DNA of 46,124 bases from an uncultured Bacteroidota bacterium (GTDB lineage Bacteria; Bacteroidota; Bacteroidia; NS11-12g; UBA9320). Shown one piece after another: positions 1-46,124 of the stretch. The stretch lies in assembly GCA_913050005.1 (NCBI GenBank), contig CAJXBI010000009.1:1-46124 (forward strand), written 5' to 3'. The notes below the pieces were generated by a model that searched no databases, had not been told where the DNA came from, and worked only from the letters and a program-made list of their open reading frames with translations. How positions within the stretch are numbered: position 1 is the first letter of the stretch; every line of letters starts with the position of its first letter. The position numbers and the translations under genes were made by a program.

Positions 1-701
1 TGAAATTAATAAGCCAAAAGAAAGGAAAATATATTTATCAAATTGGGGAAACTTATGGAAGTCGTGATTTGATTAAAAGTTATATTAATAGTGGGATGCT
101 TGATGCACAATTTGATTTTAATCTATATGATAATGCACTACCCGTATTTGCTTTAAAATCCGAGGATATGCGACGATTAGGTGATGCACTAATGCAAAGT
201 ATAGCGAATTACGGATGTCATCATCTAATGGGTAATATTACGGGTAATCAAGATAAACCACGATTTATCAGTTATGCAGACGGGACACTTGATTTTGAAA
301 CAACCTGGATGGAATATAAAAGAATTGGATGGACACAAGATGTTCAAGTTCAAGACACATTAGCGTATAAAAAATTGGCTCTTTTTCATGCTTTTAATAT
401 GACAATACCTGGAATACCCATTATATATTATGGCGATGAATACGGATTGCCTGGTGCTGGTGACCCTGATAACAGAAGAATGATGCAATTTGATAATCTT
501 CAAGATAGAGAGGAGTTGCTTAAACAAGAAACTAAAGGGCTAATCAAGACGAGGTTATCGAACATGGCTCTGTTATATGGAGATCTTCAAATCATTGAAA
601 ATACAGCTAAGACTCTCTCATACAAACGTAAATACTTTGATAATGTAGTTACAGTTAAATTAGATAAACGCAATTGGGCTTATAAAATCCAAGTTCAATA
701 A
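1..701 (+). CDS. GH13 alpha-amylase family glycoside hydrolase, C-terminal part
   Basis: This is the 3' part of a gene that begins before the window. The reading frame (codons at 3, 6, 9...) is open from the first base, so the first internal ATG at 69 is not the start. The visible 233 residues cover the second half of a GH13 (beta/alpha)8 barrel. An early GETYGSRD segment carries the likely acid/base Glu of conserved region III. GNQDKPRF is conserved region IV with the transition-state Asp, and has NQD instead of the common NHD. PGIPIIYYGDEYG is the usual segment after region IV. A short beta-sandwich tail ends at 701. The family hydrolyses or transfers alpha-1,4/1,6-glucan linkages. Another GH13 gene starts 14 bases downstream, which suggests a starch or glycogen utilisation operon. 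Exact specificity cannot be read from this fragment. Confidence 0.9.
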   Translation, partial: KLISQKKGKYIYQIGETYGSRDLIKSYINSGMLDAQFDFNLYDNALPVFALKSEDMRRLGDALMQSIANYGCHHLMGNITGNQDKPRFISYADGTLDFETTWMEYKRIGWTQDVQVQDTLAYKKLALFHAFNMTIPGIPIIYYGDEYGLPGAGDPDNRRMMQFDNLQDREELLKQETKGLIKTRLSNMALLYGDLQIIENTAKTLSYKRKYFDNVVTVKLDKRNWAYKIQVQ

Positions 702-715
702 TTAATTAATAACAA

Positions 716-2119
716 ATGAAAAAAATAATATTCTTTTTACTAATTATTTCTTCTTGTAACTCCTCAACAGAAACCAAACACGAAATTCAAGCTAATAAAG
801 CAGTTAATTTGTGGTTAAATCAAGCAACCATTTATGAGGTTAATCTCCGACAATATACCTCCGATGGGACTATAAGATCATTTAAAAATAGACTACCTCA
901 ACTAAAAGAACTTGGTGTTGATATTCTTTGGTTCATGCCAATACAACCTATCGGAATAAAAAATAGAAAGGCTGTAGGGGACACTTTTGTCGAGGATTTA
1001 TCAAATCCTGATTACGATAAATATTGGGGGAGTCCATATTCGGTGTCTGATTATAAAAAAGTTAATCCAAGATATGGTACCCTAGCAGAATTTAGAGAAC
1101 TAGTAGATTTATGCCATCAATTTGATATGAAGGTTATATTGGATTGGGTAGCAAATCATACAGCATGGGATAATCCTTGGATTGAAGAACACCCAGAATG
1201 GTATACTTATGACAGCACAGGAAAAATTACTGACCCGATTGGTGAAGATGGGAAAAGTTGGGGATGGACTGATGTTGCTGATTTAAATTATGGGAACACA
1301 CACATGCGTAATGCAATGATTGATGCAATGAGCTTTTGGATAAAGGAATGCGATATTGATGGTTTTAGGTGTGATGTGGCTATGGAAGTACCTGTCGATT
1401 TTTGGAACGTTGCTTCTAAACACCTAAAAGATATCAAACCAGTTTTTATGTTAGCAGAGAGTGAGACTCATAAGCCCAAGATGTTTGATTCTGCATTTGA
1501 TGCATATTATGGTTGGGAAATGCACTTTGTCTTTAATAAAATCTATACTGGTGATTTATCTGCTTCAGAAATTATCCGCGTTATGAATGAAAAAGATAGT
1601 ATTTGCGGAGACCATGTATTCCCAATGAATTTTATAACTAATCATGATGAAAACAGTTGGAACGGTACTATTAAAGAACGTTTAGGTGAATCATGGAAAG
1701 CTATGGCAGTCATGAGCTATATTTTAAGAGGTATGCCTCTAATATATTCTGGCCAAGAAGTAGGTTTAGATCATCGACTATCCTTTTTTGAAAAGGATAG
1801 TATTAATTGGGACAGATCGAACGGTGAAGACTATTTCAATTTTTACAAAGCACTTAATGAACTAAAACAGCAAAAAGCTTTTTGTATTCATAGTCCTATA
1901 AGTTGCGAAATAATCGGTGAAAATATAGTTAAGATTATCAGAGGAGATAAATCAAAATATCAAATAGTTCTAAATTTAAATACAAGTAATTCTTTGGCTC
2001 AAAAAATTATTATTCCAGAAAATTATGAAATAATAATGCAGAAAGGCATTAATGAAAATAATGACTTAGATCAGTGGGGGTATATAATTTTCAAAGAGCA
2101 AAACTTAAAAAGTAACTAA
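716..2119 (+). CDS. GH13 alpha-amylase family lipoprotein
   Basis: A 467-residue GH13 enzyme, complete. The N-terminus is a lipoprotein signal with a lipobox-like IISSC (Cys14), so the protein is probably membrane-anchored. All four GH13 regions are present: DWVANH (about 143-148), GFRCDVA with the likely nucleophile Asp220, MLAESE with the likely acid/base Glu248, and ITNHDE with Asp311. The family acts on alpha-glucans such as starch, glycogen and maltodextrins. The C-terminal sandwich domain is short. It follows another GH13 gene by 14 bases on the same strand, so the two are probably co-transcribed. Whether it is an amylase, pullulanase-like or transglycosylating enzyme cannot be decided here. 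No TAnnTTTG box lies in the 14-base gap, consistent with read-through. Confidence 0.93.
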   Translation: MKKIIFFLLIISSCNSSTETKHEIQANKAVNLWLNQATIYEVNLRQYTSDGTIRSFKNRLPQLKELGVDILWFMPIQPIGIKNRKAVGDTFVEDLSNPDYDKYWGSPYSVSDYKKVNPRYGTLAEFRELVDLCHQFDMKVILDWVANHTAWDNPWIEEHPEWYTYDSTGKITDPIGEDGKSWGWTDVADLNYGNTHMRNAMIDAMSFWIKECDIDGFRCDVAMEVPVDFWNVASKHLKDIKPVFMLAESETHKPKMFDSAFDAYYGWEMHFVFNKIYTGDLSASEIIRVMNEKDSICGDHVFPMNFITNHDENSWNGTIKERLGESWKAMAVMSYILRGMPLIYSGQEVGLDHRLSFFEKDSINWDRSNGEDYFNFYKALNELKQQKAFCIHSPISCEIIGENIVKIIRGDKSKYQIVLNLNTSNSLAQKIIIPENYEIIMQKGINENNDLDQWGYIIFKEQNLKSN

Positions 2120-2141
2120 AAAATTAACCCAACTCTCAAGA

Positions 2142-3986
2142 CTACTCCACTGTAACTGATTTTGCCAAGTTACGGGGTTGATCAACATTGCAATCTCTCA
2201 TTACGGCAATGTAATAAGAAAGTAATTGTAATGGAATAGTTGCTAAAATGGGGGTTAAGCTATCTTCAGTATCTGGAATTTCAATGTAATGGTCTGCTAT
2301 TTCAGCCACTTTTTCATCACCCTCGGTTACAATAGCAATAATTTTACCTTTTCGTGCCTTAACTTCTTGGATATTAGAGAGTACTTTTTCATAATAATTT
2401 CGTTTAGTAGCAATTACTATTACCGGCATTTCTTCATCAATCAAAGCAATGGGGCCATGCTTCATTTCTGCAGCAGGATACCCTTCGGCATGGATGTACG
2501 AAATCTCTTTGAGTTTGAGTGCGCCCTCTAGCGCAACAGGAAAATTATACCCCCTACCTAAGTATAGGCAGTTTGATGCGTTTTTATAAATAGCAGCAAT
2601 TTCTTTGCATTTTTCGTTACAACTTTGAAGTAAATTATCCACTTTTTGAGGAATAGTATTCAGCTCTGAAAACATTGTACGAAGTCGATCTTGCGTGATT
2701 TTTCCTCTAATCTCTGCAATACCCAAAGCAAGAAGAGTGAGAACAGTTACTTGAGCTGTGAAAGCTTTAGTAGAGGCAACACCAATTTCTGGACCAGCAT
2801 GCGTATATGCACCGGCATGAGTTGTACGAGGAATACTACTTCCCACTACGTTACATATTCCGTATATAGTAGCACCCTTATCTTTTGCCATTTCTATGGC
2901 TGCAAGTGTATCTGCTGTTTCTCCACTTTGAGAAATAGCAATTACTAAATCATCTTCTGTAACGATTGGATTTCTGTACCGAAACTCAGAGGCGTATTCA
3001 ACTTCTACAGGTATTCTGCTGAATTCTTCAATGAGGTACTCGCCTACCAAGCCAGCATGCCATGATGTTCCACATGCAATAATGATAATTCGGTCAAGGT
3101 TTTTGATCTTACTTGCGTATTCTTCTAAACTACGCATGCTGAATGTAAGATTTTCGGCATCAAATCGCCCACGCATAGAGTCATAAATGCTTTTCGGTTG
3201 CTCAAAAATTTCTTTGAGCATAAAATGATCATACCCACCTTTTTCAATGGAGTCTATACTGATTTGAAGTTCTTGAATAAAGGGTGACTTGACAACATTA
3301 TCAATTGTCTTAACTGACATTTCACCATCTTGAATAGCAACGATTTCATTATCATCAATATACGTTACTTGATTTGTGTATTCGATGATAGGAGTAGCGT
3401 CACTAGCCAGATAAAATTCGCCAGATTCTTTTCCAATGCCTACCACCAGTGGACTTCCTTTTCTAGCAGCTATCAAGGTATTGGGGTCATTCTTGCTTAA
3501 GATAACAATTGCATATGCTCCAACTACTTCATTTAAGGCCAATCGAACAGCTTCTAATAAGTCAACTTGTTCTTTTACTTGAATCTCTTCAATAAGGTGG
3601 GTAAGAACTTCGGTGTCCGTTTCACTTTTAAATTCATGCCCTCGCTGCATCAAAACCTTTTTGATTGTGGCATAATTTTCGATTATCCCATTGTGAATCA
3701 AAGCTATATTGCCACTTTGAGATTGGTGTGGATGAGCATTTACTGTATTGGGTTCCCCATGAGTGGCCCATCGAGTATGTCCAATTCCACGCTTACCCTC
3801 CAAATTGTTGCCTTCAGCTATTGCCTCTAATTCAGATACCTTTCCCTGATTTTTGTATATAGTTAGATCACCATTGAGCAGTGCAATCCCAGCACTGTCA
3901 TAACCTCTGTACTCTAGCCTTCTAAGACCTTTTATTAAATATTCATAGGCGTTGTTTGGCCCATAGTATGCTACAATTCCACACAT
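2142..3986 (-). CDS. glmS: Glutamine-fructose-6-phosphate aminotransferase (isomerizing)
   Basis: A 614-residue GlmS of full usual length. It converts fructose-6-phosphate and glutamine to glucosamine-6-phosphate, the first step to UDP-GlcNAc for peptidoglycan and lipid A. The protein opens with MCGIVAYYG, so Cys2 becomes the N-terminal nucleophile of the class II glutaminase domain (about 1-220). Two SIS sugar-isomerase domains follow, with IIACGTSWHAG and SQSGETADT in the first and LGRGYNFPVALEGALKLKE in the second. The C-terminus NLAKSVTVE is the conserved end. It lies downstream of metK with a 98-base gap holding a TAnnTTTG box and a strong palindrome. It converges with the GH13 gene across a 22-base gap. 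Confidence 0.98.
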   Translation of the reverse strand: MCGIVAYYGPNNAYEYLIKGLRRLEYRGYDSAGIALLNGDLTIYKNQGKVSELEAIAEGNNLEGKRGIGHTRWATHGEPNTVNAHPHQSQSGNIALIHNGIIENYATIKKVLMQRGHEFKSETDTEVLTHLIEEIQVKEQVDLLEAVRLALNEVVGAYAIVILSKNDPNTLIAARKGSPLVVGIGKESGEFYLASDATPIIEYTNQVTYIDDNEIVAIQDGEMSVKTIDNVVKSPFIQELQISIDSIEKGGYDHFMLKEIFEQPKSIYDSMRGRFDAENLTFSMRSLEEYASKIKNLDRIIIIACGTSWHAGLVGEYLIEEFSRIPVEVEYASEFRYRNPIVTEDDLVIAISQSGETADTLAAIEMAKDKGATIYGICNVVGSSIPRTTHAGAYTHAGPEIGVASTKAFTAQVTVLTLLALGIAEIRGKITQDRLRTMFSELNTIPQKVDNLLQSCNEKCKEIAAIYKNASNCLYLGRGYNFPVALEGALKLKEISYIHAEGYPAAEMKHGPIALIDEEMPVIVIATKRNYYEKVLSNIQEVKARKGKIIAIVTEGDEKVAEIADHYIEIPDTEDSLTPILATIPLQLLSYYIAVMRDCNVDQPRNLAKSVTVE

Positions 3987-4005
3987 TATTCTGTTGTTCT
4001 ACAGT

Positions 4006-4013
4006 CAAAAGTA
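4006..4013 (-). promoter_or_regulatory. Candidate -7 promoter box of glmS
   Basis: On the minus strand this reads TACTTTTG, an exact match to the Bacteroidota -7 consensus TAnnTTTG, 19 bases before the glmS ATG. A TTG that could act as a -33 element (4039-4041) lies 25 bases upstream, a little farther than usual, and it falls inside the palindrome at 4018-4044. Confidence 0.45.
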
Positions 4014-4017
4014 ATTT

Positions 4018-4044
4018 TTATTGTTTAATCTCATTAAACAATAA
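4018..4044. promoter_or_regulatory. Perfect palindrome (12-bp arms) upstream of glmS
   Basis: Arms TTATTGTTTAAT (4018-4029) and ATTAAACAATAA (4033-4044) are perfectly complementary across a CTC spacer. The element sits in the metK-glmS gap, just upstream of the glmS -7 box and over its possible -33 region. It could be an operator for a dimeric regulator. It could also be an RNA hairpin ending metK transcription, but no clear U-run follows it in the minus direction. Confidence 0.5.
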
Positions 4045-4049
4045 TTTTC

Positions 4050-4072
4050 ATTGTATCATTAAACTGTACAAT
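4050..4072. repeat. Second, weaker inverted repeat in the metK-glmS gap
   Basis: ATTGTA (4050-4055) pairs with TACAAT (4067-4072) around an 11-base spacer containing ATTAAAC, a heptamer also found in the neighbouring 27-base palindrome. The shared heptamer suggests related binding or folding elements, but the arms are short and AT-rich, so chance is possible. Confidence 0.3.
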
Positions 4073-4084
4073 AAAGCGATTATT

Positions 4085-5344
4085 CTAGAGGTTGAATGTG
4101 TTTTTTAGTTCTTCAACTACGTTTAGTTCCTCCCAGGGGAAGAGTTTAACGTCTAATTTAATGGTGTTACCACCACCGTCAGTAAATTCTTTTGTTACTA
4201 CTTCGGTAGTTCTTCCCATATGACCGTATGCAGCTGTTTCGCTGTAAATTGGTCTTCTTAAATCGAATCTTTTTTCAATGAAATAAGGTCTCATATCAAA
4301 AGCAGGCATTTTCATGAGAATGTCTGCTATTTCTCCATCAGACATCGATACTTTGGAGGTTCCATAAGTATTTATATACAAGCCCATAGGCTTAGCTACA
4401 CCAATTGCATAAGCTACTTGAACCAATGCTTCATCGGCAACACCAGCAGCAACTAAATTCTTGGCAATGTGGCGAGTTGCGTAGGCTGCACTTCGATCAA
4501 CCTTACTAGGATCTTTACCAGAAAATGCACCTCCACCGTGTGCTCCTTTACCTCCATAAGTATCAACTATTATTTTACGTCCTGTTAGGCCGGTATCTCC
4601 ATGTGGTCCACCAATAACAAAAATACCCGTTGGATTCACGTGATAAGTAATGGAGTCTGTAAAGAGTGCTTGTGTTTCAGGTGGTAGTTGTTTGATTACT
4701 CGTGGAACTAATATATTGATGACATCTGACTTGATTTTAGCTAACATGGCGTCTTCAGTATCAAAATCATCATGTTGAGTCGAAACAACAATGGCATCAA
4801 TGGCAATTGGCTTGTTATTATCGTCATATTTTATAGTAACTTGAGATTTACTATCTGGCCTCAAATAGGTGATTTCATTATTCTCTCTTCTGAGTTTGGC
4901 TAATTCTTTTAAAAGTGAATGGCTTAATTCTAAAGGAAGTGGCATGTAGCTTTCTGTTTCGTTAGTTGCATAGCCAAACATCATTCCCTGATCACCTGCA
5001 CCTTGATCTTCATGATTAGCCCGCTCTACTCCTTGATTAATATCTGGAGATTGTTCGTGAATAGCACTCAATACACCACATGAGTTACCATCGAACATGT
5101 ATTCACCTTTTGTGTATCCAATTTTATTGATGGTTTCTCGTGCAATTTTTTGAACATCGAGGTAGGTTGAAGATTTAACTTCACCAGCTAAAACGACTTG
5201 CCCTGTAGTAACTAGAGTTTCACACGCTACCTTACTACTAGCATCAAAAGCTAAAAAGTGATCAATGAGTGCGTCAGATACTTGATCTGCTACCTTGTCA
5301 GGATGTCCTTCAGATACTGATTCAGATGTAAAGAAATAGGCCAT
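4085..5344 (-). CDS. metK: S-adenosylmethionine synthetase
   Basis: A 419-residue methionine adenosyltransferase making S-adenosylmethionine from ATP and methionine in the cytoplasm. Recognised by [18 protein letters not shown] near the N-terminus (ATP and Mg binding), [13 protein letters not shown] in the middle, [20 protein letters not shown], and the glycine-rich [20 protein letters not shown] loop. Length and ends are those usual for Bacteroidota. It is transcribed away from the TetR/fad operon, with a 162-base divergent region between. A TACTTTCG box (5370-5377) lies 25 bases before the start. A hairpin-forming palindrome overlaps the start codon. No long leader is available for a SAM riboswitch if that box is the promoter. 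Confidence 0.98.
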
Positions 5345-5366
5345 ATGTTTTAATAATTAAAATATG
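5342..5366 (-). promoter_or_regulatory. Inverted repeat overlapping the metK start codon
   Basis: The metK ATG (5342-5344 on the minus strand) forms the end of one arm of an imperfect inverted repeat: 5342-5354 against 5356-5366, 11 pairs with a 2-base bulge. In the transcript the start codon would be paired. The loop is tiny, so a few central A-U pairs would open. It may be chance in AT-rich DNA. Confidence 0.35.
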
Positions 5367-5369
5367 CTG

Positions 5370-5377
5370 CGAAAGTA
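5370..5377 (-). promoter_or_regulatory. Candidate -7 promoter box of metK
   Basis: Minus strand TACTTTCG, one base from the TAnnTTTG consensus, 25 bases before the metK ATG. No convincing -33 TTG at the usual distance. Confidence 0.35.
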
Positions 5378-5447
5378 TGAATTTGTAACGATATAAACGG
5401 GAAGTGTTATTTGAAATTTTAACTAGGATAAAAAATCAACGTGGATC

Positions 5448-5463
5448 TACCAATCGTTTGGTA
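5448..5463. promoter_or_regulatory. Palindromic candidate operator for the TetR regulator
   Basis: TACCAATCGTTTGGTA is a 16-base near-perfect palindrome (7 of 8 pairs match). It stands 43 bases before the tetR ATG in the metK/tetR divergent region, and its TTTG end doubles as a possible -33 element. Size and placement fit a TetR-family operator and suggest autoregulation of the fad operon. I infer the binding; it is not shown. Confidence 0.55.
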
Positions 5464-5488
5464 AAATTATTTTATTTTCATATATTCG
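5457..5488 (+). promoter_or_regulatory. Candidate promoter of the tetR-fadNAE operon
   Basis: TTTG at 5457-5460 is spaced 20 bases from TATATTCG at 5481-5488, a one-mismatch version of TAnnTTTG. This is the expected Bacteroidota spacing, 18 bases before the ATG. The -33 part overlaps the palindrome at 5448-5463, so a bound repressor would block it. Confidence 0.4.
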
Positions 5489-5506
5489 ACACAAACTACA
5501 TTAGAT

Positions 5507-6103
5507 ATGGCAAAACCGAAGCTGGATAGAAAGACATTGTTAAAAAACTCACTTTCTGTATTTAAATCTCGAGGCTATCATGGTACCTCCGTCAATGATT
5601 TAGCAGCTGCAAGCGGATTGCTGAAGGGGAGTATTTATCACTACATTGAGAGTAAAGAATCATTGATGTTGGAGGTGCTAAATGCTTTAAGAGATCATTA
5701 TGTCACCAGAGTATTTTCAAAATGTAATGATGATAACCTTACTCCATACGAGCGTTTACAGGAATTGTCAATACGTGCTGAAGAGATATTCACCTTTGAG
5801 GAAACAGGTGATTTCTTTGTGAATATCGGTCTTGAAACCATTAATTCTAATCCGTCTTTTACTCGGGTAATTAAAGATTTTTTTAAGGATTGGATTGGTT
5901 CATTGAGCGATCTGTATCGTCACGTATTAGATGAGCAAGATGCGATTGTTCAAGCTGAAAGAGTTGTTGCAGAACTTGAAGGTTCTGTGATCATGATGAA
6001 AATTTTAGGTGATGTTAATTATCTTAAAAGATCAAGTATTCGCATTTTAAATGAGTTTAAGGAATTAGAAAATAATAAAATCAGTAAAGTTTATAATGAC
6101 TAG
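5507..6103 (+). CDS. TetR/AcrR family transcriptional regulator of the fad operon
   Basis: A 198-residue regulator. The N-terminal helix-turn-helix (about 10-60) shows the TetR pattern: LFKSRGYHGTSVNDLAAAS-like sequence, then GSIYHYIESKESLM with the typical YHYxxSKExL recognition segment. The remaining about 140 residues form the variable ligand-binding and dimerisation domain. Its stop overlaps the fadN start by 8 bases (6096-6103), so the genes are translationally coupled. From the context it likely senses an acyl-CoA and represses beta-oxidation genes, as other TetR-family fatty-acid regulators do, but the ligand is inference. A 16-base palindrome just upstream is the obvious candidate operator. 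Confidence 0.93.
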   Translation: MAKPKLDRKTLLKNSLSVFKSRGYHGTSVNDLAAASGLLKGSIYHYIESKESLMLEVLNALRDHYVTRVFSKCNDDNLTPYERLQELSIRAEEIFTFEETGDFFVNIGLETINSNPSFTRVIKDFFKDWIGSLSDLYRHVLDEQDAIVQAERVVAELEGSVIMMKILGDVNYLKRSSIRILNEFKELENNKISKVYND

Positions 6104-8480
6104 AAAAATTCGTAAAGTAGCGGTTTTGGGTTCTGGTATAATGGGCAGTAGAATCGCTTGCCATTTTGCTAACATTGGTTTGGAGGTTTTACTTTTGGAT
6201 ATAATAACTCCTAACTTAGCTGAAGGATCCAGTAAAGATGATCGCAATACATTCGTAAATAAGGCGTTTAGCTCTGCTTTAAGAAGTAATCCAAGCCCAA
6301 TTTATTTAAAGCAGTTCACTAGAAATATAAAGACTGGAAATTTTGAAGATGATCTGCATAGAGTAGGAGATTCAGATTGGATTATTGAGGTTGTAATTGA
6401 GCGACTTGATATTAAGAAAAAATTATTTGAAAAGGTAGAAAAATATCGAAGGAAGGATAGTCTTATCACTTCGAATACTTCTGGTATACCAATTGAGTTA
6501 ATGTTGGAGGGACGAAGTGAGAATTTTCAAGCTAATTTTTGTGGCACCCATTTCTTTAACCCACCTCGATATTTAAAATTACTTGAGATTATCCCGTCCT
6601 CAAAAACAAGTTCAGAGGTAGTTCATTTTTTTCTAGAATACGGAAATTTATTTCTAGGAAAAACTACTGTAAAAGCTAAAGATACACCTGCATTTATTGC
6701 AAATAGAATAGGGGTATTTAGCATAATGGCCATCTTTAAATACATGCAAAAATATGAACTTTCAATTGAGGAAGTAGATATGGCTACAGGTTCTGTTTTA
6801 GGTAGACCAAAGTCAGCTACTTTTAGAACTTCTGATTTGGTGGGGTTGGATACATTAATAAAAGTTGCTGGAGGTGTTCATAAGCATTGTATTAAAGATG
6901 AGATGAACAAATGGTTTGAAATACCGTACTTTTTAACAACAATGCTCGAAAGGAATTGGCTTGGAGATAAAACCAGTCAAGGTTTCTATAAAAAGTCTAA
7001 AGATAGTTCAGGGAATAGAGTTATTGAACAACTTAATCTTACTTCATTTGATTATGAACCCTTAATCAAGCCACGGTATGATAGTATAGGTAAAGCTAAG
7101 AAGACTGAAAATACTGCTAGTAGTATTCGTAGTTTATTTGATGGCGATGATAAAATTGCTAATTTTTTTAATGAGGTTATTGCGGCTGTTTCGGCATATT
7201 CGACTAATCGAATTCCAGAGATTGCTGATGAAATTTACCAAATAGATGAGGCAATGAAAGCCGGTTTTGGATGGGAAGCAGGGCCATTTGAAACGTGGGA
7301 TATTTTAGGATTTAATAATGTATTAAAAGCTATCAAGGCATCTGACTTTGAAGTACCGGAATGGATAAATGATTTTGAGTCGAATGGTTATAATCAGTTT
7401 TATATAGTGGAAAATAACCAACGTAAGTGTTATAGTTTAGCATCTGGTCACTATGAAATCATTCCAGGAACAGAGTCATTGGTGGTCCTAGAAAATTATA
7501 GGTCTCAATCTCCTGTATACGGAAACAAAGAGGCATCATTACATGATATTGGAGATGGTGTTTTATGTCTCGAATTTCATTCTAAAATGAATGCTATCGG
7601 AAGTGGAACGCTAGCAGCCATTAATCGTTCAATTGAAATAGCTGAAATGGAGGGTTGGAAGGGTCTGGTCATTGGAAACGACGCTCCCAATTTTTCAGCT
7701 GGGGCCAATTTAGCTATGATGCTTATGTTGGCTATTGAACAAGAGTTTGATGAATTAAATGTGGCTATCAAGTATTTTCAAAATACAGTAATGCGACTAA
7801 GGTATTCTAGTATTCCAGTAGTTATAGCACCCCATGGATTGACTCTTGGAGGAGGATGTGAAATGACTTTACATGCTGATAGTGCAGTAGCATCTACTGA
7901 AACTTACATTGGTCTTGTAGAGGCAGGTGCAGGTTTAATACCTGGGGGTGGTGGCACAAAAGAGTTTGTGCTAAGAACAAGTGATGGATTTACGACGATT
8001 GACCCTCAATTACCAGCTTTACAAGACAGATTTACAACCATAGCAACTGCTAAAGTAGCTACCTCTGCTCATGAAGCTTTTGAAATTGGTGTCATGCACA
8101 AAGACAAGGATGAGGTTGTTGTGAATGGACATCGACTTATTGCGGAAGCGAAGCGAAAAGTAATAGAATTAGCCAACGATGGATATGTACAAAAACCTCA
8201 AAGGGAAGATATTTTAGTATTAGGGAGAACAGCTCTAGGTGCATTATATTCAGGCATTGAGTCCTTTGGTATTAGCAATTATGCAAGTGAGCATGATCAG
8301 TTGATTGCGAGGAAATTAGCATTTGTTATGGCAGGTGGAGATTTTACTCAGCCTACTCAAGTAACTGAGCAGTACCTTTTAAACTTAGAGCGAGAGGCAT
8401 TTTTGAGTTTATTGGGAGAGCGAAAGACACTTCAACGAATTCAACATATACTAAAAACAGGGAAACCATTAAGAAATTAA
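6096..8480 (+). CDS. fadN: 3-hydroxyacyl-CoA dehydrogenase / enoyl-CoA hydratase fusion
   Basis: A 794-residue bifunctional beta-oxidation enzyme with the dehydrogenase first and the hydratase last, the FadN arrangement and the reverse of E. coli FadB. The NAD-binding Rossmann start VLGSGIMGSRI (10-20) is followed by CGTHFFNPPR with the catalytic His, a 3HCDH C-terminal domain, and a second one with GFGWEAGPFETWD. The enoyl-CoA hydratase domain (about 480-750) has the oxyanion-hole segment NFSAGANL and two candidate catalytic Glu, in GGGCE (Glu589) and GLVEAG (Glu609). It hydrates trans-2-enoyl-CoA and oxidises L-3-hydroxyacyl-CoA. It is coupled to tetR by an 8-base overlap, and fadA follows after 3 bases. 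Confidence 0.96.
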   Translation: MTRKIRKVAVLGSGIMGSRIACHFANIGLEVLLLDIITPNLAEGSSKDDRNTFVNKAFSSALRSNPSPIYLKQFTRNIKTGNFEDDLHRVGDSDWIIEVVIERLDIKKKLFEKVEKYRRKDSLITSNTSGIPIELMLEGRSENFQANFCGTHFFNPPRYLKLLEIIPSSKTSSEVVHFFLEYGNLFLGKTTVKAKDTPAFIANRIGVFSIMAIFKYMQKYELSIEEVDMATGSVLGRPKSATFRTSDLVGLDTLIKVAGGVHKHCIKDEMNKWFEIPYFLTTMLERNWLGDKTSQGFYKKSKDSSGNRVIEQLNLTSFDYEPLIKPRYDSIGKAKKTENTASSIRSLFDGDDKIANFFNEVIAAVSAYSTNRIPEIADEIYQIDEAMKAGFGWEAGPFETWDILGFNNVLKAIKASDFEVPEWINDFESNGYNQFYIVENNQRKCYSLASGHYEIIPGTESLVVLENYRSQSPVYGNKEASLHDIGDGVLCLEFHSKMNAIGSGTLAAINRSIEIAEMEGWKGLVIGNDAPNFSAGANLAMMLMLAIEQEFDELNVAIKYFQNTVMRLRYSSIPVVIAPHGLTLGGGCEMTLHADSAVASTETYIGLVEAGAGLIPGGGGTKEFVLRTSDGFTTIDPQLPALQDRFTTIATAKVATSAHEAFEIGVMHKDKDEVVVNGHRLIAEAKRKVIELANDGYVQKPQREDILVLGRTALGALYSGIESFGISNYASEHDQLIARKLAFVMAGGDFTQPTQVTEQYLLNLEREAFLSLLGERKTLQRIQHILKTGKPLRN

Positions 8481-8483
8481 AAT

Positions 8484-9662
8484 ATGGAAGCATATATAGT
8501 AAACGGATATAGAACGGCAGTTACAAAGGCCAAACGCGGGGGATTTAGTTATACTTCTCCAGTTGATTTTGGGGCTGTTGTCATTAATTATTTATTAGAG
8601 AATACACCTGGATTTGATCCTGAAATAGTTGATGATTTAATTGTTGGGAATGCAGTACCTGAAGCAGAGCAAGGCTTGCAAATGGCGAGGTGGATTAGTA
8701 TGAGGAGTAATTTGCCTATAGAGATACCCGGAGTTACAGTTAATAGGTATTGTGGGAGTGGAATAGAAACCATCTCCATGGCTGTTGCAAAAATAAAAGC
8801 GGGTTTAGCAGATTGCATTATTGCGGGTGGGACAGAGAGTATGAGTCTTGTACCAACTACAGGATTTAAGACGGTTCCTAATTATCATATTGCTAAAGAT
8901 CATGGTGATTATTTTTTGGAAATGGGTTTAACTGCAGAGGAAGTTTCGGTTAAATATGGTGTTTCAAGAGAGGATCAAGATGAGTTTTCACTTCAGTCCC
9001 ACAAAAAGGCAATTCGAGCAATACATGAGGGTAAATTTAAAAATCAGATTGTTCCAGTTGAAGTCGAAAAAGTTGATTTTGATCCATCAACGAATAAAAG
9101 AGTTACTTTAACCACCATTATTGATACTGATGAGGGTCCACGAAAAGACACTAATTTAGAGGTGTTATCTAAGCTCAAGCCTGCATTTAAAAAGGGAGGT
9201 ACAGTTACAGCCGGTAATAGTTCTCAGACGAGTGATGGGGCCTCATTTGTTCTAGTAATGAGTGAAAAATTGGTGAATCAATTAAATCTAACACCACAAG
9301 CTCGTTTGTTGAGTTGTGTTTCCGTTGGGGTTCATCCCAGGTATATGGGAATCGGACCAGTAGCTGCTGTCCCGAAAGCCTTGGCAAAGGCAGGTTTATC
9401 GTTAAAAGATATTGAATTAATTGAACTTAATGAGGCATTTGCGTCTCAGAGTTTAGCTGTCATTAGTGAATTGGGTCTTAATTCAGAAATTGTAAATGTA
9501 AATGGTGGTGCAATTAGTCTTGGTCACCCACTAGGGTGTACAGGTTCAAAATTAACAGTTCAAATTTTGGAAGAGTTAAGAATAAGAAAGCATAAATATG
9601 GTCTTGTAACGGCATGTATTGGAGGAGGACAAGGAATAGCAACCGTTTTAGAAAGAATTTAA
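8484..9662 (+). CDS. fadA: Acetyl-CoA C-acyltransferase (3-ketoacyl-CoA thiolase)
   Basis: A 392-residue thiolase that cleaves 3-ketoacyl-CoA with CoA to acetyl-CoA and a shortened acyl-CoA, the last step of the beta-oxidation cycle. Catalytic residues are visible: nucleophile Cys90 in NRYCGSGIE, His348 in GHPLGCTGS, and Cys378 in ACIGGGQG. The NEAFA motif that contributes an active-site Asn is present. It sits between fadN and fadE with gaps of 3 and 4 bases, so it is surely co-transcribed. A biosynthetic acetoacetyl-CoA thiolase would look similar, but the operon points to the degradative role. Confidence 0.96.
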
Positions 9663-9666
9663 AAAA

Positions 9667-11442
9667 ATGACGGAAAACAATATACAAGGAGGTGAATTCC
9701 TCATTAGAAATCAAGATCCAAGGGAAGTATATATTCCTGAAGATATTAGTGATGAGCAGGGGATGTTCCGATCCATGACTATGGATTTTTTAAGTAAAAA
9801 AGTGCGCCCACTTCGAGAGAAAATTGACAAACAACGAGAAAATCCAGATTTAATTCCTCAGTTGATGATTGAAGCAGGAAAATTAGGAATGTTGTCGGCA
9901 TCGTTACCCGAGGAATATGGTGGTATGGCTGTTGATTTCAATACAGAGACATTATTAAGTGAAGATTTGGGGACGAGTCAAAGTTTTAGTGTTGCTGTTG
10001 CTGCTCATACTGGCATTGGAACACTACCTTTTCTCTATTATGGAACTGAAGAGCAAAAAAGAAAATATCTACCTGGTTTAGGGGACGGATCTCTGAAGGC
10101 AGCTTATTGTCTCACTGAACCTAATAGTGGAAGTGATGCACTTTCTGCTAAAACAAAAGCAGTGTTAGAGGGAGATAATTGGGTGCTCAATGGAGGGAAA
10201 ATGTGGATTACCAATGGAGGTTTTGCCGATATTTTTACTGTTTTTGCTCAAGTCGATGGCGACAAGTTTACAGCGTTTATTGTTGAGCGTGACACTCCTG
10301 GCTTAAAAGTAGGTCAGGAGGAAGTTAAGTTGGGAATTAAGGGAAGTAGTACTTGTCAAGTTTTTTTAGAGAATGTGAAAATACCCAAGGATAACTTACT
10401 TGGCGAGATAGGCAAAGGACATAAGATTGCTTTTAACGTATTGAATATTGGTAGATTTAAATTATGTGCTATGGTTATGGGAGCATGTAAACAAAGTATT
10501 GATATTTCGGTTAAATACGCTAATGAAAGACATCAATTTGGGGTGCCTATAAGCAGTTTTGGAGCCATCCAACAAAAAATAGCAGATATGGCTATTTATA
10601 CCTATGCTACTGAAAGTGCAACTTATCGTGTATCTGGTTTAATACAAGATAAAATTTCTTTTTTGGTATCTGATGGAATGGCAAAACCTCAATCAAAATT
10701 GATAGCAGCAGAAGAGTATAGCGTAGAATGTGCATTATTAAAGGTGTTGGGGTCAGAGTCGTTGGATTTTGTGATCGATGAAGCCGTACAAATTTTTGGA
10801 GGAACAGGTTATTCCGAGGAGTATCCTGTGGCTAGCATGTATAGAGATGCCAGAATCAATCGAATTTTTGAAGGAACTAACGAGATAAACAGAATGCTTG
10901 CTGTTGGTCAAATTTTAAAAAAAGCAATGAAAGGAAAAATTGATTTGATGGGACCCGCTATGAAAATTCAAGATGAATTGATGGAAATTCCTGATTTTGA
11001 ATGTGAACAAGATGAAGTTCTTTATCAAGAAAAGAAGTCAGTTGTTCAGGCAAAAAAAGCAATTTTAATGTTAGCTGGAGCAGCAGCAAAAAAATACATG
11101 TTAGAGTTAGAAAATAAGCAAGAGATTCTGATGAATTTAGCTGATATGCTTATACAAGTTTTTACAGCTGAAAGCACGGTATTAAGAACTGGAAAATTAG
11201 TGAATAAATCAGGAGTCGAATCATATGAGAGGGAGATAAATATGACAAAATGTTATGTTAATGAGGCAATGGAAAAAACATACCTCTCAGGAAAACATTT
11301 ACTAGCAGAATTAGCTGAAGATGACATGTTAGTGATGATGCATATGGGATTGAAAAGGTTTACAAAATACCCTATTTTAAATACAATATCTCTCAAGAAA
11401 AATATCGCATCAGTATTGATAGAAAAAAATACGTTTTATTAA
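9667..11442 (+). CDS. fadE: Acyl-CoA dehydrogenase
   Basis: A 591-residue FAD enzyme introducing the trans-2 double bond in acyl-CoA, the first beta-oxidation step. It is longer than short/medium-chain dehydrogenases (about 380) and matches the VLCAD/FadE type with an extra C-terminal domain. Visible motifs are AYCLTEPNSGSDA (147-159, FAD/substrate), WITNGGFADIF, and YRDARINRIFEGTNEI, with Glu402 as the likely catalytic base. Order and sizes of fadN-fadA-fadE match the B. subtilis fadNAE operon. Acyl-CoA synthetase and electron-transfer flavoprotein genes are not next to it. It ends 3 bases before the convergent FKBP gene. Confidence 0.96.
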   Translation: MTENNIQGGEFLIRNQDPREVYIPEDISDEQGMFRSMTMDFLSKKVRPLREKIDKQRENPDLIPQLMIEAGKLGMLSASLPEEYGGMAVDFNTETLLSEDLGTSQSFSVAVAAHTGIGTLPFLYYGTEEQKRKYLPGLGDGSLKAAYCLTEPNSGSDALSAKTKAVLEGDNWVLNGGKMWITNGGFADIFTVFAQVDGDKFTAFIVERDTPGLKVGQEEVKLGIKGSSTCQVFLENVKIPKDNLLGEIGKGHKIAFNVLNIGRFKLCAMVMGACKQSIDISVKYANERHQFGVPISSFGAIQQKIADMAIYTYATESATYRVSGLIQDKISFLVSDGMAKPQSKLIAAEEYSVECALLKVLGSESLDFVIDEAVQIFGGTGYSEEYPVASMYRDARINRIFEGTNEINRMLAVGQILKKAMKGKIDLMGPAMKIQDELMEIPDFECEQDEVLYQEKKSVVQAKKAILMLAGAAAKKYMLELENKQEILMNLADMLIQVFTAESTVLRTGKLVNKSGVESYEREINMTKCYVNEAMEKTYLSGKHLLAELAEDDMLVMMHMGLKRFTKYPILNTISLKKNIASVLIEKNTFY

Positions 11443-11445
11443 AAG

Positions 11446-12123
11446 TTATTTTACTATCTCTAATAATTCAATTGTAAAAATCAGCGTAGAATATGCAGGA
11501 ATATTTGCTCCCATCGCTCTTTCACCATAAGCAAGGTTGTGTGGTATGTAAAGCTCCCATTTACTACCTATCGGCATGAGTTTTAATGCCTCTGTCCACC
11601 CAGCGATTACTTGATTTACACCAAAAGTTGCAGGTTGCCCACGATCGTAACTACTGTCAAATTGTTTTCCGTTTATGAGTGTTCCTCTGTAATGTGTTTT
11701 TACAGTTTGACCATCGATAGGAATAGCTCCATTACCTTTATTAATTACTTTGTATTGGAGTCCACTAGGTAGTGAGATTACTCCTTCTTTCGTGGCATTT
11801 TGAGCAAGAAATGCTCTGCCTTCAGCAGTCATTAATTCCATTTTAGCTGCCTTAGCTTTTGAAACATAGTCATTGATAACGGTATTCGATAGCTGTCCTT
11901 CCATATTTGCATGATTATGTATAAGAACATCTTTTACAGCTTCGGCAAATACCACAAAATTAAGTGTGTCAATTCCACCAGATTTCAGACTATTGGCAAT
12001 ATTCATTCCGACAGCGTAGGACACACTATCAATTTCTGTAGCAAGATGAGCATGGCTGTGTTGTGCTTCACTTTTTCCTTGAATGAGAATAAGTATTAGA
12101 GTAACAATGGTTAATTTTTTCAT
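11446..12123 (-). CDS. FKBP-type peptidyl-prolyl cis-trans isomerase, exported
   Basis: A 225-residue protein with a signal peptide (about 1-21, ending SEAQ), so it acts in the periplasm or is anchored outside the inner membrane. Residues about 30-115 resemble the helical FKBP_N dimerisation domain of FkpA/Mip proteins (TEIDSVSYAVGMNIANSLK). Residues about 120-225 are the FKBP catalytic domain, with THYRGTLINGKQFDSSYDRG, VIAGWTEALKLMPIGSKWEL and IPAYSTLIF. It presumably helps fold envelope proteins. The mature N-terminus is unusually His-rich (HSHAH). A TATTTTTG box lies only 4 bases before the ATG. It converges with fadE across 3 bases. Confidence 0.93.
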   Translation of the reverse strand: MKKLTIVTLILILIQGKSEAQHSHAHLATEIDSVSYAVGMNIANSLKSGGIDTLNFVVFAEAVKDVLIHNHANMEGQLSNTVINDYVSKAKAAKMELMTAEGRAFLAQNATKEGVISLPSGLQYKVINKGNGAIPIDGQTVKTHYRGTLINGKQFDSSYDRGQPATFGVNQVIAGWTEALKLMPIGSKWELYIPHNLAYGERAMGANIPAYSTLIFTIELLEIVK

Positions 12124-12127
12124 AGTT

Positions 12128-12135
12128 CAAAAATA
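12128..12135 (-). promoter_or_regulatory. Candidate -7 box of the FKBP gene
   Basis: Minus strand TATTTTTG matches TAnnTTTG exactly, 4 bases before the ATG, implying a leaderless or nearly leaderless message. No clear -33 TTG. Confidence 0.35.
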
Positions 12136-12165
12136 GTTTTATGGCTTAGATAAAAGGGTATAATT

Positions 12166-13185
12166 TTAGTTAAGTTTTTTACTTAATCGATTACTAAACG
12201 TGAGAATACCAACAGCAATACTCTCCGAGGAACCAAAACACTTAGTGGTGCTTCCCGTGATTCTTGTGAAAGAAGGGTAGGGATATTCTACATTTTTTAA
12301 ATTTTTGTCCAAAAGGTAGATCCCGCTACTATTGGGTTCACCAGTTCCTGCATAGTAGTTGCCAAAAACAGCAAAATGAATACTGCTTTGACGCTTTTGG
12401 ATGGTTGAAATTTCATGGTCATCAATGATACGATAATTAGAGAAGGTGAAGTTCTTAGTCCATATTGAGTCTAATTGACTTTTCGTGATTTTTTCTTTGC
12501 AACTTCTATCGATAACGTAAAGTGTATCCTTTTGGAGTGCTAAAAGGGATGAAATCATCAGCTGCTTGGGATCTGTTTTAGAAACAAATGTGTTGAAATT
12601 AATGGAGTATGATACATTGAGTAATGGCGGCAATGCATCAATAAACTGTTGTTTTTGACTGGATTTTAATGGCTTTTGATACTTAACTATAAGACTTGAA
12701 TATTCGGTTAATTCTAATTCTATTCCAATTGCTAAAGAATGACTGATGATGTTATCGTATTCTTTGATTATGGAAGTAATTTTAGGTACCTGTTTATCCA
12801 TTCCGTTATATGTTTTAGTTGAATTTAGTACATAGGACGGTGAGTAGCTAATCATCAAATTTGTTTTGGATAATTTCCCAAAATTGGATTTTAAACCGAT
12901 ATTAAAAAACAAATCTTTGGCAGTTACAGAGGTAAAAATTTCTGCATTATTATATTGGAGGTTTCTTATTCCTAATGAGGAAAATACAGATATGTTTTTA
13001 AAAGAATAGGAGGAAAATAGTTGACCATTCCAACCTATTTTAGGGTCAAAATAATCAGGTAACTGAGGTAAAGTAATTCCACCAGCAATACCATATTTCC
13101 ATTTTAGCTTTTGATTAGTTTGGGTTTGGCAAATACCAGTAATTAATATGCATGTGAATATCCAAAAAATTAACCCTCTTTTCAT
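12166..13185 (-). CDS. Unknown exported protein with beta-barrel-like N-terminal half
   Basis: A 339-residue protein I do not recognise. An N-terminal hydrophobic signal (about 1-19, before TQTNQ) indicates export. Residues 25-200 show alternating beta-strand patterns rich in aromatics (KYGIAGGITLP, LFSSYSFKNISVFSSLGIR, NLMISYSPSYVLN, HSLAIGIELELTEYSSLIV), as in small outer-membrane beta-barrels. The last 130 residues are different and look globular (DTLYVIDRSCKEKITKSQL, then HFAVFGNYYAGTGEPNSSGIYLLDKN). It precedes the FKBP gene by 42 bases on the same strand. A TAAATTTG box lies 7 bases before the start. No function can be assigned. Confidence 0.75.
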   Translation of the reverse strand: MKRGLIFWIFTCILITGICQTQTNQKLKWKYGIAGGITLPQLPDYFDPKIGWNGQLFSSYSFKNISVFSSLGIRNLQYNNAEIFTSVTAKDLFFNIGLKSNFGKLSKTNLMISYSPSYVLNSTKTYNGMDKQVPKITSIIKEYDNIISHSLAIGIELELTEYSSLIVKYQKPLKSSQKQQFIDALPPLLNVSYSINFNTFVSKTDPKQLMISSLLALQKDTLYVIDRSCKEKITKSQLDSIWTKNFTFSNYRIIDDHEISTIQKRQSSIHFAVFGNYYAGTGEPNSSGIYLLDKNLKNVEYPYPSFTRITGSTTKCFGSSESIAVGILTFSNRLSKKLN

Positions 13186-13192
13186 ATGGAGT

Positions 13193-13200
13193 CAAATTTA
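13193..13200 (-). promoter_or_regulatory. Candidate -7 box of the unknown exported-protein gene
   Basis: Minus strand TAAATTTG, exact TAnnTTTG, 7 bases before the ATG at 13185. No -33 TTG at normal distance. Confidence 0.35.
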
Positions 13201-13255
13201 CAATAATCAACGTATTACGATTGAAGCTTTTTTTTATTCTTGAGTCAATAAGTCT

Positions 13256-13263
13256 TAATTTTG
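13256..13263 (+). promoter_or_regulatory. Candidate -7 box of anmK
   Basis: TAATTTTG matches TAnnTTTG exactly, 52 bases before the anmK ATG. The nearest upstream TTG (13240-13242) is only 13 bases away, shorter than usual. Confidence 0.35.
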
Positions 13264-13315
13264 TTCGCTAATATTATAGAGGGGAAATAAATTATCAGAA
13301 AAATAGAATAGCTTT

Positions 13316-14401
13316 ATGAATAAGTATAACATTGTTGGAGTAATGTCTGGCACATCGATGGATGGATTAGATCTTGCTCATGTCACATTAGAGGAAGTAG
13401 AACAAGGTAAATGGCATTATGATATCAATGCCTCTGTTACCATCCGATATGAAGAAAAATGGCGACTGAGATTGTCTAAATTAAGACATCAAAATTCATT
13501 AATATTTTACAGAACAGATCGTTTTTACGGTCAATATATTGGGGAGTGTATTAATAATTTTCTTTCAGAAAATGATCTACAAGCAGATTTAATTTCTTCT
13601 CATGGTCATACAGTTTTTCATCAGCCAGAGAATAATCTTTCCGTTCAAATCGGAGATGGAAATAGCATCTATGCCATTACAGGAATACCAACGGTTACTA
13701 ACTTTAGAGCGATTGATGTTATTTTGGGTGGAGAGGGTGCCCCTCTAGTGGGTATTGCAGATGATTATTTATTTGGGGAGTATGATATGTGTCTTAATCT
13801 TGGTGGATTTGCCAATATCTCTTCAAGCAAACAGCAGCAGGCTTTTGATGTAAGCCCATGTAATATTGTATTAAACAGAATTGCTCGTGAATTTGATCAA
13901 GAATATGATAAAGATGGAGCAATTGCAGAGCGTGGTTCTATTGATTATGATTTACTATCCGAATTAAATGACATTGAATTTTACACCTATGAAAATCCCA
14001 AGTCTCTTGGAAGAGAATGGATTAGTTCCAATTTCTGGCCTGTTGTTAGACGCAGTGATGCAAATAAGGAGGATAAAATGAAAACATTGGTTGACCACAT
14101 TGTATTTCAGATTTCTAACACTATTGAAGATTTGTCTGGTGGTGATTCAAGCAGCAAAAGAGTTTATGTAACGGGAGGAGGAGCATATAACACAGTATTA
14201 ATAAATCACTTAAGAAGTCATACGGATGCTGAGGTAATTGTGCCAGATTCTGATATAGTTGAGTATAAAGAGGCTCTTGCTTTTGCGTTGCTTGGTATTC
14301 TAAGAGTTAAAAATCAGATAAATGTATTGTCTTCTCATACCGGAGCTGAGAATGATTCTGTCTCTGGGAGTTTATATGGAGATTTCTCAAAATTGATATA
14401 A
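13316..14401 (+). CDS. anmK: Anhydro-N-acetylmuramic acid kinase
   Basis: A 361-residue cytoplasmic kinase that opens the 1,6-anhydro ring of anhydro-MurNAc and phosphorylates it to MurNAc-6-phosphate during peptidoglycan recycling. Recognised by VGVMSGTSMDGLDLA (7-21, phosphate loop), SSHGHTVFHQP (about 94-104), GGEGAPLVGIAD, NLGGFANIS, and FDVSPCN with Asp178 in the position of the catalytic base. The last is usually written DxxPxN. TGGGAYN near the C-terminus is also typical. Its TAA stop overlaps the next gene's ATG by one base. With glmS in the same window, both amino-sugar supply and recycling are represented, though the two are not in one operon. Confidence 0.95.
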   Translation: MNKYNIVGVMSGTSMDGLDLAHVTLEEVEQGKWHYDINASVTIRYEEKWRLRLSKLRHQNSLIFYRTDRFYGQYIGECINNFLSENDLQADLISSHGHTVFHQPENNLSVQIGDGNSIYAITGIPTVTNFRAIDVILGGEGAPLVGIADDYLFGEYDMCLNLGGFANISSSKQQQAFDVSPCNIVLNRIAREFDQEYDKDGAIAERGSIDYDLLSELNDIEFYTYENPKSLGREWISSNFWPVVRRSDANKEDKMKTLVDHIVFQISNTIEDLSGGDSSSKRVYVTGGGAYNTVLINHLRSHTDAEVIVPDSDIVEYKEALAFALLGILRVKNQINVLSSHTGAENDSVSGSLYGDFSKLI

Positions 14402-15675
14402 TGGAAAGCTTATTAAAGAAATTTGAAAACAAACAACCGGAAATTGTTTTTGAGTGGAAAGACTCTGAAACAGAAGCCGAGGGATGGATTGTCATTAATT
14501 CACTAAGAAATGGTGCTGCAGGAGGGGGAACTCGAATGCGAAAAGGATTAAACAAAAGGGAAGTAGAATCTCTAGCCAAGACTATGGAGGTTAAATTTAC
14601 AGTAGCTGGCCCCCCTATTGGAGGTGCCAAATCTGGAATAAATTTTGATCCTGCTGATCCTCGCAAAGAGGAGGTGTTAAAGCGATGGTATGCTGCTGTT
14701 GCTCCGTTATTACGAAATTATTACGGAACAGGAGGCGATTTGAATGTAGATGAGATACACGAAGTAATCCCAATTACAGCTGAACTAGGCATTTTACATC
14801 CGCAAGAAGGTGTAGTTCAAGGGTATTATAAATCTTATGATAAAGTAGAAAAATTACAAGCTATTTCAAGGCTCCAAAATGGAGTATTACTTCCAATAAT
14901 TGACGAACGATTTACACCTGATGTTAGCAAACAATATACAATTGCTGATATGATTACGGGTTGGGGTGTTTCTGAGGGTGTTCGCCATTTTTATGAACTT
15001 TGGGGAGGAACAATGAACTATAAAACTGCCATTATTCAGGGCTGGGGAAATGTAAGTGCAGCAGCAGCTTTTTATTTAGCAAAACACGGTGTTAGCATAA
15101 TTGGAATTATCGATCGAAATGGAGGCCTAATCAATAAACAAGGGTTCACGCTTGATGAGATTGTTGATTTATTTAAAAATAGAAATGGCAATGAACTTGT
15201 GGCTGATAATTTATTGAGCTTTGAGGAAACTAATAGTCAAATTTGGGACTTAGGTGCAGAGATATTTATACCTGGAGCTTCTAGTCGTTTGATCAGTAAA
15301 GACCAAGTAACTTCTCTAATTGATGGACAATGTGAAGTAATTAGTTGTGGTGCTAATGTGCCTTTTGCTGACCCAGAAATATTCATGGGAGAAATTTCAA
15401 TGTATGCTGATGCTAATATTGCTGTCATTCCAGATTTTATTGCGAATTGTGGAATGGCGAGAACTTTTGGTTTCTTGATGAGTGAAAAAGGAGAAGTGAA
15501 TGATGTTGCGATTCTTAAAGATTCTTCTGAATTAATTGGGAATCAAATGAGGAGATTACATCAATTTAACCCTAGGACTAAGGGTTTGAGTAGAAAAGCA
15601 CTAGAAATGAGTCTAACCGATCTAGTGGATACTGGAGAAACCAGTCATCGATCAGGTATTGGAGGCACAAAGTAA
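14401..15675 (+). CDS. Glu/Leu/Phe/Val dehydrogenase
   Basis: A 424-residue amino-acid dehydrogenase of the glutamate/leucine/phenylalanine/valine family, deaminating an amino acid to its 2-oxoacid with NAD(P). The substrate domain shows GGTRMRKGL, VKFTVAGPPIGGAKSGI with the likely catalytic Lys77, and YYGTGGDLNVDE. The cofactor domain shows GWGNVS (214-219), then VIPDFIANCGM. The GPPIGGAKSGI loop resembles both glutamate and leucine dehydrogenases, so the substrate is uncertain. It is translationally coupled to anmK by a TAATG overlap. It converges with the next gene, leaving 5 bases. Confidence 0.92.
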   Translation: MESLLKKFENKQPEIVFEWKDSETEAEGWIVINSLRNGAAGGGTRMRKGLNKREVESLAKTMEVKFTVAGPPIGGAKSGINFDPADPRKEEVLKRWYAAVAPLLRNYYGTGGDLNVDEIHEVIPITAELGILHPQEGVVQGYYKSYDKVEKLQAISRLQNGVLLPIIDERFTPDVSKQYTIADMITGWGVSEGVRHFYELWGGTMNYKTAIIQGWGNVSAAAAFYLAKHGVSIIGIIDRNGGLINKQGFTLDEIVDLFKNRNGNELVADNLLSFEETNSQIWDLGAEIFIPGASSRLISKDQVTSLIDGQCEVISCGANVPFADPEIFMGEISMYADANIAVIPDFIANCGMARTFGFLMSEKGEVNDVAILKDSSELIGNQMRRLHQFNPRTKGLSRKALEMSLTDLVDTGETSHRSGIGGTK

Positions 15676-15680
15676 ATCTG

Positions 15681-16643
15681 TTAAAATCCAACCTTACTCT
15701 GAGTCTTTACTCCAACAGGGTGTTGATTAGCAGCAAGTCTTGCATATTCCCTTGCTTTTTCAATGTTTCCTTTTCTCTCTTCGTTAATTGCTAGGTTATG
15801 ATAGAGATAGGCTAATTTTTTTCTTTTCACCTCATATTCTGTTCCTTCAAGCCAAGTTTCTTTAGCGTCTTTCCATTTTTCTTGAGCTGCAGCTCGTGCA
15901 CCATTTTCAAGATATAGGTTACCAGATGCATATATATTTCGTGTTCGTAAATGTTTTGTAGGCGAAATTCGTTGAGCATATTGTCTTCCTAGCTCAGCAC
16001 CTAGGTTAGCCATTTCTCTTCTGTAATTTGAATTTAAGAGTAAGGTAGCTCTTGACCTATCAATGGATTCAGCCTCATAAAAGTATGTTTTATTCTGTTC
16101 CCACTGGTCAATCAGAGTACCAGATTTAGCGTTATATAGTCGCCATCCTGTTTTTACTTCAATTGTTCGTTTACCTATGATGTAGTCTACTTCTTTGTAG
16201 GTATTGTTACCCAAATTTTCACGTCTGATATCAATGGTGTATGTGTCACTTATTTTTTGGTCCAACATTTCAAGAGAAGCGATAATATCGTTGCTAATTC
16301 CCGTACTTATGATTTCATTTGAATTAAGTGTGTCGGGGAATTGCCCATCGGCTTTCTTTTTATATTTTTCTTGTGTATTTGATACGGACAGAAATTTCTG
16401 CCTTCTAACTTGATTTTTGAAATTGTTAATACATGCTACCATGAAGTCAGGGATATTGGGGTTCAGTCCAGTATTATTGAATGAGTACCCAAGTCTCACT
16501 CTGTTCAAAACACCAATGGATTTTGTTTCAGCAGGTAATTTTATGGTAGCCTCTGTTATTCCAGTCTCCCAGCTTATTCTCTGCAGAGTAATACATGAGC
16601 TCATGGTTACGACAAGGATTAAGTACAATTTGTAAGATTTCAT
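15681..16643 (-). CDS. DUF6340-like lipoprotein with TPR-like C-terminus
   Basis: A 320-residue lipoprotein: a short hydrophobic signal ends in a lipobox-like TMSSC (Cys17). The next part (ETKSIGVLNRVRLGYS) and overall plan fit DUF6340, a Bacteroidota family of unknown function. This assignment is from memory, not from a search. The middle part predicts beta strands (KEVDYIIGKRTIEVKTGWRLYNAK). From about 230 on the sequence is helical with a TPR-like pattern (YLYHNLAINEERKGNIEKA). The gene follows uvrB by only 12 bases and has no promoter box of its own, so it is probably co-transcribed with uvrB. Function unknown. Confidence 0.8.
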   Translation of the reverse strand: MKSYKLYLILVVTMSSCITLQRISWETGITEATIKLPAETKSIGVLNRVRLGYSFNNTGLNPNIPDFMVACINNFKNQVRRQKFLSVSNTQEKYKKKADGQFPDTLNSNEIISTGISNDIIASLEMLDQKISDTYTIDIRRENLGNNTYKEVDYIIGKRTIEVKTGWRLYNAKSGTLIDQWEQNKTYFYEAESIDRSRATLLLNSNYRREMANLGAELGRQYAQRISPTKHLRTRNIYASGNLYLENGARAAAQEKWKDAKETWLEGTEYEVKRKKLAYLYHNLAINEERKGNIEKAREYARLAANQHPVGVKTQSKVGF

Positions 16644-16655
16644 ATGCTTTACTTT

Positions 16656-18686
16656 TTATTGAATTTCTTTTAATTTATTTTCGAGTTCATTCATACTGTC
16701 GCGTAATCGAGCAGCCTCCATAAAATCCATTTCTTTAGCTGCTTTGAGCATCATAATTTTTGTATTCTCGAATGCTTTTTTTAGACTATCTTTATCTAGA
16801 TATTCAACTAAAGGATCAGTTACCATGTCATAACTATTTAGTTTTTGAGAAGGATTTGTGATTTTCTCTAGCGATGATTTTTTATCCAAATCAGATTTAT
16901 TAAATACAGACTCTTTACTTCGGATTATTGTTTCTGGTTTGATGTCGTTTTCTTGGTTATATTTTATTTGAAGTTCCCTTCTTCTCTCAGTTTCTTCGAT
17001 AGTGATTTTCATACTTTTAGTCATTTTATCAGCATACATAATTACTTTACCATTGACATTTCGTGCAGCCCTTCCCACGGTCTGCACAAGACTTCGTTCA
17101 CTTCTTAGAAATCCCTCTTTATCCGCATCTAAAATAGCAACTAAACTAACTTCTGGTAGATCCAACCCCTCTCTCAGTAGATTCACTCCAATAAGCACAT
17201 CAATGTCACCAGCTCTAAGTCGATCAAGAATTTCTACTCGGTCCAATGTCTTTACTTCCGAGTGAATATAAGTGGCAGATATCCCTAAATTTCGAATGTA
17301 TTTGTCTAATTCTTCGGCCATTCTTTTGGTGAGTGTAGTCACCAAAACTCGGTCACCCATTTTTATTCGTTCATCGATTTGTTCCAATAAATCATCAACT
17401 TGATCCGAACAAGCTTTTACTTCAATTACTGGGTCTAACAGTCCAGTAGGACGAATTAGCTGTTCAACAATAACACCCTCACTTTCGCTGATTTCGTAAT
17501 CTGCAGGTGTTGCACTAACATAAATTACTTGGTTCGTAACTTGCCCAAATTCCTCAAATTTTAATGGACGATTATCCAGTGCAGCAGGAAGTCTAAATCC
17601 ATAATCTACGAGATTTATTTTTCGGCTTCGATCACCTCCATACATTGCTCGTAATTGAGGGAGTGTAACGTGACTTTCATCAATTATTAACAGGAAATCT
17701 TCTGGGAAATAATCAATTAAACAAAAGGGTCTTTGCCCTGGAGATCTTCCATCCATATATCTACTGTAGTTTTCGATCCCACTACAATAACCCAATTCAC
17801 GCATCATCTCCATATCAAATTCTGTTCGTTCTTGGAGGCGTTTAGCTTCTAATGGTTTACCGATACTTTTAAAGTAATCAACCTGATTTACCATATCGTC
17901 TTGAATATGTTTAATAGCGTTGTTCAAACGATCTTTAGGAGTTATGAATAATTGTGCGGGGAATATGGCAACATCTTCTAATACTTCTTGTCTTATTCCT
18001 GTTAATGGATCAATAGATTCAATATCCTCAATTTCATTATCAAAAAAGCTAATTCTGATGGCGATATCATTATAGGCTAAGAAAATATCTACCGTGTCTC
18101 CTTTTACTCTGAAAGTTCCACGTTTAAAATCGCCAGTAGTTCGAGAATACAAGCTATCTACAAGTGCATGAAGAAGACTGTTTCGTGCTATTTTTAGACC
18201 TCTATTCAACCGAATAATACTATCTTCATAATCATTAGGGTTACCTGCACCGAAAATACAGCTAACAGAGGCTACTACAATGACGTCTCGTCGTCCACTT
18301 TGAAGTGCCGAAGTGGTCTTCAGCCTCATTTTCTCTATCTCCTCATTTATGTTTAAGTCCTTCTCAATGTATGTATTACTACTTGGAATGAATGCTTCAG
18401 GTTGATAGTAATCGTAGTATGAAACAAAGTACTGAACTGAGTTGTTCGGAAAAAAATGCTTGAATTCTCCATATAGTTGAGCTACAAGTGTTTTGTTATG
18501 ACTCATAATCAGTGTTGGTTTTTGAGTCTTTTGTATGACATTAGCCATTGTAAAGGTCTTACCTGATCCAGTAACACCAAGTAAGGTTTGTGCTTGAACA
18601 CCGTCTTCAATACCTCGCACTAATTGGTTTATTGCATTTGGTTGATCTCCAGTAGGTTTGAATGGTGCATTTAGGTTAAAAGGCAT
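16656..18686 (-). CDS. uvrB: Excinuclease ABC subunit B
   Basis: A 676-residue UvrB of full length, the damage-verifying helicase-like subunit of nucleotide excision repair that works with UvrA and UvrC. The start MPFNLNAPFKPTGDQPNAI matches the family. Walker A GVTGSGKT is at 37-44. The damage-probing beta-hairpin region YYDYYQPEAFIPSSNTYIEK follows, then DESHVTLPQ (Walker B), SATPADYE, and the motif V/VI region IGVNLLREGLDLPEVSLVAI. The C-terminal UVR domain that contacts UvrC ends the protein (AKEMDFMEAARLRDSM). A good promoter sits 5 bases before the ATG, between this gene and the upstream DUF6702-like gene. Confidence 0.98.
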   Translation of the reverse strand: MPFNLNAPFKPTGDQPNAINQLVRGIEDGVQAQTLLGVTGSGKTFTMANVIQKTQKPTLIMSHNKTLVAQLYGEFKHFFPNNSVQYFVSYYDYYQPEAFIPSSNTYIEKDLNINEEIEKMRLKTTSALQSGRRDVIVVASVSCIFGAGNPNDYEDSIIRLNRGLKIARNSLLHALVDSLYSRTTGDFKRGTFRVKGDTVDIFLAYNDIAIRISFFDNEIEDIESIDPLTGIRQEVLEDVAIFPAQLFITPKDRLNNAIKHIQDDMVNQVDYFKSIGKPLEAKRLQERTEFDMEMMRELGYCSGIENYSRYMDGRSPGQRPFCLIDYFPEDFLLIIDESHVTLPQLRAMYGGDRSRKINLVDYGFRLPAALDNRPLKFEEFGQVTNQVIYVSATPADYEISESEGVIVEQLIRPTGLLDPVIEVKACSDQVDDLLEQIDERIKMGDRVLVTTLTKRMAEELDKYIRNLGISATYIHSEVKTLDRVEILDRLRAGDIDVLIGVNLLREGLDLPEVSLVAILDADKEGFLRSERSLVQTVGRAARNVNGKVIMYADKMTKSMKITIEETERRRELQIKYNQENDIKPETIIRSKESVFNKSDLDKKSSLEKITNPSQKLNSYDMVTDPLVEYLDKDSLKKAFENTKIMMLKAAKEMDFMEAARLRDSMNELENKLKEIQ

Positions 18687-18691
18687 TATTT

Positions 18692-18723
18692 CAAAGATAA
18701 TAATGTCCCGAACAATACTTCAA
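18692..18723 (-). promoter_or_regulatory. Promoter of uvrB
   Basis: Minus strand TTG (18723-18721), 21-base spacer, TATCTTTG (18699-18692): both Bacteroidota elements at the expected distance. The -7 box ends 5 bases before the uvrB ATG, so transcription should begin at or next to the start codon. Confidence 0.55.
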
Positions 18724-18729
18724 TACGAT

Positions 18730-19221
18730 TCACTCATCATTTAATAATATGAAATCACTCGTCTTATGATTGTTCAATAATAAACTGTATTTTGATCCTT
18801 CGTAATTGATTTGAACCATGTTTTTTTGATTGGGGAACTGCTTAATTAAAAGGCGATTATCAATTGCGATTGAGGATATTTTTTTTTGATGTTTTATGGG
18901 ATTTAAATGGATAAAAGTTTCAGCAAAATTTACTTCAATGGCACTTACAGTCAGATTTTTATTTTTTTCGTCGATAGACATCGAAAAATTTTCATTGAGG
19001 TAGTCTTTAATAATTATTTTTTGTTCGGCAGTTATTTTGCTGTCAAGATGAATCTCTTTTGATGAAAACACCGATAAGCAGGCCTCCAAATGTTCGGTAT
19101 CCGTGTGCCATGAGGCGTTAAACGTTTTTGTTTTATCCTCATAGGTGATGTTCATCCATGAAGTATGAAAATCGTGTGTGGGCCAGATTAAGAGTAATAG
19201 TAATATGATATAATTGATCAT
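18730..19221 (-). CDS. DUF6702-like exported protein
   Basis: A 163-residue protein starting at the ATG at 19221. A GTG nine bases farther out is less likely, because the ATG directly opens the signal peptide MINYIILLLLLIWPT. After the signal, HDFHTSWMNITYEDKTKTFN followed by an HTDTEHLEACL segment fits the pattern of DUF6702, small exported Bacteroidota proteins that begin with a His-containing stretch and a beta strand. The family assignment is from memory. In many genomes DUF6702 genes lie beside M1 peptidase genes, as here, where the peptidase is divergent with a 43-base gap. Function unknown. Confidence 0.78.
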   Translation of the reverse strand: MINYIILLLLLIWPTHDFHTSWMNITYEDKTKTFNASWHTDTEHLEACLSVFSSKEIHLDSKITAEQKIIIKDYLNENFSMSIDEKNKNLTVSAIEVNFAETFIHLNPIKHQKKISSIAIDNRLLIKQFPNQKNMVQINYEGSKYSLLLNNHKTSDFILLNDE

Positions 19222-19264
19222 CCTTTCCACAAAACTAGTATTTGCTTTTCTTTGTTGCTTTATT

Positions 19265-21457
19265 ATGATAAAAATATTCCACCTCCAATTGTCACTTTTA
19301 ATATTTGTTTCTGTGAATTCTTGGGCTCAAAATCCCAATGCAAACCAGAATAAGTTTCGTCAGTTAGACGCCGATTTACCAACACCAAATGTCTACAGAA
19401 CAGCCAGTGGTGCCCCAGGACACGCATATTGGCAGAATACAGCAGACTATCAAATGGATATAGTTTTAGATGATGATAAACAGCGTATTTACGGTGTAGA
19501 AAAAATTAATTATACCAATAAATCGCCTGACGATTTAGAATATCTATGGATTCAACTAGATCAAAATGTCAGAAATCCAGAATCGGAGACCTATAAAATT
19601 CAGCAAGGAAACATCAAAGACGGTGTGAGTCTTTATGAATATTTCAACCTTTTTCATACTTTTCCTGGTGGATTTAATATTGATTATGTAAATGATGAAA
19701 ATGGAAATTCTTTTTCTTTGAAAGTGAATCATACGATGATGCGTATAGATTTGAATAAACCTTTACAATCTGGGGATTCAATAGCAATTAATATCAAGTG
19801 GTCGTATAATATCAATGACCGAATGGAAATGGGAGGTAGAAGTGGTTATGAATATTTCAAAGAAGAGGATAATTACCTCTATACCATAGCTCAATTTTTT
19901 CCTAGAATGGCCGTATATTCGGATGTAACAGGATGGCAAAATAAGCAGTTTTTGGGAAGGGGAGAGTTTACACTACCTTTTGGAGATTACGATGTAAAAC
20001 TAACAGTTCCCGAAAATATGGTCGTTGGAGCTACAGGAGAAATTCAAAACGAGGATGAGGTTTTAACCAATTTGCAAAAAGAGCGTTTAGAAAAAGCTAA
20101 AACAAGTGATAAGCCTGTAATTATAATCACTCAAGATGAGGCCATTATAAACGAAAAAAATCGGTCTTCCAAGACTAAGACTTGGCACTTTAAAGCTCAA
20201 AATGTTCGAGATTACGGATGGTGTGCAAGTCGAAAATTTATCTGGGATGCTCAAGGTGTTCAATTTGGCGACAGAACTGTAATGGCGATGTCATTATATC
20301 CGAAAGAAGGCAACCCTATGTGGGAGATGTATAGCACCAAAGCGATTGTTCTTACATTACAGACATACTCTAAGTTTACATTTGATTATCCTTATCCAGT
20401 AGCTTATTCAATCAATGGAAAAAGTATCGGGATGGAGTATCCGATGATCTGTTTTAACGGAGGACGAACAGATAAAGAGGGAAAGTTCACGGACAATGTA
20501 AAGTACAGAACCATTCTAGTTATTATTCATGAGGTTGGTCACAATTATTTTCCAATGATTATAAATTCTGATGAGCGACAATGGACCTGGATGGATGAAG
20601 GGCTGAATACATTTTTACAGTATCAAACCGAACGAGCATGGACAGACGAAAGTGGGAAGCCTTTCCCAAGTAGACGGGGTCCGGCCAAACTTATAGTTCC
20701 ATACATGAAAGGTGATAAACGATACATTTCTCCGATTATGACCAATTCTGAAAGTATTTTTCAATTTGGAAATAATGCCTACGGCAAACCATGTACAGCA
20801 CTCAACATACTGCGTGAGACAGTAATGGGGCCTGAGCTATTTGATTATGCTTTTAAAATTTATGCTAATCGATGGAAATTCAAACATCCAAGTCCAGCTG
20901 ATTTTTTCAGAACGATGGAAGATGCAAGTTCAGTCGATTTAGATTGGTTTTGGAACGGGTGGTTTTACACAACAGATCATTGTGATATCTCAATTACGAT
21001 GGTGCATCAACTGAAAGTAGATAATCAACGACCAGCGGATGAAACCACTAAAAAATCTAACCAAAAAAACATTAAGAATTTAGCAAAACAAAATAAGGTA
21101 AATCCTATGCTACAGGCAGTTAAGTCTGCAGAAAATCCAGCTCAAGCTTTTGATAAAATCAAATCAAATTTGACAGACATCCGAAAAGAAATTCTAGATA
21201 AAGAAGTTTATCTATGTCAAGTTGATTTAAAGATGATAGGTGGTCTTGTAATGCCAGTGATTCTAAAACTTGAATTCGAGGATGGATCAAGTGAAGAAGT
21301 TAGGATACCCGCCGAAATCTGGAAAATGCAAAATGAACTTTTGGAGAATTCCGTTAGTAAAGTTTTGGTTACCAATAAAGCCGTAAAGAAAGTAGTTCTA
21401 GATCCTAATCTTGAAACTGCCGATACAGATGTTTCAAATAACGCTTGGCCAAGATAA
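19265..21457 (+). CDS. M1 family (gluzincin) metallopeptidase, exported
   Basis: A 730-residue zinc peptidase. I start it at the ATG at 19265, which opens the signal peptide (MIKIFHLQLSLLIFVSVNSWAQ). A TTG at 19214 would only lengthen it. The zinc site is complete: HEVGH at 422-426 and the third ligand Glu445 in WMDEGLN, giving HExxH-x18-E. The N-terminal part (about 40-290) is the beta-sandwich typical of M1 aminopeptidases. The region after 580 is Lys/Asn-rich and probably a linker to a C-terminal beta domain. SIGMEYPMICFNGG resembles the substrate-binding GxMEN motif with Tyr in place of Asn, so exopeptidase specificity may be altered. It ends 1 base from the convergent neighbour. Confidence 0.92.
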   Translation: MIKIFHLQLSLLIFVSVNSWAQNPNANQNKFRQLDADLPTPNVYRTASGAPGHAYWQNTADYQMDIVLDDDKQRIYGVEKINYTNKSPDDLEYLWIQLDQNVRNPESETYKIQQGNIKDGVSLYEYFNLFHTFPGGFNIDYVNDENGNSFSLKVNHTMMRIDLNKPLQSGDSIAINIKWSYNINDRMEMGGRSGYEYFKEEDNYLYTIAQFFPRMAVYSDVTGWQNKQFLGRGEFTLPFGDYDVKLTVPENMVVGATGEIQNEDEVLTNLQKERLEKAKTSDKPVIIITQDEAIINEKNRSSKTKTWHFKAQNVRDYGWCASRKFIWDAQGVQFGDRTVMAMSLYPKEGNPMWEMYSTKAIVLTLQTYSKFTFDYPYPVAYSINGKSIGMEYPMICFNGGRTDKEGKFTDNVKYRTILVIIHEVGHNYFPMIINSDERQWTWMDEGLNTFLQYQTERAWTDESGKPFPSRRGPAKLIVPYMKGDKRYISPIMTNSESIFQFGNNAYGKPCTALNILRETVMGPELFDYAFKIYANRWKFKHPSPADFFRTMEDASSVDLDWFWNGWFYTTDHCDISITMVHQLKVDNQRPADETTKKSNQKNIKNLAKQNKVNPMLQAVKSAENPAQAFDKIKSNLTDIRKEILDKEVYLCQVDLKMIGGLVMPVILKLEFEDGSSEEVRIPAEIWKMQNELLENSVSKVLVTNKAVKKVVLDPNLETADTDVSNNAWPR

Positions 21458-21458
21458 C

Positions 21459-22967
21459 CTATTCAACTGTGACTTTAGCTATTCGATACGATTTACGACT
21501 TGTGGCAAAAATCACAAAAGTATTATCGGATATTTGCTCCGAACTCTTGGGTCTAATTCTAAGATTTTCGCGTCTATTATTACTAACTAAATTTTCGTGT
21601 TTAACTTCACCTAGACTGTTTATGCTCGAAACTTTTAAGTGATTCTGTTTACTGTCGTAAGTGTTGTAGATGAAGTTGATGACATCCTTGTGGATGACCG
21701 TAAAGAAACTAGAATAGAAGCCACCATCATTGGACGAATGCTGTGTTTTAGGAATTTTTTTAGCCCACTCGATGTTACCATCAGGACTTATACTAATTGC
21801 ATAAATATCATCATAGTGATAGTGTGTTGTGGTGGTCGTGTACCCGCTTGCATTGGTTGTGTTGGTGGTATAAATATGAATGTATTCACCTACTAAAACA
21901 GCACCACCATTTTTTTTTGGTATAAAGTCTCTAAAGTTTACGTGTGTTAAGCCGACATTTTTTCCTTTTTTAGATTTTTTCAATGTTTTAGCTTTTGCAC
22001 GGTCAGATAACCCTTGCACAATAAAATCTAAGTCAAATGGCTTCATACTTTGGTGCTTTATTCTAAAATCGTTTGCATCAAGCTTCATATAAAACACACC
22101 ATCAGATCGGTAACCTTCTTCACTATAAAAGCCTCCACATATCAAATCACCTTGTCCGTCAACATTGAGTTTTAGTTCTCGAATAAATTTATCTTGTAAT
22201 GCTAATTTGTGTTCGGCGATTATTCCGCTACTATCTACTACAATCATGTAATTTTCAAAATTACGTTCCCGGCGATTTCTTTCTTTTCGACTTTTGTATA
22301 CGGTGGTTAGTATATACACAATACCAGAATTACTAATGTTAACAGACTGAATTTTGGTGAGTCCTTTTTCAAATGGGAATGTGATGCGTGTTTTCCATTG
22401 CTCATCAAAAAAGTGATCAAATACTTTGATAGTCATTATTTCTTTAGAATCGAGATCTCCTGGATGTCCAATGACATATGTGACTTTTTGTTCATCCTGA
22501 CTTTTTGCATTTTTATATTCACCTATGGATTGTTTGTAACCCTTGATTAGTTTGATGTTATAGATGCTTTTTTCTTCTCCTTCAATTGTAAGACTTTCTG
22601 AGTTGATGCGTTGTGCTTTTAATGAAACATCGATTTTAGATCTTCTCAGGTTTAGTGCGTAAAGATTTTTATTAAGTGCTAAAATATTTTGGGATGAACG
22701 AACTCCTTGATCGTAGCTCTCAGCTAGCACAAGCTGATTTGATAAGTTAAGATTTTCGTATCGTTCTAAAAATGTGTTTTTATTGAATGATTTAAAAGAA
22801 TAATTAATGGCGAAAAATTCATCTGGATTACCAATACTCATCATATCGGTAATTAACATCTTTCGACTTTTCATGTTTTCACTCCAGGAGACCTTCATTT
22901 TTCCTACTTGGGCCTTTGCAAAAAGTCCACTTAAAATCAAGATTGCTATAAGCGTAATTTGCTTCAT
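21459..22967 (-). CDS. Unknown exported protein, probably beta-rich
   Basis: A 502-residue protein I cannot name. The ATG at 22967 opens a clear signal peptide (MKQITLIAILILSGLFAKAQ). A TTG 33 bases upstream would give an unlikely extension. The body is a series of beta-strand segments with repeated features such as YVIGHPGDLDSKEIMTIKV, YMIVVDSSGIIAEHKL, LNVDGQGDLICGGFY and YAISISPDGNIEWAKKI. These resemble beta-propeller blades, where a Ser/Asp-Gly turn follows a VxxDxxG strand. A Thr-rich loop (TTNTTNASGYTTTTTHYHY) interrupts one of them. The C-terminus KSYRIAKVTVE is short and strand-like. It is divergent from menA and converges with the M1 peptidase. Possibly a surface or periplasmic repeat protein. 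Confidence 0.78.
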   Translation of the reverse strand: MKQITLIAILILSGLFAKAQVGKMKVSWSENMKSRKMLITDMMSIGNPDEFFAINYSFKSFNKNTFLERYENLNLSNQLVLAESYDQGVRSSQNILALNKNLYALNLRRSKIDVSLKAQRINSESLTIEGEEKSIYNIKLIKGYKQSIGEYKNAKSQDEQKVTYVIGHPGDLDSKEIMTIKVFDHFFDEQWKTRITFPFEKGLTKIQSVNISNSGIVYILTTVYKSRKERNRRERNFENYMIVVDSSGIIAEHKLALQDKFIRELKLNVDGQGDLICGGFYSEEGYRSDGVFYMKLDANDFRIKHQSMKPFDLDFIVQGLSDRAKAKTLKKSKKGKNVGLTHVNFRDFIPKKNGGAVLVGEYIHIYTTNTTNASGYTTTTTHYHYDDIYAISISPDGNIEWAKKIPKTQHSSNDGGFYSSFFTVIHKDVINFIYNTYDSKQNHLKVSSINSLGEVKHENLVSNNRRENLRIRPKSSEQISDNTFVIFATSRKSYRIAKVTVE

Positions 22968-23003
22968 TATACAAATTAAAATAGAAAAATTAAAACCCAA
23001 AAC

Positions 23004-23011
23004 TATCTTTG
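23004..23011 (+). promoter_or_regulatory. Candidate -7 box of menA
   Basis: TATCTTTG, an exact TAnnTTTG match, ends 4 bases before the menA ATG, predicting a leaderless message. No -33 TTG at the usual distance. Confidence 0.4.
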
Positions 23012-23015
23012 AATT

Positions 23016-23885
23016 ATGAAAAAATGGATTGCCGCATTTCGACTAAAAACCCTTCCACTTGCATTGGGAGCTATTATTCTTGGAAGTTGGGTCAACGATT
23101 TCAGTTTTGATTTTGAGATATTCCTATTCGCAAGCATAACAGCAATTTTGTTACAAATCTTGTCCAATCTTGCAAATGACTATGGAGATTATGTGAAAGG
23201 AACAGATCGACATCGAAAAGATCGCCAACTTGCTGAAGGTTCAATTAGTTCGCGATCCATGATTATTGCTATCATTTTATTTGCATTAGGTTCATTAATC
23301 AGTGGGATTTATCTACTAAATATATCGTTTGGCGATAATTGGAGTTTGTGGTTTGGATTTTTAGCTATCGGTATGGGAAGTATTGCAGCAGCAATTTTGT
23401 ATACAGTAGGAAAAAGAGCATATGGATATATGGGTTTGGGTGATTTATTTGTGTTTATATTTTTTGGGTTGGTCGGAGTTTTAGGAACTTCGTTCTTATT
23501 CAAACAAGAAATATGGACCAGCACCTGGTTGCTTGCTATCGGATATGGTTGTCTGTGTGTCGGTGTGCTTAATGTAAATAATATTCGGGATTTTGACAAA
23601 GACGTACTTACCAATAAGATAACAATTGCTTCAAAATTAGGCTTACAGGGTTCTATTATTTATCAGACGCTATTGCTAATTACAGCGTTTATCACTTTTT
23701 CTTTTTACCATTTAATCGAAAATTACTACAGCTTTTCACCACTTCTAGTTCTTATCCTTAGTTTTGTTCATATTCAAAAATTAAAGACAGCACAAACCGA
23801 GCTTGATTATAATAATCAGTTGCGTTTTCTTTCAGTTGGGAGTTTAGGTATTGTTTTACTTTTTGTGATTCGTTTGTTCTTTTAG
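23016..23885 (+). CDS. menA: 1,4-dihydroxy-2-naphthoate polyprenyltransferase
   Basis: A 289-residue UbiA-family membrane prenyltransferase that attaches the isoprenoid tail to dihydroxynaphthoate in menaquinone synthesis. The first Asp-rich motif is NDYGDYVKGTD (54-64) and the second is NNIRDFDKD (188-196); these bind Mg-diphosphate. About eight or nine hydrophobic helices are visible (for example 18-27, 34-52, 82-103, 112-131, 146-161, 172-186). menC follows after 3 bases, confirming the pathway. Other men genes are not in the window. Another UbiA-type prenyltransferase is conceivable, but motif and neighbour both favour MenA. Confidence 0.93.
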   Translation: MKKWIAAFRLKTLPLALGAIILGSWVNDFSFDFEIFLFASITAILLQILSNLANDYGDYVKGTDRHRKDRQLAEGSISSRSMIIAIILFALGSLISGIYLLNISFGDNWSLWFGFLAIGMGSIAAAILYTVGKRAYGYMGLGDLFVFIFFGLVGVLGTSFLFKQEIWTSTWLLAIGYGCLCVGVLNVNNIRDFDKDVLTNKITIASKLGLQGSIIYQTLLLITAFITFSFYHLIENYYSFSPLLVLILSFVHIQKLKTAQTELDYNNQLRFLSVGSLGIVLLFVIRLFF

Positions 23886-23888
23886 TAG

Positions 23889-24905
23889 ATGTACACTTAT
23901 TCACTCCAAAAACACGAATTGAAATTTAAGGTACCTGCAAAGACCTCACGTAATACATTTACGACGCGTACCATTTTTCTGATTACACTAAAAGATATTA
24001 AAAAAGGTAAGCAAGGGATCGGGGAGGCTTCTCCTTTATCCCTGCTTAGTTTGGACGATGTTCCTAATTACCAATTGATTCTCAAAAAAAAACTCGACGA
24101 ATTCTGTCAAGTGGGTTCATTAGACCATTTGTCACTGGCGGCGTATCCAAGCATTCGTTTTGGAATTGAAACAGCGTTGCTTAATATGTCTGCAGATAGC
24201 GAAGGAGTTATTTTTAATACTGATTTTACAGCTAGAAAAAAAGCAATACCCGTCAATGGATTAGTTTGGATGAATGATTCTCCAACTATGTATAAAGAGG
24301 CTATTGAAAAGATACAGGCGGGGTTCAATGTAATTAAAATAAAAGTGGGAGCATTAGATTTTGACGAGGAGTGTCGTTTATTAGAAAAAATAAGGAAGCA
24401 ATTTTCAGCCTTTAAAATAACCTTACGAGTTGATGCAAATGGAGCTTTTGATTCAGAAGATGCATTAGAAAAACTAAATGAGCTCAAAAGATTTGAACTT
24501 CATAGCATCGAGCAGCCTATTGCAGCAGGTCAGTGGGATTGGATGCAAAAATTTTGTGCAGAAAGCCCTGTAGATATTGCATTAGACGAAGAATTAATTG
24601 GCGTAAACGTATTTGAACAAGCTGATAAGATGATTAAGCACATTAAACCATCTTATCTCATTTTGAAGCCCAATTTGGTTGGAGGACTTTCGATTTCTGA
24701 TCAATGGATTACGTTTGCACACAAGCATCACGTGGGTTGGTGGGCTACATCTGCTTTGGAGAGTAATGTAGGATTGAATGCCATTGCTCAATGGGTGAGT
24801 ACTTATCAAAACCCCCTTCATCAAGGGTTAGGTACAGGGTCATTATTTTCTAATAATTTCTCATCTCGACTAAAAATGGAGCAGGGTCATATGCGATATG
24901 TATAA
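23889..24905 (+). CDS. menC: o-Succinylbenzoate synthase
   Basis: A 338-residue enolase-superfamily enzyme dehydrating SHCHC to o-succinylbenzoate in menaquinone synthesis. Catalytic features fit: the Lys pair in IKIKVG (Lys150, Lys152), metal ligands Asp182 (RVDANG), Glu208 (IEQP) and Asp233 (LDEE), and the opposite Lys260 (LKPN). The N-terminal capping domain is shorter than in dipeptide epimerases. Those are the main alternative, but linkage to menA supports MenC. A stem-loop followed by a T-rich stretch lies 18 bases after the stop. Confidence 0.93.
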   Translation: MYTYSLQKHELKFKVPAKTSRNTFTTRTIFLITLKDIKKGKQGIGEASPLSLLSLDDVPNYQLILKKKLDEFCQVGSLDHLSLAAYPSIRFGIETALLNMSADSEGVIFNTDFTARKKAIPVNGLVWMNDSPTMYKEAIEKIQAGFNVIKIKVGALDFDEECRLLEKIRKQFSAFKITLRVDANGAFDSEDALEKLNELKRFELHSIEQPIAAGQWDWMQKFCAESPVDIALDEELIGVNVFEQADKMIKHIKPSYLILKPNLVGGLSISDQWITFAHKHHVGWWATSALESNVGLNAIAQWVSTYQNPLHQGLGTGSLFSNNFSSRLKMEQGHMRYV

Positions 24906-24923
24906 CTTATAACATAAAATGAT

Positions 24924-24964
24924 CACTAAAAAGCACATTTTATATCGTTTTAGTGTCAGATTTT
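24924..24964 (+). terminator. Stem-loop terminator after menC
   Basis: CACTAAAA (24924-24931) and TTTTAGTG (24948-24955) pair perfectly across a 16-base loop, and a T-rich stretch follows (24961-24964 and on). This fits a factor-independent terminator for menA-menC, though the stem is AT-rich and the loop is large. Confidence 0.5.
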
Positions 24965-24996
24965 ATAAGTTTTTATTTTTGGCACACTATTTTCTA

Positions 24997-25004
24997 TAAT
25001 TTTG
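24997..25004 (+). promoter_or_regulatory. Candidate -7 box of the small T9SS gene
   Basis: TAATTTTG, exact TAnnTTTG, 8 bases before the TTG at 25013. TTTG at 24978-24981 is 15 bases upstream, short for a -33 element. It supports a start at 25013 rather than the GTG at 24953, which would lie inside the menC terminator stem. Confidence 0.4.
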
Positions 25005-25012
25005 AAGTCAAT

Positions 25013-25321
25013 TTGAAGCGGTTTTTATACATATTAACATTTTTTGCATTGAGTTTAAATCTCATGGCTGGAGATTTACCTAAGTTAGGGTTGAATTATC
25101 CTAATCCTGCAAAAACAAATACTTATGTAGATGTGGAGTTTTCGTCTTTGGAAGCCCAGCTAGTTTTATCCAATATACTAGGTGAGGTAATTTCTGTTCA
25201 AAAAATACCACATTCGGGTACGTATTCTATTGATGTCACCAACATACCTGAGGGTGTATATTTTTACACTTTGGAGGCAGGTAACGACAAAATCACTAAG
25301 AAACTTACGGTTAAGAAGTAA
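25013..25321 (+). CDS. Small secreted protein consisting almost only of a T9SS type A sorting domain
   Basis: From the TTG at 25013 the product is 102 residues. It has a signal peptide (MKRFLYILTFFALSLNLMAG) and then directly a T9SS type A C-terminal domain: LNYPNPAKTNTYVDVEFSS, the central VLSNILGEVIS strand, IPEGVYFYTLEAG and the closing ITKKLTVKK. Such domains (about 75-80 residues) normally sit behind a large cargo; here there is no room for one. An upstream GTG (24953) would overlap the menC terminator and give a poor N-terminus. It may be a truncated cargo gene or a true free-standing domain. It converges with the patatin gene, 1 base apart. Confidence 0.8.
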   Translation: MKRFLYILTFFALSLNLMAGDLPKLGLNYPNPAKTNTYVDVEFSSLEAQLVLSNILGEVISVQKIPHSGTYSIDVTNIPEGVYFYTLEAGNDKITKKLTVKK

Positions 25322-25322
25322 T

Positions 25323-26354
25323 TTAAGGGTTATCTTTAAAAAATTTGAGCGTTGATTGGTAACCGCATCGAATTATTACTTGTTTTTGCTTTCTGCTTAA
25401 TCGTCTGATTTTTGGGTTAAATCCTTTGGTGTTTATGAAAATGGATTGCTCTAATTGTTGGGTTCCTAATTTTCGTCTGCCAAGTGTCTCGCCACTAAGA
25501 TGAGAAAATGCAATAATGAACTCTTTCTGATTGCTTATTACATGATTTGCCATTGATTGTTGAGAAGAGTCAATCTCGAGTTTAATGCCTAGTGTTTTCT
25601 CATTGCAAAGATAGTAGCTGTTCTGTCCGCTATTGACATACACAAGGCTATCAAATATGTGAAAAGGATAATTGTCAATTACTCCACCATCGGTCATGAC
25701 TTTAGTATTCTGATTAGCTTCTTTTTTATGGACAATGGATCCATTAGGCTGAATAAAAACAGCCTCATAATAGAGCGGTATACTGATGCTGATTTTAACT
25801 GCATCAATTATTTTCATATCGGGATATGATTTATGACTAAACACTTCTAATCTTTGGTTGGTGAGATTGGCTCCAGTGATAAACAAGTCCTTAACTTTTG
25901 GATTAGTGGATCGTAGCTGATGGAGTTCCATAAAGGTAATATCAGGGGATATTCTTTTGTACTTCATGGCTTGAGTTAGGTCTTCCATAAACCGATCTGT
26001 TTTATAGTAGCCGTATTTTTTATAAAAACGAATAAGACCAGAAAGAATAGGGATACCAACTTGGCTATATTTTCCAAAGTTTTTTTCGAGATTAAGTTGA
26101 GTGATTTCTTTACCCTTGTATCCTATCGAAAAGAGTAACCCATTCAAGGCTCCCGAACTAGTGCCAGCCACTTGTTTTATCTGTGGTGTCACCCCAAGAC
26201 TATCGAGTACTTCAATAGCACCCGAATAGGCAAGTCCTTTCATTCCGCCCCCCTCCAAGACTAAATTTTCGAATTGGCTAAAGGCACTTGTATACGCTAA
26301 AACTAGAGTAGAAACAACGAGTGTTTTTTTAAAAATTTTATAAAACTCTTTCAA
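25323..26354 (-). CDS. Patatin-like phospholipase, exported
   Basis: A 343-residue patatin-family acyl hydrolase with a Ser-Asp dyad. Oxyanion loop EGGGMKG (34-40), nucleophile Ser66 in GTSSG (64-68), and Asp222 in TDGGVIDNYP. A hydrophobic N-terminal stretch (about 11-26, TLVVSTLVLAYTSAFS) looks like a signal peptide, so it may act on lipids outside the cytoplasm. No outer-membrane barrel or POTRA region is attached. The start is TTG at 26354; no in-frame ATG occurs before the catalytic core. It follows mgtE by 8 bases, ending an rsmA-mgtE-patatin operon. Substrate unknown. Confidence 0.9.
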   Translation of the reverse strand: MKEFYKIFKKTLVVSTLVLAYTSAFSQFENLVLEGGGMKGLAYSGAIEVLDSLGVTPQIKQVAGTSSGALNGLLFSIGYKGKEITQLNLEKNFGKYSQVGIPILSGLIRFYKKYGYYKTDRFMEDLTQAMKYKRISPDITFMELHQLRSTNPKVKDLFITGANLTNQRLEVFSHKSYPDMKIIDAVKISISIPLYYEAVFIQPNGSIVHKKEANQNTKVMTDGGVIDNYPFHIFDSLVYVNSGQNSYYLCNEKTLGIKLEIDSSQQSMANHVISNQKEFIIAFSHLSGETLGRRKLGTQQLEQSIFINTKGFNPKIRRLSRKQKQVIIRCGYQSTLKFFKDNP

Positions 26355-26362
26355 TTTTTGAT

Positions 26363-27718
26363 TTATCCAAGAATAGCATTTCCAATCAAAAAATAGAGGA
26401 ATAGACCAATTAAATCATTGCTTGTTGTAATGAACGGACCAGTTGCAAGAGCAGGGTCAATCTTCATTTTATCTAGGGTTAGAGGCACCGTAGTCCCAAT
26501 GACTGCCGCAAGAAGAATAACAGAAAGTAGAGCAATACTAACGGTCATCATAATATCAGAGGAATTGCCAAAAACATATCCATAACCCATTAGAAGTGCA
26601 GAACAAACCAAACCATTGATAATGGCTACTGCAAGTTCTTTGCTAAGAGCAGCCCATATACCTTTGTTAGAAATGGAATTGTTCGCCAAACCTTGAACGA
26701 TAATAGAACTGGATTGGACACCCACATTACCGGCCATTGCCATGATTAGTGGCATGAATAAGGCCAATTGTACGTTGTCTGAAAGTTCTTTCTCAAAATT
26801 TCCAATTACAAGCGAACTCGCTATGCCGCCCAATAATCCAACGACCAGCCATGGCAGTCTTGCACGCGTATTGAGCCAGACAGAGTCGATGTTTTCGACA
26901 CTTTCCGATATACCCGATAACATTTGATAATCTTTTTCAGCTTCGTCTTTTACATAATCAAGGACGTCGTCAAAGGTGATTCGGCCCACTAATCGATTAA
27001 ATGCATCTACAATCGGCAAAGCAACTAGATCATATTTCTGCATTGTATTGGCTACTTCTTCACCAGAAGAGTAGGTGTTTTCATAAATGATATTCGGATT
27101 GAATATTTTTTCAACCTTAGTGCTTTCTTTATTAAGAAGTATAGCTTTAAGGGATACCCATCCAACAAGTTCGTCGTACTCATCAACAACATAGGCTGTA
27201 TAAATTTTAGAAACTTCTTCAGCTTGATGTCGTATTTCTTCCGTACATTGTTTTACGGTCCAATTACGTTTAACCTTTATCAACTCTTTAGCCATTAAAG
27301 ATCCAGCAGTATTTTCAGGAAATTTTAATAAAGAAGCAATGTTTTTACTATGTTCTTTATCTTTAATGAGGTGTAGAATTTCTTTTCCTTCAGCTGTTCC
27401 CATGGAGTTGAGAATGTCTGCAGCGTCATCCGAATCGAGATAGGAGAAAAAATCATTGGCAATTTCATCATTTGAATACCCAGCTAAAAATTTAAGTTTA
27501 GTTTCTGCATCTAACTCAGTAAGAACATCTACTTTTTTTTGTGGTTCAAGAAGTGTGGTTACAAATACCACTTGATCAAGATTCAGTTCATCAAAAAGCT
27601 CTGCAATATCTGCAGCATATAATTTTTCAAAAATAGGTAAGAGTTCATCTTTTTTTTGAGCTTCAATAAGAGAAAGTAGCTCATCCTGGGATTCTTTTGT
27701 TATTTCAATTACTGACAT
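26363..27718 (-). CDS. mgtE: Magnesium transporter MgtE
   Basis: A 451-residue MgtE channel-type Mg2+ transporter in the inner membrane. The cytoplasmic N-domain (about 1-130) has its helical repeats (LNLDQVVFVTTLLEPQKKVD, YLDSDDAADILNSM). Two CBS domains (about 135-255) act as the Mg sensor. The membrane part (about 285-451) starts at RARLPWLVVGLLGGIASS and includes MPLIMAMAGNVGVQSSSI, the conserved MPxxxxMxGNxGxQ pore motif. The start overlaps the rsmA stop by 14 bases, so translation is probably coupled. The patatin gene follows after 8 bases. CorA/CNNM families are excluded by the domain layout. Confidence 0.96.
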   Translation of the reverse strand: MSVIEITKESQDELLSLIEAQKKDELLPIFEKLYAADIAELFDELNLDQVVFVTTLLEPQKKVDVLTELDAETKLKFLAGYSNDEIANDFFSYLDSDDAADILNSMGTAEGKEILHLIKDKEHSKNIASLLKFPENTAGSLMAKELIKVKRNWTVKQCTEEIRHQAEEVSKIYTAYVVDEYDELVGWVSLKAILLNKESTKVEKIFNPNIIYENTYSSGEEVANTMQKYDLVALPIVDAFNRLVGRITFDDVLDYVKDEAEKDYQMLSGISESVENIDSVWLNTRARLPWLVVGLLGGIASSLVIGNFEKELSDNVQLALFMPLIMAMAGNVGVQSSSIIVQGLANNSISNKGIWAALSKELAVAIINGLVCSALLMGYGYVFGNSSDIMMTVSIALLSVILLAAVIGTTVPLTLDKMKIDPALATGPFITTSNDLIGLFLYFLIGNAILG

Positions 27719-28469
27719 GGGATTCTATAAACACACACAATTCTTCAAATTGAAGATATGTAAGATTTTCTGGTCGCAAGGTAGCAAATTGATGGTTAAT
27801 TAAAAGATCTTTAGCAATAATTGATGCCAGACTATTCCTTAAGGTTTTCCTTCTTTGACCAAAAGCAGTTTTGACAACTCTTTTGATAAGTTTAGCGTCA
27901 GCTTTAAAGATATGCTCTTTTTTTCGTGCTTTCACAACAATGCTATTTACCCTTGGCGGAGGGTCAAATGCATTAGGAGGTAACGTCATCATTTGTTCAA
28001 CATCATAGTAAAAAGCCATGAGGACACTTAAAATTCCATAGTCTTTTTTGTCTTTTGGCTGAGCAACCAAACGAGTACCCATTTCGAGTTGAAACATACC
28101 AACCCATTGTTTGATTAAATGAGAGTTTTCAATTATTTTAAATACAATCTGAGATGAAATATTATAGGGGAAATTACCAATCAGCCTGAATGAATCGTTA
28201 TAGTAATCGTTGAGATTAATTTTTAGAAAATCAGCTTGTATGATTTCAATATTCTGCCATTTATTTTTGAGATAATTACTAGCATCATTATCAATTTCGA
28301 CAGCTCTAAATGTCTTGGCTGAGTTCAATAAATATTGTGTTAGTATTCCCATTCCAGGACCAACTTCAAGCACATCTTGGTTATCTATAGTATCTAGTCC
28401 ATTTACAATTTTTTGTGCCGTGGTTTGGCTTGTTAAAAAATGTTGACCAAGGTATTTTTTAGCTTTCAA
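27705..28469 (-). CDS. rsmA: 16S rRNA dimethyladenosine transferase
   Basis: A 254-residue RsmA/KsgA that dimethylates two adjacent adenosines near the 3' end of 16S rRNA during small-subunit maturation. KYLGQHFL at the N-terminus, SAM-binding EVGPGMGILT (35-44), the acidic AVEID end of the next strand, and catalytic NFPYNIS (99-105) are all present. The start is TTG at 28469, since an in-frame stop lies four codons upstream and no ATG is available. It overlaps lpxK by 11 bases and mgtE by 14, so it sits in a tightly coupled operon. Confidence 0.96.
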   Translation of the reverse strand: MKAKKYLGQHFLTSQTTAQKIVNGLDTIDNQDVLEVGPGMGILTQYLLNSAKTFRAVEIDNDASNYLKNKWQNIEIIQADFLKINLNDYYNDSFRLIGNFPYNISSQIVFKIIENSHLIKQWVGMFQLEMGTRLVAQPKDKKDYGILSVLMAFYYDVEQMMTLPPNAFDPPPRVNSIVVKARKKEHIFKADAKLIKRVVKTAFGQRRKTLRNSLASIIAKDLLINHQFATLRPENLTYLQFEELCVFIESHVSN

Positions 28470-29409
28470 TTTGTTGAATTAACCAGTTATTTAATTTGTC
28501 GATTTCTATTATTTTGTGGGACATACTCACCGTTTCAATTTTATGCTTCAAGGTTAAGTGCTTGATTTTTACCCAATCTTTTTGCGTGCATACAAGTGTT
28601 GCTTTATTCGATTTTTCAACTAATATGTCCAATTCTTTTTGGGTATAAACATGATGGTCTTTAAACCCCTGAAACCCGTATAAGGCATACTTTTTAGCCA
28701 GATGATTTTTAAATGCAATGTTGTTAGCAAGCCCACTAAATCCAAATACTGGAGTTTTAATAGTTGGATTGACATAGTTACTTTTTGCATAAAATATAGG
28801 CTTATTTTTAGGGGGAATAAGCTCAAAATTTTCGGGGCATTTTGTCATTATAATTGCGTCGGCTCGATTTGCACCTTGTCTAGCTTCTCTAAGATTTCCT
28901 GCAGGTATTAACCAGTCTTTGAAATAGGGCTTCTCATAGGTGGAGAGCAGCAAAGAAACTTTTGGTTTAATCTTTCGATGTTGAAAGGCATCATCTAAAA
29001 TTATTAAGTTTGTTTCAGGTTTTTCTTTTAGTATTCTTTTAACTCCTTGAACTCGATTTTCGCATACAGCCACGGCTATATAATCATAATTGCATTTAAT
29101 CTGCAACGGTTCGTCGCCTACCTGATTAGGGGATAATTTCTGCTCTACCCATAAAAACCCCCTTGTTTCTCTTCCATAGCCTCTACTTAAAACTACAATT
29201 GAATATTTTTTAGAAAGAAGATTAATTAGGTATTCAACCATGGGTGTTTTTCCCGTCCCTCCAACAGCTAGGTTGCCAATCACTAGAATGGGAACATCAA
29301 ACGATGTGCTCTTGAATAGCTGTTGATTGTAGCCCCAATTTCTTAGCGATGTGATTAGCCAATAGATTGCAGCAATCGGAGATAGTAATACAATTCTTAT
29401 CAAATACAC
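28459..29409 (-). CDS. lpxK: Tetraacyldisaccharide 4'-kinase
   Basis: A 316-residue membrane-associated kinase phosphorylating the 4' position of the lipid A disaccharide precursor. An N-terminal hydrophobic helix (about 5-20) anchors it to the inner membrane. The P-loop GNLAVGGTGKT (45-55) is the LpxK hallmark. VLSRGYGRET and LDDAFQHRK (the DDxFQHR motif) follow. The start appears to be GTG at 29409. It overlaps rsmA by 11 bases and is preceded by dxs after 42 bases, which hold only a weak TTTCTTTG-like promoter box. Confidence 0.96.
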   Translation of the reverse strand: MYLIRIVLLSPIAAIYWLITSLRNWGYNQQLFKSTSFDVPILVIGNLAVGGTGKTPMVEYLINLLSKKYSIVVLSRGYGRETRGFLWVEQKLSPNQVGDEPLQIKCNYDYIAVAVCENRVQGVKRILKEKPETNLIILDDAFQHRKIKPKVSLLLSTYEKPYFKDWLIPAGNLREARQGANRADAIIMTKCPENFELIPPKNKPIFYAKSNYVNPTIKTPVFGFSGLANNIAFKNHLAKKYALYGFQGFKDHHVYTQKELDILVEKSNKATLVCTQKDWVKIKHLTLKHKIETVSMSHKIIEIDKLNNWLIQQIES

Positions 29410-29451
29410 TACTACAAAGAAAAGGAAAAATGATGTTCGATTATAGACGGC

Positions 29452-31197
29452 TTACTTTTTACGAATAATGGAAAGAATCAGTTGATGAATTGCGTCTTCA
29501 TCCAAATTATATTTAGCTCTCAATTCTGCTCTTGTTCCTTGTTCAATGAATTTGTCCGGTAAGCCCAGGTTGGTAATTTCCCCAGCGTAGTTTTGATCTT
29601 GGGCAATCATTTTTATTTGCTGGCCAAATCCGCCGATTAAACAAGATTCTTCAATGGTTATAATTTGCTCAAAGGATTGAAGTGTATATATAATTTTATC
29701 TTGATCTATGGGCTTAACAAATCGAGCATCGATGTGGCAAATTTGGTTTTGTTCACTTAGCCTATCAAGGGCTTTTTGAACGGCTACACCTATTTCTCCA
29801 ACAGAGATAATCGCAATTTTATCGCCTTCACAAAGTGTTCTACTTGTTCCAATTTCAAGCGGTTGAATTTTATTTTTATATTCTTTTTTACTGCCTCTTC
29901 CTCTTGGGTAGCGAATGATCACGGGACCATTAGTAAAATCTGTAGCCCAATACATGGCATTTCGCAACTCATGTTCATCCATGGGAGATATAATGGTTAA
30001 ATTGGGAATAGCATTTAAATAAGCAATATCAAAAGATCCGTGATGAGTTGGTCCGTCTGCTCCAACCAGTCCAGCCCGATCGATGCAAAAAACAACGGGT
30101 ATATTTTGAAGGGCTACGTCATGAATGATTTGATCATAAGCTCTTTGAGCAAAGGATGAATAAATCGAACAAAATGGTCTTTTGCCAGATGCTGCAAGTC
30201 CAGCCGAAAATGTGACGGCGTGCTGTTCGGCAATTCCAACATCAAAAACACGGTGTGGCATAGCATCCATGAGTATTTTCATTGAACTTCCGCTTGGCAT
30301 TGCTGGAGTAATCCCAATAATTCGTTGGTCTTTTTCTGCTAATTCCAGTAAGGTATTTCCAAATACATCTTGAAACTTTGATGGGGTAGGATTGTCTCTC
30401 TTTGACTTGGATGGATCAATTTTAACATAACTCACACTATGCCAATCTGTTTGGGCTTTTTCTGCGGGTAAGTATCCTTTTCCTTTGACTGTACGAATAT
30501 GTAAGATATTGGGTGAACTAACAGCTATACTTTTTTCTAGCGAAGTAATTAATTCATTGAGGTCATGACCATCAACTGGACCCTCATATTCTAGTCCAAG
30601 TGTTTTAAAAAAATTGATGTTTTCATTAATGGTATTCAAGTGGTGATTGATGGCTCCAGAGTTTGGATCAATACCGATTTGATTATCATTAATAATAATT
30701 AGGACATTCGCGTTGGAAGTTCCAAGATTATTTAATGCTTCAAAAGCCATTCCCCCAGTTAATGAACCATCTCCAATTATAGCAATATGCTTGTGGGATT
30801 TATTGTCTAGCTTGGCTGCTTCTGCCATTCCAAGTATTGCTGAAATTGATGTTGAAGAGTGTCCTGTGCCAAAATGGTCATATTCACTTTCACTCATCTT
30901 TGGAAATCCAGCTAGTCCACTAAGTTTACGTATGCTATTAAATTCTTTTTTTCTACCTGTGAGTAGCTTGTGAATATATGCTTGATGTCCTACATCCCAT
31001 ATCAATCGATCTGTTTTAAAATCAAAAAGATAATGAAGGGCAACAGTGAGTTCTACAACTCCAAGGTTAGCACTAAAATGACCCCCATTTTTTAAAATTT
31101 TATCAATGAAGAACTCCCTAACTTCTGAACAAAGTTGGGGTAGCTGATCGGGCACTAATTTTTTAAGATCACTTGGGTCGTTTATGTTTTGTAGCAA
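29452..31197 (-). CDS. dxs: 1-deoxy-D-xylulose-5-phosphate synthase
   Basis: A 581-residue thiamine-diphosphate enzyme joining pyruvate and glyceraldehyde-3-phosphate, the first step of the MEP isoprenoid pathway. Motifs in order are WDVGHQAYIHK, the TPP/Mg site GDGSLTGGMAFEALNN, then GIAEQHAVTFSAGLA with the catalytic Glu and DRAGLVGADGPTHHG. I place the start at TTG 31197, giving MLLQNINDPSDLKKL, the usual family beginning. A TTG at 31266 would add 23 residues unlike any Dxs, and no ATG is available. A CATCTTTG near-match to the -7 box lies 10 bases before the chosen start. It supplies isoprenoids used by menA among others. Confidence 0.95.
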   Translation of the reverse strand: MLQNINDPSDLKKLVPDQLPQLCSEVREFFIDKILKNGGHFSANLGVVELTVALHYLFDFKTDRLIWDVGHQAYIHKLLTGRKKEFNSIRKLSGLAGFPKMSESEYDHFGTGHSSTSISAILGMAEAAKLDNKSHKHIAIIGDGSLTGGMAFEALNNLGTSNANVLIIINDNQIGIDPNSGAINHHLNTINENINFFKTLGLEYEGPVDGHDLNELITSLEKSIAVSSPNILHIRTVKGKGYLPAEKAQTDWHSVSYVKIDPSKSKRDNPTPSKFQDVFGNTLLELAEKDQRIIGITPAMPSGSSMKILMDAMPHRVFDVGIAEQHAVTFSAGLAASGKRPFCSIYSSFAQRAYDQIIHDVALQNIPVVFCIDRAGLVGADGPTHHGSFDIAYLNAIPNLTIISPMDEHELRNAMYWATDFTNGPVIIRYPRGRGSKKEYKNKIQPLEIGTSRTLCEGDKIAIISVGEIGVAVQKALDRLSEQNQICHIDARFVKPIDQDKIIYTLQSFEQIITIEESCLIGGFGQQIKMIAQDQNYAGEITNLGLPDKFIEQGTRAELRAKYNLDEDAIHQLILSIIRKK

Positions 31198-31234
31198 ATT
31201 CAGATTGCAAAGATGATGTTTTAACCCCAATATC

Positions 31235-31336
31235 CTATGATGTGGACACACCAAATAAATACCCAATAAGTGCAGTTAATAGTATGGCTAATGTACCCCA
31301 AAAGTAATACGATAGATTCTCTTTATAATTGTTAAT
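31235..31336 (-). other. Possible small membrane-protein reading frame without a normal start
   Basis: Between the GNAT stop and dxs, a minus-strand frame of 33 codons encodes a plausible transmembrane helix (YYFWGTLAILLTALIGYLFG) with charged residues before it and a TAG stop. No ATG, GTG or TTG precedes it in frame. The first candidate is ATT at 31336, overlapping the GNAT stop codon. It could be a remnant, an unusual start, or chance. Confidence 0.2.
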
Positions 31337-31766
31337 GAAGCTCTTTTTGCATTACCACATGTTTGATACCTACCTCTTCAAATAAGTCAGAACATATTTT
31401 GTAGCCCATTTTTTGATAAAATCCAGTAGCATAGTGACGGGCATGTAAAACGATGGTTTTCATCTCGTTACTCTTTGCATATTTTTGAAGTTCATGTAAC
31501 AATAGTTTACCATAACCCTCTCCTCTAACTTCAGGTATTATAGCCATTTGTCGAAGCTTGCCTGTATTTTTTTTATAATTAGACACCAAACTTACAGTTC
31601 CCAAAATTTGACTGTTATGTTCTGCCACAAAGTGAATTTGATTTGCTTCATCTGATAAATCTTCATCATAAATATTTAGATTCAAAGGCTTTCTAAGTAT
31701 TTCATTTCGAATAACTAACCCCTTCTCATACCACAAATCATCTGTTTTAATTTGGTGAATCGTCAT
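31332..31766 (-). CDS. GNAT family N-acetyltransferase
   Basis: A 144-residue acetyltransferase of the GNAT fold, moving acetyl from acetyl-CoA to an amine on an unknown substrate. The acetyl-CoA pyrophosphate loop QMAIIPEVRGEGYGKLLL (73-90) holds the R/Q-x-x-G-x-G core RGEGYG (81-86). It is followed by the usual LHARHYATGFYQKMGYK strand-turn, where the FYQKMGY motif marks motif B. The gene follows maeB by 8 bases, so it is probably co-transcribed. No clue to the substrate. Confidence 0.92.
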   Translation of the reverse strand: MTIHQIKTDDLWYEKGLVIRNEILRKPLNLNIYDEDLSDEANQIHFVAEHNSQILGTVSLVSNYKKNTGKLRQMAIIPEVRGEGYGKLLLHELQKYAKSNEMKTIVLHARHYATGFYQKMGYKICSDLFEEVGIKHVVMQKELH

Positions 31767-31774
31767 TTTGTTAG

Positions 31775-34042
31775 TTAGAACAAGCCTTTTTTACTTTGTG
31801 CATCAACTACAGCAAGGTTAATCATATTTACAATTTCACGGACAGAGCTTCCTAATTGCAATACATGAACAGATTTTCTGAAACCTACAAGAACTGGTCC
31901 AATGGCCTCAGATATTCCTAAACTTTGAACCATTTTATATGCAATATTTCCAGAGGATAAAGCAGGGAAAATAAACACATTTGCATTTTCGCTATCAAGC
32001 TTACAAAACGGGAATAGCTCCTGCCTTAATTCAGCATCTAATGCAGTATTTGCTTGCATTTCTCCGTCCACTAAAATCTCCGGATTTTCTGTATTTAATC
32101 GTTTTAATGCTTTCTGAATATTGGTTACGGTTTTTCCTTTTGCAGAACCAAAGTTACTGTAGCTCAGCATTGCTATCCTTGGTTTGATTTGAAGTTTATT
32201 TACAGATTTATGAATCAGTTTGACTATATCTACTAAATCATCTGATGTTGGGTCGATATTAACGGTAGTATCTGCAAAGAAAAGGGGACCTTGCTTACTC
32301 ATAATGATATACATACCCGCTACCTTATTGGTTCCTTCTTCCTTACCGATGATTTCTAAAGCGGGTCTAATGGTGTCTGGGTAATTTCTATTTTGACCTG
32401 AAATGAATGCATCAGCCTCACCCAATTCGACCATCATCGTGCCGAAGTAGGTTCTTTGTCTCATTTTTCGAGTAGCTTCAAGAAGTGTAATGCCTTTACG
32501 AGCTCTTTTTTCGTAATAAATTTGTCCATACCGATTGGTGATTTCTGGTGATCGACTAGGGTCAATTATGGTGCAGTCACCTAAATTTAATCCCAAATCC
32601 TCTATTTGTCCTCTTATATAATCTTCAAATCCAAGTAATATTGGAATACAACTACCTTCTTCTTTAGCTGTGTGAGCAGCTTTTAAGATCTTAGGATTAT
32701 CTGATTCAGCAAATACAACACGTTGTGGATTTTGTTTAGCTCTGAGGGTTAGATTTCTTAAAAAGCGATTGTCAAGTCCTAATCTTTTTCTCAACTCTGT
32801 TTTGTAGCCATCCCAATCAGTAATTTCAAATTGAGCAACTCCACTTTCCATAGCTGCTTTGGCCACAGCAGGAGATACGCTAGTAATTAATCTTGGATCT
32901 AAAGGCTTGGGAATGATATAGTCTTTTCCAAAACTCATATCAGGTTGGTTATAAGCAATAAGTACAACGTCAGGAACAGGTTCTTTAGCTAGTTCTGCAA
33001 GAGCTTTTACCGCTGCTAGCTTCATTGCTTCATTGATTGCAGTTGCTCGAACATCAAGTGCTCCTCTAAATATAAATGGGAATCCCAAAACATTATTTAC
33101 TTGATTGGGATGATCAGACCGACCAGTTGCCATAATTATATCATCTCTGGATGCCATCGCTTCATTATAGGCAATTTCTGGATTTGGATTTGCGAGTGCA
33201 AAAACAATAGGATCTTTTGCCATTGACCGAATCATATCTTGTGTCACAATATTCCCGACTGACAAACCCAAAAACACATCAGTATCTTGCATCGCTTCAG
33301 CCAGAGAATTAAATTTTTTGGGTGTTTTGAAAAGTTCTTTCCATGGGTCTAAGTCCTCCCTATAATCACTCACTTGACCTTTACGGTCGAACATATAAAT
33401 ATTTTCTTTTTTTACACCTACGGATATCCATAATTTAACACAGGAAATTCCAGCGGCTCCAGCCCCGTTAACAACGACTTTAATTTCACCTATTTTTTTA
33501 TTGGCTAGTTCTAAAGCATTGAGAAGTCCAGCTGTACTTATAATCGCTGTTCCATGTTGGTCATCATGCATCAACGGAATTTTCATTTCTTTTTTTAGGG
33601 TTTCTTCAATCAAGAAACTTTCAGGAGCTTTAATATCTTCCAGATTAATTCCTCCAAATGTGGGTTCCAACGCTTTAACAACATCAATAAATTTTTGGGG
33701 ATCAGATGCATCTACTTCAATATCAAAAACATCAATGTCAGCAAATATTTTAAAGAGGACTCCTTTCCCCTCCATGACAGGCTTAGAGGCTAACGGTCCT
33801 AAATCCCCTAATCCTAATACGGCTGAACCATTGCTAATTACAGCTACTAAATTTCCTTTAGCCGTGTATTTATAAGCATCCTGGGGGTTGTCATGTATTT
33901 TTTCGCAGGGTTCTGCAACACCTGGAGAGTAGGCTAAGCTTAAGTCTCGTTTGGTTTGAGTGGGTTTGGTAGGGATAACTTCAATTTTGCCAGGTCTACC
34001 TTCAGCGTGGTAATCTAATGCATTATCAAATTGATTTTCCAT
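31775..34042 (-). CDS. maeB: NADP-dependent malic enzyme with phosphotransacetylase-like domain
   Basis: A 755-residue MaeB-type enzyme decarboxylating malate to pyruvate with NADPH production. The malic domain (about 1-420) starts with [16 protein letters not shown], then [35 protein letters not shown] and the cofactor loop [12 protein letters not shown]. The remaining about 330 residues resemble phosphotransacetylase ([38 protein letters not shown]). In characterised MaeB proteins this domain has a regulatory, acetyl-CoA-responsive role, not a PTA role. The start ATG has a well-spaced promoter 34 bases upstream. GNAT follows after 8 bases. Confidence 0.96.
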
Positions 34043-34076
34043 TGGTTTTTGTGTTCAGTTTTAGTTGCTTGGTAAA

Positions 34077-34108
34077 CAAAGGTATTTTTATTTCACAAAG
34101 TCACTCAA
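34077..34108 (-). promoter_or_regulatory. Promoter of maeB
   Basis: Minus strand TTG (34108-34106), 21-base spacer, TACCTTTG (34084-34077): both elements at the usual spacing, 34 bases before the maeB ATG and partly inside the end of the upstream MBL-fold gene. Confidence 0.5.
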
Positions 34109-34933
34109 ATTTCCTGCATTCTTGAGTTGGTAGCCTCTTTCCCCAAGAGAAACAGTTCCGCATTCGATGGATAAATCGTGTTCAAAAAATAAGAGGTACT
34201 CATTAGCAGTAGCCTCTTCTAAAAACGATGCTCGTTCTTTCATAGTTTCCAATGGTCTAATATCGTAACCCATAACATAATTTGGTTTGATGTGTCCTGC
34301 ACTTGGAATCATGTCTGCCATGAATACAAGCGTTTTGTTGCCTGTAGAAATCTTTGGACAAAACATGGATTCGGTGTGTCCTTGAGCTAAAATGCCCGAT
34401 ATATTATCGGTAATCTGGAGGTTATCAGGCATGAATTTTAGGTGACCCAATTCTTGAATAGGGAGCATGTTTTCTTTCAAGAAAGATGCTTTCTCTCGAG
34501 GATTAGGATTTATAGCATGATTCCAATGCGATTCATGAACCCAGTAGGTTGCATTAGGGAATGACAACTCATAGCTGTCTTTCATAGTGTTCCATTTTAC
34601 ACTTCCGCCGCAATGGTCAAAATGAAGATGGGTGAGCACCAAATCTGTAATATCATTATAATCAACACCCGCATCATGGAGTGATTTTTTGAGTGAGTGA
34701 ATTCCGTTGAGATAGAAGTATCCAAAGAACTTTTCACTTTGTTTTTCACCCATACCATTATCGATTAATATTAATCGATTTCCGTCTTCAACAAGCAAGC
34801 ATCGCATGGCCCAATTACACATGTTCTGATCATTGGCAGGGTTTATTTTTTGCCAGATACTTTTTGGGACGGTTCCAAACATTGCTCCTCCATCGAGCAT
34901 AAAATTTCCGGTATGAATTGTCTTTAGTCTCAT
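34088..34933 (-). CDS. MBL-fold metallo-hydrolase
   Basis: A 281-residue metallo-beta-lactamase-fold hydrolase with a dinuclear metal site: THLHFDHCGG (101-110) supplies His102, His104, Asp106 and His107, and later AQGHTESM and FEHD could give the remaining ligands. The layout (NFMLDGGAMFGTVPKSIWQ at the N-terminus, the long segment before HxHxDH) resembles lactonase-type and other non-lactamase family members. The substrate is unknown. Its ATG overlaps the stop of the Kazal-like/T9SS gene by one base, so it belongs to an operon with that gene and the TonB-dependent receptor. No signal peptide is seen, so it is probably cytoplasmic. Confidence 0.9.
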   Translation of the reverse strand: MRLKTIHTGNFMLDGGAMFGTVPKSIWQKINPANDQNMCNWAMRCLLVEDGNRLILIDNGMGEKQSEKFFGYFYLNGIHSLKKSLHDAGVDYNDITDLVLTHLHFDHCGGSVKWNTMKDSYELSFPNATYWVHESHWNHAINPNPREKASFLKENMLPIQELGHLKFMPDNLQITDNISGILAQGHTESMFCPKISTGNKTLVFMADMIPSAGHIKPNYVMGYDIRPLETMKERASFLEEATANEYLLFFEHDLSIECGTVSLGERGYQLKNAGNLSDFVK

Positions 34934-35445
34934 TACGTTGCGAGTTTCACAAACTTAGCTATTTTAAATACACCATTGGCACGTACAACTAACGTATACA
35001 TCCCTGATTTCAGATTGGTAAGATAAATGGTAATGGGAGGAGATGGACTCGAGGTAATACTAGTATATGATTGTGAGAGCATAAGGTTCCCAAAAACAGA
35101 ATAAATCTGTAGGGTCACAGGAGCATATTCTTGGTAAGCAAACTGCATGTTAAAATTAATCCGATCAGTACACGGATTAGGATAGAAAAAGGAGTAGAAA
35201 TAGTCATTACTACATACCCCATTGGAGGTAGTAGAGGGGTAGTTTACTCCACCAACATTGTACATCTCACAACCATTTCGGTAAGTCACATTATTGCAGC
35301 CGCATACGGGATCAAAAGAAGGGTCGTTGCACCGATAGTTGGGGTTGACGCGATTTGAATCGATACAATCAACCCATATTTGTGCATATCCATTTAAAGG
35401 CAATAAACACCCAACTATAAATAACAGCTGAAGTAGTTTTTGCAT
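34933..35445 (-). CDS. Secreted Kazal-like protein with T9SS sorting domain
   Basis: A 170-residue exported protein from the ATG at 35445, which begins the signal peptide (MQKLLQLLFIVGCLLPLNGY). Residues 27-78 hold six cysteines (27, 39, 48, 50, 59, 78) with DPVCGCNNVTYRNGCE, matching the Kazal-type protease-inhibitor fold pattern (PVCGxxGxTYxNxC) common in Bacteroidota secreted proteins. From about 84 a T9SS type A sorting domain follows (YSFFYPNPCTDRI, VTLQIYSVFGNLM, LKSGMYTLVV). It follows the TonB-receptor gene by 18 bases. Inhibitor activity is inference; the Kazal-like fold may only be structural or adhesive. Confidence 0.85.
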   Translation of the reverse strand: MQKLLQLLFIVGCLLPLNGYAQIWVDCIDSNRVNPNYRCNDPSFDPVCGCNNVTYRNGCEMYNVGGVNYPSTTSNGVCSNDYFYSFFYPNPCTDRINFNMQFAYQEYAPVTLQIYSVFGNLMLSQSYTSITSSPSPPITIYLTNLKSGMYTLVVRANGVFKIAKFVKLAT

Positions 35446-35463
35446 GATCAAAAGCGATAGGTT

Positions 35464-37497
35464 TTAGTATACAGGAACGATTGTTGGGTTGATTTTAATA
35501 CGTTGAAAATTCCAACGGATTCCACCCATAATCCACCTGCCTGGCATTTGTGATCCTAATATTTCTTGATATTGGGTATCCAATGCATTTCTGACATCCA
35601 CATATACACTCGCGGGAAATTCTTTGACGGTGTAACTCAGTTTTAGGTTGAGAATGGCGTATTGATCTTTTATTTTGGTTGAAATATCTCCAGTTAATAT
35701 TCCATCATCGTTGATAGCTTTTACCGCGTCAGCATTTCTAGTAATCATTGCACCACCAACGTTGAGACCCAATCCAGCATATCGAATGTTTAAACTTCCA
35801 TTGAGGTTATGAATGGGGTGGTTGGCAATATATTTTGAAACCACACTGTCTGGTGTAGACGTATTGAGGTAGGTATAATTCAAAGAAGCACCGATTCGTC
35901 CGTTTTGAATATTTTGGGTGTATTTCAGACTAAATTCATTCCCCCAGGTAGTTGATTCGCCAATGTTTTGGGCATAAAGATAGTTAGTACTGTCTTTAAG
36001 TGTATTCGTATTCAAATTGGTAATGTTGGTAGAATTAGTAAGGGTATAGTCAATTAAATTGGAGGATTGACGAAAAAACAAGGTGTTCGAAAACTGAAGG
36101 TTTTCATTCAAATACACATCTGCTCCTATATCAAAGTTATAAGAAGATTCAGCTTCTAAGTCTGGATTACCTACATTACGACCAGACCTTAGAGCACTTA
36201 GTTTATAGGAGGCAAATCGCTCCGTAAAGTCAGCTTGTCGAATCGATCGCCCAAGGGAGGAACGAAGAACCAATCTGTCCACTTTGTAGGAAGCATTCAA
36301 TTGAGGTACTAGTTGTGTCCCAATTTTTTCGGAATTTTCTATTCGAATACCCCCGTTTAAGTGAAGTTGGTTGATTTTCTTTTGAGCTAAAATAAAAGCT
36401 GCATTGGAGGTGGTTTGATGATCACCTCTATCGGTACTCACAATGTCTTGCCAATCTGTTTGAAAACCAAAACCTACATCCACGCTTCCCATTTTACGAT
36501 TTTGTGAAAGGGTAGCGTTGATGCGTTGTGTGGTGTGTTTATTTATTGATGATGGACTGAAGGCAAAGCTGTCTTTGCCATTTCTGTAGCTGGCATTCAG
36601 TTCAGTTCGGCTTTTATCCTGGTCGAAAATCAAAGCTGTTTGTGTCCAGTAGGAAGATACTTTTTCAACAGACTCATCGTATGTGCTAGTTGTATAAAAA
36701 TGTTTGGCTGCAAAGTCTCGATAATCGGAGCCACCACGTGCATAAAACTTGAGTTTATCTCCACGGTAGGTTACGGCAGCAGTGTATGTTTTGAGGTCAA
36801 AGAAATTGCGGTGAAGGCTATTTGGTAAGATTGGTCTGTTACTATCTAGTTTAGCAATAGCAAAATTTGGGTTGACTAATTGCTCCCCATCAGATTCCGT
36901 AGATTTTACAGCAGCAGAAAAACCAAATCTTTTGGATTGGTGATGAATACCGGCATCGAGCAGAGATAGGTTGTGATCACCTATACCCACATTACCGTTT
37001 GTGCTTGAGATTTCTTGACTGTTAAATAAACCTTCGTAGGTTTTTGTCTTGATATGAATAATACCTCCAACAGCATCTGCACCAAAAGAGGCACTAGCCG
37101 ATCCACGCACAATTTCGATGTGATGCACCTCACTCAAAGGAATGGGTAAATAGTTATTGAAGTGAGCAGTCAATGGGTCGTTGATTCGTTGATTGTCCAC
37201 CAATACCAATACTTGAGAAAACGTAGAACCTCGCATTCCAATATCGGATTGGACGCCAAACCCACTTCGATTGTTGAGATTGACACCACCCACGTACTGG
37301 AGCAGTTCATCCACCGAGTTGACAGGAAGCTGGGCAATTTCTTTTTGAGAGATAACGGTAATATTTTTTCCGGATTCATACTTTTTAGACTGAATTCTAG
37401 ATGCAGAAACCAATACTTCATCCAAAGCGGTTTGAGCATAATTGGTTATGAAAATAAAAGAGATAAGAGTTAATGATGTTAATCTTAAATTTCGCAT
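35464..37497 (-). CDS. TonB-dependent outer-membrane receptor
   Basis: A 677-residue TonB-dependent transporter. A signal peptide (about 1-21) precedes a TonB-box-like LDEVLVSASR. The plug domain (about 40-150) has NSVDELLQYVGGVNLNNRSG, IGMRGSTFSQVLVLVDNQR and HIEIVRGSASASFGADAVGG. A 22-strand barrel follows. Size and plug resemble vitamin B12 or small-metallophore receptors (BtuB/CirA-like), not the larger SusC type, and no carboxypeptidase-like domain is attached. The end RWNFQRIKINPTIVPVY runs past the usual terminal aromatic strand. It heads an operon with the Kazal/T9SS and MBL genes. No B12 riboswitch is seen upstream. Confidence 0.93.
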   Translation of the reverse strand: MRNLRLTSLTLISFIFITNYAQTALDEVLVSASRIQSKKYESGKNITVISQKEIAQLPVNSVDELLQYVGGVNLNNRSGFGVQSDIGMRGSTFSQVLVLVDNQRINDPLTAHFNNYLPIPLSEVHHIEIVRGSASASFGADAVGGIIHIKTKTYEGLFNSQEISSTNGNVGIGDHNLSLLDAGIHHQSKRFGFSAAVKSTESDGEQLVNPNFAIAKLDSNRPILPNSLHRNFFDLKTYTAAVTYRGDKLKFYARGGSDYRDFAAKHFYTTSTYDESVEKVSSYWTQTALIFDQDKSRTELNASYRNGKDSFAFSPSSINKHTTQRINATLSQNRKMGSVDVGFGFQTDWQDIVSTDRGDHQTTSNAAFILAQKKINQLHLNGGIRIENSEKIGTQLVPQLNASYKVDRLVLRSSLGRSIRQADFTERFASYKLSALRSGRNVGNPDLEAESSYNFDIGADVYLNENLQFSNTLFFRQSSNLIDYTLTNSTNITNLNTNTLKDSTNYLYAQNIGESTTWGNEFSLKYTQNIQNGRIGASLNYTYLNTSTPDSVVSKYIANHPIHNLNGSLNIRYAGLGLNVGGAMITRNADAVKAINDDGILTGDISTKIKDQYAILNLKLSYTVKEFPASVYVDVRNALDTQYQEILGSQMPGRWIMGGIRWNFQRIKINPTIVPVY

Positions 37498-37564
37498 AGT
37501 TATATAGTATTAATTATGGGGCAATTATAGGAATAACTTTATTGGTAGAAAAAAAAGACTGCTT

Positions 37565-38833
37565 CTAATCAATAACATCAAATCCGCAATACGGACGAAG
37601 CACTTCTGGAACAATAATTCCATTTGGGGTTTGATTGTTTTCTAAGATGCTAGCCACGATTCGTGGGAGGGCCAAGGCACTTCCATTGAGGGTGTGTGCA
37701 AGTTGTTTTTTACCCGATGAAGACTTGTATCGAAGTTTAAGACGATTGGCTTGGAACGTTTCAAAATTGGACACCGAACTCACCTCCAACCAACGTTCTT
37801 GAGCAGCACTCCATACCTCCATGTCGAAGGTCATTGCACTAGCAAATCCCGTATCGCCACCACATAGTAACAAGACTCGGTAATGTAGTCCTAGATCACG
37901 AAGAAGTCCTTGAACATAGTTGCTCATTTCTTCTAGGGTTTGATACGATTTTTCAGGATGCTGTATTTGGACAATTTCCACCTTGTCAAATTGGTGCAAT
38001 CGGTTGAGACCACGTACATCTTTACCATAGCTTCCAGCTTCTCTTCTAAAGCATGGAGTGTAGCCACAATTTTTGATAGGGAATTGTTCCTCTTTTAGAA
38101 TGACATCGCGGTAGATGTTGGTTATGGGCACCTCTGCGGTTGGGATAGCATATAGGTTATCGGTGGGCATGTGGTACATCTGTCCTTCTTTGTCAGGAAG
38201 TTGACCTGTGCCAATACCACTGGCTTCATTAATCAGAATGGGGGGTTGTATTTCCTCGTATCCGGCATCTCTGGCCTTGTCTAAAAACCAATTGATTAAG
38301 GCACGCTGAAGACGAGCACCCTTGCCTCGATATACAGGAAAACCAGCTCCTGTGATTTTTACGCCTAATTCGAAATCAATGAGGTTGTATTTTTCACATA
38401 GCTCCCAGTGAGGTAAGTTTTGAGTAAGGGTTGGTTTTTCGCCAACCACTTTAATGGTTTTATTATCTTCCTCACTCTTACCCGCAGGCACCTGATCACC
38501 TGGCGAGTTTGGAATTTGATATAAGACTTCAAGCAACTCGTTCTCTACCTTTTTCATTGCTTCACTCAATGAGTGACTTTGGGCTTTAAGCTCCGCAGTC
38601 TGGGCTTTTAATTGGTTGGCTTCTTCTATCTTTTTTTGAGCGAATAGCTGACCAATGGACTTAGAAATTTTATTGCTTTGTGATAAAATATCATCCAATT
38701 TTCCTTGAATTTCTTTTCGGCTATCATCCAGTTCAATAGCTTGGTTAACGAGGTCAGAAAAATCAACTCCTCGCTTGGCTAGTCTTTGAATGATGGCTTC
38801 TTTATCTTGACGGATGTTTTGGATGAGTAGCAT
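37565..38833 (-). CDS. serS: Seryl-tRNA synthetase
   Basis: A 422-residue class II synthetase charging tRNA-Ser in the cytoplasm. The N-terminal coiled-coil arm that holds the tRNA (about 1-105) is rich in Lys/Glu/Gln. The catalytic core has motif 2 (FRREAGSYGKDVRGLNRLHQ), EVSSVSNFETFQANR, and motif 3 (NGSALALPRIVASILENN). Full length, with the conserved end VPEVLRPYCG. The TonB-dependent receptor gene follows after 67 bases. An AAACTTTG near-match to the -7 box, preceded by TTG, lies in the upstream gap. Confidence 0.97.
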   Translation of the reverse strand: MLLIQNIRQDKEAIIQRLAKRGVDFSDLVNQAIELDDSRKEIQGKLDDILSQSNKISKSIGQLFAQKKIEEANQLKAQTAELKAQSHSLSEAMKKVENELLEVLYQIPNSPGDQVPAGKSEEDNKTIKVVGEKPTLTQNLPHWELCEKYNLIDFELGVKITGAGFPVYRGKGARLQRALINWFLDKARDAGYEEIQPPILINEASGIGTGQLPDKEGQMYHMPTDNLYAIPTAEVPITNIYRDVILKEEQFPIKNCGYTPCFRREAGSYGKDVRGLNRLHQFDKVEIVQIQHPEKSYQTLEEMSNYVQGLLRDLGLHYRVLLLCGGDTGFASAMTFDMEVWSAAQERWLEVSSVSNFETFQANRLKLRYKSSSGKKQLAHTLNGSALALPRIVASILENNQTPNGIIVPEVLRPYCGFDVID

Positions 38834-38892
38834 GATTAATTATCGTAGTTGCAAAGTTTACTTTTTTTATGAAACACAAAAGCAGTTAGGGG

Positions 38893-39984
38893 CTAATTAT
38901 TTGTAATATACTCCTCTAATTCTGCTACTCGATCTTGAATAATGAATTTATCAATCACGCTTTGCTTGGCTGCTTTACCCATTTTTTTACGGAGTGCATC
39001 GTCTTGAATGAGTTGTTTTGTTTTGATAGTAAAGTCAGTTGTGTCAGGATATTTAGCTAATAATCCTGTTTTTTGATCATTGATGATTTCAGGGTTGCTG
39101 GTGGTATTGAATGCGACGACGGGTTTACTCTTTGCCATGGCTTCAACAATAACAAATCCGAAACCTTCCCATGAACTGGGCAGTAAAAACAAATCAATTT
39201 GTTGCATAAAAAGTTCCATGCTTTTGATGAAGCCCAATAGGACAACTTCTTCTTGTAAGTGATACTTTTTGATGGATTCAGCTAGTTCCTCTGCAAGTTC
39301 TCCAGTACCCGCAATGAATAAGGTAAAATCCACGTTTTCTTTTTTTAAGTAGCGAGCTACTTCGATTAGATGGTGCTGACCTTTTTGTTTGGTCAATCTT
39401 CCTGCATTGCCGAGAATGATACCCTTTGGTTTTTTAGTAATAAAATCACCTTTGCCTTTTTTTATCTCGAGAAGTTCAGGCTGAATACCATGATAAATCG
39501 TTTTGACATTTTCGGAAGGAATGCTTCCTTGAAAATGCTGAAGAATGGTTTTTTTAGTTTCATCAGAATTTGCAATGATGTGCGTACAAGCACAGGTTAA
39601 ACAATATCGATTGACAAAACTATTTTTTATGGGAACTGCTAGACCTCTTAAGTAAACAATACGAGGAATAGAAGACCAATGACCAGCTATACTTGCTGAC
39701 TTAAAATCTTGCGAGGTTGTAAAAATAAGGGTGTCAATTTTATGAATCTTGAATTGTCTTTGAAGTCTTTTTAATTTAAAAACATTTAAAAAAGAGAGAC
39801 TAGTTATGGTAACATCTATCGTTTCAAATCCATTCTTTTTTGCTCTAGTCCATAGCTCACTATTGGGGAGGGCAGCAATTACGATATCATATCCACGATT
39901 TCGAAATTCAATGGCATTCTCGAGGTGAAGTTTTTCACCACCACCCCAAAAGTTAGAACTATTAAAAAAGCAGATTTTTTTCAC
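38893..39984 (-). CDS. Glycosyltransferase family 4 protein
   Basis: A 363-residue GT-B fold glycosyltransferase using a nucleotide sugar to extend an envelope polysaccharide or glycolipid. It shows the acceptor-side Gly-rich start NFWGGGEKLHLENA, the donor-side GNAGRLTKQKGQHHLIE, and the GT4 EX7E motif in WEGFGFVIVEAM with KPVVAF after it. No membrane anchor. Start is GTG at 39984, 9 bases after the YebC-family stop, so co-transcription is likely. Donor and acceptor cannot be told; no other glycan-assembly genes lie nearby. Confidence 0.93.
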   Translation of the reverse strand: MKKICFFNSSNFWGGGEKLHLENAIEFRNRGYDIVIAALPNSELWTRAKKNGFETIDVTITSLSFLNVFKLKRLQRQFKIHKIDTLIFTTSQDFKSASIAGHWSSIPRIVYLRGLAVPIKNSFVNRYCLTCACTHIIANSDETKKTILQHFQGSIPSENVKTIYHGIQPELLEIKKGKGDFITKKPKGIILGNAGRLTKQKGQHHLIEVARYLKKENVDFTLFIAGTGELAEELAESIKKYHLQEEVVLLGFIKSMELFMQQIDLFLLPSSWEGFGFVIVEAMAKSKPVVAFNTTSNPEIINDQKTGLLAKYPDTTDFTIKTKQLIQDDALRKKMGKAAKQSVIDKFIIQDRVAELEEYITNN

Positions 39985-39993
39985 GGTGTAATT

Positions 39994-40704
39994 CTATAAT
40001 AGGGCATTGTGAAATACATTTTGAACGTCTTCATCTTCCTCTAGTTTTTCTATCAAAAGGTTAATCTCCTCTTTTTGTGCATTGTTTAAATCAATCGTGT
40101 GGTGGGGAATGCGTTCAATATCCACTGAAACAATCTCCACATCAAGCTCCTCTAGTCCCTTTTGCATATTGCCAAAATTGGTAAATGCAGTATAAACAAG
40201 TGTTTCGTCGTCTACCTGTTCTATTTCTTCTAATCCAAAATCAATCAATTCAAGTTCTAACTCTTCGACATCACTATCTTGGGGGTTGATTTTGAAAATA
40301 CACTTACGATCAAAATTAAATTCTTGAGAGCCACTAGTACCAAGTTCACCGTTATTTCGGTTAAAGATAGCTCGGATATTAGCAACAGTTCGGTTGATGT
40401 TGTCTGTTGCAGTTTCAATCATTAGACTAAGGCCAAATGGCCCTTTGCCTTCATAAAGTACCTCTTCGTAGTTGCTACTATCTTTATCTGAGGCTTTTTT
40501 GATTGCTGCATCTACACGGTCTTTAGGCATATTCTCAGATTTGGCATTTTTTATTGCCATTCTCAATCTGGAATTATTTTCAGGATCTGGTCCTCCCTCT
40601 TTTACAGCAATTGAAATTTCTTTACCAATTCGGGTGAAGGTAACGGCCATTTTGCCCCATCGCTTCATTTTTCGGGCTTTCCTAAATTCAAATGCTCTTC
40701 CCAT
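39994..40704 (-). CDS. YebC/PmpR family DNA-binding or translation-linked protein
   Basis: A 236-residue YebC-family protein, full family length. I start it at the ATG at 40704, which gives the conserved beginning MGRAFEFRKARKMKRWGKM. The frame stays open 47 codons farther upstream, but that part is unlike the family. Other hallmarks are DPENNSRLRMAIKNAKSENMPKD, YEEVLYEGKGPFG and FNRNNGELGTSGS. Family members have been described as transcription regulators and, more recently, as factors helping ribosomes at difficult sequences. Which applies here is unknown. It is divergent from lpdA with a 157-base gap. Confidence 0.95.
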   Translation of the reverse strand: MGRAFEFRKARKMKRWGKMAVTFTRIGKEISIAVKEGGPDPENNSRLRMAIKNAKSENMPKDRVDAAIKKASDKDSSNYEEVLYEGKGPFGLSLMIETATDNINRTVANIRAIFNRNNGELGTSGSQEFNFDRKCIFKINPQDSDVEELELELIDFGLEEIEQVDDETLVYTAFTNFGNMQKGLEELDVEIVSVDIERIPHHTIDLNNAQKEEINLLIEKLEEDEDVQNVFHNALL

Positions 40705-40861
40705 GGTGTTTCGTTTTATGTGTAAGTAGGACAAATGTCTTTCTTTTTTACCAATATGAAAGTGAAATGTTAAACAAAATGTCGCTTTTAATCTTGTTAA
40801 AAATGCGATAAGCATATCAAAATATTGCTTTTCTTTGCAATCCAAATTAATTGAGATAAAA

Positions 40862-42247
40862 ATGAATTTTGATGTAATCGTAATCGGAAGTGGTCCTGGT
40901 GGGTATGTAGCTGCAATTAGAGCTTCCCAATTGGGTCATAAAGTTGCTGTCGTAGAGAAGGCTGAACTAGGTGGTGTTTGTTTGAATTGGGGATGTATCC
41001 CTACCAAAGCATTGCTTAAGTCTGCTCAAGTATTTGAGTACATTAACCATGCAGATGATTACGGTATTTCTGTTGACAATGCAAAGCATGATTTTTCAAA
41101 AGTCATTAAGAGAAGTCGAGGAGTTGCTGAAGGAATGAGTAAAGGAATTCAGTTTTTGATGAAGAAGAATAAGATTGAAATTCTTACTGGTTTTGGAACT
41201 GTGATAGCTAAAGGTCAAGTAAGTGTCGACAACAATGGAAAAAAAGAGACGCACAGTGCCAAGCACATAATATTTGCAACTGGAGCAAAAGAACGTCAAT
41301 TACCAAACATTCCTATTGATGGCGAAAAAATAGTAGGTTATCATGAAGCTATGGTACTCAAAGAGCAACCCAAGAAGATGGTTGTTGTTGGTAGTGGAGC
41401 TATAGGGATGGAGTTTGCATACTTCTATACTGCCATGGGTACAGAAGTAACGGTGGTAGAATTTATGCCAAGCATTGTACCCAATGAGGATGCAGATGTA
41501 TCTAAAGAACTTGAAAAGTTATATAAGAAGAAAGGGATGACCATCATGACAAATAGTTCTGTCGAATCGGTAGATACGAAAGGAAAAGGTTGTGTGGTAA
41601 AAGTAAAAACATCCAAAGGCGAGGAAACCATCAAATGTGATATCGTTCTTTCTGCTGTAGGAATACAGACAAATCTTGAGAATATTGGGCTAGAAAATTT
41701 AGGAGTTAAAATAGAAAATGGTAAGGTAGTGGTTGATGATTATTACCAAACAAATGTTCCAGGGGTATATGCCATTGGAGATATAGTTCATGGTCCTGCT
41801 CTTGCTCACGTTGCCAGTGCAGAGGGAATTATCTGTGTTGAAAAATTTAGTGGTCAGCATGTAGCTCCTTTGGATTATGGCAATATTCCGGGATGCACCT
41901 ACACGTGGCCAGAAATTGCATCGGTAGGATATACCGAGGCAAAAGCTAAAGAAGCAGGATACGATATCAAAGTTGGTAAGTTCCCATTTAGTGCAAGTGG
42001 TAAAGCAAGTGCTAGTGGTTCGAAAGAAGGGTTTGTTAAAGTCGTATTTGATGCCAAGTATGGTGAATTTTTGGGTTGCCACATGATTGGTGCCAATGTC
42101 ACAGAGATGATTGCTGGGGTAGTATCAGCAAGAAAACTTGAGACAACTGGGCACGAAATGATAAAGACGGTTCATCCCCATCCAACTATGAGTGAAGCTA
42201 TTATGGAAGCGTGTGCAGCAGCGTATGATGAAGTGATTCATCTGTAG
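40862..42247 (+). CDS. lpdA: Dihydrolipoyl dehydrogenase
   Basis: A 461-residue FAD disulfide oxidoreductase (E3) regenerating lipoamide in 2-oxoacid dehydrogenase complexes or the glycine cleavage system. It starts at the ATG at 40862; an upstream TTG adds only nine odd residues. FAD site IVIGSGPGGYVAA (6-18), redox disulfide Cys40/Cys45 in GGVCLNWGCIP, NAD site VVVGSGAIGMEF, and the C-terminal dyad His440/Glu445 in HPHPTMSE are all present. No E1/E2 genes lie nearby. A TTTCTTTG box (40830-40837) in the divergent region could drive it. Confidence 0.96.
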   Translation: MNFDVIVIGSGPGGYVAAIRASQLGHKVAVVEKAELGGVCLNWGCIPTKALLKSAQVFEYINHADDYGISVDNAKHDFSKVIKRSRGVAEGMSKGIQFLMKKNKIEILTGFGTVIAKGQVSVDNNGKKETHSAKHIIFATGAKERQLPNIPIDGEKIVGYHEAMVLKEQPKKMVVVGSGAIGMEFAYFYTAMGTEVTVVEFMPSIVPNEDADVSKELEKLYKKKGMTIMTNSSVESVDTKGKGCVVKVKTSKGEETIKCDIVLSAVGIQTNLENIGLENLGVKIENGKVVVDDYYQTNVPGVYAIGDIVHGPALAHVASAEGIICVEKFSGQHVAPLDYGNIPGCTYTWPEIASVGYTEAKAKEAGYDIKVGKFPFSASGKASASGSKEGFVKVVFDAKYGEFLGCHMIGANVTEMIAGVVSARKLETTGHEMIKTVHPHPTMSEAIMEACAAAYDEVIHL

Positions 42248-42259
42248 TTAGATTAACCT

Positions 42260-42267
42260 TACTTTTG
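42260..42267 (+). promoter_or_regulatory. Candidate -7 box almost touching the SGCSID-protein start
   Basis: TACTTTTG, exact TAnnTTTG, ends one base before the ATG at 42269. If used, transcription would start at about the second ATG (42272), giving a leaderless message. No clear -33 TTG. Confidence 0.35.
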
Positions 42268-42268
42268 T

Positions 42269-42751
42269 ATGATGTTTGATAGTCTAACTGGGAATGGTCG
42301 TGTTTGGATTTTTGCATCAAACCGAAAGCTGACAGCCAATGAGAAAGAGCAAATTAATGCCAAATTTGATGTCTTTTGTAAAGATTGGTCTGCCCACGGT
42401 TCACAATTGAAGGCAAGCTTTCAAATTTTTTACAATCAAATTTTAGTTTTAGGTGCAGATGAAGATTTTGAGCCAGCGAGTGGCTGTTCTATCGATCGAT
42501 CAACTGCTATTTTTCAAGAAATAAATCAAGTTTTACAAATTGATTTATTCAATAGATTAAACCTAGTTTTCAAAGAAAATGATGAAATTGTTATGGTTCG
42601 AATGGCTGATATTCAATCAGCTTATGATTCACATAAAATTTCAGACTCTTCAACTTTTTTCGATAATTCAGTTAATAGTCTACATGACATTAGAACTCGA
42701 TGGGAAGTTCCTTTTAGTGAGAGTTGGGCATTTGCCAAAATAAAAAAATAA
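42269..42751 (+). CDS. Conserved Bacteroidota protein with SGCSID motif, function unknown
   Basis: A 160-residue cytoplasmic protein (two adjacent ATGs; the second, 42272, is equally possible). I recognise the family from its pattern: WIFASNRKLT near the N-terminus, WSAHGSQLKASF, and ASGCSIDRS with Cys73. It is widespread in Bacteroidota and often labelled 'ABC transporter ATPase', but there is no Walker A or ABC signature here, so that label has no support. The conserved Cys and His suggest a catalytic or metal-binding role, which is inference. Its TAA overlaps the tsaB ATG by one base. Confidence 0.88.
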   Translation: MMFDSLTGNGRVWIFASNRKLTANEKEQINAKFDVFCKDWSAHGSQLKASFQIFYNQILVLGADEDFEPASGCSIDRSTAIFQEINQVLQIDLFNRLNLVFKENDEIVMVRMADIQSAYDSHKISDSSTFFDNSVNSLHDIRTRWEVPFSESWAFAKIKK

Positions 42752-43425
42752 TGTCTAAACTACTTCTAATAGAATCGTCCAATGAAGTATGTTCTGTGGC
42801 TTTGTCAAGTAGCGAAAGCATCATTCAAGAAAAATGGATTAATGAGCCCAATTCACATTCCGTTTATCTAGCTACTTTTGTTGATGAAGTAATGCGGAAT
42901 GCGGGGTTGTCTATTCATGAGCTTGATGGTGTTGTGATAAGTGATGGTCCGGGTTCTTATACGGGGTTAAGAATAGGATGTAGTTTGGCTAAGGGAATTT
43001 GCATGGGTGTAAATATCCCGTTGATAGCAGTTTCGACGTTAAAAGGGTTGGCAAGTGTAGCATTAAATGATTATCCCTCCGTCGACCAGATTATCGCATT
43101 AGTAGATGCTCGAAGAAGTGACGCATACATGGGGATTTATGATAAGCATCTCAATCCAATAGTTGAAGAACAGTTTGTGACGATAAATTCTGAACTTAGA
43201 ATTGAAAAAAATAATACTGTGGTTGTAGGTTCAGGTGCGATTAAATTTATCGATGAATTAGACAAAGAAAAAGAATTAAAACACACTAAATCAGCATTAT
43301 ATGCAAGAGATTTATTGAGTGAAGCATTGAAAAAATCGGCAAAACAAGATTATGTAGATTTAACCTCTTATGAACCGAACTATATAAAGTCGGTATTTAT
43401 AACCAAACCAAAGTCTAAATTTTAA
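42751..43425 (+). CDS. tsaB: tRNA threonylcarbamoyladenosine modification protein TsaB
   Basis: A 224-residue ASKHA-fold protein that partners TsaD and TsaE in making t6A37 on tRNAs that read ANN codons. I start it at ATG 42751 (MSKLLLIESS); an in-frame ATG 27 bases upstream lies inside the previous gene. Family marks are IESSNEVCSVALS, DGPGSYTGLRIG (65-76) and VSTLKGLA. TsaB has lost the metal site of TsaD and serves as a scaffold. Its start is coupled to the SGCSID gene by a TAATG overlap, which may tie that unknown family to translation. Confidence 0.95.
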   Translation: MSKLLLIESSNEVCSVALSSSESIIQEKWINEPNSHSVYLATFVDEVMRNAGLSIHELDGVVISDGPGSYTGLRIGCSLAKGICMGVNIPLIAVSTLKGLASVALNDYPSVDQIIALVDARRSDAYMGIYDKHLNPIVEEQFVTINSELRIEKNNTVVVGSGAIKFIDELDKEKELKHTKSALYARDLLSEALKKSAKQDYVDLTSYEPNYIKSVFITKPKSKF

Positions 43426-43457
43426 TTTATTAAGCTCGAGAGAGTGCATCTTAAGAG

Positions 43458-43465
43458 TATATTTG
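43458..43465 (+). promoter_or_regulatory. Candidate -7 box of the secreted-protein pair
   Basis: TATATTTG, exact TAnnTTTG, 19 bases before the ATG at 43485. No -33 TTG at standard distance. Confidence 0.4.
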
Positions 43466-43484
43466 TATAAGTCTTTGAGCGTTA

Positions 43485-45605
43485 ATGAAGTATTTGTTTT
43501 CGATATTAACTATCTTATTTATCTCTACCGAATTGGTAGGTCAAACTTTTGATGAGAAAACAACAACTTCTTCTAATGTTCGGTTAAATGTCACGAATTC
43601 GGGAACATATGGTAATGCTTTTAGAGGATATAAAAATGGGTCTGGGAATCCTTCTGGAGAATATCCAGCTGGAAGCGGAGTTGAGCATCTCTTTGAGAGT
43701 GGAATTTGGTTTGGAGGTTTAATTAATGGGTCAACAGTTGGGGTTAGTACAGCTGCTGTAGACGCTCCTCAAGGCTATAGTACTGGTGCGGCAGGTTTTG
43801 AATTTTATCCAGAGCAAGGCGATGTTCTAAAAGAACTTTCTTCACTTAGGAATAGCCCTTATTACAGCCCGGAAGCAATATCTCACCAAGATTTTATCGG
43901 TGTATATTCTGATGTCAATGTTCAAGTGCCGGGAACACAAATTCAGGTCGGGGGGCATATAGATCCTTTATTTATAAAGGTCAAATCACGATCGTTTAAT
44001 TGGAATTACGGTTTTAGTGATTTTTTTGTGATTCTTGATTTCGACATTGAAAACGTTGGAGGATATACGATTGACAGTGCCTACTTTGGTTTGTGGGCAA
44101 ATACTGTGGTTAGGAATATCAATGTAACACCAGCGGGAAGTGGAGGGGCTGCATTTTACAATAAAGGTGGTAACGGATATTTAGATAGTTTGCAAATGGC
44201 ATACTGTTATGATCACTCTGGAGATGTGGGTTTCACGGACAGTTACGTCGGTCAAAAATTCTTAGGTGCAGAAGATAAGAATGGATTTCAACATCCCATA
44301 TCAAATCCAAGATTCAATGCTCATTTCAACGCATGGCAATTTAATAGTACATCAGATCCAGTATATTTTCAGCCAACGAATGACAATACTCGCTATCAAA
44401 AACTCACAAAAGGATTAAATGATCAACCATGCTGGAATCAAAACAATAGTTCAAACTCAAGTTGTGGATCAAAAAGCTATCAAGAGCAATTAAATGATTT
44501 GGGTAATCGTTCAGATCTAGTTTCAGTTGGACCTTTTTTGAATTTTGAACCTGGAGATCACATCAAAGTCAGCTATGCTTATATTTTCGCTAGGAAAAAA
44601 GAGGATGGTAATCCTAACTCAGATAATAATGCAGTTCAGAGAAGTACATTTTTATCTAATGCAAATTGGGCTCAGACGGCATATAATGGAGAGGATGTAA
44701 ATTTTAATGGCGTTTTAGATGATGGAGAGGATAATAATGGTGATGGAGTTCTGACTCGATTTGTTTTACCATCTCCACCTGACATACCCAACACAAAAAT
44801 GATAACCTCTGATAGTAAAGTTGAAATTTTTTGGCAAGATAATTCTGAGGTTAGTATTGATCCAATAAGCCAAGAAATGGACTTTGAAGGTTATCGTATA
44901 TACATGACGAAATTGGGTTTTGATGTTACAGATGTTCCTAATTTACAAAGAGATTTGGTAAAGATTGCTGAATATGACTTGCCTAATAATAGTTATGGAT
45001 ATGAGACAGGATTTTCTTCAATAAAACTAGATGAACCTATTACTATAGATGGTAAGGAATATCACTACAAGTACACAATTGATAAGGTATTAAATGGATG
45101 GCAGTATGCGGTATCAGTTACTGCATTTGACAGAGGGAATGAGGATAATAATTTGGAAAGTCTAGAGTCTAGTCCTGTGTCTAATAATTTCAGAGCATTT
45201 GCGGGTAAACCTGTTAACGAGAGCATTACTAAAAATCAACCATTTGTATATCCAAACCCATATTATGCAGGGGCAAGTTGGGAAGGTAGAAGTAGCTTTC
45301 AAGAACAAAGTAGAAAGTTATATTTTGCCAATCTGCCCAGGCATTGTGAAATTAATGTGTTCACTTTAGCAGGAGATTTTTTGGATCAAATAATACATCA
45401 CGATGATTATAATGGGGATGACATTCGTTGGAATCAAACTTTTGGAGCTGAGAACCCTAAACAGAATGTTTTTAGTGGTGGTGAGCATGGGTGGAATTTA
45501 CTTACAGAAAACACTCAGATTATTGCTAGAGGACTATATCTATTTACAGTAAAAGACCTTGAAACAGGGGATTTATATAAAGGAAAATTTGCAATTATTA
45601 AATAA
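43485..45605 (+). CDS. Large secreted protein with T9SS-like C-terminus
   Basis: A 706-residue exported protein beginning with a signal peptide (MKYLFSILTILFISTELVGQ). No enzyme family is recognised. The N-terminal part is Gly/Ser/Asn-rich and beta-predicted (GVEHLFESGIWFGGLING, FFVILDFDIENVGGYTIDSA). About 404-421 is a Ca-binding-like loop, DVNFNGVLDDGEDNNGDG. A fibronectin-III-like part (KVEIFWQDNSE, FEGYRIYMTKLGFDV) follows. The C-terminal 100 residues contain FVYPNPYYAG and end in GLYLFTVKDLETG...KGKFAIIK, resembling a T9SS sorting domain with an extra insert. The next gene starts 8 bases later. Similar large proteins exist in aquatic Bacteroidota, to my recollection, without known function. 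Confidence 0.82.
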   Translation: MKYLFSILTILFISTELVGQTFDEKTTTSSNVRLNVTNSGTYGNAFRGYKNGSGNPSGEYPAGSGVEHLFESGIWFGGLINGSTVGVSTAAVDAPQGYSTGAAGFEFYPEQGDVLKELSSLRNSPYYSPEAISHQDFIGVYSDVNVQVPGTQIQVGGHIDPLFIKVKSRSFNWNYGFSDFFVILDFDIENVGGYTIDSAYFGLWANTVVRNINVTPAGSGGAAFYNKGGNGYLDSLQMAYCYDHSGDVGFTDSYVGQKFLGAEDKNGFQHPISNPRFNAHFNAWQFNSTSDPVYFQPTNDNTRYQKLTKGLNDQPCWNQNNSSNSSCGSKSYQEQLNDLGNRSDLVSVGPFLNFEPGDHIKVSYAYIFARKKEDGNPNSDNNAVQRSTFLSNANWAQTAYNGEDVNFNGVLDDGEDNNGDGVLTRFVLPSPPDIPNTKMITSDSKVEIFWQDNSEVSIDPISQEMDFEGYRIYMTKLGFDVTDVPNLQRDLVKIAEYDLPNNSYGYETGFSSIKLDEPITIDGKEYHYKYTIDKVLNGWQYAVSVTAFDRGNEDNNLESLESSPVSNNFRAFAGKPVNESITKNQPFVYPNPYYAGASWEGRSSFQEQSRKLYFANLPRHCEINVFTLAGDFLDQIIHHDDYNGDDIRWNQTFGAENPKQNVFSGGEHGWNLLTENTQIIARGLYLFTVKDLETGDLYKGKFAIIK

Positions 45606-45613
45606 ACAATACA

Positions 45614-46124
45614 ATGAAAAAACAACTTACAATTCTGATTACTGGCCTTTTCATGGTCACTTTATCGTTTGCTCAAACAGCAGTATCAGTTAGGGACATT
45701 CAATTTGTCAGTCCAACTGATTTAGCTAATTGTAAAGACTTAAGTTCTTATGATGATCAAGAAATAAAAACGATTGGAATCGTTATGCACGATGGTAATT
45801 TAACTGAGCTAGCATCTGGATCGGTTAATGGAGGTTACAGACCAGGGGTTCATATCCTAGATACTTCCTCTGGAGGTATGGGTAATTTTAGAGGTGTTCA
45901 GATCCATGGTGTATACACTGATGGTGGTGGTCAAAGTCAGCCTGTGAGTAAACTCGACAACCTTGTTGCAGGAATGATTATAGAGGTTACTGGTAAAGTT
46001 GGGAACTACCAGGGAGAAACGCAAGTTTTCCCTTCAGACAATTCATCTGTAAATGTGATTGGTTCCGTTACAGCACCAAGCGCTCAAGTAATTGATTTAG
46101 GGAAATTAAACGACAACACACGTA
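45614..46124 (+). CDS. Secreted protein with OB-fold-like domain, N-terminal part
   Basis: The frame stays open from ATG 45614 to the window end (170 codons), so the gene continues outside. A signal peptide (MKKQLTILITGLFMVTLSFAQ) is clear. The following about 140 residues have the plan of the OB-fold found in secreted Bacteroidota nucleases and related proteins: SVRDIQFVSPTDL, IKTIGIVMHDGNLTE, HILDTSSGGMGNFRGVQIHG, LVAGMIIEVTGKVGNYQGET and a TQV strand. I infer the fold; no catalytic domain is visible in this part. It is 8 bases downstream of the large secreted-protein gene, so the two are likely an operon and perhaps a functional pair. Confidence 0.85.
   Translation, partial: MKKQLTILITGLFMVTLSFAQTAVSVRDIQFVSPTDLANCKDLSSYDDQEIKTIGIVMHDGNLTELASGSVNGGYRPGVHILDTSSGGMGNFRGVQIHGVYTDGGGQSQPVSKLDNLVAGMIIEVTGKVGNYQGETQVFPSDNSSVNVIGSVTAPSAQVIDLGKLNDNTR

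Follow-up and report, generated by a model that had tools for sequence, protein, structure and literature searches.

A cysteine and histidine protein family of Bacteroidota that lies next to tsaB in one genus and usually next to split EtfD genes in the class Bacteroidia

Which process is served by a small protein whose gene runs, by a single base, into the tRNA-modification gene tsaB? The question is raised by the window, by which we mean the whole stretch of 46,124 nucleotides analysed here from an uncultured Bacteroidota bacterium. Three genes follow one another near its end:

40865 to 42247 (start approximate), + strand: gene with the look of an FAD/NAD-dependent disulfide reductase
42269 to 42751, + strand: gene of the family studied here, 160 amino acids, stop codon TAA at 42749-42751
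42751 to 43425, + strand: tsaB (TIGR03725, E 3.3e-42)

Two candidate ATG starts, at 42269 and 42272, are available to the family gene, and the position of the latter is the start in most close relatives. The identity of TsaB is genuine, with 144.9 bits against a TIGR03725 cut-off of 69.3, and the one-base stop/start overlap described in the first-pass annotation is present, base 42751 being common to the TAA of the family gene and the ATG of tsaB (42751-42753). The upstream gene is presumably a dihydrolipoamide dehydrogenase (“Lpd” query). An Lpd-like gene lies upstream of the family gene in G012, G023 and G027 as well, and in G011 it is found nearby, oriented towards the family gene. In the gap after the upstream gene, directly 5′ of the family ATG, the sequence TACTTTTG at 42260-42267 fits TAnnTTTG, an element of Bacteroidota promoters; it may be there by chance, since it is so near the ATG.

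According to the first-pass annotation, databases presumably file this family under the name “ABC ATPase”, and this name is all that speaks for an ABC transporter ATPase. Against it, neither the Walker A pattern [AG]xxxxGK[ST] nor the LSGG signature was found in any of 185 homologues, which agrees with the earlier remark that Walker and ABC motifs are missing; the protein has only 160 residues with a ferredoxin-like model, and Pfam gives it no match. Such an identity is refuted by motif and has next to no chance of being correct. One truncated sequence and three of the second copies were omitted from the 185-sequence set; all four enter the conservation count given below. More generally, no Pfam family was matched by the window protein at E up to 10, nor any by ten members of the family from other classes. 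The NCBIfam scan of the window protein returned no credible match, with one chance row at 0.081, and a domain scan of 81 homologues gave scattered rows only, none better than 0.004. Searches by tblastn with the window protein against plasmid records, and with a Flavobacterium homologue against phage records, found no match. ABC transporters go unmentioned in the accessible part of Gupta and Lorenzini 2007 (PMC1887533), and no study of the family or its neighbourhood was found in the open-licence PMC literature.

The claim that homologues are widespread in Bacteroidota holds. The family is carried by 51 of 58 relatives and by 136 of the 395 genomes of a phylum sample, with 93 of 98 genomes in the window's class (Bacteroidia) versus 43 of 297 in other classes; the named loci include Flavobacterium, Aquimarina, Pedobacter, Mucilaginibacter, Reichenbachiella and others. 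It would be a cytosolic family, ancient within the phylum. A gene this common in the sampled class, with no Pfam or credible NCBIfam match, is apparently unstudied.

The strongest clue to its function comes from the alignment, where two short sites stand out:

42386 to 42397, + strand: Trp40-x-x-His43, in the loop that leads from helix 1 into strand 2 (Trp40 in 121/121 homologues, His43 in 118/121)
42482 to 42496, + strand: Gly72-Cys73-x-x-Asp76, at the N-terminus of helix 2 (Gly72 and Cys73 in 118/121, Asp76 in 121/121)

The string ASGCSIDRS covers residues 70-78, its cysteine being residue 73 (codon start 42485), and the candidate histidine is His43 (codon start 42395). Homologues were collected by homology and not by motif, 138 sequences being collapsed to 121 distinct ones with the partial L021 dropped. 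Whether Cys73 and a nearby histidine are invariant had been set as a check on the first-pass annotation, and both are indeed kept in 118 of the 121, even though identity to the window protein is no more than about 28-40% for many homologues. Judged from the alignment, this conservation is far above chance. Trp13 (117/121), Phe36 (116/121) and Trp153 (113/121) are conserved too. A near-invariant cysteine accompanied by a general-base histidine is what is expected of a cysteine-dependent enzyme, and the Cys73/His43 pair is the best-supported functional element of the family. This near-invariance is what a catalytic pair would show, in line with the earlier suggestion that the cysteine may be catalytic; catalysis itself is inferred. 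Trp40 and Asp76 look structural, and Asp76 may cap helix 2.

The exceptions are instructive. One and the same set of three homologues lacks His43, Gly72 and Cys73, and all of them are second copies from one genus, g25 (G086, G145 and G369). When 58 genomes of this genus were searched, a diverged second copy was detected in 54 (L174 5468-5953 in G086, L143, L175, L242-L271 and L292-L315). Both His43 and Cys73 are absent from all 54 second copies read: position 43 is occupied by E in 25, D in 24, N in 3 and S in 2, and position 73 by A in 17, T in 10, S in 9, L in 6, V in 4, K in 4, E in 3 and Q in 1. Trp40 is still kept in 54/54 and Asp76 in 51/54, and the 19 primary copies of the genus that were read keep all five residues (Trp40, His43, Gly72, Cys73 and Asp76). 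Paired loss at 43 and 73, with free variation at 73, looks like an active-site pair gone idle, and the second copy is likely a conserved pseudo-enzyme beside an active copy. In a quick tree the second copies group together with a support of 0.83 and the primary copies separately with 0.99, and the two clades are not sisters. In G508 (C2:175395-178030) two more second-copy fragments, with internal stops, are found at a distance of 2-5 kb from the intact copy; these are decayed tandem duplicates.

AlphaFold2, run on an alignment of 81 sequences, gave a model of mean pLDDT 92.6 and pTM 0.85, in which two parts can be told apart:

42296 to 42535, + strand: predicted ferredoxin-like domain, residues about 10-89, to which strand 98-103 is added (AlphaFold2)
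42560 to 42748, + strand: C-terminal module, residues about 98-160, with a possible GYF_2-like fold

The first six elements (E10-16, H23-39, E49-54, E58-64, H72-89 and E98-103) follow the b-a-b-b-a-b order of the ferredoxin-like fold. This common fold tells nothing of function. Its topology would place at one end of the domain both the loop joining helix 1 to strand 2, which carries His43, and the junction of strand 3 and helix 2, which carries Cys73. A structure prediction followed by a fold search had been recommended; it yielded a confident model and generic ferredoxin-like resemblances, but no match that stands out, as Foldseek gave none at E 0.001 or lower and VIA-align none at Z 8 or more. 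The first three Foldseek ranks are the N-terminal region of archaeal SerRS (SerRS rows at E 0.049 to 0.10), and SerRS is absent among the 50 VIA-align matches listed, where S6 permutants, MscS and KEOPS share Z values of about 6.5-7.2. The SerRS, S6, MscS and KEOPS resemblances were all dropped as evidence of function. When a profile was searched against the PDB, SAVED-domain chains at E 0.29 and 0.87 were the sole result, and these were taken as chance.

The C-terminal elements of the model are E106-111, H112-120, E129-131, H138-144, E146-148 and H153-157. The profile of this module aligns with GYF_2 (PF14237) in the expected register, with an hhalign probability of 36.8% and a score of 20.5, and on equal columns it scores 16.8, whereas 200 column shuffles reach 16.4 at most. 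However, the full-length family profile gives 13.5% and the sequences of other classes alone 1.9%, the window protein and ten other-class members do not reach the PF14237 cut-off, and GYF_2 does not appear among the 25 families listed of the 51 that the Pfam scan of the 81 homologues gave. The VIA-align row 7vcf_Q, which we take to be TIC56, covers residues 94-160 at Z 7.0, and the available text counts TIC56 among GYF proteins. The module may be GYF_2-like; the resemblance is suggestive, and the assignment was not accepted. Folded alone and without an alignment, the C-terminal stretch came out all-helical at pLDDT 60.8; that model was discarded and, because of this pLDDT, carries no weight against the strands of the full model.

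A second line of evidence is the neighbourhood. Within the class the recurrent neighbour of the family gene is a gene pair for an electron-transfer complex connected with the breakdown of fatty acids. The pair encodes a membrane/4Fe-4S protein and a CCG-domain protein, which match the N-terminal and the middle parts of Mycobacterium smegmatis EtfD at E 1.7e-42 and 1.8e-74. EtfD, available under PDB code 9OJN, links ETF to menaquinone in mycobacteria according to the accessible part of PMC13083937. Of 80 named loci, 69 have the CCG gene upstream in the same orientation (within 1 kb in 43 and within 2.2 kb in 64), as do 15 of 20 loci from the window's own order, where a sixteenth has it on the opposite strand. 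For the nine further families of the class that were covered, the count is 13 of 20 loci. Moreover, presence of the family and of the CCG subunit agree in 98/98 class genomes, 93 having both and 5 neither; the five come from two families (f13 and f14), and their absences may go back to one loss of the whole operon. Within the class, then, both linkage and co-occurrence mark the family as EtfD-associated. Further upstream in the named loci are MlaD (53/80) and an amidase (51/80), and a GH3/beta-lactamase gene lies downstream in 51/80. A 149-aa HAD-like gene was also seen near the split EtfD genes in 24/80 named loci, for example at 4721-5170 of L039. The window's own genome has its split EtfD pair on another contig (L239 4424-6517, G000:C11), and the family gene was not found in the 13-kb stretch around it.

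This picture does not extend over the phylum. Outside the class the CCG subunit occurs in 13 of 43 family-bearing versus 129 of 254 family-lacking genomes, so co-occurrence with EtfD fails there, and in 0/35 other-class loci is a CCG subunit nearby. At those loci (L144-L179) the family gene is found near an L,D-transpeptidase (30/35), a TrkA-type potassium channel (23/35), the signal peptidase I LepB (23/35) and LepA (19/35). Because the association fails outside the class, EtfD is not an obligate partner; with a link that is strong but class-confined, it is at most a partner within the class and not a defining one.

The tsaB linkage that raised our question can now be placed. The first-pass annotation had named its persistence as a thing to check, and had suggested that translational coupling hints at a role in translation or tRNA chemistry. 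Within the window's genus tsaB lies directly downstream in 15 of 16 family-bearing genomes, the exception being G011 (15.6 kb away), but the same holds for only 1 of 35 other family-bearing relatives: G053, from another family of the order, where a CCG gene lies upstream of the family gene as well. One gene intervenes in two of these relatives (G023 and G027), four, all of one genus, have tsaB on the same contig 14-17 kb off, and in 28 the two genes are on different contigs. A tblastn search with a single TsaB query, by which a very distant tsaB could be overlooked, detected tsaB near the family gene in 0/20 loci from the nine further families of the class and in 0/35 loci of other classes. 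It is present in 3 of the 80 named loci, all own-genus contigs, and inspection of the phylum sample by eye found no near pair of the two genes among the matches listed. Co-translation with tsaB is a local arrangement, because the family gene in the window's genus appears to have left the EtfD site and now lies between an Lpd-like gene and tsaB. Persistent linkage is not borne out, and what the annotation itself named as refuting its reading, a linkage limited to a few strains, largely obtains for the tRNA inference. Where a linkage is confined to one genus, a close stop/start overlap seen in a single genome argues only weakly for shared function.

A factor of translation or of tRNA (t6A) modification that acts with TsaB would account for the one-base overlap and for direct adjacency in the own genus and in G053, and one could add the SerRS resemblance (best Foldseek E 0.049) and two listed rows that are KEOPS chains, though tied with unrelated rows. 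Yet tsaB is present in 392 of the 395 phylum genomes and the family only in 136, and the single-query tblastn found no tsaB around it at the loci of the further families and of the other classes. As the linkage is local, this role was rejected as the leading reading, and we consider it very unlikely. The most economical account is that of an enzyme or redox protein that works through Cys73. Our preferred reading, held tentatively and with somewhat less than an even chance, is an uncharacterised cysteine-dependent family. A ferredoxin-like domain would take up the first 100 residues or so; there, Cys73 at the start of helix 2 and His43 in its loop most likely make a thiol active site, the putative roles being nucleophile or redox cysteine for the former and base for the latter. 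The last 60 or so would make up a small module of their own, probably for docking to a partner. As for the process in which the protein takes part, in the window's class this is most likely one linked to the split EtfD, an ETF:menaquinone oxidoreductase.

Against this reading, cysteine and histidine would be just as invariant in a metal site. Cys73 and His43, perhaps with Asp76, might bind a metal or an iron-sulphur cluster in an assembly or repair factor, for instance one for the CCG subunit, as the Cys/His/Asp make-up, the adjoining iron-sulphur subunit and its complete co-occurrence within the class would suggest. However, there is only one invariant cysteine, Asp76 persists in nearly all of the second copies that lost the other two, and 30 of the 43 family-bearing genomes outside the class are without a CCG subunit at E 1e-40; we hold this role to be unlikely. 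A non-enzymatic adaptor or redox sensor, its C-terminal module binding the partner and Cys73 acting only as a switch, would fit the good conservation of that module in second copies devoid of the pair and the weak resemblance to the peptide-binding GYF_2 domain. A redox switch by itself leaves the equally invariant His43 unexplained, though, and Pfam gives no GYF_2 match; we hold this role to be slightly less likely still. Perhaps the preferred thiol enzyme goes further: an unrecorded family with its Trp-x-x-His / Gly-Cys-x-x-Asp site on a ferredoxin-like domain and GYF-like docking may tend the EtfD electron path of Bacteroidota, its target being for example a thiol, a thioester or the unusual clusters in the CCG subunit, with the dead paralogue of g25 (54/58 genomes) as its regulator. 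This extended version is decidedly doubtful. With its cysteine and histidine pair, a likely dead copy supplied by nature and the neighbouring EtfD genes, an otherwise anonymous protein becomes directly testable.

Among known systems, ferredoxin-like domains share the element order of the family, and VIA-align returns many such folds with Z up to 7.2, but the W-x-x-H / G-C-x-x-D site was not derived from any of the matches listed. MsrA is an enzyme with a cysteine at a helix N-terminus, and the Gly-Cys at a helix start within an alpha+beta fold would be an analogous arrangement, although no sequence or fold match of the family to MsrA was found. As for EtfD, the family protein is no part of its sequence and is not brought up in the accessible part of the EtfD paper (PMC13083937), whereas the gene pair beside which it usually lies in Bacteroidia is EtfD itself, divided between a membrane/4Fe-4S protein and a CCG protein.
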